Of a stretch of DNA of 64,000 nt, positions 1-64,000 are shown in pieces (position 1 is the first letter of the stretch; each line of letters starts with the position of its first letter). The DNA comes from Alkalicella caledoniensis. Its GTDB lineage: Bacteria > Bacillota > Proteinivoracia > Proteinivoracales > Proteinivoracaceae. The translations under genes and the position numbers were made by a program. A model generated the notes under the pieces. The model saw nothing but the letters and a program-made list of their open reading frames with translations. It ran no database searches and was not told where the DNA came from. The DNA lies in NCBI RefSeq assembly GCF_014467015.1, contig NZ_CP058559.1:1426001-1490000 (forward strand). The letters are read 5' to 3'.

Positions 1-1205
1 AAAATAGCAAAATAAAGGTGTATCAAGGCAACTATACTTTTTATGCTAAGGAAAAGAAAAAACTCAAAGAACAGATGCTAAAGGAATATGAAAAACAACA
101 AGACTACATTGAAAAAACAGAAGATTTTATTCGTAGAAATATTGCTGGCCAGAAAACTAAGCTTGCCCAAAGCAGAAGAAAAACACTGGAAAAACTTGAG
201 AGGGTAGATGTTTCACCAGAACTCAAATCCGCCACCTTTGAGTTTGATTTGGCAAGTCAAAGTGGGAGATTTGTAGTAACTTCAAAAGAAGTGAGATATA
301 GCTATGGCAGTGATGAAATACTAAAAGGTTCATCTTTTGTTATTGAGCGTGGTGAGAGGGTATCTTTAGTGGGCCCAAATGGCTGCGGGAAATCAACCCT
401 TTTAAATTTAATTGCTGGTCTGTTGCCCTTACAAGAAGGCGAATTATTTTTAGGGCACAATGTACAGGTAAGTTATTTTAGTCAGCAACGAAACGATCTA
501 AATGAAAACAATGATCTAATGGAGGAAATTTGGGAAGTGAAACCCCAGTGGACTCAAGGAAATATCAGGTCATATTTAGCAAGATTTTTATTTACTCAAG
601 ACGACGTTTTCAAAAGGGTAAGCTCATTAAGTGGTGGGGAACAAAGTAGGCTAGCACTGGCAAAACTAATACTTAACAAAGGTAACTTCTTAATACTAGA
701 TGAACCTACAAATCATTTAGATATTGACTCAAAGGAAGTTCTCGAAGATGCCCTTTTAGAGTATCCTGGTACTATTCTTGTGGTTTCCCACGACAGATAC
801 TTTCTAAATAAGATCACTGACAAAACCATTGAATTAAAGGAAGGCTTAACAACAGTATTTTTAGGAAACTACGGTTATTATATAGAAAAACTCCAAGAGT
901 TACAGCAACAAAAGCAAGATAAAGCTGAGGAATTAAAAACAGAAATTAAACCTAATAAACCTAAGCTTTCCAACAACAAGGAAAAATCTCTTAAAAAGAA
1001 ATTAGATGAAATTCAGCAAGAAATAGAAAAAACAGAGCAACTCATAACTGAATATGAAGAGTTACTCTGTTCCCCTGACATTTTTAATGATCATGATAAA
1101 AATTTAGAAGTTACTGAAAAATATAAACAAGCAAAAGAACTGTTAGACCAGCTTTATTCTAACTGGGAAGAAGTTGAATCTGAGTTGTCAATACAAAACA
1201 TATAA
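1..1205 (+). CDS. ABC-F family ATPase, C-terminal part (5' end outside window)
   Basis: This is the second half of an ABC-F protein, a soluble duplicated ATPase that acts on ribosomes. The frame stays open to the window edge; the GTG at 18 is internal because codons 3-17 continue the family's usual stretch before Y-x-GNY. Visible in order: the linker between the two ATPase domains (about 1-85), Walker A GPNGCGKST, signature LSGGEQSR, Walker B LILDEPTNHLD and switch VSHDRYF. A charged coiled-coil C-terminal tail (about 300-395) follows. The 3' end overlaps the convergent membrane-protein gene by 52 bases. Whether it is an antibiotic-resistance or housekeeping ABC-F cannot be decided without the N-terminal half. 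Confidence 0.93.
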   Translation, partial: NSKIKVYQGNYTFYAKEKKKLKEQMLKEYEKQQDYIEKTEDFIRRNIAGQKTKLAQSRRKTLEKLERVDVSPELKSATFEFDLASQSGRFVVTSKEVRYSYGSDEILKGSSFVIERGERVSLVGPNGCGKSTLLNLIAGLLPLQEGELFLGHNVQVSYFSQQRNDLNENNDLMEEIWEVKPQWTQGNIRSYLARFLFTQDDVFKRVSSLSGGEQSRLALAKLILNKGNFLILDEPTNHLDIDSKEVLEDALLEYPGTILVVSHDRYFLNKITDKTIELKEGLTTVFLGNYGYYIEKLQELQQQKQDKAEELKTEIKPNKPKLSNNKEKSLKKKLDEIQQEIEKTEQLITEYEELLCSPDIFNDHDKNLEVTEKYKQAKELLDQLYSNWEEVESELSIQNI

Positions 1206-3325
1206 AGTATTGGCAGTGCTAAAAATAGCATGGCTGTGGCTGCAGCTACTATCCCTGAGTCATTTAAAAACAGTGCTGCCAAACTGCCTGCTAAAATAGC
1301 TTTTACTCCACGATAGTGCTTCTGTTCTTTAATAAAGTCGAATTTCTTAGGAGGATAAAATCCTAAAATTATTGTACTTACTAATAATACACCAAAAATT
1401 CTACTCCAAATACTAAATTGCACAAGTTTCCAGTTCATTGAGAGTTTTCTAGTGATGGCCATCAAAATCTCTTCCATGCGATTTACATTATCACCAGCAA
1501 ATAATCTTCCTATATGTGTCTGATTTTCCGTCATTGTATTTAAAAGTAACATTGCAGCTACAGCTAAAACAAATATTCCACCTAAGGCAAGGATGTATTT
1601 ATATAGTCCTTTGCCTTTTTTTACGTCTGTTAAGGCAACACCAAAGGTTACTGACAGAGCTAAGGTTCCACCGAAGTTTGTTCCAAAAAATGGTGCCATC
1701 ATAATAAAGATAATTGCCCCATATAACACATACAACCATTTTTTAAATTTCGCATTTTCCATAAGGGGAAGTGTGGCTATAATAGAACCTCCTATTAAAA
1801 CACCCATGTACTCATTTCCTACTCCGTAAAACCTAGCCCCAGCGATTACATCGTATCCAAGTATAGATTGCTTTTGTAGGAAACTATTGAACAATGTATC
1901 CAATAAAACAGATGTTACTGTGATTGAACTTAGTATTATTACCCTGTTAAGTGGGTCTTTGATTGTGTACTTTAGAAGTAACATAATAACCACACACAAT
2001 ACATAAAACAAGCCTAGATAAATCACTAGAGGCAGTGGACCAAAGACAGGCATTATAAGAAATGCTAAAGGCCCTGCCATAGAAACTAGCACAAGATAAC
2101 TGAAAAAATACTGAGGTAAGCTCTTGAGTTTAGTGTTCACCAGTGCAGCCACTACAAAAATAATAGTTATTACTATAAAGAACCTTATGGTAAAAGGACG
2201 TTGATTGAATACTGTATTTATTTGGTTTAAGCGACCTATGATAGTTTGACTATGATCTTCATCAGCTAGTACACCCATGATTGATCCATATAATTCCGTG
2301 GATTCTATACCGTAAGTGGCAAGTATGGATGGCGCTATATCTAGTGTTGTAACCACCCCTGGTCTTTTTGTTGAAGGAGCTGTGAGTAGGGAACCCGCAT
2401 TATCTTTTGTGTAGTGGTGAATCACAGGTATATTTTCCCCTTCTTCCCTCATGAAATAAGGAGCATTTAATGTTAGTAAATATAATTGGTCATTTTCAGA
2501 CATTACATTTAGAATTGAACCAAATAGTTCATCGGTATCTTTAATAGCTTCTATTCTAAGATCTTCAAATTGCTCCAACTGATAATAGCGATAATATTCA
2601 TCTAGTCTATGTAAGTCTCCCGTATCTATGGCAAATACATGACCTAGGTCTAAGTAGCCATTCAAATATTCTACCATTTGCCCATAATCAGTACTAAACC
2701 CTCCTGGAAAGTCAGGGTTTTGGGTTAGTATCCTATCATCAACCACACCATAATTAACTATACCATCAGAGTCCATAAGTATCGCTGCTACATGCCTCTT
2801 TATTTCAAAATCATCAGAGTTACCTAGTACAACACCATTTAGACCATTTGCCTCTAAAAGGGAACCTAATTTCCCTAATTCAACAGTGTGGTACAACTGG
2901 TTGTTATGGTAGATCATATTCTGTACATAAGGGTTAAAAACAGCCTCATCATCTATCTGCCTTCTATTGAATGTTCTATAAAGACCTTCGGCCCCTATAT
3001 CATCTAAAATCTCCCCCTTATTAAAGAAATTAAAACCGTTTGGTGCTAAGGCTCTACTTCCAGATCCCACAGTCATTGCTTGGTTTTCAGAAGATTTACC
3101 CCTTGCTGTAGTATTGCTAAGTATTGCCCACGAACTATTATTGAGTATCTCTTTTAGGGCAGGACCCCCATGTTCTAGCATTTCCCCTGGCAGAACTCTA
3201 TCTATAACAACAATAAAGGTCTTTGGTATATCTCCTTCTTCTTGAGCTTGGGCTATTGATACAAAGCCTCCTAGGGTTATAGCTAATATTAAAATAACCA
3301 CAAATAAACTATAAAATCTCTTCAT
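1154..3325 (-). CDS. Secreted/membrane protein with alkaline-phosphatase-like domain and about 10 membrane segments
   Basis: The 723-residue product starts with a signal peptide (about 1-27). An extracytoplasmic domain of about 330 residues resembles the alkaline phosphatase/sulfatase fold: it starts with an IVVIDR-type strand and ends with a VTTLDIAPSIL segment typical of that superfamily. From about residue 380 to the end it is membrane-embedded, with roughly ten hydrophobic segments. No complete metal-binding set could be confirmed by eye, so enzymatic activity is unproven. The start overlaps the end of the upstream glycosyltransferase gene by 17 bases, so the two are translationally coupled. 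This points to surface polysaccharide or glycolipid work, which is inference. No gene name is recognised. Confidence 0.8.
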   Translation of the reverse strand: MKRFYSLFVVILILAITLGGFVSIAQAQEEGDIPKTFIVVIDRVLPGEMLEHGGPALKEILNNSSWAILSNTTARGKSSENQAMTVGSGSRALAPNGFNFFNKGEILDDIGAEGLYRTFNRRQIDDEAVFNPYVQNMIYHNNQLYHTVELGKLGSLLEANGLNGVVLGNSDDFEIKRHVAAILMDSDGIVNYGVVDDRILTQNPDFPGGFSTDYGQMVEYLNGYLDLGHVFAIDTGDLHRLDEYYRYYQLEQFEDLRIEAIKDTDELFGSILNVMSENDQLYLLTLNAPYFMREEGENIPVIHHYTKDNAGSLLTAPSTKRPGVVTTLDIAPSILATYGIESTELYGSIMGVLADEDHSQTIIGRLNQINTVFNQRPFTIRFFIVITIIFVVAALVNTKLKSLPQYFFSYLVLVSMAGPLAFLIMPVFGPLPLVIYLGLFYVLCVVIMLLLKYTIKDPLNRVIILSSITVTSVLLDTLFNSFLQKQSILGYDVIAGARFYGVGNEYMGVLIGGSIIATLPLMENAKFKKWLYVLYGAIIFIMMAPFFGTNFGGTLALSVTFGVALTDVKKGKGLYKYILALGGIFVLAVAAMLLLNTMTENQTHIGRLFAGDNVNRMEEILMAITRKLSMNWKLVQFSIWSRIFGVLLVSTIILGFYPPKKFDFIKEQKHYRGVKAILAGSLAALFLNDSGIVAAATAMLFLALPILYMFCIDNSDSTSSQLE

Positions 3326-4343
3326 AAACTTCTTCCCCCATCATCTCTTCATATAAATTTAATGTTTTCATTAACATTTTTGATATACTAAAATTCTTAC
3401 TTACCCATTTTTTATTTTCCGCTCCAAGGTGTTTGTACAATTCTCTATTAGATAATAACATAGTTAGACATCTGGTCAAGTCATCCACATCACCTTTTTT
3501 AAAAACCAGACCATGTACATTGTCCTCTATAAGCTCTGGAAGACCTCCAGCGTCACTAATAATGACTGGCAGATTTATACTCATTGCTTCTATAACTGCT
3601 GTTCCACATCCTTCAGTTCTAGAAGGTTGAACAAAGTAATCAAATCTACACATGGTTTCCAATGGGTTATCTTGAAAACCCAGAAAATATATTTTGTCCT
3701 GTGCACTATCTTTCAATTTCTTAAATGCTGGCCCATCTCCAATTATATGAAGCTCTACGGGGAAGGCATCCTTTATTTTATTAAAAGCTTTGATTAATAT
3801 GTCAAAACCTTTAGCCTCAGTTAATCTACCACAAGCACCTAAAATAACATTTCCATTTCCACTAGTTTTAATCCCACTTTCGTGCAGACCTTCACTTTCA
3901 GATATCTTAACACCATTATGGATAGTTGTCACCTTATCTTTTTTTATTTTTAAAGATTCACTGCTCTGATCAGTTAGTTTCTTAGATACACAGATGATTC
4001 TGTCAGCTTTATTAACTACCTTTGACAGTAAAAATTGAAAGATCTTTCTTTTTAACCTTGGAAGATTATCTAAAAAACCATGGAAGGTTACTACTATTTT
4101 TACATGCCTAGGTATAAAAACTATAAAAAGTAAAGCCTTGTATCCGTGAATATGCACAATGTCAGGACTGAATTTTTTTATATTATCCCTCAACATTGCA
4201 AAATTCTTTATGATTTTTATAGGAGCAGTGGTAACTTCATGCTCTTGAAACTCAATGTTATAAGCTCTCATCCCTGTAATAATATGCTGAATATGTGAGC
4301 TTATACCACCTTTAGACCTTGATTTTATTAGTAAAACTCTCAT
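3309..4343 (-). CDS. Glycosyltransferase family 4 (GT-B fold)
   Basis: The 344-residue protein has the two Rossmann-like halves of a GT-B glycosyltransferase. An N-terminal acceptor domain carries HIHGYKALL near residue 98. The C-terminal nucleotide-sugar domain contains GRLTEAKGFDILIKAF, HIIGDGP and the E-x7-E-like loop PSRTEGCGTAVIEAMS with GGLPELI after it. These are family-4 features; such enzymes transfer an activated sugar to lipid or polysaccharide at the inner face of the membrane. The gene is first in a two-gene operon with the phosphatase-like membrane protein, and its start lies about 115 bases from the divergent membrane-protein/kinase operon. Donor and acceptor cannot be named. 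Confidence 0.9.
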   Translation of the reverse strand: MRVLLIKSRSKGGISSHIQHIITGMRAYNIEFQEHEVTTAPIKIIKNFAMLRDNIKKFSPDIVHIHGYKALLFIVFIPRHVKIVVTFHGFLDNLPRLKRKIFQFLLSKVVNKADRIICVSKKLTDQSSESLKIKKDKVTTIHNGVKISESEGLHESGIKTSGNGNVILGACGRLTEAKGFDILIKAFNKIKDAFPVELHIIGDGPAFKKLKDSAQDKIYFLGFQDNPLETMCRFDYFVQPSRTEGCGTAVIEAMSINLPVIISDAGGLPELIEDNVHGLVFKKGDVDDLTRCLTMLLSNRELYKHLGAENKKWVSKNFSISKMLMKTLNLYEEMMGEEVYEEIL

Positions 4344-4458
4344 ATTTCACACCTTCTTAATGTTTGTCTAGTATCCTAACATTTTTTTGTTCAAAAAGAG
4401 GATTTTTGGCGACTTTTGTCGAATATTAAACGTGGGGTAATTAAAGGGAGGGGTAATA

Positions 4459-4935
4459 GTGGAGCTAACTTCAGTTTTCAATTTTGTCTTTAGTGTAATT
4501 CCAAGGTCCTTTGTAGCTGTATATTTTTGTTTGTCTTTTATAAAACTACGACCAAAGGTAGGACAATTTGTTTCTAGCAGTTTACTGTTTGCTTTTGTTA
4601 TTTGGATATCAAGGGCAGTGTTTAGTTTTGGTTTCCATTCACTTGTACCAATGATGTTTTTAGCATACATACTGCACCACATATCATATGAAAGATTAAA
4701 CTCTACTTTTTCCATTGCAGTAATCTACTTTACATTACTATATATCATTGACTTTTTTGTCCTATATATTTATAACTCAATTACAAATTTATCAATAGAA
4801 CAAATATGGTCTTTAGAATTTATAAGAGTTATCTTAACTATACCTGCTTCTTTGTTTTTTTTATGTGTTGGCTTTCTTATACGTTGGCAACTCAGAAGAA
4901 ACTTAAAAGACCTAGCTACAGTAGCTAGGTACTAA
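4459..4935 (+). CDS. Small multi-spanning membrane protein upstream of a histidine kinase
   Basis: This 158-residue protein has about four to five hydrophobic segments and no recognised domain. GTG is taken as start because a strong GGGAGGGG ribosome site precedes it. It lies 23 bases upstream of an orphan sensor kinase and is surely co-transcribed with it. By analogy with Agr-like and CitA-like systems it could process, transport or sense a signal for the kinase, but no AgrB cysteine protease motif is visible, so this is only positional inference. The opposite-strand reading frame over the same bases is a shadow. Confidence 0.75.
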   Translation: MELTSVFNFVFSVIPRSFVAVYFCLSFIKLRPKVGQFVSSSLLFAFVIWISRAVFSFGFHSLVPMMFLAYILHHISYERLNSTFSIAVIYFTLLYIIDFFVLYIYNSITNLSIEQIWSLEFIRVILTIPASLFFLCVGFLIRWQLRRNLKDLATVARY

Positions 4936-4958
4936 ATAGAGGTGTAGGGGGGAGCTTT

Positions 4959-5849
4959 TTGGAAACTAAATCTAGTCTCAAGGTTACTTTTTTAATAAAC
5001 GGTGTTTTAATACAGTCATTCTTACAGATACTATTAATAACTATGAATCATAACGGGCTTTTTGCTGATATTGCTTTTGTAATGAATGATCGTATGGTGG
5101 TAGTTGCACTTTTGGTCAATATGGTTGTTTTTGTTTTAGTCCTTTTAAATATAAAAAAACTACGTAAAGTTGCAACTCAAGAGTTTGTCATAGAAAAGCA
5201 AAAAGAAAATCTTGATAATCTGGGTAAGCTGGTTGAAACAATTCAACAGCAAAAGCATGATTTTATGAATCACCTACAAGTTATCAATGGTTTCTCTGAT
5301 TTGGGTAACTATGATGAGTTAAATAAATACGTCAAGGAAATAACCAATGAAGTTAGGCCACATTTTCAACTTATGCAAATATCCCGCCTTGAAATAAAAT
5401 CGCTTCTGCTTGTAAAAGCAGGGGTTGCCAAAGAAAGCAAAATTGATTTTATGATGGCAATTGAAGATGATTTCGAAGCTTTTCCATTATGTAAAATCCA
5501 AGCTGTGAACCTTCTAGGTAATTTAATAGATAACGCATTTAAAGCCGCAAGCAAAGCAGATAAGCCTTTTGTTAAGTTATATTTAGGTTTTGAAAACGGC
5601 TTTAATGTCATAAGAATCTTTAATAATGGGGGTTATATACCTCAAGATTTAGGTGAAGAAATTTTTTTAAAAGGGTATACAACTAAAAAAGGAAGTAATG
5701 GCTTAGGTTTATATATAATAAAGTCCATAGTGAGTGAATATGGTGGCTCCATTATATATAACAGCAAGCCAGAAACAGGCACAGAGTTTATCATAAGAGT
5801 CCCAGTGGGACAAGATAAGTCTATGTTTGTAAAAGAGCAAGGAGAGTAA
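4959..5849 (+). CDS. Sensor histidine kinase, Spo0B/CitA-like GHKL type
   Basis: The 296-residue product has two N-terminal membrane helices (about 8-27 and 44-64), a coiled linker, then the phospho-acceptor segment QKHDFMNHLQVINGF with His100. The HATPase domain follows, with N box GNLIDNAF (Asn192) and G box GSNGLGLYIIKS (about 245-256). The H-D-x2-N-H pattern is that of the Spo0B/CitA/DcuS group. TTG is chosen as start because it follows GGGGGGAG. No response regulator is adjacent; an insertion sequence follows directly. The partner regulator must be elsewhere, or the natural neighbour was displaced. Confidence 0.9.
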   Translation: METKSSLKVTFLINGVLIQSFLQILLITMNHNGLFADIAFVMNDRMVVVALLVNMVVFVLVLLNIKKLRKVATQEFVIEKQKENLDNLGKLVETIQQQKHDFMNHLQVINGFSDLGNYDELNKYVKEITNEVRPHFQLMQISRLEIKSLLLVKAGVAKESKIDFMMAIEDDFEAFPLCKIQAVNLLGNLIDNAFKAASKADKPFVKLYLGFENGFNVIRIFNNGGYIPQDLGEEIFLKGYTTKKGSNGLGLYIIKSIVSEYGGSIIYNSKPETGTEFIIRVPVGQDKSMFVKEQGE

Positions 5850-5882
5850 TCCAAGCTCTTTTTTTGTGTCCTTTTTGAGGCA

Positions 5883-5904
5883 ATAAAAGAGCCCATGCTT
5901 TAGC
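5883..5904. terminator. Left half of a bidirectional terminator split by the IS
   Basis: The arm ATAAAAGAGCCCATGC is followed by the loop TTTA and GC. Joined to the bases after the insertion sequence it rebuilds a perfect 16-bp stem with a four-base loop, rich in A on one side and T on the other. That is a bidirectional rho-independent terminator between the convergent kinase and mtnN genes. The last eight bases, GCTTTAGC, are the target duplication. Confidence 0.85.
5897..5904. repeat. Target-site duplication GCTTTAGC, left copy
   Basis: These eight bases directly abut the left end of the insertion sequence and recur in the same orientation at 7603-7610, directly after its right end. They consist of the terminator loop TTTA plus two stem bases on each side. 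Confidence 0.85.
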
Positions 5905-5940
5905 GAGGGCACTGAAAAAGTCCCTTCAAAGCGAAAAAAG

Positions 5941-5979
5941 GCATAATTCCTTAAACACTAAGGTAATTATGCTTTTTTT
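5941..5979 (+). terminator. Hairpin terminator just inside the left IS end
   Basis: GCATAATT-CCTTA pairs with TAAGG-T-AATTATGC (one bulged T), preceded by six A and followed by seven T. It would stop transcripts entering from the kinase gene before they reach the transposase, and it can act in both directions. Confidence 0.75.
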
Positions 5980-6020
5980 GCTGTATAATTGAAGTATCAA
6001 TTAAGAATTGGGTGGGTGCT

Positions 6021-7472
6021 ATGATACAAAATCAACAGTCAATGATTTTAAGTCCATATATGGAGATATATAATTTGGTCGTTCCAAAGGAAAATTTACT
6101 CCGTAGAATTAATGATCTGGTCGACTTCTCTTTTGTTTATGGTGAGCTTAAAGATAAATATTGCCATAATAACGGTAGAAATGCTATCGATCCCATTCGC
6201 ATGTTTAAGTATTTATTACTAAAAACGATTTATGACTTGTCGGATGTAGATGTGGTGGAACGCTCAAAATATGACATGTCCTTTAAGTATTTTCTAAATA
6301 TGGCTCCTGAAGAGTCGGTGATAGAGCCAAGTTCTCTTACGAAATTTCGAAAACTACGCTTAGAAAATATAAACTTATTGGATATGCTTATCAATAAAAC
6401 TGTTGAAATAGCCATTGAAAAGGAAATCATCAAAAGTAAATCCATTATCGTGGATGCCACCCACACAAGAGCGCGCTACAATCAAAAATCCCCCAGAGAA
6501 ATTCTGATGGATCGGTCTAAAAAGCTGAGAAAAGTTATTTATCAGATAGATGAAACTATGAAGGATAAATTTCCTACCAAAAACACAACAGATGCCTTAG
6601 AAGCTGAAATAGACTATTGCCACAAGCTTATTGAGGTGGTTGAAAAGGAAGATGCTTTTGCTCAATATCCAAAAGTAAAGGAACAATTGAACCTTTTAAA
6701 AGAATCAGTTGCTGATGATATTGAACACTTACAAATATCTCAGGATCAAGATGCAAGAATAGGTCATAAAAGTGCCGATACATCATTTTTTGGTTACAAA
6801 ACCCATATTGCCATAAGCGAAGAAAGAATTATTACAGCTGCAACAGTTACAACCGGAGAAAAAAATGATGGGAAACAATTAGAAACACTGATAGAAAAAA
6901 GTGTAAAAGCTGGGATGAAAGTTGAAACTGTTATCGGTGATGCTGCATATTCTGAAAAAGGCAACATTGAATATACAAAAGAGAAAAAAATAAAATTAGT
7001 CGCCAAATTAAACCCATCTGTAACACAAGGTTTCCGAAAAAAAGAAGATGAATTCGATTTTAATAAAGATGCTGGAATGTATATATGTAAGGCTGGCCAT
7101 ATGGCTATACGTAAAGCTCGCCAAGGGAAGAAAAAATTTTCCACTAATCAAACAGACACATACTATTTTGATATAGAAAAGTGTAAGGTATGCCATTTAA
7201 AAGAAGGGTGCTATAAATCTGGAGCTAAAAGTAAGACCTATTCCGTAAGCATCAAATCTGACGAACATACCGAGCAGGCGAAATTCCAAGAAAGTGATTA
7301 CTTTAAAGAAAAATCTAAAGAGCGCTATAAAATAGAAGCAAAAAATAGTGAATTAAAACATAGACACGGGTATGATGTTTCAAAATCCTCGGGTCTAATT
7401 GGCATGGAGATGCAGGGAGCTATGTCAATATTTACGGTAAACCTAAAAAGAATTTTAAAAATAATGGATTAA
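6021..7472 (+). CDS. IS1182-family transposase (DDE type)
   Basis: This is the intact 483-residue transposase of the insertion sequence. It has the N-terminal DUF772-like region typical of the family (DFSFVYGELKDKYC, DPIRMFKYLLLK). The catalytic acids sit in VDATHTRARY, VIGDAAYSEKGN and IEAKNSELKHRHG, in the usual D-D-E order. A cysteine cluster (CKAGH, CKVCHLKEGCYKSG) between the second D and the E matches the zinc-like insertion of this family. ATG 6021 is preferred over the in-frame GTG at 6012 because GGGTGGG lies at proper distance upstream of it. Confidence 0.95.
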   Translation: MIQNQQSMILSPYMEIYNLVVPKENLLRRINDLVDFSFVYGELKDKYCHNNGRNAIDPIRMFKYLLLKTIYDLSDVDVVERSKYDMSFKYFLNMAPEESVIEPSSLTKFRKLRLENINLLDMLINKTVEIAIEKEIIKSKSIIVDATHTRARYNQKSPREILMDRSKKLRKVIYQIDETMKDKFPTKNTTDALEAEIDYCHKLIEVVEKEDAFAQYPKVKEQLNLLKESVADDIEHLQISQDQDARIGHKSADTSFFGYKTHIAISEERIITAATVTTGEKNDGKQLETLIEKSVKAGMKVETVIGDAAYSEKGNIEYTKEKKIKLVAKLNPSVTQGFRKKEDEFDFNKDAGMYICKAGHMAIRKARQGKKKFSTNQTDTYYFDIEKCKVCHLKEGCYKSGAKSKTYSVSIKSDEHTEQAKFQESDYFKEKSKERYKIEAKNSELKHRHGYDVSKSSGLIGMEMQGAMSIFTVNLKRILKIMD

Positions 7473-7504
7473 GAATAAGCGAAATAAAAAATGGCATAAT
7501 CATT

Positions 7505-7552
7505 AAAAAACGACTCTAGATTCAAATTTTGAATAGAGAGTCGTTTTTTTTT
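7505..7552 (+). terminator. Hairpin terminator at the right IS end
   Basis: CGACTCT (7511-7517) pairs with AGAGTCG (7537-7543), with an inner stem ATTCAAA/TTTGAAT. Six A precede and a long T run follows. It ends the transposase transcript and, read the other way, stops minus-strand transcripts arriving from murC-mtnN. Confidence 0.85.
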
Positions 7553-7602
7553 AGTACAAGTTATTCTGTTTAAATGAAATACATAAGATTTTCAGTGCCC
7601 TC

Positions 7603-7624
7603 GCTTTAGCATGGGCTCTTTTAT
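7603..7624. terminator. Right half of the split terminator, with second copy of GCTTTAGC
   Basis: It begins with the target duplication GCTTTAGC and continues as the second arm, GCATGGGCTCTTTTAT, exactly complementary to the left half. It lies 9 bases from the mtnN stop codon, so it was the mtnN terminator before the insertion. Confidence 0.85.
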
Positions 7625-7632
7625 ACTAACTA

Positions 7633-8325
7633 TTATATGTTTCTCAACATTGCTCCAACAAGTTTTAAGGCATTTTCCGCTGCTTTGTTCACAAAGGTAG
7701 CGAAATCTTCGTGGGCGGAGCCGTCGGCTTTATCAGACATGGATCTAATAACCACAAAATCAACATCGTTTAAATAACATGCTTGAGCAACTGCAGCTCC
7801 TTCCATCTCCACACATAGACCATTGAATTTTTCTCCTAGCTCTAAGGCTTTACCCTTATCTGCAACAAATATGTCCCCAGATAAGATTCTCCCAGTGTAT
7901 ACTGCTGGAAACTCTTCAATGCCTTCTGCACTTCTTATTGCAAGATCTATTAACTGTTGTGCTGCAGCAAACTCAACTTTATCTAATCTTGGGACTTCAC
8001 CTGGCTTATAACCAAAAGCTGTTGCGTCAAAGTCATGTTGAACACAATCAGTTGATATAACAACATCCCCTACATTGACATATTGAGCTAATCCACCAGC
8101 TACACCAGTAAAAATAACCTTTCTAACGCTAAAATCATCAAATAGTACTTGACTACAGATTGCAGCATTAACCTTGCCGATGCCACATCTAACAAGAACT
8201 ATCTCCTTGTCATATAACTTCCCTTTATAAAATTCCATACCTGCTTTTTTTATAACTTCTAAAGCAGTCATATTGTCTTTGAATAGCTTTACTTCTTCTT
8301 CCATGGCTCCGATAATTGCCAACAT
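7633..8325 (-). CDS. mtnN: 5'-methylthioadenosine/S-adenosylhomocysteine nucleosidase
   Basis: The cytoplasmic enzyme cleaves the glycosidic bond of methylthioadenosine and S-adenosylhomocysteine in methionine salvage. The 230 residues match the usual family length. Seen are the N-terminal IIGAMEEEV with catalytic Glu11, phosphate-binding VIFTGVAGG (70-78), CVEMEGAAVAQAC (171-183) for ribose contact, and SMSDKAD with Asp198. It sits 17 bases downstream of murC, has GGAG upstream of its ATG, and presumably shares the murC transcript. Its terminator has been split by the insertion sequence. Confidence 0.97.
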   Translation of the reverse strand: MLAIIGAMEEEVKLFKDNMTALEVIKKAGMEFYKGKLYDKEIVLVRCGIGKVNAAICSQVLFDDFSVRKVIFTGVAGGLAQYVNVGDVVISTDCVQHDFDATAFGYKPGEVPRLDKVEFAAAQQLIDLAIRSAEGIEEFPAVYTGRILSGDIFVADKGKALELGEKFNGLCVEMEGAAVAQACYLNDVDFVVIRSMSDKADGSAHEDFATFVNKAAENALKLVGAMLRNI

Positions 8326-8341
8326 ATTTGCCCACTCCTTA

Positions 8342-9718
8342 TTAAGCTTGTTGTTCTAGCCACTGTCCTAGTTCATAGGCAACCTTGTAAATATCTCCTG
8401 CACCCATGGTTATAACTAGGTCATTTGGCTGTACTTCTTTCTTTAGGTAGTCTAATATATCTTCTTGAGGTCCCATATAAATTGCTTCTTTATGCCCATA
8501 AGCCTTAATTTTTTCAACGAGTATCTTAGATGTTACACCTTCAATGGGTTCTTCACCTGCTGTGTATATATCTGCAAGTATAGCCTTTTGAGCATCATCG
8601 AAGCTTTGGGCAAACTCTTCTATAAAAAACTTTGTTCTAGTGTATCTTTGGGGTTGAAAAATAGCAATAACTCTACCCATACCCACTTTTTTAGCTGCTT
8701 TTAAAGTAGCCTTTATCTCAGTAGGGTGATGAGCATAATCATCAACAACTAAAACTTCATTATTGTGGATTACTTGGAATCTCCTTTTTGCACCAACAAA
8801 ACTTTTTAATGCTTTATTCACATCCTCAATATCAACACCATTGAGAAGCCCTACAACTGTGGCTCCTAGGGCATTTAAGATATTGTGCTCACCGGGTACA
8901 GCTAGTTCTATTTGCCCTAAAAGCTTCCCTTCCTTGTAAAGATCAAATGTTGATCCCATTTCTTTTAAGACTATGTTTTTTGGGTAATACATATTGGTGT
9001 CCGCTAGACCATAGGTCACTAGATTTTTATCGAAACCTCTATTTAAGACTTCTTTTATGTTTTCATCATCATAATATACCACCGCAGAACCATCTTCTTC
9101 TAGGTTTTTCAAAAAGTCGTGGTACGTGTCCAACAACTTTTCAAAACTACCATCATAATGCTCTAAGTGGTCCGCCTCTATGTTTGTTATTAGGGCAATA
9201 TCTGGGTTATATCTTAAAAAAGAATGATCACTTTCACAGGCCTCAGCCACTACAATGTTACTTTTCCCTAATCTTGCATTTCCTTCAAAGTTGCTTAATT
9301 CTCCTCCAATTAAAGCTGTAGGATCCTTACCGCCCTGTTCTAGTATTAGTGAGGTCATGGATGTGGTTGTGGTTTTGCCATGGGCACCAGCTATTGCTAT
9401 ACCGTAGCCTTGATTCAAAAGCACTGCTAACATCTCTGAACGATGATATATCTTTAAACCCTTTGCCCTTGCTTCAGCAAGTTCTGGGTTACTATCTGGA
9501 ATAGCCGTTGAGTAGATAATTGCTTCGGTGTCTTGAATGTTTTCTTTACTGTGTCCTAGATATATCTTTGCACCTTTGTTTATAAGTCTTTCTACTATAC
9601 TACTTTTATTTAAATCAGAACCACTTACCTGATAACCTTTTTCTAACAATATCTTAGCGATGGCACTCATACCATAACCGCCTATTCCAATTAGATGAAA
9701 TTTGTTTATACCTTCCAT
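8342..9718 (-). CDS. murC: UDP-N-acetylmuramate--L-alanine ligase
   Basis: This ATP-dependent cytoplasmic ligase adds L-alanine to UDP-MurNAc, the first amino-acid step of peptidoglycan precursor synthesis. It shows the N-terminal Rossmann motif IGIGGYGMSAIAKIL, the P-loop GAHGKTTTTSM, EACESDHSFL and DDYAHHPTE, in normal Mur order. The in-frame GTG at 9730 has almost no spacing from AGAGGG. ATG 9718 has it at seven bases and gives the family's usual short N-terminus, so that start is chosen (458 residues). It is first in murC-mtnN. The bases upstream hold an AT-rich tract and then a DnaA-box cluster. Confidence 0.97.
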   Translation of the reverse strand: MEGINKFHLIGIGGYGMSAIAKILLEKGYQVSGSDLNKSSIVERLINKGAKIYLGHSKENIQDTEAIIYSTAIPDSNPELAEARAKGLKIYHRSEMLAVLLNQGYGIAIAGAHGKTTTTSMTSLILEQGGKDPTALIGGELSNFEGNARLGKSNIVVAEACESDHSFLRYNPDIALITNIEADHLEHYDGSFEKLLDTYHDFLKNLEEDGSAVVYYDDENIKEVLNRGFDKNLVTYGLADTNMYYPKNIVLKEMGSTFDLYKEGKLLGQIELAVPGEHNILNALGATVVGLLNGVDIEDVNKALKSFVGAKRRFQVIHNNEVLVVDDYAHHPTEIKATLKAAKKVGMGRVIAIFQPQRYTRTKFFIEEFAQSFDDAQKAILADIYTAGEEPIEGVTSKILVEKIKAYGHKEAIYMGPQEDILDYLKKEVQPNDLVITMGAGDIYKVAYELGQWLEQQA

Positions 9719-9769
9719 ATAATTAGTCACCCTCTTTCTCAGAATTTTACTAAGTTGTTACTACATATT

Positions 9770-9900
9770 ATGATAAATGCCTATTTTGGTTAACTTTATT
9801 AAATATATTTATTATAGGTTAAAAAGCCTAAAATATCCAATTAACTCTATTATCATTATAATGTTACATTCTTTCCAAAAAACTGTCAAATATAAAAAAA
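9770..9900. other. AT-rich tract next to the DnaA-box cluster
   Basis: This stretch is nearly all A and T, with runs such as TTATTAAATATATTTATT near 9793. It contains no convincing gene; the reading frame crossing it has no ribosome site. It lies directly beside the DnaA boxes, the arrangement expected of a DNA-unwinding element, but unwinding is not shown. It also holds the murC promoter region. Confidence 0.4.
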
Positions 9901-9923
9901 GCATTAAGGGAACAAACCTTCGG

Positions 9924-10122
9924 TTATCCACATTGTCCACAGGGTTATCCACATATCAAAGGACTAATTTTGTGGGTTTTTGTCGTTTTTATCCACATTA
10001 TCCACATTATTTGTCGAAATAAACTTTTGAGATTATCCACATTGTGAATTTCTTAATTTAAGGCACTTTTTATATACTTATCCACACTATCCACAGAAAA
10101 AACAGGTGTTCTTTGTGGATAA
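9924..10122. promoter_or_regulatory. DnaA-box cluster: seven perfect and two near-perfect boxes
   Basis: Perfect TTATCCACA 9-mers lie at 9924, 9945, 9989, 9998, 10033 and 10078 on the plus strand and at 10114-10122 on the minus strand. Near matches are TTGTCCACA at 9933 and CTATCCACA at 10087. Several abut with no spacer, suiting cooperative DnaA binding. Genes on both sides run on the minus strand and dnaA/dnaN are absent, so this is more likely a DnaA titration or regulatory cluster than the origin. I recall that a stable DnaA-binding cluster in Bacillus subtilis lies at gcp, the old name of tsaD, the gene adjoining this one. Confidence 0.85.
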
Positions 10123-10123
10123 C

Positions 10124-11134
10124 TTATCCTAGGGGCATGGAAGCATATGCATTGAGTTCTAAATCTGCCCTAACACCTGCTTTATATAAGTAATAGCCCA
10201 CTGTTGCAATCATAGCTGCATTGTCAGTGCATAAGGAGAGGCTCGGTCTAAATAAATTCAACCCTTCTTCATTGCATCTTTTTTCAATAGATTTTCTTAA
10301 GCCACTATTTGCTGATACACCACCTGCTATGATTACATTATCTACACCTTTAAATTTAGCACACTCAATTGTCTTATCAACAAGAACATCTACCACTGCT
10401 TGTTGAAAGGATGCGCAGACATCATCAACATTTATTGCTTCTTGGCGTTGTTCACTATTGTGTAGAAAGTTTAGAACAGCAGATTTTAATCCGCTGAAAC
10501 TGAAATCAAAACTCCCCTTCTCCAAAAATACCCTTGGAAATCCTATGGCTGATGCATCACCTTTTTGAGCTCTTTTATCCACAACAGGTCCTCCTGGGTA
10601 ACCAAGACCCATTGCCCTTGCTATTTTATCAAAGGCTTCTCCAGCAGCATCATCCCTAGTTTGACCCATTATTTCAAAGCTTAGGTGCTTATCCATGTAA
10701 ATTAAATCAGTATGTCCACCTGACACAATAAGGGCCACTAAAGGGAACTCCACTGGGTTATCTAAAAAGCATGCATAGATATGACCAGCCAAATGATTTA
10801 CAGGTACCAGTGGTTTGTTTAAGCCATAAGCCAATGACTTTGCCACTGATACACCAACTAATAGTGCTCCCACTAAACCAGGCCCGTTGGTAACAGCTAT
10901 GCATTCTATCTCGTCTAAAGTACAGTTTGCTTCTTCTAGGGCTTCTTCCACGAGGGGTAAAATACCCTCAAGGTGATGTCTTGACGCCACCTCTGGTACA
11001 ACACCTCCGAAAACTTTATGTATTTCTATTTGTGATAAAACCTTATTTGCAAGAACCCTTTTTCCGTTTTCTACTATGGCAATTGCTGTCTCATCACAAG
11101 ACGTCTCTACAGCTAATACTTTACATGTATCCAA
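10124..11134 (-). CDS. tsaD: tRNA N6-adenosine threonylcarbamoyltransferase TsaD
   Basis: It transfers the threonylcarbamoyl group onto A37 of ANN-decoding tRNAs, together with TsaB and TsaE. The 336-residue ASKHA-fold protein shows VLAVETSCDETAIAI (7-21), EVASRHHLEGILP, the metal-binding NHLAGHIYA and SGGHTDL, and a late FSGLKSAVLNF. The start is TTG with GGAGG eight bases upstream. It is the last gene of tsaE-tsaB-rimI-tsaD, and its stop lies two bases from the last DnaA box. Confidence 0.97.
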   Translation of the reverse strand: MDTCKVLAVETSCDETAIAIVENGKRVLANKVLSQIEIHKVFGGVVPEVASRHHLEGILPLVEEALEEANCTLDEIECIAVTNGPGLVGALLVGVSVAKSLAYGLNKPLVPVNHLAGHIYACFLDNPVEFPLVALIVSGGHTDLIYMDKHLSFEIMGQTRDDAAGEAFDKIARAMGLGYPGGPVVDKRAQKGDASAIGFPRVFLEKGSFDFSFSGLKSAVLNFLHNSEQRQEAINVDDVCASFQQAVVDVLVDKTIECAKFKGVDNVIIAGGVSANSGLRKSIEKRCNEEGLNLFRPSLSLCTDNAAMIATVGYYLYKAGVRADLELNAYASMPLG

Positions 11135-11150
11135 TCATATAACCTCCAAA

Positions 11151-11612
11151 CTAACTAAGATTTAACCACATTATTATTGCATCTTCATTATTATCAGAAT
11201 AATACCCTTTCCTGATACCTTCTTCGTAAAAACCTAACTTTTTGTATAAATCCTTTGCTGGATCATTGGATTTCCTCACTTCCAAAGTTATCCTCAAAAT
11301 ACCTCTAAGTTTCACAGTGTCCTGTAGTATCTTGAGTAAACCACATGCAATTCCCAGTCTCTTATATTCAGGGTGGACAGCTACATTTGTTATATGGCAC
11401 TCATCGAGTATAAGCCAACTTCCCACATATGCTACTACCTTATCCTCTTTTTGCGGATCTAACACCACTAAATAAAATGCAAAGTTATTATCAGTAACTT
11501 CCTTTTCAAAGGATTCCTTTGACCAAGGTGTTGTGAAACATAGTTTTTCAACTTCCCAAACTCCCTCAATATGTTGTAAACCCATGGGGACTACAACAAA
11601 ATTCTCCTCCAT
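11151..11612 (-). CDS. rimI: Ribosomal-protein-alanine N-acetyltransferase-like GNAT
   Basis: This 153-residue GNAT protein has the acetyl-CoA loop in VHPEYKRLGIACGLL and the family ending GFYEEGIRKGYY with DAIIMW. RimI acetylates the N-terminal alanine of ribosomal protein S18 in model species; the substrate here is inferred from family and from its standard place between tsaB and tsaD. Its ATG overlaps the tsaB stop by one base (TAATG), showing translational coupling. Confidence 0.93.
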   Translation of the reverse strand: MEENFVVVPMGLQHIEGVWEVEKLCFTTPWSKESFEKEVTDNNFAFYLVVLDPQKEDKVVAYVGSWLILDECHITNVAVHPEYKRLGIACGLLKILQDTVKLRGILRITLEVRKSNDPAKDLYKKLGFYEEGIRKGYYSDNNEDAIIMWLNLS

Positions 11613-12313
11613 TAACTACACCCCTTTAGTATATTCCTCTCCGCTTCGGAAAGCCTAAGGTACTCAGGCTTTAAAGTAAAGGGATCATCTCCCCCTTTTA
11701 GCTTGTACTGTTCTAATGCAATTTGCCCAATTGATACTGCACTGGGAATACAATTGTATTGAGATATGAATTTAGCCCTATCACCTAAAGCCATTGTTAT
11801 TTGTTCAGAAAATACGGGTACCCCGTCCCCAGTAAAAATAAACTCTCCCTCTAGTTCATTCAGTTTCCCAATGAGTTCATCTAGTTTAATTATACTGTCT
11901 TCTAGTAATCTAGCATATGAGCTGATGTTATACTTAAAGATAGCTGTATAAACTTGATTTCTGCGGGCATTTAAGATTGGTACAACTGTTGCTTCGTGGT
12001 TGTTAGTACTTAGGGCTAGGCCTTCTAGGGTAGAAATACCTACCACTGGGATCTTTCTGCCATAGGCTAACCCTTTAGCTGTTGAGATACCAATGCGTAA
12101 ACCCGTAAAAGAGCCTGGCCCCACTGCCACACCAATTAACTCCACATCATCAAGTTTCTTTTCCACACTTTTAAGTAGCATGTCCACTGCAGGCATAAGC
12201 TTTTGGGAGTGTGTATGTTCAGAATTTATTCTTATTTCTCCTAGTGTTTTATTATCATCAACCAATGCCACACTACATGTTTTGGTGGATGTCTCCATAC
12301 TTAAACAAAGCAT
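11612..12313 (-). CDS. tsaB: tRNA threonylcarbamoyladenosine biosynthesis protein TsaB
   Basis: TsaB is the catalytically inactive ASKHA partner that dimerises with TsaD in the t6A complex. The 233-residue sequence shows LCLSMETSTKTCSVALVDD at the N-terminus and GVAVGPGSFTGLRIG (about 62-76), both diagnostic. It is joined to tsaE and rimI by one-base TAATG overlaps on each side, so the three proteins are made in coupled amounts. Confidence 0.96.
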   Translation of the reverse strand: MLCLSMETSTKTCSVALVDDNKTLGEIRINSEHTHSQKLMPAVDMLLKSVEKKLDDVELIGVAVGPGSFTGLRIGISTAKGLAYGRKIPVVGISTLEGLALSTNNHEATVVPILNARRNQVYTAIFKYNISSYARLLEDSIIKLDELIGKLNELEGEFIFTGDGVPVFSEQITMALGDRAKFISQYNCIPSAVSIGQIALEQYKLKGGDDPFTLKPEYLRLSEAERNILKGCS

Positions 12314-12774
12314 TATTCCAACTCCTTCGTCAACTCTTTTCCTCGGGCTGTATCTACTATTTTTAATTCCCGTTGGTTTTCACCAGTTTTATCTATGGTT
12401 ATTTTTATATATGGTATGTGCTCTTGTTGTAAAAGTTCTTGGGCTAAAGCACCCCACTCCATAACAAGCACACCTTGCTCTAAGTAGTCATCAAAACCAA
12501 GATCGTATATTTCTTCTGGGTTTTGTAATCTATAAAGGTCAAAGTGATATAGGGGAATTCGTCCATTATACTCTATAACGTAAGTAAAGGTTGGACTTTT
12601 GACATAAGAGTCTATACCTAATCCCTTTGCTATGCCTTGGGTAAAAGTAGTTTTTCCTGCTCCAAGATCTCCATCTAATAGCAGGATATCACCCTTTTTT
12701 AATAACTCACCTATTTTTTTACCAAAATCTTGGGTCTCTTTCATATGGTTAAATCTAAAATTCATTTTAAACAT
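12313..12774 (-). CDS. tsaE: tRNA threonylcarbamoyladenosine biosynthesis ATPase TsaE
   Basis: This small P-loop ATPase of 153 residues is needed for the t6A cycle. Walker A GDLGAGKTTFTQGIAKGLG and the following VKSPTFTYVIEY segment are clear, with HFDLYRLQNPEEI behind. The start is either ATG 12774, whose AGAGG is too close, or the fourth codon ATG at 12765, which has better spacing. It is first in the operon with tsaB, rimI and tsaD; an AT-rich promoter region lies upstream. Confidence 0.96.
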   Translation of the reverse strand: MFKMNFRFNHMKETQDFGKKIGELLKKGDILLLDGDLGAGKTTFTQGIAKGLGIDSYVKSPTFTYVIEYNGRIPLYHFDLYRLQNPEEIYDLGFDDYLEQGVLVMEWGALAQELLQQEHIPYIKITIDKTGENQRELKIVDTARGKELTKELE

Positions 12775-13044
12775 CCTCTTTTCCTTCTTTTAACTAATTA
12801 GATTATATATTTTACAGTGATTTTTTTCAAATTTTGCCTCTAAAATCTTTAACTCCAAAACTTAGCCATAAATTTACACAGAATCCCCGTAGGCTCTTTT
12901 GAACATAAGGGTTTTAATTGTCAATTGAAATTACACATTGCAAACTGGAAATTTCTCTCCTTCCCCCTTAAACCCTACCCTAATCCTGTCATCACTTAAG
13001 CTAACCTGGCATATTATATATAAAAGTGTTAGGAGGGAAGTGCC

Positions 13045-13443
13045 ATGTTTAGATTATTTAATAATGCTAGAACGTGGTTCCAGAAGGTCTTTAAGTACCC
13101 TAAAGTAGAATATATTCCAATATCTTTTAGGAAAATAACCCAGATACCTATAAATACTTCTGTAACTCGTGTTAATGTTTACCCTTCCCTAGATGCAGTT
13201 CCAAATATCCATAATCAACTAAAGGATCAACATTCTCGTGGCCTATTTATGACTATAAATAATTATAGTGTTGCAGACATGAGATTCCGTGGTGGGGTTT
13301 GCACCGTTGTTGTAAAGCCAAACCAGCAGATTATGGAAGTTGTATGGCTAAATAGTCAATACTTCCCAGCCGGAACTACTGTGCATTTTACTGCAATGAC
13401 CAAAGAAGGAGTAAGGCTCACGTGGACAAATTATAGGGTTTAA
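13045..13443 (+). CDS. Hypothetical protein, 132 residues
   Basis: No family is recognised. The product is basic and soluble in appearance, with no signal peptide or membrane segment and a probably mostly beta C-terminal half (GGVCTVVVKPNQQIMEVVWL, AGTTVHFTAMTKEGVRLTW). The gene is supported by a strong AGGAGG nine bases before ATG and a hairpin terminator after its stop. It is the only plus-strand gene between the t6A operon and the unknown membrane cluster. Confidence 0.7.
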   Translation: MFRLFNNARTWFQKVFKYPKVEYIPISFRKITQIPINTSVTRVNVYPSLDAVPNIHNQLKDQHSRGLFMTINNYSVADMRFRGGVCTVVVKPNQQIMEVVWLNSQYFPAGTTVHFTAMTKEGVRLTWTNYRV

Positions 13444-13492
13444 GGATAATTTCGGCAACATGTTTGCTTAGGCAAAAAGATAAACACACAAT

Positions 13493-13519
13493 AATCCCCG
13501 ACATATGAAATCGGGGATT
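13493..13519 (+). terminator. Rho-independent terminator after the 132-residue hypothetical gene
   Basis: AATCCCCGA pairs with TCGGGGATT around a nine-base loop, and a T-rich tract follows. It lies about 50 bases downstream of the stop codon. Confidence 0.75.
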
Positions 13520-13544
13520 TTCCTTTATGTTGTCGACCCCAGTA

Positions 13545-13668
13545 ATAGACTGTTCAAAAGTCTGTAGATTTGAGGCGCAAAAAAGCCCGGCACCGCAGCG
13601 TATAAACATACGTGAGGATGCCGGGCTTTTGTAGCAACAAAAAAGATGCTGGCTTTTCAACAGTCTAT
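13545..13668. repeat. Dispersed ~120-bp hairpin element, copy 1
   Basis: The ends form an imperfect inverted repeat beginning ATAGACTGTT. Inside is a strong stem AAAAGCCCGGCA/TGCCGGGCTTTT (13581-13592, 13619-13630), capped by a second stem CGTAT/ATACG at 13599-13612. A related copy lies at 29470-29589. Copy 1 ends exactly where the TAG stop of the KOW-domain gene begins, so it can serve as that gene's terminator. No coding capacity is seen; it is MITE-like or an RNA element. Confidence 0.85.
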
Positions 13669-14784
13669 CTATCCTTCGATTATTTCTACGTTCGCTCTGG
13701 GCACCGTAACTTTGCCTCCCTGGTCCAGTTGCAACTCTAACACCCTTACTTTCGCCTCTGTGTCAATCTTTGTTAGTTGTATGGGAAGACCTGTAACAGT
13801 ACCAAGCTTTCCGAAGAATGGAGTTCTGATAACTCTAACCCTTGTTCCAATACTTAGGCCTAATACTTCCTCATCTTCTTCCCTTTCTTCGTACTCTCTA
13901 GGAACAATAACTTCTGGTCTTAGTACACCTGCCCTGATTTGGGTAGCTCCATTTACTGAAGCCATCTTTCCTTCTAAATTTTTTAGAAGGTTAAAGGTCT
14001 TTTCAGCCATGGGTATCTTTCCAAAACCTTCTGTCATAACAACAGTGAGGCTTATATCTTCGTGCCCAGTTATTGCTACACCAATCTCATACCCTAAATA
14101 ATCGTTAAGTTCGTTATCTAAAACTCCCCCTGTGATTATACCTATAACTCCTATTTTTTCAGCCTTTTTCATGGCTCTAGAGCTCACAAGGGCACCGCCA
14201 ACTAAGATTCTGTCTTTATCTTCTTCCGTAATCATAGTATCAGTTAGGACATCTGTTGGTTTTTTAACTGCCATCTTTAGTTGACCAAAGCTTTCGGGAC
14301 CTACACCAAATATTCCCTGTACAAGGGCAGCTGGTGTTTCAATAACTACACCTTCTTCATCTATGGTTTCTATTACTTTCCCTTGTACATACCCCGTCAC
14401 TGCCACAGGGATCGCAGGTTCTCGTATGGTAACCTGTCCTGTAATATCAGAAACGTGTTCTAAAATACCTGACACATGGGATTTACACTCACCCTTAAAT
14501 AAACCAAAGAAACTGCTGAATTTAGCTAAAATATCCTTTTCTTTTATTTCATCACCTATTTTCTTTACCATTGCTTCTGGTAAATCCTCTGGCTCTAAGT
14601 TTAACTGATTAGCTACATTAACTACATGGGGTCGCCCTGGTATATTAGTTTTTGCTACAACAGTGTGGGGAGTTACATACTCGCCTGCTTTCACTAGTAC
14701 GTCACCTTTAAGTGGAAGCCTTCTGGTTTTACGAACCTTTGTCATTTCAGTAACCATTAAGCCTGGTGAATAAGCATCACTCAT
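13669..14784 (-). CDS. KOW-motif protein of the unknown membrane-protein cluster
   Basis: This 371-residue protein is predicted soluble. The N-terminal 180 residues are rich in short beta strands resembling barrel-sandwich domains (LPLKGDVLVKAGEYV, KKIGDEIKEKDILAKF). A central Rossmann-like part contains ILVGGALVSSRAMKKAEK and GVIGIITGGVLDNEL. The C-terminus has a KOW-type loop, GTRVRVIRTPFFGKLGTVTG (about 302-321). Its ATG overlaps the stop of the MutL-like ATPase gene by one base, so the two are coupled. No function is known to me. It is the last gene of a seven-gene run and ends against the hairpin element. Confidence 0.85.
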   Translation of the reverse strand: MSDAYSPGLMVTEMTKVRKTRRLPLKGDVLVKAGEYVTPHTVVAKTNIPGRPHVVNVANQLNLEPEDLPEAMVKKIGDEIKEKDILAKFSSFFGLFKGECKSHVSGILEHVSDITGQVTIREPAIPVAVTGYVQGKVIETIDEEGVVIETPAALVQGIFGVGPESFGQLKMAVKKPTDVLTDTMITEEDKDRILVGGALVSSRAMKKAEKIGVIGIITGGVLDNELNDYLGYEIGVAITGHEDISLTVVMTEGFGKIPMAEKTFNLLKNLEGKMASVNGATQIRAGVLRPEVIVPREYEEREEDEEVLGLSIGTRVRVIRTPFFGKLGTVTGLPIQLTKIDTEAKVRVLELQLDQGGKVTVPRANVEIIEG

Positions 14785-16610
14785 TATTTACCCCTCCCCT
14801 CTTCTAGTCCTACACTTACTATTGGATACATGTTGGTTTGGCTAAACCATGTTAATAATTGCTTAGCTCTTTCTTTAGGATCCGTTGAAATGCTTAAAGG
14901 TCTTCCTCTACAATCTAAGAAAATACCACAAACACCACCACTTACTTCTTTTTTGGTATGCTTTCCTTTACCATTACCTATATCTAAACCTGAAGCAGGG
15001 ATTATATCCATTTCCATACTATCCTCACATGGTATGACCCGTATCTCACCACCATAAATAGTCTCTTCATGTTCTTTACCATCTTTTAAATATTTGACCT
15101 TTAAGGCAGCAGCACCTTTTTTGATATTCCCTGTAGGTGTTATACATGTTCCTAAATGAATAAGACAATCTTTTTCAAATACTTCTGTGGCCGCCTTTGG
15201 GTGTACTGATGAAAGGACACCTAGCTGAGGCATCATAAATATGCTATCCACTGCTAATCTTGTGATGCCTTCTGGTTGGAATGCATCTATCATCATTATA
15301 CCACTTTGCAGTCTTCTAGGAGCATGGGACAAGGCCCCCCCACTGCCGATGATCATATCTAAATCCATCATATCAATTATGGTGTCCTCACCTGAGCTTT
15401 GGTCGAATGCATCGGAAATATTCCTCTGGCGCTGCACTCCCCTAAGTCCTACGGCTAATGTTTTATGATGTGCAAAAGCCAGTGACAATGCCTCCCTAGC
15501 AATGGCTTGCTCTACTATTAGGTCTTCTAGTGTATGTGGGATTGTAGTTGGTCTAATCATTTTATTGCGTATTCTATTTTTAATTTCGTTTGGATCCATA
15601 TCAAAGGGGATCCATCTCATTATATTATCAATACCTGTTTCAACAAGTACATTACAAACGCTATAACTCATTCCTAAATTGGCACTAACTGTCCTATTAA
15701 ATGTGTTTTCAAACATAGAAAATACATCTGTGGTAGCCCCGCCGATATCTACACCTATAACATTGATATCATTTTCTTCTGCCACTGTTTGTATTATTTT
15801 ACCCACTGCTCCAGGTGTAGGCATTATAGGTGCATCTGTCCATGATTTTAGAGTCTTGTATCCAGGAGCCTGTGCCATAACATGTTCCATAAACAAGTTA
15901 TGTATTTCTTCCCTGGCAGGTCCTAGTACTTCCTTCTCTAAAACAGGCCTAATGTTATCAACATACCTAAGATCAACCTTTCCTTCTAACAGGCCACCAA
16001 CTTCTTTTCTTGCCTCTTTGTTACCGCAGTATATAATTGGCAGGTTATAGCCACTTCCCAATCTAGGCTTTGGATCAGCAGCTGATAAAATCTCAGCTAT
16101 CTCAACAACATGGGATTTTGTACCACCATCTATACCACCAGCAACAAGAACCATATCGGGTCTTAGTTGGCGAATTCTTTCTATCTTTTGATAAAGCAAC
16201 CTTCCATCATCAACAGCAATTGTATCCATAACTATAGCTCCAGCACCCAGTGCTGCCCTTTGGGCACTTTCAGCACTCATCTTCTTAACAACACCGGCTA
16301 CCATCATTTGTAATCCACCACCGGCACTACTTGTAGCTAAAAATAAGTCTACACCTTTATCCCCTTGAGCAGGTGTAATTATTCCTACTTCATCCATTAT
16401 GGTCTTGCCAGCTAATTCCTCCACTTCCCTTACAGCGTTTCGTACCCCTTTAGTAACATCCTCAAAGGGCTTTTCCACAGTAGTTGGGGCCTCTCCCCTT
16501 ACTTTGAGCCTATAATTTCGTCCATCAAGCTCAATTAGTATTGCTTTTGTGGTGGTACTCCCACAGTCTACTGCTAGTATTGACTTTATTTCTTCTGGAG
16601 TTTTCACCAT
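14784..16610 (-). CDS. GlmL/MutL-like ASKHA ATPase
   Basis: The 608 residues match the MutL (GlmL) family known from genes next to glutamate mutase, thought to reactivate B12 enzymes. Visible are the phosphate-1 loop ILAVDCGSTTTKAILIELDG (about 11-30), LVAGGIDGGTKSHVVE, the phosphate-2 loop IGVDIGGATTDVFSMF (about 285-300) and DMIIGSGGALSHAPR. These are the hallmarks of the actin/Hsp70-fold ATPases. No mutase subunit gene is nearby. Instead five small, mostly membrane-protein genes precede it and a coupled KOW protein follows, so the role here is probably different. A GC-rich hairpin lies just upstream. Confidence 0.88.
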   Translation of the reverse strand: MVKTPEEIKSILAVDCGSTTTKAILIELDGRNYRLKVRGEAPTTVEKPFEDVTKGVRNAVREVEELAGKTIMDEVGIITPAQGDKGVDLFLATSSAGGGLQMMVAGVVKKMSAESAQRAALGAGAIVMDTIAVDDGRLLYQKIERIRQLRPDMVLVAGGIDGGTKSHVVEIAEILSAADPKPRLGSGYNLPIIYCGNKEARKEVGGLLEGKVDLRYVDNIRPVLEKEVLGPAREEIHNLFMEHVMAQAPGYKTLKSWTDAPIMPTPGAVGKIIQTVAEENDINVIGVDIGGATTDVFSMFENTFNRTVSANLGMSYSVCNVLVETGIDNIMRWIPFDMDPNEIKNRIRNKMIRPTTIPHTLEDLIVEQAIAREALSLAFAHHKTLAVGLRGVQRQRNISDAFDQSSGEDTIIDMMDLDMIIGSGGALSHAPRRLQSGIMMIDAFQPEGITRLAVDSIFMMPQLGVLSSVHPKAATEVFEKDCLIHLGTCITPTGNIKKGAAALKVKYLKDGKEHEETIYGGEIRVIPCEDSMEMDIIPASGLDIGNGKGKHTKKEVSGGVCGIFLDCRGRPLSISTDPKERAKQLLTWFSQTNMYPIVSVGLEEGRGK

Positions 16611-16630
16611 AACACCTCCTGATTTTAAAG

Positions 16631-16648
16631 GGCCCGCGTTAGCGGGCC
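16631..16648. other. Intercistronic GC-rich hairpin
   Basis: GGCCCGC pairs perfectly with GCGGGCC around GTTA, in the 45-base gap between the 210-residue membrane-protein gene and the MutL-like gene. No T run follows on the minus strand, so it is more likely an RNA-stability or processing element, or a leaky terminator, than a full stop. Confidence 0.6.
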
Positions 16649-16655
16649 ATAAGTT

Positions 16656-17288
16656 TTAAATTATTTGTAACCATTCACCTAGCAAGAAGTAAACTCTTCC
16701 AATAAGGAGTGATACCCTACTCATAACTGTATTACCAAAGGCTGTACCGAAGGCAATCATCATGGTCCATTTACCGATACTTGCACCGTATTTGAGCGCA
16801 CCCTTTTGCTCAGTGGAGAAGAAGAAATAAATTAAAGTGCCTATAACTCCGACCACAAACAGTAGCGAGTCAAATCCAAACTTAACCATAGTGCCCCAAA
16901 GTGGCATTCTCATTGTTGCAATGATCTGGTCCATAAAAGATGCACCAATAACCCCCCTGATGGCTAAAGCACTACCAATACCGATGATAAAACCTAGGGG
17001 TATTCTACTAACCCATTTGTAGTTCTCCATAAAACGGGAATACAAAAGGATACCTAGTATTAAAGGGATGAGCATCAATAATTGTCTGGATTCACCCTCC
17101 GCTGGGTTAAATAAAGGGTTCCAGGCATTTTGTCTTATTGAATCATAACCCCAGTATAGACCTATACCGGCAGATACTCCAACAAATATATGCTCAACTG
17201 TACGATAAATTGGATTTTCTTTGTATAAAAAGCTCAGTATTGCAATTGTTCCTATGGCCGCTATCCATATACCTAAAGTTTCCATCAA
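16656..17288 (-). CDS. Conserved-looking membrane protein, six segments (cluster gene 5)
   Basis: The 210-residue protein has about six hydrophobic helices. One loop after the second helix carries YDSIRQNAWNPLF, probably extracytoplasmic. No domain is recognised. It lies 29 bases downstream of the 274-residue protein gene and 45 bases upstream of the MutL-like gene. It could be a channel or the membrane scaffold of a complex with the neighbouring proteins; that rests on context only. Confidence 0.8.
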   Translation of the reverse strand: MMETLGIWIAAIGTIAILSFLYKENPIYRTVEHIFVGVSAGIGLYWGYDSIRQNAWNPLFNPAEGESRQLLMLIPLILGILLYSRFMENYKWVSRIPLGFIIGIGSALAIRGVIGASFMDQIIATMRMPLWGTMVKFGFDSLLFVVGVIGTLIYFFFSTEQKGALKYGASIGKWTMMIAFGTAFGNTVMSRVSLLIGRVYFLLGEWLQII

Positions 17289-17317
17289 TTCACCTCCCTT
17301 TTATTTTTTCCGCTCAG

Positions 17318-18142
17318 TTATTTTTTTTTCTTAGTTGCAATATAAGCTATATTGCCTACTATGATAAAGGCTATTATAGTTAAATGGGCAACTGATTGTG
17401 CATCCATTCCACCTAAGCCTAGGCCAGGTGTATCTATTAACAACTCATACTCAGCCGCCGCTCTAAGACCGCCTAATAAAGCTCCAACGTTACCAGACTG
17501 CAGGTAAGGTGTTATACCTGATACTGAAACTGCCGTACAACCTACAAGGATAGGAACATTGTACTGAGAGCCAATTTGCTCAATATACGCCCTGTAACCT
17601 GGGTCTCCAGCAGATAAGTCAATAATTAAGTCAATATCGTTTATATCCTTAACCTCTTTCATTAATGGAATTTCGCTAAGTCTTGTTCTGTTTACATCTT
17701 CTGGGAATGTTTGATGGAAATCTCTAGCCATGGAGTTCAGTACCACTGCTCCCCCAGGCCTGTATCCTAAGTTGACGAAGTCAACCCCATACTCTTTACC
17801 CTCAACCTCAGCAGCTACGGCATTATGAACTCTGTCTGCAAAGGTTGGTCCTGCATACCATAGGCCTAAAGCCACAATTTTATGACCGTTAGTAAGTGCG
17901 TGTTTAGTAATGGCTGTTGCCTGTGGTAATAACTCAGGGGCAGAAGCTGCATCCCAGTCATATGATATAAGAATCACAGAACCTTTTGGTAAATTATCAA
18001 TAGTATCATAGAAAGTTCTGGTTCCAGCATTAATTTCTACTGGTATTCCTATTGGAAATATTAAGGGTAATGCTATAGCAAAGAATAAAACGAGATAGAT
18101 TATTTTACTATCAATGGTTTGCAATTTCTTTAACCATTTCAT
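17318..18142 (-). CDS. Membrane-anchored extracytoplasmic alpha/beta protein (cluster gene 4)
   Basis: The 274-residue protein has one N-terminal helix (about 15-33), a soluble domain of about 200 residues, and one C-terminal helix (about 248-268) ending in a lysine-rich tail. The soluble part reads as alternating strands and helices (GSVILISYDWDAASAPELLP, HKIVALGLWYAG, DLIIDLSAGDPGYRAYIEQI, VPILVGCTAVSVSGITPYL), a periplasmic-binding or Rossmann-like pattern. No catalytic motif is identified. With helices at both ends it likely presents this domain outside the membrane as sensor or binding subunit of the cluster. Confidence 0.8.
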   Translation of the reverse strand: MKWLKKLQTIDSKIIYLVLFFAIALPLIFPIGIPVEINAGTRTFYDTIDNLPKGSVILISYDWDAASAPELLPQATAITKHALTNGHKIVALGLWYAGPTFADRVHNAVAAEVEGKEYGVDFVNLGYRPGGAVVLNSMARDFHQTFPEDVNRTRLSEIPLMKEVKDINDIDLIIDLSAGDPGYRAYIEQIGSQYNVPILVGCTAVSVSGITPYLQSGNVGALLGGLRAAAEYELLIDTPGLGLGGMDAQSVAHLTIIAFIIVGNIAYIATKKKK

Positions 18143-18165
18143 CTTTTTTCACCTCCTCGTAATTT

Positions 18166-18792
18166 TTATTGTCCTCCGAAGTAGGACCTATCGATACCGA
18201 AGATTATTCTTAATGATGTCACTATAGCTCCTAGGGATGCTCCGATTATAATACCCCGCATACCCGCTGAGTTAAATACTGACATAATCCAACTAGAGTA
18301 ACCAGGGAACCCTTCCCATATCAATCTTCCCACAGGGGCATTACCAACCATAACAATAACTGCTGATACTAGAAGAACTGTCGCTTCTGGTGTCCTAACC
18401 CTAAAGGCTCTGTAAGAAGCAGAAGCAAGGTAAAATGCTAGTAATGCGAACATTGTTCCGTTAATGGGGACAAATATATTATCAAACATATATGAGTATA
18501 TAGAGTTCGTTTGGGTCCAGCCAATTCCACTAATAGCCATTACCACCATGGAGACCAGTAGTAGTACGCTGTTATACCAACCTTCAGATTTCTTTATTGC
18601 CTTTTGCAAGTGAATTCTAAATAAGTTAGCAGCACCTAGCCCGAGGGCAAAGGCAGAAATTACAATAGCCCAGGTTTCAAATTCCCCAACTATGCCTGAT
18701 ATTAAGGGAATCTTAATAAAGTAGTCTAATAAAAACAATAAACCTGCTATTAAAGTAACAATAATTGGGACTTCACGACGCACATTCTTCAC
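18166..18792 (-). CDS. Membrane protein, six segments (cluster gene 3)
   Basis: The 208-residue product has about six hydrophobic helices, with a short basic N-terminus and the conserved-looking stretch GMRGIIIGASLGAIVTSLRI near the C-terminus. No family name is recognised. Its size and topology resemble the 210-residue protein two genes downstream, so the two may be paired membrane subunits. It is spaced 22-23 bases from the genes on each side, with ribosome sites in the gaps. Confidence 0.8.
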   Translation of the reverse strand: MKNVRREVPIIVTLIAGLLFLLDYFIKIPLISGIVGEFETWAIVISAFALGLGAANLFRIHLQKAIKKSEGWYNSVLLLVSMVVMAISGIGWTQTNSIYSYMFDNIFVPINGTMFALLAFYLASASYRAFRVRTPEATVLLVSAVIVMVGNAPVGRLIWEGFPGYSSWIMSVFNSAGMRGIIIGASLGAIVTSLRIIFGIDRSYFGGQ

Positions 18793-18814
18793 CTCCTCTT
18801 AGTTTCTATTTAGT

Positions 18815-19612
18815 TTATAGTGCTGAATACTTCGAAATAAAGTCTGTAATAACAGTCCACTCAAACTGTGTTGTTATACTACCTATTGCTATCAGTATAA
18901 TAGCAAGGGCTTTACCTATATCTTGGACTGCTATACTACCTAATAGTAAAGGATCTTCTGATAAATAAGCTCCTGCAGCGAATAACTCTTCACCTATCAA
19001 GGTATAGTCACAAGCTGCAATGAAGAATGGAATCTGATGATAGTTAGCTGTTCCAGCCACTTGAATGGAACCTGCAGCAAAACCTCCCTCTGCAAAGATT
19101 AGTGATTCTGCCCAGAACGCTCCCATCATGATGTTAGTTGCAACCTTTTCCCTTGTCATAATCCCTAAGCAGCCAGCTGCATAAGCAAATTGTTCGTTGG
19201 AAAGGAACCTAATGTTGTTTGGGTTATACGCATCTGGTTTCCCTTCAGTCACATAACTTTGTTTTACAACCTCTTCAGCGATAGGAAGCATCTCAGGAAT
19301 TCTAATTGTTGTGATAAGTGTAGTGTCATACTTAGCTGTTAGTTTTGCAACATAACCTAAAACAGAAAGACCTGCTAGAGATTGAGCTGCTTGTTCTTCA
19401 CTTAAAGATGCAATACCAGGAGAAAAATGCACTGGTCGACCCATCTCTGTTGCTCTACCCACCGCTTCATCAATAGCCTCTAACCCATTAATTTTCCTAA
19501 TGAACGGCTTCTTACCCTTTTTGGCATTCTTAATGATGATGATCATAGACAATGAAAAACCAATTGTTAAGACGAAAAGAATTAGACGTGACATGATGAT
19601 AAAATCAGACAT
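18815..19612 (-). CDS. Membrane-anchored protein, probably DUF6754 family (cluster gene 2)
   Basis: The 265-residue protein has an N-terminal membrane helix (about 8-27), a basic stretch (KNAKKGKKPFIRKINGLEAI), then an alpha/beta domain with GRPVHFSPGIASLSEEQAAQ and many alanine/glycine-rich helices. A last hydrophobic segment lies near residues 228-245. I believe it matches the uncharacterised DUF6754 family, but this is from memory. As seen it is a soluble domain held at the membrane beside the multi-spanning partners encoded downstream. Confidence 0.78.
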   Translation of the reverse strand: MSDFIIMSRLILFVLTIGFSLSMIIIIKNAKKGKKPFIRKINGLEAIDEAVGRATEMGRPVHFSPGIASLSEEQAAQSLAGLSVLGYVAKLTAKYDTTLITTIRIPEMLPIAEEVVKQSYVTEGKPDAYNPNNIRFLSNEQFAYAAGCLGIMTREKVATNIMMGAFWAESLIFAEGGFAAGSIQVAGTANYHQIPFFIAACDYTLIGEELFAAGAYLSEDPLLLGSIAVQDIGKALAIILIAIGSITTQFEWTVITDFISKYSAL

Positions 19613-19638
19613 TAATAATTCACCTCCTCAAATGATTT

Positions 19639-19935
19639 TTATTTATAATCTTCAATCCTGACGATTAGCCTTTCCACTTCTCGCCTATCTTGAAGAATAT
19701 TAGCTAAATCTTCTAAGTTCTTTTCACCAAGTATCCAATCTAGTCCAGGAGCTAAGAAGTTTACAAACGCGCTGGCGATGCCAGCAACTGGTTTATGAAG
19801 TTCTAAATAAAGTACTGCAGGTACAGCCAAGCTTTTTTTGTTAATCCAAGCTGCTATTCTTTCAATGAGCTCATCGTTAGGGTTTACAATATTATTTTCT
19901 GAGGTGGTTATAGTATCATTACTTTGGTTTACCAT
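19639..19935 (-). CDS. Small hypothetical protein opening the unknown cluster
   Basis: This 98-residue protein has a disordered, Asn/Thr-rich N-terminus (1-22). A helical part follows with a moderately hydrophobic segment (LAVPAVLYLELHKPVAGIAS, about 36-55) and a charged C-terminal helix (DLANILQDRREVERLIVRIE). The ATG has GGGGGT at good distance. It is 26 bases upstream of the DUF6754-like gene, and the operon promoter should lie in the AT-rich bases above it. No function is known. Confidence 0.75.
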   Translation of the reverse strand: MVNQSNDTITTSENNIVNPNDELIERIAAWINKKSLAVPAVLYLELHKPVAGIASAFVNFLAPGLDWILGEKNLEDLANILQDRREVERLIVRIEDYK

Positions 19936-20112
19936 TTCTTTACCCCCTATTGGTTGATTAGTAGAATTATATTTTGATATTATTTTTTTTAGACCTAAAA
20001 TTATATTAAGAAAATTTAAAAGATTTCTTCTGTGGTAGAAAAGGCTTGGTTTGTGGAATTTTTAGTATATGGAGTTTGATTAGTAAGGAGCTTGTAATTT
20101 TATTATAAATGG

Positions 20113-20136
20113 ACAAAAAAAAGAGGCTTTCGCCTC
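20113..20136 (-). terminator. Terminator of the small lipoprotein gene
   Basis: GAGGC pairs with GCCTC around TTTC; read on the minus strand a run of eight T follows. It starts five bases from the stop codon. Confidence 0.8.
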
Positions 20137-20140
20137 CTTC

Positions 20141-20428
20141 TTAGTTTTTCTTCTTATTTCTTGAAAGTGAAATCCCACCGAATCCACTTATAACTGCCAT
20201 ATAGAATCCTATGTCATAGGGCCAGCCAGTATTGTATACTTCGTAAACACGGATATCTCTGTTGAAGAAACCTATGACCACTGAAATGGGAGCTAACCAA
20301 CCATGCCAGATACCCCAAAAGAAACCAGCAGGCTGCTGCTGGGTATATGATCCATCTCCTGGAATACAGCCAGATAATATTAGTATTAGCATAAATGATA
20401 GCATGACAAGTATTACCTTTCTTTTCAT
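20141..20428 (-). CDS. Small lipoprotein/membrane protein, 95 residues
   Basis: The lipobox ILSGC (Cys21) ends a typical lipoprotein signal peptide. The mature part contains GFFWGIWHGWLAPISVVIGF, then IRVYEVYNTGWPYDIGFYMAVIS, with two membrane-seeking segments and a lysine tail. I have seen proteins of this pattern in many bacteria without an assigned role. It has its own ribosome site and terminator and appears monocistronic. Confidence 0.8.
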   Translation of the reverse strand: MKRKVILVMLSFMLILILSGCIPGDGSYTQQQPAGFFWGIWHGWLAPISVVIGFFNRDIRVYEVYNTGWPYDIGFYMAVISGFGGISLSRNKKKN

Positions 20429-20658
20429 TTTTAATCCCCCTTTCTATTTTGTAGTAATATAATTAACTCACTTAAATATACCTTTCAATAAATTTAATTA
20501 TGTTCCTGCTTTTAATTTTAGTCGCCTATTTCAAACTAATTAAACCTACTGAGGTACTATATTAGGCAAAGGTATTTTTCTTAAAGTTGTGTTTTATGTT
20601 TATCCCTTATCTCCTATCATACCATATTATGTTATATAAATGATAAATGGAGTGATAT

Positions 20659-21975
20659 GTGATGATAGAGGATGTGCAGTGGATAAGGATGTACAGAAGT
20701 AAAATGTGCCCTCTTTTGAGGTCAAAAATAATTAAGTGGTACAAACCTGTGAGGTTTACCCCTTGCTTTTTGCAAAAGAGTGTCAAACCCCTTTCCTTAA
20801 GGTTTAAAAAAATACCAGTAGTAGTTCAAACGGAAAGTGTTAAAGATATGGGCTGCTCCATGGCAACCATAGCTAAGTCTTCGGGATGTAAGCTTAGAAA
20901 AGACTTAGCCCTAATTAATTCTTTTTCCACTACAGTAAGTGCAAAGACACTTGAAAAATTAGTGGCAGATAATAGGGTTAAAAAAGTATGGTATGACAGT
21001 GAAGTTAGAGCAATATTAGATACAGCAATCCCTACAGTTGGTTCTTCCCCTCTTTGGGATAAGGATATTACGGGAGATGGTGTGGTAGTGGCAGTTTTAG
21101 ATACAGGGGTATATGACCATCCTGACCTAAAGGGTAGAATAATAGGTTTTGTGGACTTTATCCAGGGTAAAAATACTACCTATGACGATAATGGTCACGG
21201 TACTCACGTTGCTGGAGCCATAGCTTCCGATGGAAGTAGCTCTGATGGTAAATATCGAGGACCAGCACCTAAATCAAGGATTGTTGGTGTAAAGGTGCTG
21301 AACAAAGTTGGTTCAGGCTCTCTATCAGGGGTTATTGAAGGGGTTCAGTGGTGTATTGAAAACCAACACAGGTTTGAAATACGTATCATAAATTTGTCTT
21401 TAGGTACTGAGAGTTATTCCTCTTATAAGGACGACCCACTATGTGCTGCTGTGGAAAAAGCCTGGGATGCAGGTCTTATAGTCTGTGCAGCTGCAGGAAA
21501 CTCAGGTCCAAACCCAAGAACTATCAATGCTCCAGGTATCCACCCTAAAATAATTACAGTCGGTGCTATAGATGATAACAAAACCACTACACCCACTGAC
21601 GATAGTGTAGCCAATTTTTCAAGCCGTGGTCCTACACCAGATGGATACGTAAAACCAGATGTGATGGCACCTGGGGTAGATATTATTTCTTTAGTTTCTC
21701 CCCGGTCCCTCATGGATAAGCAAAATAAGAATGGTAGAATTGAAAACTGGTATGTTTCTATGTCAGGAACTTCCATGGCATGCCCTATCTGTGCTGGGGT
21801 TATAGCTCAAATATTGCAATCTAACCCTAGGCTAACACCAAATAAAGTGAAATCCTTATTATTGTACTCATGCAATCCATTAGATGGTGTGGGAGAAAAC
21901 GAGCAAGGGACGGGGGTAATCAGTGTGACCAATGTATTAGCCATGGATCGACCAGACAAAAAAGTGAAGGCTTAA
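20659..21975 (+). CDS. aprX: Subtilisin-like serine protease, AprX type
   Basis: The 438-residue S8 peptidase has a complete catalytic set: Asp148 (VAVLDTGVYDHPDL), His180 (NGHGTHVAGAI), oxyanion Asn281 (AAAGNSGPNP) and Ser372 (SMSGTSMACP). About 120 residues precede the catalytic domain and look like an inhibitor-type propeptide. No signal peptide is present, and the length equals Bacillus AprX, so a cytoplasmic or non-classically exported protease is likely. The start is GTG 20659 or the next codon ATG. Its last codons form the left arm of the terminator shared with rsgA. Confidence 0.93.
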   Translation: MMIEDVQWIRMYRSKMCPLLRSKIIKWYKPVRFTPCFLQKSVKPLSLRFKKIPVVVQTESVKDMGCSMATIAKSSGCKLRKDLALINSFSTTVSAKTLEKLVADNRVKKVWYDSEVRAILDTAIPTVGSSPLWDKDITGDGVVVAVLDTGVYDHPDLKGRIIGFVDFIQGKNTTYDDNGHGTHVAGAIASDGSSSDGKYRGPAPKSRIVGVKVLNKVGSGSLSGVIEGVQWCIENQHRFEIRIINLSLGTESYSSYKDDPLCAAVEKAWDAGLIVCAAAGNSGPNPRTINAPGIHPKIITVGAIDDNKTTTPTDDSVANFSSRGPTPDGYVKPDVMAPGVDIISLVSPRSLMDKQNKNGRIENWYVSMSGTSMACPICAGVIAQILQSNPRLTPNKVKSLLLYSCNPLDGVGENEQGTGVISVTNVLAMDRPDKKVKA

Positions 21976-21989
21976 CCCTTCACTTTTTT
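21959..21989. terminator. Bidirectional terminator between aprX and rsgA
   Basis: AAAAAAGTGAAGG pairs perfectly with CCTTCACTTTTTT around CTTAAC. The left arm is inside the aprX coding end, and the right arm ends one base from the rsgA stop. A and T runs on both sides let it serve both convergent genes. Confidence 0.9.
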
Positions 21990-23081
21990 CTAGTATTGGT
22001 ACTCTATTTTACCTGTTTTGCCCCGCTTAAAGTCTTTATAATGAACCTTTTGTTTTTTTACTTTGGCGTTAGCTATTTTTTTCTGTAATCTTATTTGCTT
22101 GCTCTTATATACCCGTTCTTCTTTTTTAAGCTTAATATAGCTCTCCCACCGTTCTACTGTAAGGCTTCCAGACTCAAGTGCCTCTCTCACGGCACAGTCT
22201 GGTTCATCTTCATGGGTACAGTTATTAAACTTACATGTCCTAGCAATTTCAGCAACATCGCTAAAGGTTTTATTTAAGCCCTGGAAATTAAATAAGGCTA
22301 GTTCTCTCATGCCTGGTGTATCTATATAAAGTGCTCCATTTTCCAGTGTAAACATTTGCCTATGTGTAGTGGTATGTCGGCCCTTTTGGTCAGCCTCCCT
22401 GACATCTGCTGTTTCCATTATCTCTTCACCCATTAATACATTTAGAAGTGTTGATTTACCCACACCAGAGCTCCCCATAACCATATAAGTTTTTGTAGGT
22501 TCTAGCAGGGGCATAAGTTTATCTATACCCTTTTTTGTTATAGATGAGATTGCCATGATATCAACCCCTGGAAAAGCACTTTCCACCTCTCCTATTTTAT
22601 CTATTACTTCTTCCTCTTCTAGCAAGTCTGCCTTTGTTAGCACAATCATAGGAATAGAGCCGGAATCCCACACCATAGCCACATATCTTTCTAGCCTAGC
22701 TATACTATAGTCACCAAGTAATGATTGAACCAAAATACATTTATCCACATTTGAACCTATTACTTGTGACTCCACTTCTCCATTTATTCCTTGCCTTTGT
22801 AGACAGCTTTGTCTTGGAAGCACTCCTTTAATAATCCAAGGTCCGTTAGGGTTGTTTTCCACTGCCACCCAGTCTCCTACTGCTGGATTTTTAGCCGCAT
22901 ATAGTGACTCATAGATCATTTTCCCAGACATCTTCGCCTGTTTTTCTCCTTCTGTTGTAAAGATATCATATCGTTCTGAGTAAACTGCACTCACTCGTGC
23001 TGGTACTAATTTTTCCCTTTGATTTAGGTTTAGGAAATTATCTTCCCATTTTTCATTCCATCCGTAGTTAGTTAAATTCAA
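21990..23081 (-). CDS. rsgA: Ribosome small-subunit biogenesis GTPase RsgA
   Basis: This is a circularly permuted GTPase acting late in 30S assembly. An OB-fold part (about 25-105) precedes the G domain, whose motifs appear in permuted order: G4 LTKADL, then G1 GSSGVGKSTLLN (about 203-214), then G3 DTPGMREL. The C-terminal zinc site is C-x4-C-x-H-x5-C in CKFNNCTHEDEPDC. The 363 residues are slightly long because of a basic lysine-rich tail. The start is TTG after GGAGG. It is monocistronic. Confidence 0.97.
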   Translation of the reverse strand: MNLTNYGWNEKWEDNFLNLNQREKLVPARVSAVYSERYDIFTTEGEKQAKMSGKMIYESLYAAKNPAVGDWVAVENNPNGPWIIKGVLPRQSCLQRQGINGEVESQVIGSNVDKCILVQSLLGDYSIARLERYVAMVWDSGSIPMIVLTKADLLEEEEVIDKIGEVESAFPGVDIMAISSITKKGIDKLMPLLEPTKTYMVMGSSGVGKSTLLNVLMGEEIMETADVREADQKGRHTTTHRQMFTLENGALYIDTPGMRELALFNFQGLNKTFSDVAEIARTCKFNNCTHEDEPDCAVREALESGSLTVERWESYIKLKKEERVYKSKQIRLQKKIANAKVKKQKVHYKDFKRGKTGKIEYQY

Positions 23082-23589
23082 TTTGTAATTCCTCCATTTT
23101 GGTTGTAGTTTTTAGTAAAACCTCTAACACCTTTTAGACTGATAGAAAACCTCTAAACTGCAAACTTACACTGAGCCCCTTTTTATAAGAGAACCAACTG
23201 AAAGGCTGTTTGTAAGTTAAAAAAAGGCATAAAAAAGCTGCAGAGAAATAACCTCCTGCAGTTTTTGGGTACAAAAAAAACACGATAACCAAACCGTGCC
23301 TCCATTTATACTTATTAGGCTTTAGGGTTATTACTAGATCTTCGGTCAATGGCATAACTTAATAAAGTAAGTAAATTTAGCTTACTTACTAGTAAATATT
23401 ACATTGACCCACTATTTAATTGGTTGGGTTCACCTCAGCAATAGACTTTTTCATAATAAAATACAACCCCTTTCCTAAGTTTCTATATTTTTACTATTTC
23501 ATTATATCCTCCTATGATAGTATAGTCAATTCTGAACATATTAAATCTTTATTAATAAAACAAGCTATGCCTAGGCATAGCTTGTTTTA
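23082..23589. other. 508-base intergenic region with two hairpins, no convincing gene
   Basis: A hairpin CTGCAG/CTGCAG with A and T runs lies at 23232-23266, followed by a weaker CACG-rich one near 23280. A 73-codon open frame on the minus strand crosses both and lacks a ribosome site, so it is not called. The left end carries the rsgA promoter region. Any RNA made here would be short and end at the first hairpin. Confidence 0.5.
23232..23266. terminator. Isolated hairpin terminator in the rsgA upstream region
   Basis: AAAAAGCTGCAG and CTGCAGTTTTT pair around a short loop, flanked by A and T runs on either side. No gene ends next to it on either strand. Confidence 0.55.
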
Positions 23590-23591
23590 TT
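23554..23591 (-). terminator. Perfect 18-bp stem terminator after the phosphatase gene
   Basis: The whole stretch is one palindrome with CTATGCC-TA-GGCATAG at its centre and AATAAAAC/GTTTTATT at its ends. It overlaps the stop codon of the phosphatase gene and suits termination in both directions. Confidence 0.85.
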
Positions 23592-24201
23592 AGTCTAAAT
23601 GTGATACATCCCCTTCAAGGACCAGTTCCATTCTATCATCATTTACTTCCAAAATTGATAGGCAGTTATTCTTCTGAAAAGGAGGGGCCCAGATGTGTTC
23701 AATGGGGAGCTCCTTAATTATGGCAAACATAGCTTTGATAAGTACCGCATGGGATACAATAAGGATATTTTCACATCCTCTAGATGACTCCAATATGTCT
23801 TTCAAACCCTCTTTGGCTCTATTAAATAGTTCCTCAAAGCTCTCTCCATCTTTAACTGCCCTATACAAGTGGGGTTGGTTCCAAAAAAGAAACAGATCTT
23901 CACTGTACTGCTCATCGACTATATATTGATCCATTCCTTCCAAAACACCGAAGCCCATCTCCTTTAAATAGTCCTTAGTTATGATTTCTGTTTCATTAGT
24001 TCCCCTTGCATATATGGCTGTCTCATAAGCCCTTCCTAAGGGGCTACTAAATATTTTATCCAGTTTAATATCTTTAAAGTGTTCCCCCACTTTTTTTGCG
24101 TTCTTTATCCCTTCTTCAGTAAGTTCAGAGTTCATCCATCCCTGCAGCTTTCCCTCTTTATTCCAAAGTGTTTCTCCGTGTCTTGTGATATAAATCTTCA
24201 T
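23590..24201 (-). CDS. Histidine phosphatase (phosphoglycerate-mutase-like)
   Basis: The 203-residue protein has the RHGETLWN phosphohistidine motif with His8, LTEEGIKNA, SSPLGRAYETA, the acid/base region FGVLEGMD, and VSHAVLIKAMF with the second His. This family covers cofactor-dependent phosphoglycerate mutases and many small-molecule phosphatases. The length and lack of glycolytic context favour a phosphatase such as the CobC/PhoE type, with substrate unknown. It is monocistronic, with a strong terminator overlapping the stop. Confidence 0.9.
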   Translation of the reverse strand: MKIYITRHGETLWNKEGKLQGWMNSELTEEGIKNAKKVGEHFKDIKLDKIFSSPLGRAYETAIYARGTNETEIITKDYLKEMGFGVLEGMDQYIVDEQYSEDLFLFWNQPHLYRAVKDGESFEELFNRAKEGLKDILESSRGCENILIVSHAVLIKAMFAIIKELPIEHIWAPPFQKNNCLSILEVNDDRMELVLEGDVSHLD

Positions 24202-24342
24202 TTGCTTAATGCCCTCCTGTGAAATTTGTTATATTTGTCTATATATACTTTTCAACATTAACTAGTTAAAATCCTGCAAGAGGTCACATTAGTCTCTACC
24301 CTTTAGTGCATTTAGTGGCAGGCAGATTGTATCTTTTATCAT

Positions 24343-24867
24343 TTATAGTTTCAGCTCTAGATGTATATCTTCTGGCTCTAGTTCTTGCTTTTCTTTGATA
24401 TATTCCTCAACTATAGTACATCCCATACCTATATAGAAATTCACTGTGTTTTCAAATTCTGATGACGATACATACAGTTTCTTAGCTCCTAGTTCTTTAG
24501 CTTTTTGGCAGCAGATCTCCATTAGTTTTCTGCCTATGCCCTTCCCTCTATATTCATAGCTTACATAGAGTTTGTCAAAGTTTAGGTAAGCTTTGCTTTG
24601 ACCAAAAAACACATTATCCAAAGCTGCTATACCGCAAATTATATCCCCATCAAATGCTCCGATGATATATCCTCCTCTTTCATGGATTTGATTTAATACC
24701 CCGATATATTTCTCTACCTCTTGAGGGTGCCAGCCCTTTATGTCATAAAATCTCTCCTTTAGTACTAACTTCCCTTCAATATAAAGGTATATTTTTTCTG
24801 CTATTTCTCTACGATTTATTTCTTGTAATTTATAGTTTTCTTCTTTTGTTAATACCCTATAGTACAT
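24343..24867 (-). CDS. GNAT-family N-acetyltransferase
   Basis: This 174-residue GNAT protein has the acetyl-CoA segment LYVSYEYRGKGIGRKLMEIC (about 110-130), preceded by a strand reading IICGIAALDN and followed by AKKLYVSSSEFENTVNFY. The substrate cannot be told. It lies four bases after the neighbouring GNAT gene and must share its transcript. GGAGAG precedes the ATG. Confidence 0.88.
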   Translation of the reverse strand: MYYRVLTKEENYKLQEINRREIAEKIYLYIEGKLVLKERFYDIKGWHPQEVEKYIGVLNQIHERGGYIIGAFDGDIICGIAALDNVFFGQSKAYLNFDKLYVSYEYRGKGIGRKLMEICCQKAKELGAKKLYVSSSEFENTVNFYIGMGCTIVEEYIKEKQELEPEDIHLELKL

Positions 24868-24871
24868 TTAT

Positions 24872-25486
24872 CTACTCTCCTAAATCAACGTGCTCTTTTT
24901 CAGTATATCTGTTTAACTTCTCTTCATTGGCAATAAAGTCCTCTTTGGTAAGTCCATATAATATCTCATCTACATAATGACCATCTGTGTAGATGTTCTG
25001 TCTTCTGATGCCTTCTTGTTTACAGCCAACTTTTTTTAGCATGGTTGCCGATCCCACATTCCACTGAATAACAGATCCATTATATTTATTTAGCCTACGT
25101 TCGAAAAAAGCATATCCTAAAAGTATCCTCATAGCAGCGGTACCGTAACCTTTTCCCCTTTGTCCTACACTCATTTGCATACCTATGCTAAAGGTTCCGT
25201 TTTTTTCATCTATGGAATTTAGATTGAAACTTCCCACAAACTCACCTTCTAAGTTTTCAATAGCAAACATCAATCTTCCTGTACCAGGCTTAAATCCAAC
25301 AAAGGCACTATATGATTCCTTTACCTTTTCTTCCACAGGTGGTAGCTCCAACTCATACTGTAGCATTACCCGAGCTTTACTATCAAACTGGTTATAGTAT
25401 GACTCCTCCCAATCCTCTTCTTTTAAAGCCCTTAATCTCACTAAATCATTTTGCCAATAGTAGTTTTCATAGTTAATTTTTTTCAT
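24872..25486 (-). CDS. GNAT-family acetyltransferase, RimJ/RimL-like
   Basis: The 204-residue protein starts with the family pattern NDLVRLRALKEEDWEESYYNQ (about 14-34). It has the acetyl-CoA loop GQRGKGYGTAAMRILLGYAF and the ending VGCKQEGIRRQNIYTDGHYVDEILY, all typical of RimJ/RimL acetyltransferases of protein N-termini or small molecules. The leader is unusual: a promoter more than 300 bases upstream and two tandem terminator hairpins before the start codon. It is co-transcribed with the GNAT gene just downstream. Confidence 0.88.
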   Translation of the reverse strand: MKKINYENYYWQNDLVRLRALKEEDWEESYYNQFDSKARVMLQYELELPPVEEKVKESYSAFVGFKPGTGRLMFAIENLEGEFVGSFNLNSIDEKNGTFSIGMQMSVGQRGKGYGTAAMRILLGYAFFERRLNKYNGSVIQWNVGSATMLKKVGCKQEGIRRQNIYTDGHYVDEILYGLTKEDFIANEEKLNRYTEKEHVDLGE

Positions 25487-25518
25487 TTTAAACTCTCCCC
25501 TTTTTTATGTAAAATAAA

Positions 25519-25813
25519 AAGGCTGTCAAAGTATAAGAGTACCTTTACAGCCTTCTTCAACTTAAACAAAAACCCACACTTAATAAAGTGCGGGTATCGT
25601 AAACAGATGAAGTGCATACTGTTCAAGATAACCCTTAACATATTCAAGTACCACAGAAAAGCTATACTAAATAAACCCCAATAATACAGGCTAATTTGCT
25701 TTACTGTTAAGTTACTTGATTAGCTAAGAGTAATTATCATGCCCTAATATGCCACCTTTTTAATTTACAATTTTATACATTCACATAATAGCAATATTTT
25801 AAAATATAGTCAA
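25519..25813 (-). promoter_or_regulatory. Long leader of the GNAT pair: promoter, possible leader peptide, two tandem terminators
   Basis: On the minus strand a promoter TTGACT (25808-25813) and TATTAT (25785-25790) with 17-base spacing follows the upstream GNAT gene. A six-codon frame starts at 25740 behind GGTGG (M-I-I-T-L-S). Two hairpins follow, 25572-25595 (ACCCGCACTT/AAGTGTGGGT) and 25519-25554 (AAGGCTGT/ACAGCCTT), each with a T run. The second ends about 30 bases before the GNAT start. The layout suggests attenuation of the GNAT pair, or a small RNA of about 200 bases. Regulation is inferred. Confidence 0.5.
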
Positions 25814-25825
25814 GGGTAAATATTC

Positions 25826-26293
25826 TTAATCATTCCCCTCCCATTCTTTTCTTAAAATACTCATTTGAATTTGATTAACATAACTGCCGTTTCTTAAACT
25901 CTTTTCCCTACATAAACCTTCCCGAACAAACCCTATTTTCCCATATAAATTTATGGCATGATTATTATGTTCCATAACCCTTAGCCAGATTTTATTTAAC
26001 CCTAATTCTTCAAACCCTATTTCTAAAATCCTTTCTAAGGCTTCATGTCCATACCCCTTGCCCCTTAATGTTGGTTTTATGGCAATACTTAGTTCAGCTC
26101 TTTTGCTTTCACGACAGATGTTAAATAACTCCACGATCCCAATAAACTCTTCCATCTGCCCTTCTACCACAAAGCATTTATGTGATTTCCCCGTAAAATT
26201 ACTTAAAGTAGGGTTACCTACTGTCCCCATCATTTCCTTTATTATGTAGTCATCTAGTAATTCGATTATATGGCTCATATGTTTTTTTCCCAT
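25826..26293 (-). CDS. GNAT-family acetyltransferase, RimL-like, N-terminus doubtful
   Basis: The 155-residue frame has the acetyl-CoA loop IKPTLRGKGYGHEALERILE, GLNKIWLRVMEHNNHAINLY and GFVREGLCREKSLRNGSYVN, typical of RimL-like enzymes. The first ATG cuts off the first beta strand of the family. Codons just upstream in the same frame read VRETITLKP, a good match to that strand, but no ATG, GTG or TTG precedes them. Either a rare start such as ATT is used, or the gene has lost its start. Function may therefore be impaired. Confidence 0.75.
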   Translation of the reverse strand: MGKKHMSHIIELLDDYIIKEMMGTVGNPTLSNFTGKSHKCFVVEGQMEEFIGIVELFNICRESKRAELSIAIKPTLRGKGYGHEALERILEIGFEELGLNKIWLRVMEHNNHAINLYGKIGFVREGLCREKSLRNGSYVNQIQMSILRKEWEGND

Positions 26294-26511
26294 GGGTTTT
26301 AGGGTTATAGTTTCCCTAACCCATCTCTCATTTAGTGCTTGTATGTAAATCCCCCCACTCCGTAAAAATTACTATATTACTTTTTCAACAAAGGGGGTGA
26401 ATTTCCTTCAATTTTAGTGGATGTAAATTATGTTAAATATATGTTTAAACTTACCATTAACCTAATTCCATCCTGGCATTCAAAATTTTCTAAGCTCCCT
26501 TTATACTGTCA

Positions 26512-26537
26512 GGGCCCTACAAGAGGGCCCCCTACAA
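26512..26537. repeat. REP-like GC-rich palindrome
   Basis: GGGCCC is repeated across TACAAGA and continues into CCCTACAA. The 3' portion GCCCCCTACAA recurs at 30465-30475. It stands out against an AT-rich intergenic background between codA and the third GNAT gene. Confidence 0.45.
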
Positions 26538-26552
26538 CTGCGAGAAAAAGTT

Positions 26553-26581
26553 AAAAATGCGACATGGAAAGATGTCGCATT
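26553..26581 (-). terminator. Terminator of the codBA operon
   Basis: AATGCGACAT pairs perfectly with ATGTCGCATT around GGAAAG, and on the minus strand a T run follows. It lies seven bases beyond the codA stop. Confidence 0.85.
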
Positions 26582-26587
26582 GCTATG

Positions 26588-27844
26588 TTAAAATTTTATT
26601 TCCTGCTCTCCATCTGAGGTGTATATCCTACTTTCAGGCTGTGTAGTTTTAGCTATTATTTTTCCTTTTCTAATGGAGTAAGTTACTGCTGCTCTTCTTC
26701 TTATTGCTTCGTATCCGTTTTCTGCTGCTAGTATGATTAGGTTTCCATGGTTTCCTACCTCAATACCATATCCTTCAAGGTTTAAAACCTTAGCACTGTT
26801 TGTGGTTATATGTTTTATGGACTCATTGATCTGACTATAGCCCATCATCTGACAGATGTGAAGCCCCATGTGTAATACCTCTAGCATATTACCCGTTCCA
26901 AGAGGGTACCATGGATCAAAAATGTCATCATGACCAAATCCAACATTTATCCCTGCAGCATCTAGTTCTTTAACCCTAGTGATGCCCCTTCGTTTAGGAT
27001 AGCTGTCAAATCTTCCTTGAAGGTGAATGTTAACAAGGGGGTTTGCCACAAAATTTATTTGCGACAGCTTTAATAATCTAAACAATTTTGAAGTATATGC
27101 ATCATTATAAGAATGCATTGCTGTTGTATGACTTGCAGTGACCTTAGACCCCATACCCGCCTCATATGCCTTTGCTGCTACAACTTCTACAAATCTTGAT
27201 TGTTCATCATCTATCTCATCACAGTGAACATCTATAAGCTTATTGTACTTCTTAGCCAACTTAAAGACTTCCTCAATGGACTGCACTCCATATTCCCTAG
27301 TAAACTCATAGTGGGGAATGGCTCCTATGCAATCGGCTCCTTCTTTTACTGCCTCTTCCAACAACTCTAATCCATTTGGATAAGAAAGGATTCCTTCTTG
27401 TGGGAAAGCTACTATTTGCAAAGTAGCTATTTCCTCTATTTCATCCCTCAGTTCCACTAAAGCTTTTAGTGCTATAAGCTCAGGATCTGTCACATCCACA
27501 TGTGTCCTGATATACTGAATACCGTTTGCAACCTGCCACTGAATAGCTTTTTTAGCACGTTTTTTAACATCCTCTTTAGTTAAAAGCTGTTTCCTCTCAG
27601 CCCATCTCTCTATACCTTCAAAAAGGGTACCACTTTCATTCCATTTTGGTTCCCCTGCAGTAAGTGCCGTGTCTAGATGTATATGTGGTTCAACGAAGGG
27701 TGGCAGAGCCAACCCTTTGTTGCCATCTAATATTTCTTCACCATTAGCAAGTAACCCTTGACCGATTTCTTTGATAACTCCGTCCTTAATTAAGATATCC
27801 CATAACCCTTCTTTATCCATAAGTCTAATGTTTCTTATTAGCAT
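26588..27844 (-). CDS. codA: Cytosine deaminase
   Basis: This amidohydrolase deaminates cytosine to uracil in pyrimidine salvage. The 418 residues show the metal-binding [10 protein letters not shown] (His54, His56), a middle region with [22 protein letters not shown], and the catalytic aspartate loop [14 protein letters not shown] with the CodA-type [10 protein letters not shown]. It lies 15 bases downstream of codB and shares its PyrR-controlled transcript. A related isoguanine or creatinine deaminase is possible in principle, but the codB partner and PyrR leader favour cytosine. Confidence 0.95.
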
Positions 27845-27859
27845 AATTACCTTCCTTTC

Positions 27860-29125
27860 CTAGGAAGCTACTTTCACTTCTACTTCCTTAGCTGTGTTTA
27901 TTGCTACCATCAGTTTGCTAACTACCACGTATGTTACCATTGCACCTAGGACCCCATTTATTGGTGGAATTCCTGGGATAAACCTTGAGGCTAGTACCCC
28001 TACTACCCAAGCACCCATGGCAAGGTGATTAACACTTTCAAAAACTTGTCCTGCAAACTTAGCATATCTCTCCTTATTGACTAGGAAATAATCTGCTATG
28101 ATAATTCCACCTACAGGAGGGATTATTGAGTTTAGGAAGCTTAACCATCCTACAAAGTTGTTGTATAGGAATAGTGCTAAAATAGTTCCTAGTATACCAT
28201 TGAATATAACAAGCTTGTTTTTAGGTAATTTTGTTATATTTGAAAACCCTAATCCAGATGCATATAAAGCATTATCATTTGTAGTCCAGATATTAAATCC
28301 TAGTATTATAATTGCCGGTATAATTAAGTTTTGCAAAAACATTACTTCCGATATGTCTGATTGCCCTGTTACCATGGCACCAACAGCACCGAAGATGAAC
28401 ATCAGGGAGTTCCCTAGGAAGAAGGCTATTACTGTAGTTGAAACACCTACTTTTGTGTTTTTTGCAAATCTACTAAAGTCAGGTGTTAATGTACCTCCAC
28501 TGATAAATGATGCCACACACATTGAAAGGGCTGCACCTATTCCTATTGTACTTGTTGGTTCCATGGCCGCTAAACTGCTTATTCCTCCCACTGAGTCCAC
28601 AGCTGTGAAAACCGAAAAGCTTCCTAGTATTGCTATAGACGGAACTGCTATTAGACTCAGTATTGTTAATGCTTTTATTCCGAAATATGCAGTTACTGTC
28701 ATTAAAATTCCTGATACTCCTATTAACATGTGTAGGTTTAGACCTGTTACCCTAGCTACAGGTAGAGCAAACATTGCAACACCTACTCCGAACCATCCCA
28801 CTTGAGTTATACCTAACAGAAATGATGGTAAATACGAACCTTTTTCACCAAAGGAATATCTTGCGAGTAAGTGTGTTGAAAGTCCTGTTTTTGTAGATAT
28901 AAATGATAACAAACTTGTGTAAATGCCTAGTATTAGGTTACCAAATAGTACTGCCATTAAGAAGCTTTTTAAATTTAGTCCTGTACCTAGCTCTCCACCT
29001 GTCCACATACTAGCTGAAAAGAATGTAAAGCCTAACATTACTACAAACATAGACCAGAAACCTTTCTTCCCACTTTTCGGTACTACCTCCAGTGCAAAAT
29101 CTTGATCTTGTTTTTTGTTTTCCAT
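27860..29125 (-). CDS. codB: Cytosine permease (NCS1 family)
   Basis: The 421-residue membrane protein has about 12 hydrophobic segments and is of the nucleobase-cation-symport-1 family. Features seen are MWTGGELGTGLNL and LARYSFGEKGSYLPS near the N-terminus, GWFGVGVAMFALP, and FNIWTTNDNALYASGLG in the middle. It imports cytosine for CodA, encoded just downstream. AGGAGG precedes its ATG, and a promoter with a PyrR attenuator lies upstream. The long opposite-strand frame inside the gene is an artefact. Confidence 0.95.
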   Translation of the reverse strand: MENKKQDQDFALEVVPKSGKKGFWSMFVVMLGFTFFSASMWTGGELGTGLNLKSFLMAVLFGNLILGIYTSLLSFISTKTGLSTHLLARYSFGEKGSYLPSFLLGITQVGWFGVGVAMFALPVARVTGLNLHMLIGVSGILMTVTAYFGIKALTILSLIAVPSIAILGSFSVFTAVDSVGGISSLAAMEPTSTIGIGAALSMCVASFISGGTLTPDFSRFAKNTKVGVSTTVIAFFLGNSLMFIFGAVGAMVTGQSDISEVMFLQNLIIPAIIILGFNIWTTNDNALYASGLGFSNITKLPKNKLVIFNGILGTILALFLYNNFVGWLSFLNSIIPPVGGIIIADYFLVNKERYAKFAGQVFESVNHLAMGAWVVGVLASRFIPGIPPINGVLGAMVTYVVVSKLMVAINTAKEVEVKVAS

Positions 29126-29176
29126 ACGATAAAACCTCCTATAGGATTATTTATCGATACCAGGGGTTAATCTAAA

Positions 29177-29292
29177 CAAAAACACCTTGCCCGAAGACAA
29201 GGTGTGTGTAGACTAACTTAGAGTTACTTAAAGGTATTCACCCATAAGTACTCGTCATTCACCTTGCCAGTCTCTCTGTACTGGATTAAAGG
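29177..29292 (-). promoter_or_regulatory. PyrR-binding attenuator leader of codBA
   Basis: Read on the minus strand, 29262-29292 carries the PyrR-binding signature: CCTTTAAT, then CAGAGAGACTGGCAAGG. This is the conserved stem with a GAGAG-type loop that binds PyrR with uridine nucleotides. About 55 bases later comes a terminator, ACACCTTG/CAAGGTGT with a T run (29177-29205). When pyrimidines are plentiful, PyrR binding should favour the terminator and shut off codBA. The elements are seen; the response is inferred from PyrR attenuators in Bacillus. Confidence 0.88.
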
Positions 29293-29311
29293 TACCGATA
29301 TGTTTTAATTT

Positions 29312-29340
29312 ATTATGGCATGGATAGGGCATACTGTCAA
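29312..29340 (-). promoter_or_regulatory. Sigma-A promoter of codBA
   Basis: A perfect -35 TTGACA (29335-29340) and -10 CATAAT (29312-29317) lie 17 bases apart on the minus strand. Transcription would start about 15-20 bases before the PyrR-binding hairpin. Confidence 0.85.
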
Positions 29341-29352
29341 GACTTTTTTGGG

Positions 29353-29448
29353 TTGGTTAGTTGGTTAGTTGGTTAGTTGGACAGGAAATCAGGGGTAAGG
29401 GGTAAGGGGTAAGGGCAGGGAGTTGGGAGTTAGGTGTTAGGTGTTAGG
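29353..29448. repeat. Stacked short tandem repeats
   Basis: Three repeat types follow each other: TTGGTTAG three and a half times (29353-29380), GGGGTAA three times (29392-29412), and GTTAGGT about three times (29428-29448). All are G/T-rich on this strand. They sit between the codBA promoter and the second hairpin element. No gene is present. Confidence 0.75.
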
Positions 29449-29469
29449 CTTTTAAAACCAGCCTTAACA

Positions 29470-29589
29470 GACTGCTCAAAAGTCTTCAGATTTGAGGCGC
29501 AAAAAAGACCCAGGACCGCAGCGTATTGACATACGTGAGGATCCCTGGGTCTTTGAAGCAACAAAGAAGATGGAGGCTTTTCAGCAGTC
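29470..29589. repeat. Dispersed ~120-bp hairpin element, copy 2
   Basis: It shares outer ends (GACTGCT/AGCAGTC) and the segments GATTTGAGGCGCAAAAA, CCGCAGCGTAT and ACATACGTGAGGAT with copy 1. The main stem here is AAAGACCCAGG/CCTGGGTCTTT. Four stem positions differ from copy 1 and every change is compensated on the other arm. It ends two bases from the stop codon of the NIF3-like gene, the same placement relative to a minus-strand gene as copy 1. Confidence 0.85.
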
Positions 29590-29591
29590 GT

Positions 29592-30419
29592 TTACTTAGG
29601 GTCGATTACTCCTGACATCCTGATAACTTCTAGTCCTTTAGCTTCTAGTGCAGCTATGAACTCGTTAATACCCACTGAGTCTGATGCCATGTGGCCTGCT
29701 ACTATAACATTTCCGATATTTTGCTCTTTTACTGCTTTAATTACATCTTCTGGTATATGCATGCAAACTAATGTACCTACACCTGCATCAAAGTATGCTT
29801 TTGCAACACTTGCTCCACCGCCTGTACCACCAGCCATGGTTACAAATACCTTGCCAGCATAGTCGTCTTTACCACCTACACGTATAACAGGCTTTGCTAA
29901 AGTTTTTTGGTATTCTGGTAGTTCTTCTAGTGCTTTGATAACATCATCAAGTTTAGCTTTTGGGTTGTCTTTTAAAGCATTGTCTAGGTGAGTTTGAACC
30001 TTGTTTTCAGCAAGGATGTCCGTTGGTGTATGTACACCCATAAAAGGCATTTTTAAAAGCTTAGCTGCTGAAATAGCTCTGTCATAGTTAGATACATGAA
30101 GAGCTCTCTCCACTTGACCCACTTTTTCAGCTAATACCTTTTGTGCTTTGTTGATAGGAACACCAGCTAAAACCATGCGATCTATTTGAGCCTTCATTAC
30201 TTTATGAAGGTTTAGTGCAGGATTGCCACCCTTAGGATGATGAGTGATTACAAGGTCTGCACCTAGCTCTTTAGCAAGCATCATTTCAGCAAGTTCCATG
30301 TCTACACCAATAGCTAACTTCTTAATGTTCTCTCCTTCAACGATAATACCGGAATCCTCAGGTACCTCAGTTAAACCAGCTAACTCTAAAGCTAAATCCA
30401 TAATTTCCTTAGTGTTCAT
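29592..30419 (-). CDS. NIF3/DUF34-like protein
   Basis: The 275-residue product shows ELGADLVITHHPKGG (about 53-67), the metal-binding His pair of the NIF3 family, and a later AGHMASDSVGINEF. NIF3-like proteins bind a dinuclear metal site and are linked to GTP cyclohydrolase-like and damage-control functions, but the biochemical role is unsettled. The sequence is a diverged, alanine-rich version of the family. The hairpin element lies against its stop codon; GGGGAGG precedes the ATG. Confidence 0.82.
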   Translation of the reverse strand: MNTKEIMDLALELAGLTEVPEDSGIIVEGENIKKLAIGVDMELAEMMLAKELGADLVITHHPKGGNPALNLHKVMKAQIDRMVLAGVPINKAQKVLAEKVGQVERALHVSNYDRAISAAKLLKMPFMGVHTPTDILAENKVQTHLDNALKDNPKAKLDDVIKALEELPEYQKTLAKPVIRVGGKDDYAGKVFVTMAGGTGGGASVAKAYFDAGVGTLVCMHIPEDVIKAVKEQNIGNVIVAGHMASDSVGINEFIAALEAKGLEVIRMSGVIDPK

Positions 30420-30445
30420 TTAAATTCCTCCCCTTATTATATATA

Positions 30446-30475
30446 GTAGGTGCCCCCAGTAGGTGCCCCCTACAA
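30446..30475. repeat. Direct repeat GTAGGTGCCCCC, two copies
   Basis: The 12-mer occurs at 30446-30457 and 30459-30470, followed by TAC, so the outer ends can also pair (GTAGG/CCTAC). It sits in the 72-base gap between Tex and the NIF3-like gene. Its tail GCCCCCTACAA recurs in the 26512 palindrome. Confidence 0.5.
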
Positions 30476-30491
30476 AACTAACAAAGATGAT

Positions 30492-32633
30492 TTAGATAAC
30501 TCCTTTTAAACTCAAGGCTATTCTTCTTTTTCCTGGGTCTACCCCTATAACTCTCGCTTCAACTGTATCTCCCACAGTTACTACTTCCAAAGGATGTTTA
30601 ATAAATTTCTCTGACATCTCTGATATGTGGATTAATCCAGCTTCCTTCACACCAATATCCACAAAGGCTCCGAAGTCTACTACATTTCTTACAGTTCCCT
30701 TTACAATCATTCCCTCATGTAAATCCTCTAGTTTAAGTACTCCAGATAAAAACAGAGGCTTAGGCAAGCTTTCACGGGGGTCAAGGCCAGGCTTCTCTAA
30801 AGATGTAAGTATGTCTACTAAAGTAGGTACACCTATTCCAAGTTTTCCGGCTAAGTCACGTTGCTCATTTTCAGAAACCTTACCCCTTATTCCTGGTAAG
30901 CCTCCCCTTTTTGCTAATTCTTCTTTTGTGTAACCTAGTATCTCTATAAGTTTTTCAGCTGCCTCATAGGACTCTGGATGAACCGATGTAGAATCAAGTG
31001 GTTCCACACCTTCTTTAATCCTTAAGAAACCAGCACATTGCTCATATGTTGCTTTTCCAAGTCTGGGAACCTTCAAAATATCCTTTCTAGCTTTAAATGC
31101 CCCCAGTTCTTCACGGACTTTTACTATGGCTTTAGCTTGAGCAGGTTTAATGCCTGCAATATAACTTAGTAGTGAGGGACTTGCTGTGTTTAAGTCTGCA
31201 CCCACGTTATTAACGCAATCTTCCACTACTCCACCTAATAGTGACGCCAACCTTTTTTGATCCACATCATGTTGATATTGCCCTACTCCAATAGATTGTG
31301 GAGGAATCCTTACAAGCTCTGCCAAAGGATCTTGTAGCCTTCTCGCTATGGATATGGCACTTCTTTCTGCCACGTCTAAATCAGGATATTCTTCCTTGGC
31401 CAGTGGTGATGCAGAGTAAACACTGGCTCCTGCTTCATCCACTATGGTGTAAGATAAATTTTCTCTCTCACCTATGAACTCTGCTACGAACTCAGCACTT
31501 TCACGACTAGCTGTACCATTGCCTATGGCAATTACAGTAATACCATATTTATCAACAAATTCTAGTATCTTCTTTTTACCTTCCTCCTTTTGGTTTCTAG
31601 GAGGTGTAGGATATATGACACTTATATCCAATACTTTACCAGTACTATCTACAACTGCAAGCTTACAGCCTGTTCTGTAGGCTGGATCAAGACCTAGTAC
31701 AACAATGTTTCTCGTTGGAGGTTGCAGTAGTAAGGATTTTAAATTAGCTGTAAATACCTTGCAGGCTGCTTCTTGAGCATTGTCTGTAAGACCGCGTCTG
31801 ATATCCCTCTCCACCGATGGGAGAAGCAAACGACTTACACCATCTTCTAGTGCATCTTTTAGCTGCTGTTCATTTGTTGTAGGTGCCTTTGATAAATTTC
31901 TATTCCAAAGATCCCTTACTAAGGAGTCTTTATCAAGTATTAGGGATACTTTGATGAATTTCTCTTTTTCTGCCCTATCCATTGCCATGACCCTATGGGG
32001 TGGTAACTTTTTGATAGGCTCACTATACTCATAATACATTTCATAGGGGGATTGAGCTTCTTTATCAACTGCTACGGTTTCTATGGTTCCCCTATCAAAG
32101 ACAAAGCCCCTGGAAAACTCCCTGTTCTCAGGAAGGTCTGTTATCATCTCTGCTATTATATCTTTAGCACCTTGAAGGGCTTTTTCTATATCTTCCACTT
32201 TTTCGTTAACAAATGGTTGAGCCAGTTCTTCCCAAGACACTGCTTGTTCAAGAAGCATTTGTGCCAGTGGCTCTAACCCTAGCTCTTTTGCTATACTAGC
32301 CCTTGTGTTTCTTTTTGGTCTAAAGGGCCTATATATATCTTCTAGTTGCTGTAGTTTGGTTGCCTTTGTTATCTTTTCAGCTAGCTCCTGTGTTAACTTC
32401 CCTTGTTCTTCTATAAGTCTATGTACTTCTTCTTTACGCTCTTGAAGACCTTTTTGATAGTCATAGGTCTCTTGAACTAAACGGATGTCCTCTTCTGTTA
32501 ATCCACCAGTCATTTCTTTACGATAACGGGCAATAAAAGGGACTGTGTTCCCCTCCTCTAAAAGAGCTACTGTTTGTTGAACTTGCTTTTCACTAACCTT
32601 TGTCTGCTTTGATACTAGTTTTATAATGTCCAC
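30492..32633 (-). CDS. tex: Tex-family RNA-binding transcription accessory protein
   Basis: The 713-residue protein follows the Tex plan. An N-terminal helical part contains VPFIARYRKEMTGGL. The YqgF-like RNase-H fold region has VVLGLDPAYRTGCKLAVVD. Helix-hairpin-helix repeats follow (NTASPSLLSYIAGIKPAQAK, FKARKDILKVPRLG). A C-terminal S1 RNA-binding domain contains GMIVKGTVRNVVDFGAFVDI. Tex associates with RNA and transcription complexes in the cytoplasm. The start is GTG after GGAAGG; the gene is 21 bases downstream of the DUF362 gene, likely one operon. Confidence 0.96.
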   Translation of the reverse strand: MDIIKLVSKQTKVSEKQVQQTVALLEEGNTVPFIARYRKEMTGGLTEEDIRLVQETYDYQKGLQERKEEVHRLIEEQGKLTQELAEKITKATKLQQLEDIYRPFRPKRNTRASIAKELGLEPLAQMLLEQAVSWEELAQPFVNEKVEDIEKALQGAKDIIAEMITDLPENREFSRGFVFDRGTIETVAVDKEAQSPYEMYYEYSEPIKKLPPHRVMAMDRAEKEKFIKVSLILDKDSLVRDLWNRNLSKAPTTNEQQLKDALEDGVSRLLLPSVERDIRRGLTDNAQEAACKVFTANLKSLLLQPPTRNIVVLGLDPAYRTGCKLAVVDSTGKVLDISVIYPTPPRNQKEEGKKKILEFVDKYGITVIAIGNGTASRESAEFVAEFIGERENLSYTIVDEAGASVYSASPLAKEEYPDLDVAERSAISIARRLQDPLAELVRIPPQSIGVGQYQHDVDQKRLASLLGGVVEDCVNNVGADLNTASPSLLSYIAGIKPAQAKAIVKVREELGAFKARKDILKVPRLGKATYEQCAGFLRIKEGVEPLDSTSVHPESYEAAEKLIEILGYTKEELAKRGGLPGIRGKVSENEQRDLAGKLGIGVPTLVDILTSLEKPGLDPRESLPKPLFLSGVLKLEDLHEGMIVKGTVRNVVDFGAFVDIGVKEAGLIHISEMSEKFIKHPLEVVTVGDTVEARVIGVDPGKRRIALSLKGVI

Positions 32634-32654
32634 AAAATCATCCTTCCCAATATG

Positions 32655-33812
32655 TTATAACCTTTTATTCATAAGCTTTGCCACCACTTTACCCATTCTA
32701 TTTGCATGTCTAAGTTCTATGGTTTTCTTAGGGCATAGTTCATGACAGCAATAGCAGCTAATACACTTTGAATAATCAATAATGGCTTTATTGTTTTCTG
32801 ATAGAGCCATGGCATCCACAGGGCAGCTATTTATGCAAAAGCTACACCCCACACACTCCGGCTCTATCTCAGGAACCACCTTCATCATATTTACTGCCCA
32901 GCTTGTTAAAAAACCCGGTAGTGATGACACTAATTTAGTGTTGGGTAATTTAAAGGGTGTTATGTTTAGATCGCTAATTTGCTCGCCTAGCACCTCAATT
33001 TTGTTTATGTCCCCTTGTCCTAGACCCATTTTGTGGCCATAATACGTAGTCAAGACATCTTCAAATTTACAGGGTAATATTTCCCCAAGTACTCTATCTG
33101 CACTTATTGCATCAGGTGAAATAACTATTACACCAGCCTTTTTTGTTGTTCCTGCAGAAGGTCCGTTACCTTCCATTCCTTCTATCCCATCAACAACGGT
33201 AAGGTGAGGTTTTACTTCTTTATATAACTCTAGTAGTCCCGTGCAGAACTTCTCTATGGTTTGAGCTTCTTTATGGTAGTTTGCCTTTGCTCTTCCTGGC
33301 ACTACCCCGAACATGTTTTTTACCCCACCTGTCAGTAGGGTTAAACCATGGGTTTTAAACTTTGCCATGGATATTACCACATCTGCCTCAAATATTGGTT
33401 TTGCTATATATAGTTCTTTAAAGACCTTTCCGCCTTTTTTGATTTCAAATCCTGTACTGTCAAAATTCAGTAGTTTAGCACCTCGGCTTTCCACCACTTC
33501 TGCAATACCTGTAACTTTAAGTGCTCTGCCCGTGGGATTACCTGTCTGATTATTTCCACCTGAGCTATCACCAACCCATACTTCACATCCATGTTCTTTT
33601 AAGATATCTATCATTTGTCCTATAACTTCTGGGTGTGTAGTGACATTTTGTTCAGGAGAAGTGGCAGCTAAGACATTGACCTTTAGCAAAACCTTCTGAC
33701 CTGGCTTTATGTATTGCTCTATGCCCCCAAGTAGTTCAAAACCATTCTTTAGAGCTCTACTTACGTCTTGTGGGTCATAGCTATGGGACCTTGTAATTGA
33801 AACCTTAGACAT
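32655..33812 (-). CDS. DUF362 protein with C-terminal 2[4Fe-4S] ferredoxin domain
   Basis: Residues 1-300 match DUF362 (VLLKVNVLAATSPEQNVTTHP, VGDSSGGNNQTGNPTGRAL, KFKTHGLTLLTGGVKNMFG). The C-terminus carries two cysteine clusters, CVGCSFCINSCP and CISCYCCHELCP, for two 4Fe-4S clusters. Such proteins are common in anaerobes and are presumed redox proteins without a proven reaction. ATG 33812 is chosen over an upstream in-frame start at 33878 because GGAAGGGG lies seven bases before it; this gives 385 residues. Confidence 0.9.
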   Translation of the reverse strand: MSKVSITRSHSYDPQDVSRALKNGFELLGGIEQYIKPGQKVLLKVNVLAATSPEQNVTTHPEVIGQMIDILKEHGCEVWVGDSSGGNNQTGNPTGRALKVTGIAEVVESRGAKLLNFDSTGFEIKKGGKVFKELYIAKPIFEADVVISMAKFKTHGLTLLTGGVKNMFGVVPGRAKANYHKEAQTIEKFCTGLLELYKEVKPHLTVVDGIEGMEGNGPSAGTTKKAGVIVISPDAISADRVLGEILPCKFEDVLTTYYGHKMGLGQGDINKIEVLGEQISDLNITPFKLPNTKLVSSLPGFLTSWAVNMMKVVPEIEPECVGCSFCINSCPVDAMALSENNKAIIDYSKCISCYCCHELCPKKTIELRHANRMGKVVAKLMNKRL

Positions 33813-33900
33813 TGGCATACCCCTTCCAAACCTCTGTTTGTACCTATTATACCATTTTATGCTATTTATTTCTAGCAAGGGGGGCTTTTGTGCAATAATA

Positions 33901-33941
33901 AAAAACCAGCGTTTCAGGAAAATTCTGAAACGCTGGTTTTT
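33901..33941 (-). terminator. Strong terminator after the 235-residue secreted protein gene
   Basis: A perfect 17-bp stem, AAAAACCAGCGTTTCAG against CTGAAACGCTGGTTTTT, closes on a seven-base loop. A and T runs make it bidirectional. It lies about 75 bases beyond the stop of the secreted protein gene. Confidence 0.9.
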
Positions 33942-34015
33942 CTACTTAACTGTCTTATAGTCAACACTATCCGCACTCATCATTTGGTGAGTATGTGGTT
34001 TTAAAGTTGTATTTA

Positions 34016-34723
34016 TTAGTTAATTTCAACGGTAAAATTAATAGTTGATGGGACAATTTTCAGTATTTCTCTATTGTTTCCCCATTCTGTAACAATGTAC
34101 ATTTCGTTGATAAATATATCTAATTTTTGCATTACTGCTGCAGATGGAATTTTTAAAGGGTCGAATGTTAAATCCAAAATTGGAACAAATAACTTAGGAC
34201 CAAAACCGTTAATTTCTCCGCTTCCATCAGGGTAAACATCTCTTACTCCTAGATCATAGTGAGTATCATAAGTATCAAAGTGATACTCCAGCTGAGGGTT
34301 TAGTATAAAATCCATCCTAACATCCTTGATAAATTCTCCAGTTTTATTGATAGCCACTATATCATATAATAATGCATACTTTCCAACTTGATTACTATTG
34401 GGGTTAACACTCCCAGATAACAGCTTAACACCTACTTCAACGTCCCAAATTTTACTGCTGGCTGAAGGAATTACTTTATCTTTATCTGTCAATCTAGTTT
34501 TTTTATTAAAAGTAGAATTTGACTTTTTGCCGTATTCCTCTAATAATTCTCTGGTCTCAATTCTTTGTTGTAGCACTACCCCATTATTTGATAACGCTTC
34601 AAATGCAGGTTCAGGCAGTGGAATATTTTTTCCTTTAGGGTTAATTATGAGTGAGTACGAGGTTGCTGAAATAATGGCAATTAAAAGACATATTAACAAA
34701 ACAAAACTAATTCTTTTCCCCAT
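34016..34723 (-). CDS. Secreted or membrane-anchored hypothetical protein, 235 residues
   Basis: An N-terminal signal or anchor helix (about 5-25) is followed by a polar region and a probable beta-sandwich C-terminal half (VGKYALLYDIVAINKTGEF, RMDFILNPQLEYHF). It has no cysteine and no recognised family. The gene stands alone with its own strong promoter and terminator, so it is surely expressed. Location outside the membrane is predicted; function is unknown. Confidence 0.75.
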   Translation of the reverse strand: MGKRISFVLLICLLIAIISATSYSLIINPKGKNIPLPEPAFEALSNNGVVLQQRIETRELLEEYGKKSNSTFNKKTRLTDKDKVIPSASSKIWDVEVGVKLLSGSVNPNSNQVGKYALLYDIVAINKTGEFIKDVRMDFILNPQLEYHFDTYDTHYDLGVRDVYPDGSGEINGFGPKLFVPILDLTFDPLKIPSAAVMQKLDIFINEMYIVTEWGNNREILKIVPSTINFTVEIN

Positions 34724-34759
34724 AGTTCATCCCCCTGTAATTATAGTGTAATACAAATT

Positions 34760-34788
34760 ATTCTATATATATAACTGGCGAATGTCAA
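34760..34788 (-). promoter_or_regulatory. Sigma-A promoter of the 235-residue secreted protein
   Basis: TTGACA (34783-34788) and TAGAAT (34760-34765) lie 17 bases apart on the minus strand, about 35 bases upstream of the start codon. Confidence 0.75.
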
Positions 34789-34960
34789 CAATTTTATTTA
34801 TATTCTAAAAATTATTTATTATTACTTGTATTTCTAATACATATGTGTTGACTATAAGAGAAAATATCTCTTAAAAATCAGTATACATTTTTAGTTATTG
34901 TTTATCCTTCTAGTTCACATAATAAAAAACATAGTTTGCCTAGCCTTAAAAAAAATAAAA

Positions 34961-34983
34961 TGACCCCAAAGCCATTGGGGTCA
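34961..34983 (-). terminator. Terminator of the asparaginase gene
   Basis: TGACCCCAA pairs with TTGGGGTCA around AGCCA; on the minus strand a T-rich tail follows. It lies about 80 bases beyond the asparaginase stop. The rest of the 342-base gap holds only the promoter for the secreted protein and AT-rich sequence. Confidence 0.8.
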
Positions 34984-35065
34984 AGATAATGGGATAGGAA
35001 ATTTTAAGCCAGGCAATGGACTCCCTAAGTCTGTACCTTACCTACCCCAAGAATAATACTTTTTT

Positions 35066-36067
35066 TTATTTTAACTTAAATATGGGCTTTACAACACCAC
35101 ACAAATCTTTCCTGTGGTTTCTGTTTTCTGGTAAGTGGTGGTGTTTTAATTCTTCAAGCTGCTGGTCATCTAAGGCGCCTAGTTGTCTCAATGTTTCAAT
35201 GACAGCTGGTCCTCTTCCCCGTGGGGAGCCATCTTCCATCTTTATGGCGAAACCTAGCTTTTTATCTTTAATGCCAACGCAGTATACTCCTTCTGCACCT
35301 GCTTTTGCTATTAGGTTCCCTTTTCCTACACGCATAAGATCTGTACAGATTCTATCACTTCCCCCTACCATTTCTGGGAACTGTACCATTGCATCTGTTA
35401 TTGTTTCTACGGCTTCTTTTCTTGATTCTTCAAGTTTTGTGGGATCTGCTAAAAAAGCGTAGGCTAGTGCCCAGTTATATACTGGCAAGCCGTATACAGG
35501 AACTCCACATCCATCTATACCAACGACGATCTCTTCTTTTGGGTACTTACAAAAATCTGCTATGACATCCAATAACTCCTTTTGGAGGGGATGTTTAAGT
35601 TCAGTATAATCATCTAGGGGATAGCCTTTTTCCTTGCAGACAACTAACATGCCAGAGTGTTTTCCTGAACAATTACAGTGAACACTTGTGGGGGACTGCC
35701 CCCCTTGCACGATCTTTGCCGATGCTTCCTTATTATATGGAAGATGGCTACCACAGCGCAGTTCCTTTTGCTCCACACCAATCTTCCTGAGGATTTCTAG
35801 CACTGTATCCACATGGAAATCTTCCCCACTATGTGATGCACAGAACAATGCCAGCTCTTTTTTAGTAATTCCCCATTTTTCCATGGCACCACTTTCAACA
35901 ACTGGAAGTGCCTGTATCGGCTTTGCTGATGATCTCCAATAGCTTAGAAAGTTAGGATCACCTACAGAAGAAACAAGTTCTCCATCACTGTTTACTACAG
36001 CAATATGCCCTCTGTGGTAGCTTTCTACAAGTTGTCCCCTTCGTATTTCAACTAAAACCTCAGCCAT
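35066..36067 (-). CDS. L-asparaginase, Asparaginase_II family (thermolabile type)
   Basis: The 333-residue enzyme belongs to the family typified by Rhizobium etli asparaginase, unrelated to the classic amidohydrolases. Seen are RGQLVESYHRGHIAV (about 9-23), RSSAKPIQALP, CASHSGEDFHV, CNCSGKHSGMLVVC, GIDGCGVPVYGLP and MVGGSDRICTDLM, with the conserved cysteines and Ser-Lys pairs of that family. It would hydrolyse asparagine to aspartate and ammonia in the cytoplasm. The gene is monocistronic, with a large imperfect hairpin in its upstream region. Confidence 0.92.
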   Translation of the reverse strand: MAEVLVEIRRGQLVESYHRGHIAVVNSDGELVSSVGDPNFLSYWRSSAKPIQALPVVESGAMEKWGITKKELALFCASHSGEDFHVDTVLEILRKIGVEQKELRCGSHLPYNKEASAKIVQGGQSPTSVHCNCSGKHSGMLVVCKEKGYPLDDYTELKHPLQKELLDVIADFCKYPKEEIVVGIDGCGVPVYGLPVYNWALAYAFLADPTKLEESRKEAVETITDAMVQFPEMVGGSDRICTDLMRVGKGNLIAKAGAEGVYCVGIKDKKLGFAIKMEDGSPRGRGPAVIETLRQLGALDDQQLEELKHHHLPENRNHRKDLCGVVKPIFKLK

Positions 36068-36153
36068 TATTTAACCTCCCTTTTTTATCCTATATTGCTC
36101 CCTTGAGTTCACAGTTGGCATTTCCATCTCACTGTTTGTGGAGCATTTTACTT

Positions 36154-36205
36154 AAAATCCCTAGAATATTTATTTTGGTATCCTAGGTAAATATTCTATT
36201 TTAAG
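36154..36205. other. Large imperfect hairpin upstream of the asparaginase gene
   Basis: TAGAATATTTA (36162-36172) pairs perfectly with TAAATATTCTA (36188-36198). Outside a small bulge, TTAAAA/TTTTAA extends the stem. It is AT-rich without a T run after it on either strand, and it lies 90-140 bases upstream of the asparaginase ATG. It could be a leader structure or an operator pair. Confidence 0.45.
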
Positions 36206-36296
36206 CTTTTAAAATCCTCTCATGTGAAGAAATAAACTTCTTGAATAGAGTGCCGCTGTCCCTTTGTAGTACGTATATGTTTTAGTTTGGAAAAGC

Positions 36297-36318
36297 AAAA
36301 AAGACGGATTCTCCGTCT
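36297..36318 (-). terminator. Terminator of the alr-ndoAI-ndoA stretch
   Basis: AGACGGA pairs with TCCGTCT around TTC, with a run of six T on the minus strand. It starts directly at the ndoA stop codon. Confidence 0.85.
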
Positions 36319-36319
36319 T

Positions 36320-36670
36320 TTAGAACTCTATCAAGGCTAAGCTTATTTGTAAGGCTTCATTTATTCTAACCATTTTATCCTCACCGATATGTGCCACTTT
36401 TTCATTCAATCTTTGCTTATCTATGGTTCTAATTTGTTCTAGTAAAATAACCGAATCTTTCTCTAAGCCGTATTTAGCAGCCTCTACCTCTACATGGGTA
36501 GGCAATTTTGCTTTTTGTATCTGTGAAGTTATTGCTGCTACAATTACAGTTGGGCTGTATCTATTACCCACATCATTTTGAATTACTAAAACAGGTCTAA
36601 TTCCCCCTTGTTCTGATCCAACAACGGGGCTTAAGTCTGCGTAATAAACATCTCCTCTTTTAACAGACAT
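36320..36670 (-). CDS. ndoA: mRNA interferase toxin EndoA (MazF family)
   Basis: This toxin cuts mRNA at short sequence motifs. From the ATG at 36670 the 116 residues align closely in length and pattern with Bacillus Endo[47 protein letters not shown] and [19 protein letters not shown] at 36679 overlaps the antitoxin stop but adds three residues not seen in homologues. It is co-transcribed with the antitoxin and lies downstream of alr, as in Bacillus. Confidence 0.96.
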
Positions 36671-36675
36671 GATTA

Positions 36676-36960
36676 TCACGCCCCACAGACCATTTGTTCA
36701 ACTACATTTACTGCTTCATTTTCTGCGTTTAATGCTTCGTTTGCTAAGTTTAGGTTTATTTCGGACATTTCAACATATCCTCTTTGCATAAGTTCTTTGT
36801 TAACTATGCTGCGTTGTTTATTGTATCTCTCACCGATATACAATTTTACCGCCTCCCTAATAAGTTGGCTGCGATTCAGCTTATCCCTTTTTACAATTAT
36901 ATCTAATTCCTGTAATAAATTATCAGGCACACTTATCATAACCCGTCGAGTTTCTGCCAT
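36676..36960 (-). CDS. ndoAI: Antitoxin EndoAI (ribbon-helix-helix)
   Basis: The 94-residue antitoxin begins [20 protein letters not shown], a ribbon-helix-helix DNA-binding start, followed by [15 protein letters not shown]. The C-terminal half, which should wrap the toxin, is helical. AGGAGG eight bases before ATG 36960 decides the start over an in-frame upstream codon. Antitoxins of this type usually repress their own operon; no operator was identified here. Confidence 0.93.
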
Positions 36961-37052
36961 GCAGGCACCTCCTGTTAAAAGCAATTAAAAAAAGTTACCG
37001 GTACGAAAACATATAAACAATTATACCGTGGTTTCAGTTTTAATGCAATGTT

Positions 37053-38159
37053 TTAGACTTGTAAACCTTTGTAAATTCTTGGAACACGCTTTGATATGGC
37101 ACATACTAATTCATAGTTGATTGTCCCTATCAGGGAGGCCATATTATCTACTGTGTTTTCCCCTTCCCGGGCGTAGATAATCACCTCATCACCTAGCTTT
37201 GCATCTGCAGCAGTTACATCAACCATGATGTAATCCATACATACCCTACCCACAACAGGTGCTTTCTTTCCATGGATAAAAACATATCCTTTATTGGAGA
37301 AACTTCTAAAATATCCATCAGCATAACCCAAGGGTAGTGTTGCTATTTCAGCTATATCCTTGGTCTTGTAGGTAATTCCATAGCTTATAGATGTACCCTT
37401 ATCAACTGTTTTTATGTGGGCAATTCTTGTTTTAAGAGATAAAGCCGGTTTTAAAGTTATGTGGCTATCCACTTGTTCGTGTGAGGGGTATAGCCCGTAC
37501 ATAGCGATTCCTAGCCTAACCATATCAAAACCTTCGTCAGTGAGATTTTCCATAACCCCTGCACTATTAGCTATGTGTTTAATTGGGATTTTATACGGTA
37601 AATCTTTTAATATTTCTTTAAATTTATGAAACTGACTCTTAGAATAAGGATTGTCTCTTTCATCAGCTGTAGCATAGTGGGTAAAAATCCCTTCTACATC
37701 TATATTATCCATTTTTGCTAATTCTAATAAAAAAGAATTAACTTTTTCAGGTTGAATTCCCAATCTGTTCATTCCAGTGTCAACTTTAATATGAACTTTA
37801 ATTTTATTTTTACAGGTTTCATTTATATGCTTAGCTAATTCCATATTATAAATTGTTGGTGTTAGTTTATATTTTTCAAGTTGCTCTACACTGGAAGGTG
37901 GTGTAAATCCTAAAATTAAAATAGGTATATCCTTTATTCCACTTTCCCTTAACTGGATACCCTCTTCCACAAGTGCAACGGCTAAAAAACCTACTCCGGC
38001 CTTTATGGCAGCCTTTGCAACTTCCACACTCCCATGACCATATCCATCTGCCTTTACAACTGCCAAGGTTTTCGTGCATTGGGGCAAATGACAAGTGAGC
38101 TCTTTTATGTTGTGAATAATGTTGTCCAAATCGATTTCAGCTACTGTTGGCCTAAACAT
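37053..38159 (-). CDS. alr: Alanine racemase
   Basis: This PLP enzyme supplies D-alanine for peptidoglycan. The 368 residues show the PLP-lysine motif VVKADGYGHG (Lys36), HIKVDTGMNRLGI, RLGIAMYGLYPS and the second-base region SYGITYKT, plus VCMDYIMVD near the active site entry. It lies about 90 bases upstream of the antitoxin gene and downstream of the small lipoprotein gene, the order seen in Bacillus. Confidence 0.97.
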   Translation of the reverse strand: MFRPTVAEIDLDNIIHNIKELTCHLPQCTKTLAVVKADGYGHGSVEVAKAAIKAGVGFLAVALVEEGIQLRESGIKDIPILILGFTPPSSVEQLEKYKLTPTIYNMELAKHINETCKNKIKVHIKVDTGMNRLGIQPEKVNSFLLELAKMDNIDVEGIFTHYATADERDNPYSKSQFHKFKEILKDLPYKIPIKHIANSAGVMENLTDEGFDMVRLGIAMYGLYPSHEQVDSHITLKPALSLKTRIAHIKTVDKGTSISYGITYKTKDIAEIATLPLGYADGYFRSFSNKGYVFIHGKKAPVVGRVCMDYIMVDVTAADAKLGDEVIIYAREGENTVDNMASLIGTINYELVCAISKRVPRIYKGLQV

Positions 38160-38235
38160 TTAAATCCCCCTTTCGGTTAAGTTATTTATTTCTATTTTCA
38201 GTTGGATTATTCCTGCTTTTAATGCTCAAAGATAC

Positions 38236-38272
38236 AAAAAAACTAGAAGGGTAATCTTCCCCCTTCTAGTTT
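38236..38272 (-). terminator. Terminator at the end of the acpS-to-lipoprotein operon
   Basis: AAACTAGAAGGG pairs with CCCTTCTAGTTT, with a T run on the minus strand. It overlaps the last codons of the lipoprotein gene. It separates acpS-nnr-CBS-lipoprotein from alr-ndoAI-ndoA. Confidence 0.85.
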
Positions 38273-38772
38273 ATATCTAAGTTTTCGTACTCTATTGTTA
38301 TCTGTTCATTTTGGATGTTTAGTATAACTTTTGAAAGTTTGTTTTTGTTATGGGTTACTAATATCTCCCCGTTGTTTATTTCTATGTTTTGAGTGTCTAA
38401 TATCTTAATTGTGTCTTTTTTAGCTATTATTTCATCCATAATACTTACTAGGACGAATATTGGGTAGTTAAAATTCTCTCTATCCCCAACTATTTCTTTG
38501 CTATCATTGATATTTTTAAGCTTTACTTTTTCTCCCTCAAGCTCAATACTTTGCTGGTAACCTGTATCAGCTACCACTTCAATGATATGATGTTGCCCCT
38601 TTTCGCTATATTGTTCATGTACATCAAACTTTGCGTCGTTCATATGTACCGAGTATTGAGCTGTGTAGCTTTCAAGGTTTTGATACTGTTTTTCCAGTGA
38701 ACTTACAAACCCTCCGCTGTTACAAGCTGTGATTAATACGGCAATAGTTAGTATGACTATGATTCTCTTCAA
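38266..38772 (-). CDS. Lipoprotein, probably LolA/YdcC-like
   Basis: The lipobox LITAC places the mature lipid-bound cysteine at residue 17 of 168. The remainder is a polar beta-rich domain (ESYTAQYSVHM, HHIIEVVADTGYQQSIELEG). In Bacillus the same place before alr holds ydcC, a LolA-like lipoprotein that is longer, so this is either a short relative or a functional replacement. It is the last gene of the acpS operon, and the terminator overlaps its stop. Confidence 0.82.
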   Translation of the reverse strand: MKRIIVILTIAVLITACNSGGFVSSLEKQYQNLESYTAQYSVHMNDAKFDVHEQYSEKGQHHIIEVVADTGYQQSIELEGEKVKLKNINDSKEIVGDRENFNYPIFVLVSIMDEIIAKKDTIKILDTQNIEINNGEILVTHNKNKLSKVILNIQNEQITIEYENLDIN

Positions 38773-38784
38773 TTTCTATTCCTC

Positions 38785-39237
38785 CTATTGTTTAGTAACT
38801 AAACTTTTTAAAAGATCTTCTCTAGCAATTATTCCAACTAATTCCCCATTTTCTTCAACAGGTATCCTGTTATACCCTTGGGTAACCATCAGTTCCAAAA
38901 CCACGTCTATTTCATCTTCAGGAGATACAGAATAAACTGGAGTAGACATGGCATCTTCCACCATCACTGCTAGGGCTCTTTTAAATTCTTTATTTGCCCT
39001 ACCAGGATCTTCAAGGTAAAAGAATACACCTAATACATCCACATGGGGCACTGGCATAATCTCTTTATGACGAGCTATTATGTCCTTTTCAGTTAACATG
39101 CCCACTATGGAATTTTCATCATCCACTACAGGTAGTCCTCCAACTCTTTTCTCCATCATAAGTTGCGTGGCTTCTTCAATTGTAGCCTTTTTATTGATAC
39201 TTATTACACTTTTGTTAAACACGTCTTTTACTAACAT
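38785..39237 (-). CDS. Protein with two CBS domains
   Basis: The 150 residues are almost wholly two CBS modules (VISINKKATIEEATQLM, GGLPVVDDENSIVGMLTEKD; then VYSVSPEDEIDVVLELM, YNRIPVEENGELVGIIARED). An inserted loop of about 25 residues lies between them. CBS pairs bind adenosine nucleotides and regulate partner proteins. It is cytoplasmic and lies four bases after nnrDE in the acpS operon. Confidence 0.93.
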   Translation of the reverse strand: MLVKDVFNKSVISINKKATIEEATQLMMEKRVGGLPVVDDENSIVGMLTEKDIIARHKEIMPVPHVDVLGVFFYLEDPGRANKEFKRALAVMVEDAMSTPVYSVSPEDEIDVVLELMVTQGYNRIPVEENGELVGIIAREDLLKSLVTKQ

Positions 39238-39241
39238 ATAC

Positions 39242-40735
39242 TCACCCCTTTTGAATCTTTTTGAAACCTTTATGTAGCTCCTTTGGAATATCCGATGGCA
39301 ATAAGCTATAGTAACCTTTACCCTCAGATATAATATCTGCAGTTAGACCATGCAAATATACACCTAAAATTGCTGCTTCATCCTGACTTAGTCCCTGGGC
39401 CATAAATGACATAATAAGGCCTGCTAAAACATCTCCACTACCTCCAGTGGCTAAACCATTATTTCCAGTGGTGTTTAAGTAAACATCACCATCTTTAGTT
39501 GCTATACAGGTAGTGCTACCCTTAAGAACTAAGGTACAGTTATGCTTCACACTAAACTCCCTAGCCACAGTAATTGGATCGCTAGTTATCTCCTCCACTG
39601 TTAAACCTGTTAGTCTGGACATTTCTTTAGGGTGGGGAGTTAACACATGATTTTCACAGATTAAATCATGTAATTTTAGGTTAGCTAATAAATTCAAGCC
39701 GTCACCATCTATAACCATGCTACCTTTATAGTTTTCAACAAAATACAAAAACAATACTTCGTTATTTTCTGTGGATAAGCCTGGCCCTATGGCTACGCTT
39801 TTTGTATTCTTTAAGTATTTGTCTAGTTCAATTAAACCTTTAGGCATAGGTATAGTTATGGATTCAATACAGTTGTTCTCTATTACATCCACAAGTTTTT
39901 CACTAACCAGTGTATATAACAATCCTATTCCTGACTTTAAAGCAGCTTGAGCAGCTAATATTACAGCTCCTGACATCCCCAAACTGCCTCCCACTATCAG
40001 CCCCGTACCATAGGTACCTTTATGGCTATTTTCTACCCTTTTAGGCAGTAATTCCTTTGCCATATTGGGAGTTATAAGGAATGTACTTACTTCAAATTGT
40101 TCCATAAGGTCTTTAGGCAGCCCGATATCTGAAACTACCAGTTCACCAGAGTTTTCTCTTCCTGTGGGAAGGAGAAGATTTTCTTTTAAACATCCCAGTG
40201 TTACAGTTTTGTTGGCTTTTACTACTATGTTATTGAAAGTATAATTACTGCTTCCTAAACCTGAGGGTACATCCACACTAATAACATATCTTTTACTATT
40301 ATTAATCATTGAAAAAATATCTATGTATTCTTGTACTAGGTTACCTCTAAAACCCACACCAAAAATAGCGTCTACAACAACCTCGCTCCATAATAATAAT
40401 TCGCCCAAATCAGCAATGGAGTTAGTTTTGTATACATCAAGGGAGTTTAATATATCAAAATTGATTTTTGAATCACCTGTTTTATAATTTCCTAAATACA
40501 GTACCTTAACTTTGTAGCCTAAATTATATAGCAGTCTTGCCACAACTAAACCATCCCCACCGTTATTCCCTTTACCTGCCATAATTAATACCTTTGATTC
40601 TTTATTAAATTTTTTTTGAATCTCTTCAGATATCTTTATACCAGCATGTTCCATAAGTATAAGTGTGGGTATTTGATATTTATCTACACATAAATTATCT
40701 ATATGCTTAATATCTCCAGGCTTGAAAACCTTCAT
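39242..40735 (-). CDS. nnr: Bifunctional NAD(P)H-hydrate epimerase/ADP-dependent dehydratase
   Basis: This fused repair enzyme restores hydrated NAD(P)H. The N-terminal epimerase domain (1-210) has VLIMAGKGNNGGDGLVVARL and SVDVPSGLG. The C-terminal ribokinase-like dehydratase (about 230-497) has HKGTYGTGLIVGGSLGMSGA, DGDGLNLL, HPKEMSRL and NNGLATGGSGDVLAG. The 497-residue fused form is normal in bacteria. It starts one base after the acpS stop, the usual neighbour in Firmicutes. Confidence 0.95.
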   Translation of the reverse strand: MKVFKPGDIKHIDNLCVDKYQIPTLILMEHAGIKISEEIQKKFNKESKVLIMAGKGNNGGDGLVVARLLYNLGYKVKVLYLGNYKTGDSKINFDILNSLDVYKTNSIADLGELLLWSEVVVDAIFGVGFRGNLVQEYIDIFSMINNSKRYVISVDVPSGLGSSNYTFNNIVVKANKTVTLGCLKENLLLPTGRENSGELVVSDIGLPKDLMEQFEVSTFLITPNMAKELLPKRVENSHKGTYGTGLIVGGSLGMSGAVILAAQAALKSGIGLLYTLVSEKLVDVIENNCIESITIPMPKGLIELDKYLKNTKSVAIGPGLSTENNEVLFLYFVENYKGSMVIDGDGLNLLANLKLHDLICENHVLTPHPKEMSRLTGLTVEEITSDPITVAREFSVKHNCTLVLKGSTTCIATKDGDVYLNTTGNNGLATGGSGDVLAGLIMSFMAQGLSQDEAAILGVYLHGLTADIISEGKGYYSLLPSDIPKELHKGFKKIQKG

Positions 40736-40736
40736 G

Positions 40737-41102
40737 TTAGCCCTCTGCCACTACATAGGCCACAGCTTGAGATTTAGAGTGGCTAATAGAAAGGTGCATT
40801 TTTATAATTCCCATGGTTTTTCTTCTTCTAGCAGCTGCACCAGTTAAGTAAATCTTAGGCTTGCCTAGCTTATCTTTAATTATTTCTATGTCCTTCCAAC
40901 TAATTATACCTATACCTACACCTAATGCTTTAACAACTGCTTCCTTTGCTGCAAATCTACCGGCGATTGTCTCGTGTTTTCTGGACATAACTTCTAATTC
41001 CCTCTCTGTAAATAACCTTTCTAATAGTTTATCCCCACGGGCCTCAACCACCTTTTTTATTCTACTAATTTCAATTAAATCTACACCTACCCCTATGATC
41101 AC
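40737..41102 (-). CDS. acpS: Holo-[acyl-carrier-protein] synthase
   Basis: It attaches phosphopantetheine from CoA to the acyl carrier protein in fatty-acid synthesis. The 121-residue trimeric-type enzyme shows GVGVDLIEISRIKK (metal-binding Asp8), the catalytic helix GRFAAKEAVVKALG and HLSISHSKSQAVAYV. The start is GTG behind GAGGAGG. It is first gene of a four-gene operon that continues to the lipoprotein. Confidence 0.96.
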   Translation of the reverse strand: MIIGVGVDLIEISRIKKVVEARGDKLLERLFTERELEVMSRKHETIAGRFAAKEAVVKALGVGIGIISWKDIEIIKDKLGKPKIYLTGAAARRRKTMGIIKMHLSISHSKSQAVAYVVAEG

Positions 41103-41241
41103 AAAAATACCTCCTCATTAGGTTGTCCTTTATTAAATATAATACCATATTTTAGAAAGTTTTCAGATTTTTTTGTACTTATTTAGTATTATCTAAGATT
41201 AAAATATATAGTCATTGATATGTCGGGGCTAAAAACTAATT

Positions 41242-41270
41242 AAAAAAACAGGTGTATATTAACACCTGTT
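41242..41270 (-). terminator. Terminator after the DUF4097 lipoprotein gene
   Basis: ACAGGTGT pairs with ACACCTGT around ATATTA, with seven T following on the minus strand. It lies about 100 bases beyond the stop and upstream of the acpS promoter region. Confidence 0.85.
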
Positions 41271-41372
41271 ACAGCTTGTAGTCAAAACTTAGACAAAGTC
41301 ATTGACCCGAATGGCATATTAAAAAGCAGCACAATTAATTCGAGGAGACAGACTTAAGAGCTGAATAGTTGG

Positions 41373-42242
41373 TTATTTACTGTTGATATTTATTGTTCCG
41401 TTTGTGGTCTCCATATCTAGCCTAAAACCTCCACCATTTATTTCTTCTTCTACGTTTCTTCCACTAATTCCATCAAGGTTTGATTTTATGGTACCATTAG
41501 TGGTGCTTGCATCTAAGTGGAATCCAATATCAGCAGGTATTTTAACAGTTATATTACCATTACTGGTTTTCAGTTTGTACTTATCACCAACGGGGTTTTG
41601 CAGATCCACATCAATTTTCCCATTACTAGTGTTAAGTGTTATATCTCCTACCTCTAAAGATGAGTCAAAATATATACTACCATTAGATGTGTTAACACTA
41701 CCACTACCTTCTATGTCACTTAATTTTATACTTCCGTTGCTGGTATCTAAGTCCAGCTTCCCCGTTAGTCCATTAATATTTATGCCACCATTACTACTCT
41801 TCAATTTAACATCCCCAACTATACCGGAGTTTACTGTTATGCTTCCATTGGTGGTAGTTATATCTAAGTGAACATTTTTAGGTACATAAATTTTTATAGA
41901 AACGCTAACTCCACCATTTGTAATTCTAGGCAGGCTCGTCTTTATAGTAACTGAATTCTCAGCATTTATAAGTTCAACTGTAGTTTTGTCTAAATAATTT
42001 TTTAGGTCTGCTTCTATAAAACTATTAACTTTCTTTTCATAATCCACCTTTACGTAGTCTTCATCCCATTTTTCTACCTTGACGCTACCATTTCTATTTT
42101 CCACAACTATTTCACCAGATAGTAACTCGCTACTTTGCAAGGTTCCACTGGCTTGCTCTTCGCTGAAAATAACATTGTTGATAGTACACCCACTTAATAA
42201 AAATAAGACTAGAACAATTAAGTACACACAAATTTTTCTCAC
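41373..42242 (-). CDS. DUF4097-type lipoprotein with beta-solenoid repeats
   Basis: A lipobox LLSGC (Cys19) is followed by a 270-residue domain built of short repeats with the core T/S-N-G-x-I, at least eight times (TTNGSI, SSNGGI, TSNGSI, TSNGKI, TSNGNI, TTNGTI). This is the pattern of DUF4097 parallel beta-solenoids. The protein should sit on the outer face of the membrane. The start is GTG with GGGGAAG upstream. The long frames on the opposite strand arise from the repeats. Function of the family is unknown. Confidence 0.88.
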   Translation of the reverse strand: MRKICVYLIVLVLFLLSGCTINNVIFSEEQASGTLQSSELLSGEIVVENRNGSVKVEKWDEDYVKVDYEKKVNSFIEADLKNYLDKTTVELINAENSVTIKTSLPRITNGGVSVSIKIYVPKNVHLDITTTNGSITVNSGIVGDVKLKSSNGGININGLTGKLDLDTSNGSIKLSDIEGSGSVNTSNGSIYFDSSLEVGDITLNTSNGKIDVDLQNPVGDKYKLKTSNGNITVKIPADIGFHLDASTTNGTIKSNLDGISGRNVEEEINGGGFRLDMETTNGTININSK

Positions 42243-42343
42243 TATGATCTTCCCCTTTAGATAAATAAGTTTGTTTAATATTTATTATATAGAAGATTTT
42301 TCAGGATACAATTACAGAAGTGTTAACATACTATTAAATATTA

Positions 42344-42386
42344 GGGCCAGGCCACATTAATTCAAAGAATTAATGTGGCCTAGCCC
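42344..42386. repeat. REP-like palindrome downstream of the prolyl oligopeptidase gene
   Basis: A 20-bp arm starting GGGCCAGGCCACATT pairs with its partner around a three-base loop, with a single mismatch. The T run lies on the plus-strand side, next to the gene's stop, rather than after the hairpin in the gene's direction. It resembles the palindrome at 54363-54410 in position and in the GGG-C/T-CAGGC end. It may still end the transcript. Confidence 0.6.
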
Positions 42387-42390
42387 ATTT

Positions 42391-44553
42391 TTACTCAAAA
42401 ACTTTAAATATAAAACTATAAATATCTGATTGTTCTTCAATAACCATTGAAGTTGGTTTTCCGTGACCGTGACCGGCTTTTGTGTCTACCCTTACTAAAA
42501 TTGGGCTATCACCCTTTTGTGCCTGCTGTAGTGTTGCTCCGAATTTATATGCATGTGCCGGTACAACCCGGTCATCAGTGTCTGCTGTTGTTATCAATGT
42601 GGGTGGATATTCAACACCTTTTTGAACGTTGTGTAAAGGAGAATAGGCATACATATATTTGAAGTGATCAGGATTTTGTGGGTCACCATATTCGGGAATC
42701 CAGTATCTACCCACAGTGAATTTATGATATCTGAGCATATCTGTTACAGGAACACCACATAATATAGCCCCGAAAAGATCAGGTCTTTGGACCATACACG
42801 CTGAAACCAGTAGACCACCATTGCTACGCCCCATTATAGCTAGTTTTTTACTGTTTGTATATTTATTTTCAATCAACCATTCACCTGCAGCTATAAAGTC
42901 ATCAAAAACATTTTGTTTGTTTTGAAGCATTCCAGCCTGATGCCAATCTTCCCCGTATTCTGAACCTCCACGAATATTGGCAACAGCATATACCCCGCCA
43001 TTTTCTAAAAACATAATTGTAGTAGGAGAATAAAATGGAGTAATACTTATATTAAAACCACCGTATCCGTAAAGTAAAGTGGGGTTATCTCCATCTAACT
43101 GAAGATCCTTTTTATGTGTTAGGAACATAGACACTTCAGTACCGTCTTTTGATTTATAAAACACTTGGTCTGTTTCAAATAATTCTGGATCAAAATTTAC
43201 TACTTGTTCACCAAACACTGTGCTTTCATTTGTATCAAAGTCATATCTAAACACTGTACTGGGATATAAAAATGATGTAAAGCTATAAAACAACTCTTGG
43301 CCTTTACTACTGCCCCAAATTTCTTCTATGGAGCCAAGTCCTGGAAGGTCTAACTCCTTGTATATCTGTCCATTTTTGCTATACATCTTTAAAGTATAGT
43401 AAGCATTATGCCTGTATACAGTCACAAAGCAGTTGTTAACAATTTTTACATCTGCTAGCACATCTTCACTTTCAGGAATAATTTCTATCTCATCAAAGGA
43501 TTTATCAACATCGATGGCAATAATCCTTCCCTTTGGCGCATCTAAATCTGTCAAAAAGTAAAACAAGCTTTTATCATTTCCAATAAAGTAGTAACCTGCA
43601 TCATGTTCATCTAGCAGTCTAATAAAATTTCCTTCGTTTTTAAGGTTTTTATAGTAAAATCTGTTTTTTGAGTCTGTTCCTAACCATACATTTAGACATA
43701 GATATTTTTCATCATCACTTACAATGGGTCTAAAACCTAATTCCTTAAAGTCAGATCTTTCATATATAAGTTTATCGTCGCTCTGATGGGTCCCCAACCT
43801 ATGGAAATATACCTTTTGGTAGTTACTTTCATCTTCTTTAGGAACAGAACCTGGCTGTGGGAAACGACCATAGTAGAAGCCTTCATCTCCAATCCATGGT
43901 ATGCTTGTAAATTTGCAATAATTTATTTCATCTTTTACATCTTCCATGGTAGACAAGTCTCTTACGCGAATATTCTGCCAGTCACTTCCCCTTTCAGATA
44001 AGGTATAAGCTAAGTATTTTGCATTTTTACTTATGCTGTAAAAACTTAGGGCAACAGAACCGTCCTCACTTATTTCATTAGGGTCTAAAACTATAATGGG
44101 CTCTCCCTCTATACCATCTTGCATATATAATATAGGTTGATTTTTTAGTCCCTCTTTCTTCACATAAAAGTATTTGCCTTTTATCTCCTTAGGAGTAGTT
44201 ACACTGGAGTAATCCCACAACTCAGTGAGCCTTGCTTTTATTTCTTCTTTTTTCGAGGAACCAGATATAAATTCTTGGGTCCTTTTATTTTGCTCTTCTA
44301 CCCACTTTATAACCTTTGGGTCCTCTGGGTTTTCCATATATCTGAAAGGATCTTCAACTATTGTTCCATGAAAATCTTCTGTGAATTTTTCATGGTCTAT
44401 GATCTTTTTATTCTTTTCCACTACTACATCCCCCTTCTTGCTTTCTTTAAGCCAAAAAAATATCCCAATAATAAGGGGAGCAGTTATCCAAAATACAGTC
44501 ATAAACTTAGTGAAGTAGCTCCCTTTAAGCCAAGCATTAATCAATTCTTCCAT
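42391..44553 (-). CDS. Prolyl oligopeptidase (S9A) with N-terminal membrane anchor
   Basis: It cleaves short peptides after proline. Of 720 residues, about 55-420 form the propeller (FTEDFHGTIVEDPFRYMENP at its start). The C-terminal alpha/beta-hydrolase has the nucleophile in MGRSNGGLLVSACM, Asp in TADTDDRVVPAHAYKF and His in KAGHGHGKPT. The first 40 residues contain a membrane helix (about 18-35) absent from classic cytosolic enzymes. AGGAGG before this ATG supports it as the true start. Orientation of the anchor is not certain. Confidence 0.93.
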   Translation of the reverse strand: MEELINAWLKGSYFTKFMTVFWITAPLIIGIFFWLKESKKGDVVVEKNKKIIDHEKFTEDFHGTIVEDPFRYMENPEDPKVIKWVEEQNKRTQEFISGSSKKEEIKARLTELWDYSSVTTPKEIKGKYFYVKKEGLKNQPILYMQDGIEGEPIIVLDPNEISEDGSVALSFYSISKNAKYLAYTLSERGSDWQNIRVRDLSTMEDVKDEINYCKFTSIPWIGDEGFYYGRFPQPGSVPKEDESNYQKVYFHRLGTHQSDDKLIYERSDFKELGFRPIVSDDEKYLCLNVWLGTDSKNRFYYKNLKNEGNFIRLLDEHDAGYYFIGNDKSLFYFLTDLDAPKGRIIAIDVDKSFDEIEIIPESEDVLADVKIVNNCFVTVYRHNAYYTLKMYSKNGQIYKELDLPGLGSIEEIWGSSKGQELFYSFTSFLYPSTVFRYDFDTNESTVFGEQVVNFDPELFETDQVFYKSKDGTEVSMFLTHKKDLQLDGDNPTLLYGYGGFNISITPFYSPTTIMFLENGGVYAVANIRGGSEYGEDWHQAGMLQNKQNVFDDFIAAGEWLIENKYTNSKKLAIMGRSNGGLLVSACMVQRPDLFGAILCGVPVTDMLRYHKFTVGRYWIPEYGDPQNPDHFKYMYAYSPLHNVQKGVEYPPTLITTADTDDRVVPAHAYKFGATLQQAQKGDSPILVRVDTKAGHGHGKPTSMVIEEQSDIYSFIFKVFE

Positions 44554-44600
44554 ACCCCACCTCCTAAAAAGTTTCTTTTAAATCCTGTAAGTATATTTCG

Positions 44601-46397
44601 CTACTTAATGGTCAATTCCTCTATTTCTTCCTTGAGTTTTCGAATCTCAGCTACCAGGTCATTTTCACTTTTTACCCCTTCAGTTGCCATAAGTGTGGCA
44701 AGCTTTAACTCTAAGTTTCTAATGGTATTTTCCCTCTCAAGGTCATGGAAGGTATTTTGTGATTTACTTTCAATGTACTCTTTATAATTACCGGGGAAAT
44801 TTGTCACCCCCCCTTTTAAGTCTACTATACTAGTTGCTATTTTCTCCAAAAGGTATCTATCATGGGAAACACATATGACAGCTCCTGAAAACTCCAATAG
44901 TGATTCTTCAATTATTTCCCTTGTGTCTATATCTAGATAATTAGTTGGTTCGTCTAAAACTAACAGGTTAGCACCTGAGAAATAAAGACGTAAAAATGCT
45001 ACACGACACTTCTCACCCATACTTAAATCTCCAATTTTCTTGTATACTTCATCTTTAGAAAACAGAAAACATCCCAAGATAGTCCTAGCTTGAGTTAAAG
45101 TCATTTGGGGTATTTTGAGCAAACTATCAAGTAAAGTTTCCTGTAAGTCTAACCCTTCTAATTCTTGAGCAAAATAACCTATCCTAACTTGTGGATTAAG
45201 TACTATCTCCCCTTTTTGTGGATTTAAATGCCCTGTCAATAGCTTCAATAGTGTAGACTTACCAACTCCATTTGGACCAATTATACCTATCCTCTCTCCT
45301 TTTTTAATAGATATGGATATTTTTTCAAAAATAATTTTTTCTGAATAACCAAAAGAAACACTTTCTAGCCTAGCTAGGGTCCTTGCTTCAAACCCTTCAC
45401 TCACTATTTCCATCTTAAGTTGCCTTTTATTCCTCGGTTTTTCTACCCTGTCTTTTTCTAATCTCTCCATTTCTTTTTCTTTAGCCTTAAAGCGGTTTAC
45501 ATGCTTTTGAGCCCTAGTTCGCATTGCAAAACGGGCATGGGGATCTTCAACTTTCTTTGCGTTGTTTAATGCCATACCAAACCATTGGGTATATCTTTGG
45601 ATTGTTTCCTTTAATTCTTTCTTTTGTCTTTCTTGTTTTTTGTACAAATCCCATTGAGTTTTAAATTCAAGAGCCTTTTGTTCTTTGAACTGGCTATACC
45701 CTCCTTTATATTTGTTCGTCCCTTGCTCAGTTAATTCGTAGGTCCAATGGGCTACCATATCAAGAAAATATCTGTCATGGGATACAACAAGGAAAGCGCC
45801 GGGGTAATCCCTTAACCAATTTTCTAACCATTGCAATGTTTGATTATCTAGGTGATTTGTGGGTTCATCTAACACTAAGAATTTGGGGTTACTAATCATA
45901 ATCCTTGCAATTTGGGCTCTTGTTTTTTGCCCACCACTTAGTGTATGAAATGGCAGACTCCAGCTCTCCTTAGGTAATCCCACTGAGGATAATACCCTTT
46001 CAACCTCTAGCTCCCAAGTGAAGCCATTTAGCTCTATGAAGGCTTGGTACCCTTGTTGATAAATGGGATTTGTAGGGTCCTCTTGGTATTTTACAAGGTC
46101 CTTTTTTAACTGATGTAAATTTTCATTGGCGGATTGGACGTAGCTTAGCACTGTTTTTTCTTGGGTGTAAGGATTTTGGACCACATAGCCCCAATCATTT
46201 GTGGGTATCCTCCTTTGAATATATCCTCCATCAAAGGTTGTATAGCCTAAAATACCTTTTAGAAGAGTTGTTTTTCCTATACCGTTTCTACCTATGAGTG
46301 CTATATGCTCCCCTTCATTGATTTCGATGTTGACATTTTCAAATAATATCTTGCCTTCTATTTCTTTTTTTAACTCTTTTCCTTTAAATACAAACAT
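44601..46397 (-). CDS. ABC-F family ATPase
   Basis: The 598-residue protein has two ATPase domains: Walker A GRNGIGKTTLLKG, signature LSGGQKTRAQIA and LVLDEPTNHLD, then GPNGVGKSTLLKL, LSMGEKCRVAFL and LVLDEPTNYLD. The second signature, LSMGE, is atypical. A long charged interdomain linker (about 230-310) is where ABC-F proteins reach into the ribosomal P-site region. An attenuator-like leader suggests inducible expression as in resistance ABC-Fs. The drug, if any, is unknown. Confidence 0.93.
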   Translation of the reverse strand: MFVFKGKELKKEIEGKILFENVNIEINEGEHIALIGRNGIGKTTLLKGILGYTTFDGGYIQRRIPTNDWGYVVQNPYTQEKTVLSYVQSANENLHQLKKDLVKYQEDPTNPIYQQGYQAFIELNGFTWELEVERVLSSVGLPKESWSLPFHTLSGGQKTRAQIARIMISNPKFLVLDEPTNHLDNQTLQWLENWLRDYPGAFLVVSHDRYFLDMVAHWTYELTEQGTNKYKGGYSQFKEQKALEFKTQWDLYKKQERQKKELKETIQRYTQWFGMALNNAKKVEDPHARFAMRTRAQKHVNRFKAKEKEMERLEKDRVEKPRNKRQLKMEIVSEGFEARTLARLESVSFGYSEKIIFEKISISIKKGERIGIIGPNGVGKSTLLKLLTGHLNPQKGEIVLNPQVRIGYFAQELEGLDLQETLLDSLLKIPQMTLTQARTILGCFLFSKDEVYKKIGDLSMGEKCRVAFLRLYFSGANLLVLDEPTNYLDIDTREIIEESLLEFSGAVICVSHDRYLLEKIATSIVDLKGGVTNFPGNYKEYIESKSQNTFHDLERENTIRNLELKLATLMATEGVKSENDLVAEIRKLKEEIEELTIK

Positions 46398-46454
46398 AAA
46401 AATCCCTTCTTTCTTACTGCATTTTAACTAAAAACTAAATCCCTCAGTACAAAA

Positions 46455-46689
46455 AAACACAGGCCTCTGCCTGTGTTTTAGGTTACAAAGAATATAGTTT
46501 CCCCGAAAAGTTAAGAAAACAGTATTTGCTTAAAAATTAATAGAAGTATCCCTTACACTGCTATAGGCAGGAGCCCTTGTCTTTTTTAATTCATTAAAAG
46601 TACAAGTTATAGGATGATCATCTTCTTATTGTCTAAGCCTCCTCAGAAATTATTAGTTTAATTATACATTATTTTCTAAATGTTGTAAA
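46455..46689 (-). promoter_or_regulatory. Promoter and attenuator leader of the ABC-F gene
   Basis: On the minus strand TTTACA (46684-46689) and TATAAT (46661-46666) lie 17 bases apart. A strong ribosome site GAGGAGG follows at 46638-46644, about 20 bases into the transcript. A four-codon frame (M-I-I-L) starts at 46621 with rather long spacing. A terminator AAACACAGGC/GCCTGTGTTT with seven T (46451-46478) closes the leader 55 bases before the gene. The segment GGCTCCTGCCT (46565-46575) can pair with the terminator's 5' arm, an antiterminator choice. The elements are seen; drug-induced control is inferred. Confidence 0.7.
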
Positions 46690-46710
46690 TGTTCGAAGTT
46701 AAACACCTGC

Positions 46711-46818
46711 TTAATCCTCATCTCTCACAGACTTGCTTGCAAACATTTTTTTCCAAACCTTTATTTTAAACGGAAGAACTATAATTGATACAATTATCAA
46801 CCATCCCCACCACGGCAT
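46711..46818 (-). CDS. Small tryptophan-rich membrane peptide, 35 residues
   Basis: The frame begins MPWWGWLIIVSIIVLPFKIK and ends in a charged tail, so a single short membrane helix with a basic interface is predicted. A strong AAAAGGGGGG ribosome site lies nine bases upstream of the ATG. A TATAAT box (46861-46866) and a perfect palindrome lie further up, so transcription is plausible. No homologue is recognised. It stands between the divergent feoAB genes and the ABC-F promoter. Confidence 0.55.
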   Translation of the reverse strand: MPWWGWLIIVSIIVLPFKIKVWKKMFASKSVRDED

Positions 46819-46881
46819 ACAAGCCACCCCCCTTTTTTGTGATTATTTATGTTGTACTATATTATATTAAAATAATACCAC

Positions 46882-46903
46882 AACATGACACTTGTGTCAT
46901 GTT
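46882..46903. promoter_or_regulatory. Perfect 10-bp inverted repeat, candidate operator
   Basis: AACATGACAC and GTGTCATGTT flank TT. No T run follows on either strand, so it is not a terminator. On the minus strand it covers the -35 position of the small peptide's presumed promoter; on the plus strand it lies about 190 bases upstream of feoA. It does not match the Fur or MntR consensus as I know them. The binding protein is unknown. Confidence 0.5.
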
Positions 46904-47094
46904 AACTTTTCTTAATAATTTAGCAGTTTGATATTAAGTAGGTATCCCTTAACTTACTTATTTATGCTACAACTTAAAAAAATATTCTTTTTTGTAACAT
47001 AAATAAATAAAACTCCATATATTGCTATTAGAAAAGAAAAGTTTCACACGCCTAACTTTTTTTCACACATCTATAAAATAAGGAGGTACAGTAT

Positions 47095-47334
47095 ATGAGT
47101 TCAAATATTACAAACTTAAGTAATGTTCCCGTTGGGAGCTACGCAAGGGTTGTGGGTTTAAAGTGCAGTGGGAACTCTCGTAGAAGAATGTTAGATTTAG
47201 GGTTAATAACAAATACAACGGTGGAATCATTAATGCAAAGTCCTTCCGGTGATCCCACTGCCTACACCATCAGAGGAGCTGTGATTGCCCTAAGGTCCGA
47301 AGAAGCAAAATCAATTATGGTAGAAATAATTTAA
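47095..47334 (+). CDS. feoA: Ferrous iron transport protein FeoA
   Basis: This 79-residue SH3-like cytoplasmic partner of FeoB has VGSYARVVGLKCSGNSRRRM and LDLGL, then AYTIRGAVIALRSEEAKSI. AAGGAGG precedes the ATG. It lies 13 bases upstream of feoB, a standard FeoAB operon for Fe(II) uptake under anoxic conditions. Confidence 0.95.
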   Translation: MSSNITNLSNVPVGSYARVVGLKCSGNSRRRMLDLGLITNTTVESLMQSPSGDPTAYTIRGAVIALRSEEAKSIMVEII

Positions 47335-47347
47335 GGAGTGGTTAGTT

Positions 47348-49489
47348 GTGGGTTTAACTAGTAAGTCTACAGGTACTAGCGTACTATCGGAAATGTTCAA
47401 CGTTCAAAAGAAACATGACGCCGAAGTTGTTGTAGCTTTGGCAGGAAATCCAAATACAGGTAAAAGTACTGTTTTTAATAGTCTTACAGGTCTTAATCAA
47501 CATACAGGTAACTGGCCAGGTAAAACTGTAACCAATGCCCAAGGTAGGTACAAATTCAAAAACAAAGATTTTATTTTAGTAGATCTTCCTGGCACATACT
47601 CACTTATGTCAAACTCTGTGGAGGAGGAGGTTGCAAGGGACTTTATATGCTTTGGAGAACCACAAACAACTATTGTTGTTACAGATGCTACGTGTTTAGA
47701 ACGGAACCTTAACTTGGCTCTACAAATACTAGAAATAACAGACAAAGTAGTTATCTGTGTCAACTTAATGGATGAAGCACAACGCAAAAAAATAAAAGTA
47801 GATTTAGAAAAATTATCTACTATACTAGGGGTTCCCGTTATAGGAACAACTGCAAGAAGTAGCAAAGGTCTAGATGAGTTAATGGATGCTGTAGATAAGG
47901 TTTCCATGGGTAGTATTGAAACTAGACCACTAAAGGTTAAGTACAACGAAGAGATTGAGGAACTTATATCAGCTTTAGCACCAAAAATACAAGAAATAGT
48001 TAAAGATAGACTAGACAGTCGATGGTTAGCATTGAGAATTATAGATGGTGATAAAAAAATTCTTCAATCTATAAATAGATACTTGGGCTTAGACTTAGCT
48101 AAAAAACTCGAGATTGGAGATAATGAAACTGCTGCGGGGAGCGATATTAACTTAAGTAGCTCAGCAATTAGAGACGAAATAGTTTCAAGTATTGTAGGGA
48201 TGGCAGAAGATATTTCTCAGCAGGTAGTTGTATTCGAGAAGGAAAATCATAATCAGCTAGACAGAAAAATAGATAAGATTTTAACCTCTAGATTCTTTGG
48301 AATCCCTATAATGATAAGCTTACTAGGTGCTATTTTTTGGTTTACAATTGAGGGCGCCGATTACCCATCAGGGGCATTGGCAGATCTATTCTTCAGTATT
48401 GAGCCTAGATTAACTGATATATTCGTAACACTTAATGCACCGGATTGGCTTCACGGAATCTTAGTCCTTGGATTATATAGGACACTGGCCTGGGTAGTAG
48501 CTGTTATGCTTCCTCCTATGGCTATATTCTTCCCTCTTTTCACTTTATTGGAAGACTTAGGTTACCTACCTAGGGTAGCATTCAATCTAGATAACTACTT
48601 TAAAAAAGCAAAAGCCCACGGCAAGCAGGCCCTTACAATGTGTATGGGTTTTGGATGTAACGCTGCAGGGGTTATTGGATGTAGAATAATCGATTCACCT
48701 AGAGAAAGGCTTATAGCTATAATTACAAACAACTTTGTTCCTTGTAATGGTCGTTTCCCTATATTGATTGCTGTGTCTACTATTTTTATAGCGGGAGCTG
48801 CAAAAGGGCCTATGCAATCACTTGTTGCAACTGCAGCTATAACAGGCGTTATTGTACTAGGTGTGATATCAACACTTATAATATCAAGAATTTTATACAA
48901 TACAATCCTCAAGGGGCTTCCTTCAAGCTTTACTCTAGAGCTTCCTCCTTATAGGAAACCTCAAATAGGTAGAGTTATTGTTAGGTCAATTCTTGATAGA
49001 ACTCTGTTCGTTTTGGGCCGGGCTGTATTGGTAGCTGCCCCTGCTGGGGTTATTATATGGATAATGGCAAATGTTAATGTAGGCACCATGAGTTTGCTAG
49101 ACCATAGTGCAGGCTTTTTAGATCCATTTGCCAATTTAATTGGCCTTGATGGGTATATACTCATGGCATTCATATTAGGTCTACCAGCTAACGAAATCGT
49201 AATGCCCATAGTAATAATGAGTTACATGTCCGCTGGAGCAATGCTTGAACTTGATAGCCTTGATGCATTAAGAACCCTTTTAGTAGAAAATGGATGGACC
49301 TGGCTTACAGCTGTTAACGTGATGTTAATTACTCTAATGCATTTCCCATGTGGTACCACTTTACTAACAATAAGGAAAGAAACCCAGAGTTTTAAGTGGA
49401 CCTTAGCATCCTTTATGATTCCAACAGTTGCTGGGATAGGAGTATGTTTTGTTTTCACACAGATAGTAAGGTTGATAGGTTTAGCTTAA
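47348..49489 (+). CDS. feoB: Ferrous iron transport protein FeoB
   Basis: FeoB imports Fe(II). The 713-residue protein starts with a GTPase domain: G1 LAGNPNTGKSTVFNS (about 32-46), the TGNWPGKTV switch, G3 LVDLPGTYSL and G4 VNLMDE. A helical domain (about 190-315) and about eight membrane helices follow, with the conserved cores GFGCNAAGV and CNGRFPIL and a second gate region PANEIVMPI. The start is GTG behind GGAGTGG. A strong terminator follows. Confidence 0.97.
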   Translation: MGLTSKSTGTSVLSEMFNVQKKHDAEVVVALAGNPNTGKSTVFNSLTGLNQHTGNWPGKTVTNAQGRYKFKNKDFILVDLPGTYSLMSNSVEEEVARDFICFGEPQTTIVVTDATCLERNLNLALQILEITDKVVICVNLMDEAQRKKIKVDLEKLSTILGVPVIGTTARSSKGLDELMDAVDKVSMGSIETRPLKVKYNEEIEELISALAPKIQEIVKDRLDSRWLALRIIDGDKKILQSINRYLGLDLAKKLEIGDNETAAGSDINLSSSAIRDEIVSSIVGMAEDISQQVVVFEKENHNQLDRKIDKILTSRFFGIPIMISLLGAIFWFTIEGADYPSGALADLFFSIEPRLTDIFVTLNAPDWLHGILVLGLYRTLAWVVAVMLPPMAIFFPLFTLLEDLGYLPRVAFNLDNYFKKAKAHGKQALTMCMGFGCNAAGVIGCRIIDSPRERLIAIITNNFVPCNGRFPILIAVSTIFIAGAAKGPMQSLVATAAITGVIVLGVISTLIISRILYNTILKGLPSSFTLELPPYRKPQIGRVIVRSILDRTLFVLGRAVLVAAPAGVIIWIMANVNVGTMSLLDHSAGFLDPFANLIGLDGYILMAFILGLPANEIVMPIVIMSYMSAGAMLELDSLDALRTLLVENGWTWLTAVNVMLITLMHFPCGTTLLTIRKETQSFKWTLASFMIPTVAGIGVCFVFTQIVRLIGLA

Positions 49490-49500
49490 GATAGATTGGA

Positions 49501-49534
49501 AAGGGGTTCAGACGTATTGTCTGAACCCCTTTTG
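49501..49534. terminator. Bidirectional terminator between feoB and the glutamine synthetase gene
   Basis: AAGGGGTTCAGAC pairs with GTCTGAACCCCTT around GTATT, followed by TT on the plus strand. It lies about 12 bases after feoB and five from the stop of the convergent glutamine synthetase gene. Confidence 0.85.
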
Positions 49535-49538
49535 TGTC

Positions 49539-51434
49539 TTAAAACAAGTTTCTTTTATAGCTAATATACAGTTCTTTAAGTTCCTTGATAGTATCTGCAA
49601 GCTGTAGCTGTAGATCAGATGCTAGGTCGTATTCTTTTTCTGACAAAGCTTCTCTTAATCTAGTTGTTAGAGATTTTTTCTCCAAGCTATCTTTCATAAT
49701 ATTATGCTTTATTTCGATGATTTTCTTCCATCTAACCACATCTAGATCTGAACTTGTTTCTATATCGTGGATTTGCTGGCATTCCCTGACTATTTCAATA
49801 TGACCTGGTATGATTCTGTGGAGTAATTCTTCTTTCCATTGCTTAATTATTGCTAACCTAAAGGATTCTATAACGCTATCACTGAATACGTCTCCCCTAA
49901 GGAGCATACTCCTTTTTTCTCCAAAGGTAGAGAAATTTTTAACATTTTCCCATACCGTTGCAGGTGGTTTCCCAAATAAATCATCCCTTTCCAGGTCAGT
50001 ATAATATTCGAATATATCTTCTTCAGTGCGATACTCTCTATTTTTATCAAGATATTTTGCTGGTTCACCAGCTTTTTTTGATAGTTCCATCTCAAGTTCC
50101 CTAGGATCTGTTGCGTCTTTAAAAGCTACTATTCCATCCATCATACCTTGATAACAGCTTGCCATAACTAAATAAGTGTTCGAAAGGGGGTTCGGAGCCC
50201 TTAACTCAAACCTTGTGGCAAGGGGATTTTGCATATCTCTGATAAGTCCTATCAAAATGGATCTGTTCCTTGATGGTGTCTTGGCATCGTGACCTAGTGA
50301 ACATACTGTACAAACTGGTGCTTCAAATCCTGGTTTTAATCTGTTAAAACCGTCATTGGTTGGAGTTACAAAGGGACTAATCAACTCGTAATTATTTAGG
50401 ATTCCCATAAGTGCTCCATACCCTACGATACTCATATAATCATCTGTCATCTTCTTAGGAGAAAACAGATTTTTAACTTTTCCATTTTTAAGTGTCACAG
50501 ATAACCCAAAATGAGTATGCTCTCCACTTCCTGCTACGCCTTCAATGGGTTTAGCTGCAAAGGTTACTTCTAAACCATGACTTCTAAAAATATCTCCAAC
50601 TACTTCACGGGCTAATATCTCATTATCACCGGTTTGAATTGCGCTGCTGTATTTCCAGTCGATTTCAAGCTGTTCCATAACATGGTTCAACTTTCCGTTA
50701 ATACCTATTGTACTGTTTACACCGCCTACCTCTTTATGGCCCATTTCAGGCTCTAAACCGTAATATTCTAGTAGTAACATGGTTTCTTCTAAGGCAGTTC
50801 TTACGGATCCTTGGGTTCTCTTCCAATATTGTTCTTTTAAAGTTTGAGATGTGGAAAGTTTTTCCACATCTTCGCGGTCTTCTGGTGTCTTAACCCAAAA
50901 TTCCAACTCAGTTGCAGCTGTAAAATTTATCTTCTCTATATCTTCAAAACTATCTATTCCCACATTTTCTAATATGGCAGAATTGTTTTTAAGAATTTCT
51001 AGAATACTCACCTCAAAATTCTTTGTGGCAGCTACTAGGATAGATCTAGAATCTACAAATTTCCCATTGTGAATAAGGAAAGAAGGTATCTTTAAGGTAC
51101 CCACTGGTTTATGGTTTTCATCCACATAATTATAATTATAGTCCACAAACCAGTTAACAGTTGTGTCAGGCATGATATCTACTTTTGCATTATTAAGTGT
51201 GGCAATACCTGGAAGTACAACAGAAGATCCGTCGGTTTGTACTCCACTTTTTAAAAATCCTTCAATATCCTCCAAAAATAAGCTCACAGGTATTTTTTCA
51301 TCTGTGGCATTTCCTCCAAGGTCAATACCCATAAGAGAAATAAATTTTATTTCTGGGTGATTTTCTAAAATGTTTTTTAGGTTTGAGGGATTGTTGTGTT
51401 CCTCTGGTTTTAGAAAATAAATTAAATCAGTCAT
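49539..51434 (-). CDS. glnA: Glutamine synthetase, large clostridial type
   Basis: It forms glutamine from glutamate and ammonia. At 631 residues it is well above the 440-470 of the common type and carries a C-terminal helical extension (about 500-631). The core shows VQTDGSSV, AATELEFWVKT, the ammonia/metal loop GSGEHTHFGLSV, NDGFNRLKPG, SRNRSILIG and ELRAPNPLSNTYL. ATG 51434 with AAGGAG is preferred over the in-frame GTG at 51443. It is adjacent to asnB, so the glutamine it makes can feed asparagine synthesis. Confidence 0.92.
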   Translation of the reverse strand: MTDLIYFLKPEEHNNPSNLKNILENHPEIKFISLMGIDLGGNATDEKIPVSLFLEDIEGFLKSGVQTDGSSVVLPGIATLNNAKVDIMPDTTVNWFVDYNYNYVDENHKPVGTLKIPSFLIHNGKFVDSRSILVAATKNFEVSILEILKNNSAILENVGIDSFEDIEKINFTAATELEFWVKTPEDREDVEKLSTSQTLKEQYWKRTQGSVRTALEETMLLLEYYGLEPEMGHKEVGGVNSTIGINGKLNHVMEQLEIDWKYSSAIQTGDNEILAREVVGDIFRSHGLEVTFAAKPIEGVAGSGEHTHFGLSVTLKNGKVKNLFSPKKMTDDYMSIVGYGALMGILNNYELISPFVTPTNDGFNRLKPGFEAPVCTVCSLGHDAKTPSRNRSILIGLIRDMQNPLATRFELRAPNPLSNTYLVMASCYQGMMDGIVAFKDATDPRELEMELSKKAGEPAKYLDKNREYRTEEDIFEYYTDLERDDLFGKPPATVWENVKNFSTFGEKRSMLLRGDVFSDSVIESFRLAIIKQWKEELLHRIIPGHIEIVRECQQIHDIETSSDLDVVRWKKIIEIKHNIMKDSLEKKSLTTRLREALSEKEYDLASDLQLQLADTIKELKELYISYKRNLF

Positions 51435-51470
51435 TTTTTCCACTCCTTATTTTATATTTTTTAGAGAGGT

Positions 51471-53315
51471 TTAGTTCACTAGTGTAACTTTGTATTCCCT
51501 CATCCATAAATCTATTTGAATCAAGTATGCAATTAGCTGGGGTCCTGTCATCAACTGACCATACCATGGTTTTTCAAAGGACTTGCCACCTGTTTTAACT
51601 AATTCTTGTACTTGATTGAAATCAATAAGCTGTAATATTGGTGAACTGCTATCAGCTAAGATAGTACCCATCCACTTTTGTACTAGTTTTGTATACTCAG
51701 GATGAAAGGTTTTAGGGTAAGGGCTTTTTTTCCTGTCTACTATTTCATTAGGAAGTATACCCTTTAATGCCCTACGCAATAAGCCTTTTTCCCTGTTATC
51801 TGTGAATTTCATGGCATTTGGTATATTAAAACAATATTCAACTAACCGATAGTCCGCGAAAGGCACTCTAACCTCTAAGCTATTTGCCATAGTCATTCTG
51901 TCTTTTCTATTTAATAAGGTTACCATAAACCATTTTAAATTTAAATAGAATATTTCACGAAGTCTAGAATTTTCTTTAGATTCCCCCATTAGCTTAGGTG
52001 TCCTATTTATGGTTTCTTGATATTTATCATTTACATAAGCTTCCAAAGGTAGATTTAATGCTAATTCCCTGGACAAGATGTTCTGTCTCTCTTTAATTGC
52101 AGGAGACCATGGAAATGTCCCTGTATTTTGCATATCTTTATTTGTATACCATGGATAGCCCCCAAATATCTCATCTGCACATTCCCCTGATAATCCAACT
52201 GTTGCCTGTTTTCTAACTTCTTCACTGAAAAGATATAGGGAAGCATCCATATCGGCCATCCCAGGTAAATCATTGGCTTTTACGGCATTTTCTAGGGCTT
52301 TAACTAGTTTGTCTTGTGTTAAAACTATATTATAATGCTCACTACCTATATTCTTCGACATAAGCTTCGCCCAGTATCCATCAGAGTTTGGTTGAAATAC
52401 GCTAGACTTAAAATATTTATCGTTATCCTGATAATCAATGGAAAATGTCTTAAGAATTTGACCTTTTTCTTTAAATGCATCTGATGCAACCTTTGATATT
52501 GCACTGGAGTCAAGTCCACCTGATAAGAAGATACACACAGGAACATCGGATATAAGCTGCCTTTTGATTGAATCAAGAAGTAGTTCCCTAACTTTTTCCA
52601 CCGTAACTTCCAATGAGTCTGTATGCTCCCTAGCTTCTAAATCCCAAAATTTTCTAACAGTAATGCCAGATGAATCCAAAAGCAAAGAGTGTGCAGGTGG
52701 TAGTTCTTTTATGTTTTTAAATACTGCACTTCCCAAGGATCTTGCTGGTCCTAAGCCAAATATTTCACTTAGTCCTTCGGAATTAACTTCCGGCTTCAAA
52801 TCAGGATGTTTGAGTAGTGCCTTAATTTCTGACCCTAGTAGAAAATCATTACCAATAATACTATAAAACAAAGGTTTTACTCCTAAGGGGTCCCTAGCCA
52901 TAAATAAGCTGTTTTTATATTCATCCCATATGGCAAATGCATAAATACCATTAAACTCCTGTAGACAATTCTCTCCCCACTCCATATAAGATGTTAATAA
53001 CACTTCTGTGTCAGAGTATGATTTAAACTGATGACCTTTATCTAAAAGTTTTCTTCTAATTTCTTCAGTATTATATAATTCTCCATTATATATAATAGTA
53101 TATTTTTTGTCACCATATTTCTTTATCATAGGTTGTTTACCCCCTGATGGGTCAACAACTGTTAGTCTTTTATGACCTAAGTGAACTTTTCTATCTATAT
53201 AATATCCCTCTTCGTCGGGACCTCTTTTTGACAATGAATTTGTCATATCTTTAATTATCTCTGTATTTTGAGGTAGTTGTGACTTTAAGTTTATCCATCC
53301 TGTAATACCACACAT
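51471..53315 (-). CDS. asnB: Asparagine synthetase (glutamine-hydrolysing)
   Basis: The 614-residue enzyme begins MCGITGW with the nucleophile Cys2 of the glutaminase domain (RGPDEEGYY, IYNGELYN, SDTEVLL). The synthetase domain has the pyrophosphate loop VCIFLSGGLDSSAIS and SGECADEIFGGYPWY. It makes asparagine from aspartate with glutamine as nitrogen donor. The gene lies just upstream of glnA on the same strand with only a 36-base gap, suggesting one transcript. Confidence 0.95.
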   Translation of the reverse strand: MCGITGWINLKSQLPQNTEIIKDMTNSLSKRGPDEEGYYIDRKVHLGHKRLTVVDPSGGKQPMIKKYGDKKYTIIYNGELYNTEEIRRKLLDKGHQFKSYSDTEVLLTSYMEWGENCLQEFNGIYAFAIWDEYKNSLFMARDPLGVKPLFYSIIGNDFLLGSEIKALLKHPDLKPEVNSEGLSEIFGLGPARSLGSAVFKNIKELPPAHSLLLDSSGITVRKFWDLEAREHTDSLEVTVEKVRELLLDSIKRQLISDVPVCIFLSGGLDSSAISKVASDAFKEKGQILKTFSIDYQDNDKYFKSSVFQPNSDGYWAKLMSKNIGSEHYNIVLTQDKLVKALENAVKANDLPGMADMDASLYLFSEEVRKQATVGLSGECADEIFGGYPWYTNKDMQNTGTFPWSPAIKERQNILSRELALNLPLEAYVNDKYQETINRTPKLMGESKENSRLREIFYLNLKWFMVTLLNRKDRMTMANSLEVRVPFADYRLVEYCFNIPNAMKFTDNREKGLLRRALKGILPNEIVDRKKSPYPKTFHPEYTKLVQKWMGTILADSSSPILQLIDFNQVQELVKTGGKSFEKPWYGQLMTGPQLIAYLIQIDLWMREYKVTLVN

Positions 53316-53420
53316 ATATATCTACTCCTTTATAACGATTTTCATTCTCATTTAACTGATTTGTATTTTATCTTATGCAAGTAATAGGTGAATTGTTCAA
53401 ATTTTATCTTTCTAGCACAT

Positions 53421-53449
53421 AAAAAAGCGCCTTCCCTTGGAAAGGCGCC
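53421..53449 (-). terminator. Terminator after the aromatic-acid-exporter-like gene
   Basis: GCGCCTT pairs with AAGGCGC around TCCCTTGG with a run of six T on the minus strand. It abuts the stop codon. Confidence 0.8.
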
Positions 53450-54334
53450 TTATGATTTAAAAGCTTCTGAAAGTTCAGTTATTATTTTTATAGACTTTGT
53501 CAGTAGATAGTTATAGACCCTGTCTTCATTTGTGAGGTTATCATCTGAGGATTTCTCTATTTGGTAAACACTATAAAGTAGAGCAGAATTGTCTGGGCTA
53601 ATCTTGTGTTCAGTGCCCATTTCCGCTAGTAAGTGGATATTGTGAAAAAGTTTATTCACAAGGACCCTAGCCTCATGTACGTTTACTTCCCCTTCTTTAA
53701 CCAGATGGGTTTCTTCTTCTCTTTTATATGTAGGATACTCTCTTTCTAAAATAGCTAGTTCATTTTCAATTTGGGTAAGGGAAAATTCTTCCTTTGTCAC
53801 AAGACTTATAATTACCTTACTACAATCTTTTACCAAATCTTTACATGCCGCAGTAACAATATCCCTACTAAAGGGTGGTGAAATAGCTAGATTCACCAGA
53901 ACAGCCACCGTTATACCCACAAATGTATCAATAACCCTATTTAAGCTAGAATAGATAAGGTTACCTCCACCAAAATCCAACATTATAGATACAAATACCA
54001 CACTTGATATGGAAATTGTCTTCTTAAAGTTTATCAAATTAGAAACATAAATAAGTCCGATTATACCTAACCCGATTATAATAGGATTACCAAGGGCCAA
54101 ATATGAAAAGGCAAGCCCTGCCAATGCACCAATAATAGTTCCTAAGATTCTATCTCTCCCCATGCGGACTGAGTCAACAATATTTCCTTGTAGTGTGATT
54201 ATAGCGGCAATTGCAACAAAAAATGGCGAATCTAAGTTTAAAATATAAGCAATTGTTATAGCTATGGTTACTGCTAAAGCTGTTTTTACTGTTCTCATAC
54301 CGATTTTGACATTAGGTCTTAGGCGAAATCTCAT
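53450..54334 (-). CDS. Membrane protein of the aromatic acid exporter (ArAE/FUSC) type
   Basis: The roughly 294-residue protein has about six helices in its first 170 residues, with ITLQGNIVDSVRMGRDRILG and GTIIGALAGL, the arrangement of the ArAE_1/FUSC family. A helical cytoplasmic C-terminal domain (about 180-294) follows. Family members export aromatic acids or are uncharacterised. ATG 54334 fits the AAAGG ribosome site better than the ATG nine bases before it. The gene appears monocistronic. Confidence 0.85.
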   Translation of the reverse strand: MRFRLRPNVKIGMRTVKTALAVTIAITIAYILNLDSPFFVAIAAIITLQGNIVDSVRMGRDRILGTIIGALAGLAFSYLALGNPIIIGLGIIGLIYVSNLINFKKTISISSVVFVSIMLDFGGGNLIYSSLNRVIDTFVGITVAVLVNLAISPPFSRDIVTAACKDLVKDCSKVIISLVTKEEFSLTQIENELAILEREYPTYKREEETHLVKEGEVNVHEARVLVNKLFHNIHLLAEMGTEHKISPDNSALLYSVYQIEKSSDDNLTNEDRVYNYLLTKSIKIITELSEAFKS

Positions 54335-54362
54335 TTTACTCATCCTTTAAGTAATTATTGTG

Positions 54363-54410
54363 GGGGTCAGGCTTCAATTATCCAATAATGAATAAATGAA
54401 GCCTGACCCC
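54363..54410. repeat. REP-like palindrome between amidohydrolase and exporter genes
   Basis: GGGGTCAGGCTTCA (54363-54376) pairs perfectly with TGAAGCCTGACCCC (54397-54410) around 20 AT-rich bases. A T run lies on the plus side, adjacent to the amidohydrolase stop. It is akin to the palindrome at 42344-42386 in its outer sequence and in its placement just beyond a minus-strand stop codon. Confidence 0.6.
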
Positions 54411-54416
54411 GTTTTT

Positions 54417-55841
54417 TTACAACAGTCCTTCTTGCATCATTTTGAACATGTTGTTATCTTCTGTGATACCTTCTGCTGCCTTGTTACATATCTCCACAGC
54501 ATGTTTATGGGCTTCTTTAACAACCTGTCTTTCGTCAACAGTTGTTATGGTTTTATTATCAACTATAATTCGCCCATCTATTATGACAGTTTCTACCTCA
54601 CTACCTTTAGCCGAATAAACTATATTTGGAACCACGTTACGCACAGGGTAATTGACAAGTGGAAAAAGTGCTGGTTCGTTAAAATCAATAATGATTATAT
54701 CAGCTTTTTTCCCAGATGTCAACGATCCTACCTCATGATCCAAACCAATTGCCTTTGCTGCATCTATAGTAGCTAATTTCAGTACCTTCCATGCTGGGAA
54801 AATGGTTGGATCTTGACGTTTACATTTGTTTAGTATAGCTGTGAACTTCATTTCGTTAAACATGTTGTTACAATTGTTCCCTGGTGCTTGGTCTGAGCCT
54901 AGGGCCAATTTATCACTTACCTCCAAAAACTCAAAGGCAGGTGGAACAATTCCATCTATTATTCCAATACTACCAGAGCAGAGAATCATAGAAGCACCTT
55001 TTTTAGCTAGCAGTCTAGTTTCTTCTTTTGTGGCTTCAGTTAAATGCACAGCCATCAAGTACTCATCTAAATAACCAATCTCATCTAGATATTGAATGCT
55101 TCGCTTACCAAAGCGTTTAATCATTTGATTTATTTCCCGGTCACCTTGAGCCACATGCATGTGTATTTTAGTTTGATGCTTTATTGCTAGGTCCTTTATC
55201 TCTAATAGTAACTCCTTTGATGCCATGTCTGGCCCTTGGGGACCAAAGAGGCAGGTAATCCTACCATTTTGCTGATGGTGCCAGTTATCTACCAGTTTCA
55301 TGGCTTTTTGTAGTTTTTGTTGCCCGATAGAAGGGTCTAATGGGTAGACGTCCCCTATTTTTAACCCACTTAAATCTGCAGGCATTTCGTTTACTGTTTC
55401 AGCGACCCTAGCCCGGGTCCCCAGTGTAGCATGGTTTTTTACTATATCAAGCATGGGTTCATCGTAGTCACAAAAAGTTGTGGTACCAGCCTTTAAACCT
55501 TCCATTATGTTGACCATAGATCCTTTGACCTTAGCTTCTTGTGTCAGCGCTTTAGTGAAGGGCCATAAACCCTTTTGCATCCAATTATCTACATCTTGAG
55601 AAAGTCCTTTTAGTATTCCTATGCCTGTATGGATATGTGCATCGATAAGCCCCGGCATAACTACTTTTCCAGTGGCATCAATGTAACGGTGGGCCGTATG
55701 GTTTTTTTCAACTTCTCTGCTTTCACCAACAACTTCAATCTTGTTGTCTTTTATACCCACTGCACCTTTTTCTATAATTCCTAGACCTTTTCCTTCCATT
55801 GTTATTACAACGCCATTTAGTATAAGTATGTCTAACACCAT
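54417..55841 (-). CDS. Amidohydrolase, ATZ/TRZ or MTA/SAH-deaminase-like
   Basis: The 474-residue metal-dependent hydrolase has the VMPGLIDAHIHTGI metal motif (His69, His71 approx.), later ligands in IHMHVAQGDREI and MAVHLTEATKEE, and LALGSDQAPGNNCNNMF with the catalytic Asp. This pattern is shared by chlorohydrolases/deaminases of the AtzA-TrzN group and adenosine-like deaminases. The substrate cannot be fixed; deamination of a nucleoside or heterocycle is most likely. It lies three bases after the D-aminopeptidase gene. Confidence 0.88.
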   Translation of the reverse strand: MVLDILILNGVVITMEGKGLGIIEKGAVGIKDNKIEVVGESREVEKNHTAHRYIDATGKVVMPGLIDAHIHTGIGILKGLSQDVDNWMQKGLWPFTKALTQEAKVKGSMVNIMEGLKAGTTTFCDYDEPMLDIVKNHATLGTRARVAETVNEMPADLSGLKIGDVYPLDPSIGQQKLQKAMKLVDNWHHQQNGRITCLFGPQGPDMASKELLLEIKDLAIKHQTKIHMHVAQGDREINQMIKRFGKRSIQYLDEIGYLDEYLMAVHLTEATKEETRLLAKKGASMILCSGSIGIIDGIVPPAFEFLEVSDKLALGSDQAPGNNCNNMFNEMKFTAILNKCKRQDPTIFPAWKVLKLATIDAAKAIGLDHEVGSLTSGKKADIIIIDFNEPALFPLVNYPVRNVVPNIVYSAKGSEVETVIIDGRIIVDNKTITTVDERQVVKEAHKHAVEICNKAAEGITEDNNMFKMMQEGLL

Positions 55842-55844
55842 AAC

Positions 55845-56666
55845 CTAAAGTACTCCACTAGCCAATGTTACTAGTGCTCTAAATAACTTATATAATTCAA
55901 CTGGGTCTTTAGCATGGAACTCAACGGTTTTAGAGTCTAGCTTTCTTACTTGTGGTAAGCTATTTGCTTTGTCTACCATAACCGATTGGAAAAATTCCAA
56001 TTGAAGTATTAATGGACTGTTGTGTTTTTTAATAGGGTACTTTTCAATATTATTAACTGCTTTAGCTACAGCTTCTTGGTATGATTTCTTCAACTTGTTG
56101 TAAGGTAAATTCTTTGCGCAATAGCGTGAAATTGTATCCTTAACTGCCACTGTTTCAATATCCCCGATCTCTTTTTTAACATCCCATGTAACTTTATTAT
56201 CCCCTGCTACAAGGACTACTGGTACACCAAAATGGCCAGCAACTAAAGCGTTAAGGCCGCTTTCCCCAACTTCCTCACCATTTATTGTTAGCTTTGACAC
56301 TATTCTTCCTGAATAGGTGTGGTCAAATATCCCTTGTTCTGTACCAGCCTTGGGATGATAACCTATTAGCATGGCACAATCAAATGTTTCATCTATACCG
56401 TCCATCATACTTAAATCCTTAGGGTAACCACTTATTAAGCTCACATCAGGATTCAGATCCTCGATTATAATATTGTCCATGGGGCCATGGGAATCGTTAA
56501 CGACTATTTCTCTAACACCATTTCTAAAGAGTTCCTCACATACTAGGTTTACTTCTTGGGTCATGAGCTTTCTTGCCCTTAAATAATCCCCGCTCTCGCC
56601 AGCTATATGCTTGCGGGATACTACTCCCCAGATACCTTCAATGTCCGCTGAGATATAAACTTTCAT
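55845..56666 (-). CDS. dppA: M55-family D-aminopeptidase (DppA-like)
   Basis: This zinc peptidase resembles Bacillus DppA, which releases D-alanine from short peptides. The 273 residues show MKVYISADIEGIWGV (metal-binding Asp8 and Glu10), VNDSHGPMDNI (His60), MLIGYHPKAGTEQGI and SGLNALVAGHFGVPVVLVAGD. A role in peptide or cell-wall fragment recycling is inferred. It is first in a two-gene unit with the amidohydrolase. Confidence 0.93.
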   Translation of the reverse strand: MKVYISADIEGIWGVVSRKHIAGESGDYLRARKLMTQEVNLVCEELFRNGVREIVVNDSHGPMDNIIIEDLNPDVSLISGYPKDLSMMDGIDETFDCAMLIGYHPKAGTEQGIFDHTYSGRIVSKLTINGEEVGESGLNALVAGHFGVPVVLVAGDNKVTWDVKKEIGDIETVAVKDTISRYCAKNLPYNKLKKSYQEAVAKAVNNIEKYPIKKHNSPLILQLEFFQSVMVDKANSLPQVRKLDSKTVEFHAKDPVELYKLFRALVTLASGVL

Positions 56667-56792
56667 TTAACAAAACCCCCTTAGTTATTTTGATAGTCTA
56701 GATACCTATATTCTACCATCTTTAGGCAAAAATCAAAAGGTATCCAATATATTATAATTTATTAAACTATTGTTAACTTTTCATTATATATG

Positions 56793-56820
56793 TTGTTTTG
56801 TAATAAAAATGCCTTATAAT
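56793..56820 (+). promoter_or_regulatory. Promoter of the ABC exporter operon
   Basis: TTGTTT (56793-56798) and TATAAT (56815-56820) with 16-base spacing lie about 55 bases upstream of the permease gene. Confidence 0.65.
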
Positions 56821-56875
56821 ATATCTGGTCTAGTAAATGATTGACTTTGCCAAACTAGTTTAGGAGGTATTATTA

Positions 56876-59347
56876 GTGGGTATTTTAATTAAGTTTATTT
56901 TAAAAAGTATAACTGAGAAAAAACTCAGGACTTTGTTGATCCTAGTTGCAGTAATTATATCAACTGCTCTTTTCTTTGCTTCAACAACAATGCCAAACAC
57001 CGTTTCAGAAATCTTTTTAGATTCTATGACAAAGTATGTAGGAGGTTCCGATATTGTAATAACATCTGGTGAAGGCTCCCCTTCCCCTTATTTTAAGGCC
57101 GATGTAATAACCACAAGTAATGATTGGGATTATGCTGTTACCTCTGTTGACTCCATGGCGTTGCATAGGGGAGAAGAATTCGAACTCACAACAGTTAAAC
57201 TGTTAGGTTTTGATTTCCATGACATAAAACAATTCAACCCCTATTATTTAGAGCAGGGTTCTCTTAAGCCCCTCAATAATAACGAAGTAGTTATTGGAAA
57301 AGGTTTTAGTGAACATCATGGTTTAGAACTCAATGATTTAGTTGAGCTTGAGATTTTTGGTCAGGAACATGACTTCAAGATTGTAGGAATTGCGGAAAAT
57401 AAAGGTCCCTTCATGGAGGATGGTCAGATGATTCAATTCTTGGTTTCCCCTAAAAAAATCCATGAGGTATATGGTTTAGCTGACGATTATGTTTCCTCAA
57501 TTTTTATACGTTCTAACTCCAGTGATTTAGATAGTACTATTACTGATTTAAGTATCAAGTATGATAACCTCTCTGTAGGTCATGCAATCCCTCAAGATGA
57601 TATAGACTATATGGTGAGCACTATAAAAATGCCATTTAATATTGTCCTTGGGTTAGTATTTTTCATAAGCTTCTTTATAATTTATACTTCTTTTAAGTTG
57701 ATGATGAAAGAACGATTGCCAATAACAGGAACTTTTAGAAGCATAGGTGCTACTAAAAAATTGACATCTTTAGTACTTATGGGAGAAACAATAGTGTATG
57801 CCTTAGTTGGAGGGACAATAGGTATCTTTTTGGGAATCGGAATTTTGAAAGTTATCTCAGTATCTTTAACTACAGGCTTTGGTACCGGAAGTGAAGTGGT
57901 AGCTATTTACTCATTTACTAACATAGTACTATCATTCATGGCTGCATTCACAATAACCTTAGTAAGTGGAATCGCCCCCATACTAAATAGCACCAAGTTT
58001 TCCATTAAAGAAATAATCTTAAATACAATGGAAAAACCTAAATCCAAGAAAATGTACAAAGTTGTATTGGGAGTATCTTTTATAATTTTCGCCATAATAG
58101 TTCCAAGTTTAGCTAATATGTACAGTCTTTTAGCTGTAACTTTGCTTGCCATGTTATTTACCATTATAGCTATTGTACTACTAGTGCCTTATGCCACTAT
58201 GTTTTTAGTACGGATATTCGAAAAAATCTTAACGGGGATATTCGGAAATATAGGTACTTTAGCCTGCAAAAATATACGAAACAATAAAAGTATAATAGGT
58301 AGTGTCACACTTTTAGCCATTGCTATTGCACTATTGCTTTCAATAAACGTGGTGAGCTATTCTGTGGCCCAAGAGGTTGCCCTAACCTATGATAACTATG
58401 GTAACTACGCTTCTGTTATTAGGGCTAACAGACTTGATGAGAATGCCCTAGAAAAAACACGTTCTCTAGATGGTGTTGAAAGTGCTACAGGGATAATGAC
58501 TGCAAATCATATTTCAGTTGAAGGCTCTGATAAAAAGCTGATAGTTCTTAAGGGTATTACCCCTGATTATATTGATTATTGGCGTTTAAGAATTAAACCT
58601 GATGATCTTGCACAACTCAGTGATGGCAATATTATAGTAACAGCAAAGGTCAGTGAGATTTATGGGATAGAAAAAGGTGACAATATAACCTTTAGGGTAA
58701 ATGGTAGAAAAAAAGATTTTACAGTTGTGGGAACCTTTGAATCAATGTCCGACAATGGCGACTTTTCTCTAATAACAATTGAAGATTTCAAGAGCTTATT
58801 CAAAGCTGAATTCTACACATCCATATATACCAAAGGACAAGATTCAGAATCAATTGCAAAGAAACTTAGGGAAGAGTTTTATCATTTAAATCCCTTCGTC
58901 ACAACGTTGGAATTACAAAAACGTATGAATTTAGAGAATAACGCTCAGGTTTTTGGTATTCTATCAGCATTCTCAGTTTTAGCTATGATTTCAGGGCTCT
59001 TAGGGATTATCAATAATTTAATAATAAGTTTTATAGAGCGAAAACGCTCCTTAGCAATGTACCGTTCTTTAGGGATGAGCAAATTACAGATTAGAAATAT
59101 GATCTTGATTGAGTCCTTTACAGGTGGCTTAGTAGGTGGAATTTTGGGAATAATGGGCAGTCTTGTTATCATTCGTAATATGCCTTACTTAACAAAGGCC
59201 TTAGCTGCTTACATCCCTATGCATTATCAAGTGAGCACATTTATTTATTTCCTAGTAGCCGGGGTTTTGGTAATGGTACTGGCTTCTGTAAGCCCAGCAC
59301 TTAAGTCATCAAAAATGAATATCATACAATCAATTAAATATGAATAG
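56876..59347 (+). CDS. FtsX/MacB-type ABC transporter permease
   Basis: The 823-residue permease has a first membrane helix (about 17-36), an extracytoplasmic MacB-like domain (about 45-250), and three helices with the FtsX pattern (about 255-370). A second unit with the same layout follows (from about 400, external domain 480-680, final helices 690-820). This duplicated form is typical of exporters of peptides or lipoproteins and of bacitracin-type resistance. GTG follows AGGAGG. The ATPase gene lies 15 bases downstream. Confidence 0.92.
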   Translation: MGILIKFILKSITEKKLRTLLILVAVIISTALFFASTTMPNTVSEIFLDSMTKYVGGSDIVITSGEGSPSPYFKADVITTSNDWDYAVTSVDSMALHRGEEFELTTVKLLGFDFHDIKQFNPYYLEQGSLKPLNNNEVVIGKGFSEHHGLELNDLVELEIFGQEHDFKIVGIAENKGPFMEDGQMIQFLVSPKKIHEVYGLADDYVSSIFIRSNSSDLDSTITDLSIKYDNLSVGHAIPQDDIDYMVSTIKMPFNIVLGLVFFISFFIIYTSFKLMMKERLPITGTFRSIGATKKLTSLVLMGETIVYALVGGTIGIFLGIGILKVISVSLTTGFGTGSEVVAIYSFTNIVLSFMAAFTITLVSGIAPILNSTKFSIKEIILNTMEKPKSKKMYKVVLGVSFIIFAIIVPSLANMYSLLAVTLLAMLFTIIAIVLLVPYATMFLVRIFEKILTGIFGNIGTLACKNIRNNKSIIGSVTLLAIAIALLLSINVVSYSVAQEVALTYDNYGNYASVIRANRLDENALEKTRSLDGVESATGIMTANHISVEGSDKKLIVLKGITPDYIDYWRLRIKPDDLAQLSDGNIIVTAKVSEIYGIEKGDNITFRVNGRKKDFTVVGTFESMSDNGDFSLITIEDFKSLFKAEFYTSIYTKGQDSESIAKKLREEFYHLNPFVTTLELQKRMNLENNAQVFGILSAFSVLAMISGLLGIINNLIISFIERKRSLAMYRSLGMSKLQIRNMILIESFTGGLVGGILGIMGSLVIIRNMPYLTKALAAYIPMHYQVSTFIYFLVAGVLVMVLASVSPALKSSKMNIIQSIKYE

Positions 59348-59362
59348 AGGTGTTTAATTAAC

Positions 59363-60064
59363 ATGAATGTTATTGAAACGAAAGAGATATATAAAAACTT
59401 TAAAATGGGCATTGTTGACGTAGAGGTTCTCAAGGATATAAACCTTAATGTGGCAAAGGGTGAGTTTGTATCAATAATGGGTCCTTCTGGATCAGGAAAG
59501 AGTACTTTGCTTTATCTCCTAGGTGCTTTAGATAAACCCACATCTGGCCAGATTTTAGTAAATGGGAAAGAACTTTCCGTCCTTAAGGATAAAGAGGAAA
59601 GTATTATGAGACGCAAGGAAATGGGTTTTGTATTCCAGTTTTACAATCTCATTCCTAATCTCACAGTGGAAGAAAATATTTTAGTCCCTATGCTTTTAGA
59701 TGGGAAGAAAGTAAAAGATTATAAGGATAAGCTTGATGAAATATTAAATATAGTAGGACTAGAAGACCGTCGCAAATATACACCAAGGGAACTTTCAGGA
59801 GGACAGCAGCAAAGGGTTGCAATAGCCCGTTCTTTAATAAATGACCCAGATATCATATTAGCTGATGAACCCATAGGTAATTTGGATTCGAAAACAGGTA
59901 CAGAAATAATGGAGCTTTTGCAGAAAATCAATGTGGAGCAAGGGAAAACAGTTATACAAGTAACCCACTCCAAGGAAGCTGCATGCTATGGCACTAGGCT
60001 AGTTCTCATGCGTGATGGTATAATCTGTGATTATAATGGGGAACTAAAGAGAATGAGTTCGTAA
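59363..60064 (+). CDS. ABC transporter ATP-binding protein (LolD/MacB type)
   Basis: The 233-residue ATPase shows Walker A GPSGSGKSTLLYLL (about 36-49), Q-loop FQFYNLIPNLTVEENI, signature LSGGQQQRVAIARSL, Walker B IILADEPIGNLD and switch VTHSKEAA. The sequence after the Q-loop is that of the MacB/LolD group, matching the permease encoded just upstream. Together they form a mechanotransmission-type exporter. No dedicated two-component system is adjacent. Confidence 0.95.
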   Translation: MNVIETKEIYKNFKMGIVDVEVLKDINLNVAKGEFVSIMGPSGSGKSTLLYLLGALDKPTSGQILVNGKELSVLKDKEESIMRRKEMGFVFQFYNLIPNLTVEENILVPMLLDGKKVKDYKDKLDEILNIVGLEDRRKYTPRELSGGQQQRVAIARSLINDPDIILADEPIGNLDSKTGTEIMELLQKINVEQGKTVIQVTHSKEAACYGTRLVLMRDGIICDYNGELKRMSS

Positions 60065-60069
60065 ATTAT

Positions 60070-60093
60070 AAAGGACACCAGCTGGTGTCCTTT
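60070..60093. terminator. Palindromic terminator between ABC operon and anti-sigma gene
   Basis: AAAGGACACC and GGTGTCCTTT pair around AGCT in a fully palindromic stretch, with only a short T run. It lies between the convergent ATPase and anti-sigma genes and probably serves both. Confidence 0.7.
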
Positions 60094-60097
60094 GATG

Positions 60098-61534
60098 TTA
60101 TTTTAGTCTGATCTTAAATTCTTCGTTTATTGTGGTGTGGTAGTTTATTAATTGAAATATAATCTGATCACTCTTTAATTCATCTGGGTTTATCCAGAGT
60201 GTAATATGGTCAGGTCCAAGGGAAACTCCAAATGATGAGTCATATTCATTTCCTTCTATATCATGATAAATATTACTCACCCATGTATCTTTTGGGCATG
60301 ATAATGTAATACCCATTCTTTCATCCCAGTGATTATTGTAGATAATTTCTGTAAAATTTATATCCTTTGGTCCTCTGATAATTTTTTCTTTCTTTAGATC
60401 TACAACAAATTCTGTACTATCTTTGTCCACAGCATTGAAACTTTTCCCAACTAAATATAGCTCTTTATAATCCACAAATATAGGTGATTCAAGTTTTTCA
60501 GATGAAACACTTCCAGTATGGAAGCCACCTTTAGATTTATATCTGTTACCTTTGTCATCCATTAACTCAAAGTCATTTTGCAAAATTTCCTTAGTGTTAT
60601 TTTCATCAACACTGTAAACAAGTATAGCTTCCGTAGGTTTAATAACTATTTTTTCCACATATACTTTTTGTCCTTCTACCAATATTTCCTCGTCTATATC
60701 TATTGTCTCAGTCAGCTTTTCAAACCTCTCTACATCTATATTTAATTCAAGGGTTGTTAGATATTCCTCTAGATAGTCCTTTTTATCATCACTGGTGTCA
60801 GATAATTTGCTAACAAATGCATCTACTGTTACAGTTTCATCTAAAGTTACCTGTTTTTCTTTACCTTCGTGATTATAGTGGAACCTCGTTGTACTTCTTT
60901 TTGTTTCACCAGGATTTATGTCTAAAATATATTGGGTGCTCGAAGAAGTGGGATGCTCTTTGTCCCCAATCTTGAAGTTTTCAAAACTAATAGCTCGGGA
61001 TTCCATCACTGAGCTAGTTAAATTTTCTATTGAGTAAAAAAGTATGATATTTGAATCATCTGCCACAAGACCTTCAAAATGAATTTTCATACCGTTATGC
61101 TCAAATACTTCATCTATGGGCTGCATCATGTCATTTTCAATAGCCCTAGTTAATGTAGCATCATAGTTAATGAACTCTAGTATATGGCTAATTCCTGGTA
61201 TGTTACTTATGAATTCTGCAAAGGCTGGTGAGATGGATGCAGTTGTTATCAATGCAACTATAAGGACAGCAGCCACGAGGGACCCCACTTTTCTGATATA
61301 ACTTGTTCTCTTTACATTATTAATCTTCTTTAACATACGTTTTTCAGTGGTATTTGGCATGTTTAGTTTAATTTTATTGCCGTTAAAAATCTCTTCCATT
61401 TCTTTAATCATTTCCAGCTCAGCTTGGCATTCCTCACAAAACTGTAGATGATCAGATATTGTATTCTCTTCCTCACTGGGAAGCTCTCCCTTTAAATATT
61501 GGCTTAATTCTAACTTTATATCATTACATTTCAC
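60098..61534 (-). CDS. Membrane anti-sigma factor, zinc-finger HC2 plus DUF4179
   Basis: The roughly 478-residue protein has an N-terminal zinc-binding anti-sigma domain with H-x3-C-x2-C in DHLQFCEECQAELE. One membrane helix follows (about 90-110, VAAVLIVALITTASISPAFA), then a large outside domain of the DUF4179 type. It should hold the ECF sigma factor encoded just upstream inactive until a signal arrives. GTG 61534 follows GGGGGG at six bases; the TTG at 61549 lacks a ribosome site. The 11-base overlap with the sigma gene shows coupling. Confidence 0.88.
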   Translation of the reverse strand: MKCNDIKLELSQYLKGELPSEEENTISDHLQFCEECQAELEMIKEMEEIFNGNKIKLNMPNTTEKRMLKKINNVKRTSYIRKVGSLVAAVLIVALITTASISPAFAEFISNIPGISHILEFINYDATLTRAIENDMMQPIDEVFEHNGMKIHFEGLVADDSNIILFYSIENLTSSVMESRAISFENFKIGDKEHPTSSSTQYILDINPGETKRSTTRFHYNHEGKEKQVTLDETVTVDAFVSKLSDTSDDKKDYLEEYLTTLELNIDVERFEKLTETIDIDEEILVEGQKVYVEKIVIKPTEAILVYSVDENNTKEILQNDFELMDDKGNRYKSKGGFHTGSVSSEKLESPIFVDYKELYLVGKSFNAVDKDSTEFVVDLKKEKIIRGPKDINFTEIIYNNHWDERMGITLSCPKDTWVSNIYHDIEGNEYDSSFGVSLGPDHITLWINPDELKSDQIIFQLINYHTTINEEFKIRLK

Positions 61535-62051
61535 GGTATTGCCCCCCAATCATTGACTTAAGCTTTTTAAGGCCGTAGTATACCCTGGATTTTACTGTCC
61601 CTTCTGGGATATCTAGACTTAATGCGATATCTTCAATTTTCATATCCTCAAAAAATCTCAGTATTAGAACTGTCCTATGTTCATCTTCTAATTTATCTAG
61701 ATAGCTGTATAAATCCAATTTTTCTGTGGATGAACTATGGGTAAATTCAGTAATTACTACCGCATCTGTTAATGGTGTTGTCTTTTTATTTCTTTTAAGC
61801 AAATCATAACAGTTATTAACAACAATCCTAGTTAGGTATGCATATACCTTTTTGGGATTTTCTATTTTTTTCACTGCTTTAAATCCCTTTATAATGCTTT
61901 CTTCCATCACATCATCAGTATCATGATGATTTTTAGTAATATAAAAGGCTTTTCTATATAAAGTATCCTTTTGTCCGAAGAAAATTTTCAAATATGAGTC
62001 CCAATCCCCTCTTTTTGCTTTTTCAATCAATTCTTCTAAATTCGACTCCAC
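61524..62051 (-). CDS. ECF-type RNA polymerase sigma factor
   Basis: The 175-residue sigma factor has region 2 (YITKNHHDTDDVMEESIIKG, YAYLTRIVVNNCYDLLKR) and region 4 (LDKLEDEHRTVLILRFFEDM, IPEGTVKSRVYYGLKKLK) with the acid-rich linker between, the ECF plan. The start is GTG behind GGAGGGG. A promoter of ECF type lies about 45 bases upstream, so it probably controls itself. The signal and regulon are unknown; the family resembles SigV/SigW-like envelope-stress factors. Confidence 0.94.
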   Translation of the reverse strand: MESNLEELIEKAKRGDWDSYLKIFFGQKDTLYRKAFYITKNHHDTDDVMEESIIKGFKAVKKIENPKKVYAYLTRIVVNNCYDLLKRNKKTTPLTDAVVITEFTHSSSTEKLDLYSYLDKLEDEHRTVLILRFFEDMKIEDIALSLDIPEGTVKSRVYYGLKKLKSMIGGQYREM

Positions 62052-62084
62052 TATATCCCCTCCTAGCTAAAAGCTCTTTCATAT

Positions 62085-62115
62085 ATTATGACATTATTTA
62101 ATCACAAAAGGTTCA
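62085..62115 (-). promoter_or_regulatory. ECF-type promoter of the sigma/anti-sigma operon
   Basis: On the minus strand TGAACC (62110-62115) is followed at ECF spacing (16-17 bases) by TGTCATAAT. This matches the general ECF pattern GAAC plus CGTC-like -10, and differs from sigma-A sites elsewhere in the window. It implies positive autoregulation. Confidence 0.6.
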
Positions 62116-62311
62116 AATTATTTTTAAAGATACATAACTTTTTTTTGATAACAAAAGATAAGAAGAGTTGAAAGTTCCAAAGTTGAAAGTTGAAAGGTAA
62201 AGAGTAAGAAGAATTTTTGTTTGTTTTTATATGCAAGTACGTTTTTTGTATTTTTATAGTGAAGAGTAGTGGTTAAGAATATTACTATTTATTTGAAAAA
62301 GGAGTGATTTG

Positions 62312-63085
62312 ATGGATATTAAAAAACTTATACCAGTCTTATTAGTTATAATCTTAATTAGCTGCAGTGTAGTTTTAGCAGAAAAATTTTATGACAATAC
62401 AGCCTATGATTGGTATTTCATGCCTAGTAAGGATAATCAGCCAGCTAGAACTGAGCCCCATTATGAGAAAATGCTTAATGATCATGGTGGTTATTTCATA
62501 GGTAATAGTGATGAGAAAGAACTGTACTTAACCTTTGATAATGGATATGAAAATGGTTATACAACTCAAATACTAGATGTTCTTAAGGAAAAACAAGTGC
62601 CTGCAGCTTTTTTTGTCACTGGTCATTACTTAGAAACTCAAGCTGAGCTTATTGATAGAATGGTCAAGGAAGGGCATATTGTAGGTAATCATTCTTGGCA
62701 TCACCCAAGTTTAGTTGAGGTTGATGATGCCACCCTTAAGGAAGAGTTAGATAGTGTTAAAGCTAAATTTACTGAAATGACCGGCGTGGAAGAAATGAAG
62801 TACTTAAGACCGCCAAGGGGTATTTTCAGTGAGCGCACCTTGGCCCTTTCTAATGAGCTAGGCTATACAAATGTCTTTTGGTCTTTTGCTTATATGGATT
62901 GGGATGTGAACAATCAAAAGGGTGCCCAGTATGCGTACGATAATATTATGAAGAGAGTACACCCTGGAGCTATTATGCTACTGCATTCTATTTCAAAGGA
63001 TAATGCAGAAGCTTTGGGCAGAGTAATTGATGAATTGAAATCACAGGGATATGTATTTAAAACCTTAGATGATTTAGTGAAATAA
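62312..63085 (+). CDS. pdaA: Polysaccharide deacetylase, PdaA-like
   Basis: The 257-residue secreted protein has a signal peptide (about 1-23) and a NodB deacetylase domain: TFDNGYENGYT, HIVGNHSWHHPSL (metal His pair) and LRPPRGIFS. TFDNGYE in place of TFDDGYE is characteristic of PdaA, the N-acetylmuramic acid deacetylase needed for muramic-lactam in spore cortex. That suggests a sporulating lineage, as inference. ATG 62312 with GGAGTG upstream is preferred over the TTG just before it. Confidence 0.92.
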   Translation: MDIKKLIPVLLVIILISCSVVLAEKFYDNTAYDWYFMPSKDNQPARTEPHYEKMLNDHGGYFIGNSDEKELYLTFDNGYENGYTTQILDVLKEKQVPAAFFVTGHYLETQAELIDRMVKEGHIVGNHSWHHPSLVEVDDATLKEELDSVKAKFTEMTGVEEMKYLRPPRGIFSERTLALSNELGYTNVFWSFAYMDWDVNNQKGAQYAYDNIMKRVHPGAIMLLHSISKDNAEALGRVIDELKSQGYVFKTLDDLVK

Positions 63086-63106
63086 AACATAGCACATAGA
63101 GACATA

Positions 63107-63145
63107 AAACTCGCTTCAAAAGCTTAACTTTTGCAGCGAGTTTTT
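63107..63145 (+). terminator. Terminator of the pdaA-like gene
   Basis: AAACTCGCT pairs with AGCGAGTTT and AAAAG with CTTTT inside it, around a small loop. A T run follows about 20 bases after the stop. Confidence 0.85.
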
Positions 63146-63304
63146 AGTCATAAAAACTCAAAAACTTCACCACAATATTTCACTATTCAAAGACTACAGT
63201 GCATACGAGATTTAAACCTAAACCTTAATACTGTACTACTAAAGCCACTAAAAAACTCCTTTCTAATTCTTTGTAACTTTTATATCCGTGAAAATCAGTG
63301 TAAA

Positions 63305-63516
63305 TCCGTGGCTAAGCCTCTGAATTTATCATTATATCTATAAATCATTTAGATCATGTAGATCTGTGGCGAAGCTTTTAATTTATCATTATATCTATAG
63401 ATCATTTGGATCATGTAGATCTGTGGCTAAGCTTTTAATTTATCATTATCTATAGATCATTTAGATCATGTAGATCTGCGGTTAAGGTTTTTAGATGATT
63501 CAAATCCGTGGCTAAG
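63305..63516. repeat. Tandem repeat of 55-58-bp units, three full copies plus partials
   Basis: Units start TCCGTGGCTAAG or TCTGTGGCTAAG at 63305, 63363 and 63420 and shrink from 58 to 57 to 55 bases. A degraded partial follows at 63475 and a last TCCGTGGCTAAG at 63505. Each unit holds ATTTATCATTAT and ATCATTTAGATCATGTAGAT. No gene is present in the 510-base gap; the 70-codon frame at its left has no ribosome site. The CCGTGGCTAA core resembles a REP-like motif seen in many genomes. Confidence 0.85.
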
Positions 63517-63533
63517 TTCTCAAATTACATCTA

Positions 63534-63562
63534 TTTAGATTATCTAAATAATAGTGTATAAT
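63534..63562 (+). promoter_or_regulatory. Promoter of the aldo/keto reductase gene
   Basis: TTTAGA (63534-63539) and a perfect TATAAT (63557-63562) lie 17 bases apart, about 34 bases upstream of the ATG. It abuts the tandem repeat. Confidence 0.6.
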
Positions 63563-63595
63563 AGGAAATATATACTAGAAAGGTGGAGATTACAT

Positions 63596-64000
63596 ATGCA
63601 ACATAGACCTTTTAAGAAACTTGGGTTTGAGACTTCTGTTTTAGGAATGGGATGTATGAGGTTACCCTTAGAGGATGACAACAAGCCTGATCATATGGAA
63701 AGAGATGCTTCTAAAATTGACGAGGCAAAGGCTATAGAGTTAATCCGATATGCCATTGACAACGGTGTTACTTACATCGACACTGCCTACCCTTACCATG
63801 GTGGTAACAGCGAGCCAGTTGTTGGAAAAGCACTTCAAGATGGTTATAGGGAAAAAGTAAAGTTAGCTACTAAACTTCCTGTTTGGCTTGTAAATGAATA
63901 CGCAGATTTTGAAAAGCTTTTAGACGAGCAGCTAGAAAAACTTCAGACCGATTATGTGGATTTCTACTTATTACATGCGCTAAACACCACTACCTGGAAC
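63596..64000 (+). CDS. Aldo/keto reductase, N-terminal part (3' end outside window)
   Basis: The frame is open to the window end (135 codons). It reads [17 protein letters not shown], then [20 protein letters not shown] with the catalytic Asp and Tyr of the aldo/keto reductase barrel, KLATKLP with the Lys, and [11 protein letters not shown] with the His. All four catalytic residues are therefore present. Such enzymes reduce aldehydes or ketones with NAD(P)H. GGTGGAG precedes the ATG. The reading frame has no stop inside the window and so would be missed if stops were required. Confidence 0.93.

Follow-up and report, generated by a model that had tools for sequence, protein, structure and literature searches.

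A DnaA-box cluster beside tsaD, conserved in place and strand among Bacillota: a probable ancient restraint on DNA replication

The DNA at the 3' side of tsaD in Alkalicella caledoniensis carries a dense cluster of DnaA boxes that lies outside oriC, far exceeds chance expectation, and keeps its place, strand and spacing in many Bacillota. The cluster probably acts as a long-standing restraint on DNA replication, and we consider it likely that DnaA binds cooperatively to this conserved site and is thereby kept away from oriC. The window, i.e., the whole stretch of DNA that was analysed, comprises 64,000 nucleotides, and its relevant features are as follows.

9924..10122, + strand: DnaA-box cluster of seven perfect and two one-mismatch boxes, with positions kept in the family alignment
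9911..9923, + strand: non-box element AACAAACCTTCGG of 13 bp, abutting the distal box and nearly invariant in the family
9924..9953, + strand: distal triple module TTATCCACA-TTGTCCACA-GGG-TTATCCACA, with spacings of 9 + 12 = 21 bp, seen across families
9989..10006, + strand: back-to-back perfect pair TTATCCACATTATCCACA, a 9-bp tandem
10033..10041, + strand: lone perfect box, 35 bp from the preceding box start, kept in the family alignment
10078..10095, + strand: back-to-back pair TTATCCACA-CTATCCACA, kept in the family alignment
10114..10122, - strand: lone inverted box, adjoining the tsaD stop codon
10124..11134, - strand: tsaD (gcp/ydiE; TIGR03723, 449 bits), with the cluster on its 3' side
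8342..9730, - strand: murC, the downstream gene here, which is not constant among relatives

A box scan confirmed the original prediction of seven perfect boxes and two near matches within 200 bases. Perfect copies of TTATCCACA start at 9924, 9945, 9989, 9998, 10033, and 10078 on the + strand and at 10114 on the - strand, and the one-mismatch boxes are TTGTCCACA at 9933 and CTATCCACA at 10087. Six of the seven perfect boxes thus share one orientation, as had been predicted, and the boxes described as back to back form three exactly abutting pairs with a 9-bp period (9924/9933, 9989/9998, and 10078/10087). The adjacent AT-rich tract was likewise real, with a GC content of 27.9% over positions 9740-10123, mostly toward murC. 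A counterpart of the flanking element AACAAACCTTCGG, AAACACACTTTCGG, recurs in two other families (f2 and f3), and neither sequence is a DnaA box. Both murC and tsaD are encoded on the - strand, in agreement with the predicted common direction of the flanking genes, and the gene order read from the open reading frames is tsaE-tsaB-rimI-tsaD.

Perfect boxes are expected at 0.8 per 64 kb, or approximately 0.0025 per 200 bp, and sites with at most one mismatch numbered 58 in the window, compared with 22.8 ± 4.3 in shuffled sequences; a further perfect box lies within tsaD at 10575. The whole genome, a single contig of 3,695,371 bp, contains 88 perfect boxes, seven of them in the tsaD cluster. This is the densest box group of the genome, followed by the oriC region with five in approximately 360 bp; other small groups were found in recJ, next to a gene for a 3D-domain protein, beside hslO, and within a gene that we take to be bshC. 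At another locus of this genome (615000-619000), the TTATCCACA and TTAGCCACA sites at 841/892 occur again 2178 bp further on, at 3019/3070, which points to a gene duplicated in tandem.

Conservation was assessed in 204 genomes, nearly all of them Bacillota: 59 relatives, 76 usable named genomes, and 69 from the class to which G033 belongs, assigned to the Bacilli on the basis of the TsaD tree. Requiring at least three boxes (at most one mismatch each) in a 250-bp stretch of the first 700 bp past the tsaD stop codon, we detected a cluster 3' of tsaD in 103 of the 204 genomes, compared with 0 of 204 inside tsaD and 1 of 2040 shuffled sequences. Counted in 100-bp bins, perfect boxes averaged 0.50 and then 0.46 per genome immediately past the stop codon, compared with at most 0.03 in each upstream bin. 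Among the 251 perfect boxes within 700 bp, 216 were antisense and 35 sense to tsaD. Absence from close relatives would have weakened the case for a conserved role, and the cluster was present in all of the same-family relatives G001-G004, where box positions were 84-95% identical compared with 38-55% for the spacers. Carriers include the Bacilli Kroppenstedtia, Brevibacillus, Planococcus, Amphibacillus, and a Bacillus sp., and, beyond the Bacilli, Sporomusa, Thermovorax, and Alkaliphilus; the class of G033 contributed 42 of its 69 further genomes. Clusters at the same site in intermediate genomes therefore link the window to the Bacilli. No cluster was found within the distances searched in the sampled Lachnospiraceae, Oscillospiraceae, and Lactobacillales, nor in the six sampled genomes from outside Bacillota.

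Absence of an adjacent cluster is in part displacement. When 40 genomes without a clear adjacent cluster were re-read over up to 5 kb, ten contained one located 1.2-3.1 kb further downstream. Most boxes were antisense in the eight displaced clusters with full box lists, and the perfect boxes, the only ones listed for the other two, were antisense as well. Counting these copies, the cluster occurs in 113 of the 204 genomes and in 58 of the 81 sampled family codes, which bears out the suggestion that its position was kept over a long evolutionary distance. In a TsaD tree of 132 rows, built before the displaced copies were found, the presence label required at least 22 changes spread over deep branches. 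Because place and strand are shared, we read this pattern as one old origin followed by many losses, for which the tree alone is no proof; the cluster was probably inherited from an early ancestor of Bacillota.

The spacing of the boxes is also regular. Between neighbours on the same strand, 9 or 12 bp were the commonest spacings, followed by 42-45 and 21 bp. An antisense pair in 9-bp tandem was present in 68 of the 103 clusters and the 9/12/21 triple in 36, while 40 had a tsaD-sense box (at most one mismatch) within 150 bp of the stop codon. Pair distances above 12 bp followed a period of approximately 10.8-11 bp (nr2 of approximately 95 compared with a null maximum of 12.8 under random placement), part of which stems from the common 9/12/21 module. 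We also surveyed close same-strand pairs of perfect boxes, which are rare, in eleven complete or near-complete genomes. All three pairs of the window genome, the only pair in each of G004, G026, and G059, and one of two in another genome were located at tsaD, and in two genomes the single pair lay elsewhere. In a second set of thirteen genomes, mostly Bacilli, close pairs were few and many were away from tsaD. By this strict pair pattern, G020, G024, and G033 showed no other dominant site; the pattern misses some clusters, as G033 has a displaced one. In G105, which also carries the tsaD cluster, three close perfect boxes on one strand form a further chain approximately 130 kb from dnaA (C1:214212-214289).

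The original prediction pointed to a DnaA-binding cluster at gcp in B. subtilis, and this cluster exists: in an in vitro ranking of DnaA-binding regions, the DNA beyond gcp and ydiF is one of the top entries (region 4), with 10 sites and apparent Kd values of 0.15 and 0.33 μM for ATP-DnaA and ADP-DnaA, respectively (PMC4447404). Both clusters lie on the 3' side of tsaD (gcp), with 10 sites there and 9 here, and at similar replichore fractions (approximately 0.30 there, at 627,955 in 4.2 Mb, and 0.27 here), and each is outside oriC and one cluster among several. They differ in that the downstream gene is the convergent ydiF there and the same-direction murC here, and in that binding was demonstrated there and is predicted here. 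Box order and strand were compared with Bacilli other than B. subtilis. With consensus boxes above chance, a site outside oriC and 3' of tsaD, and intermediates in Bacilli, the window cluster fits by position as the counterpart of the gcp/ydiF cluster. The latter is already known; in the literature searched, mostly papers outside subscription journals, we found no account of its conservation across the phylum, its strand preference, its phasing, or its persistence in displaced form, and priority is uncertain.

On the favoured reading, DnaA would bind the closely spaced, same-strand boxes cooperatively as an oligomer and would be held about half a megabase from oriC. At 0.27 of the replichore, the cluster would be doubled on fork passage soon after initiation, the DnaA available to oriC would fall, and re-initiation would be delayed. 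For this species, DnaA binding, its assembly into an oligomer, and negative control are predictions; in B. subtilis, DnaA binds the equivalent site (PMC4447404), and joint deletion of six extra-origin clusters, of which gcp/ydiF is one, causes early initiation (PMC5295017).

Under simple titration, neither the position nor the strand would be expected to be conserved. Since both are, there is room for an active role resembling that of datA or DARS. One such version, which we hold to be unlikely, is an ancestral Bacillota element on which a helically phased DnaA complex would actively change DnaA, through its nucleotide state or by oligomer disassembly. If so, position and strand would matter, and the cluster would not be one interchangeable sink among several.

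A second alternative, to which we assign a rather low probability, is local transcription control, in which bound DnaA would form a roadblock, assist termination, or repress transcription, either of the tsaD operon or of the downstream gene. The site does lie at the tsaD 3' end on a fixed strand, at some B. subtilis clusters DnaA serves as a transcription factor (PMC4447404), and promoter-like matches occur upstream of murC (9811-9889, - strand). These matches were, however, not clearly above shuffled sequences (8 compared with 4.8 ± 2.3), and no intrinsic-terminator-like site was found in 9600-10400. In addition, the downstream gene varies in family and orientation: judging by names read from translations, the genes beyond the cluster in relatives are lgt, a radical SAM gene, murC, a convergent ABC-F gene, 5-formyl-THF cyclo-ligase, and others. 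Such wide variation indicates that the neighbour does not account for the cluster. Local control also fits poorly with the ten genomes in which the cluster is 1.2-3.1 kb away from tsaD, and with the tsaC and yqeG loci, which, unlike those of B. subtilis, lacked clusters in 30 relatives each.

It is also improbable, and slightly more so, that the cluster is a catalytic control site for DnaA, promoting ATP hydrolysis like datA or nucleotide release like DARS, rather than a passive sink. The E. coli datA locus acts through hydrolysis of DnaA-bound ATP with IHF; like the tsaD cluster as we read it, it consists of DnaA boxes outside oriC that lower initiation, but it occupies a different locus. DARS1 and DARS2, which reactivate ADP-DnaA and promote initiation, share with the tsaD cluster ordered, fixed-spacing boxes outside oriC and differ in box number and layout; we know of no locus common to DARS and the tsaD cluster. 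The fixed spacing, single strand, and helical phase suggest a defined complex, and at low concentration the B. subtilis site shows a strong preference for ATP-DnaA, with 16-fold more DNA recovered than with ADP-DnaA (PMC4447404). Against a catalytic site, a review states that the regulators of B. subtilis target the formation of DnaA oligomers and not the nucleotide state (PMC5295017). Titration by chromosomal boxes near the origin has also been described for the origin-proximal DnaA-box enrichment of E. coli (PMC12371093), which is broad, regional, and known from one species, unlike the one compact site seen here across a phylum.

That the cluster is, or once was, a replication origin is largely refuted by GC skew and the position of dnaA, and we give this reading next to no credence. 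Dense DnaA boxes do adjoin an AT-rich stretch, but this stretch is not kept in the family alignment, the boxes are almost all in one orientation, unlike those of oriC, and tsaD and oriC clusters occur together in relatives. The dnaA gene, whose product has by sequence the DnaA C-terminus with GGRDHTTVLHA, lies at 1,927,130-1,928,440. It is flanked on either side by box clusters of mixed orientation, and its neighbours include dnaN, rnpA, and yidC-like genes. The tsaD cluster, at 1.436 Mb, is approximately 490 kb away, which corresponds to 0.27 of the replichore. Among the 20 genome stretches sampled, GC skew was negative in 13 of 13 up to 1.92 Mb and positive in 7 of 7 from 1.935 Mb, so the sign changes between 1.905-1.920 and 1.935-1.950 Mb and not near 1.436 Mb, as expected from the earlier proposal that the cluster is not oriC. 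Chance or neutral accumulation of boxes, which the absence of the cluster from about half of the sampled genomes might suggest, is refuted by the conservation data, because shuffled sequences and the internal tsaD control gave counts near zero and the boxes are kept while the spacers diverge; its probability is negligible.

DnaA clusters outside the origin tend to be regarded as sinks that can replace one another. Across a phylum, the tsaD cluster appears to have held its location, strand, and helical phase; it persists where genes have been inserted, as the ten displaced copies indicate, and outlasts the B. subtilis ywlC and yqeG clusters, which have no counterpart in the sampled relatives. 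This points to a single site whose role merits testing on its own in many Bacillota, for which the present, displaced, and lost states form a natural series.

Several further ideas were rejected. B. subtilis has DnaA-box clusters at yqeG and at ywlC, the latter a tsaC homologue; a wider link to t6A genes is disfavoured by the 0 perfect boxes in 30 tsaC loci, and a yqeG/sda-type cluster in relatives by 1 perfect box in 30 yqeG loci. Sporulation does not explain retention, as Spo0A is present in 54 of 61 relatives and those without it split into three with and three without a cluster. A fixed distance from oriC is non-discriminating, with tsaD located by hand arithmetic at approximately 0.15-0.55 of the replichore in genomes with a cluster and 0.12-0.50 in those without. 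The search for a known RNA at the site returned just one sub-threshold chance match, inside tsaD.

Some minor observations concern the neighbouring genes. In Thermovorax and one relative (L027 and L093), a tsaB-like gene lies convergent to tsaD just past the cluster, an arrangement that differs from the order in the window. In L027, a locus of G048, tsaD appears inverted relative to the fork, yet the boxes hold their strand relative to tsaD. Within the window, a transposase-like open reading frame of 486 aa (6012-7472, + strand), which we take to be IS1182-like, runs counter to the genes on one of its sides. In the first half of the window, a single 4-kb interval has positive GC skew, and this reading frame lies near it.
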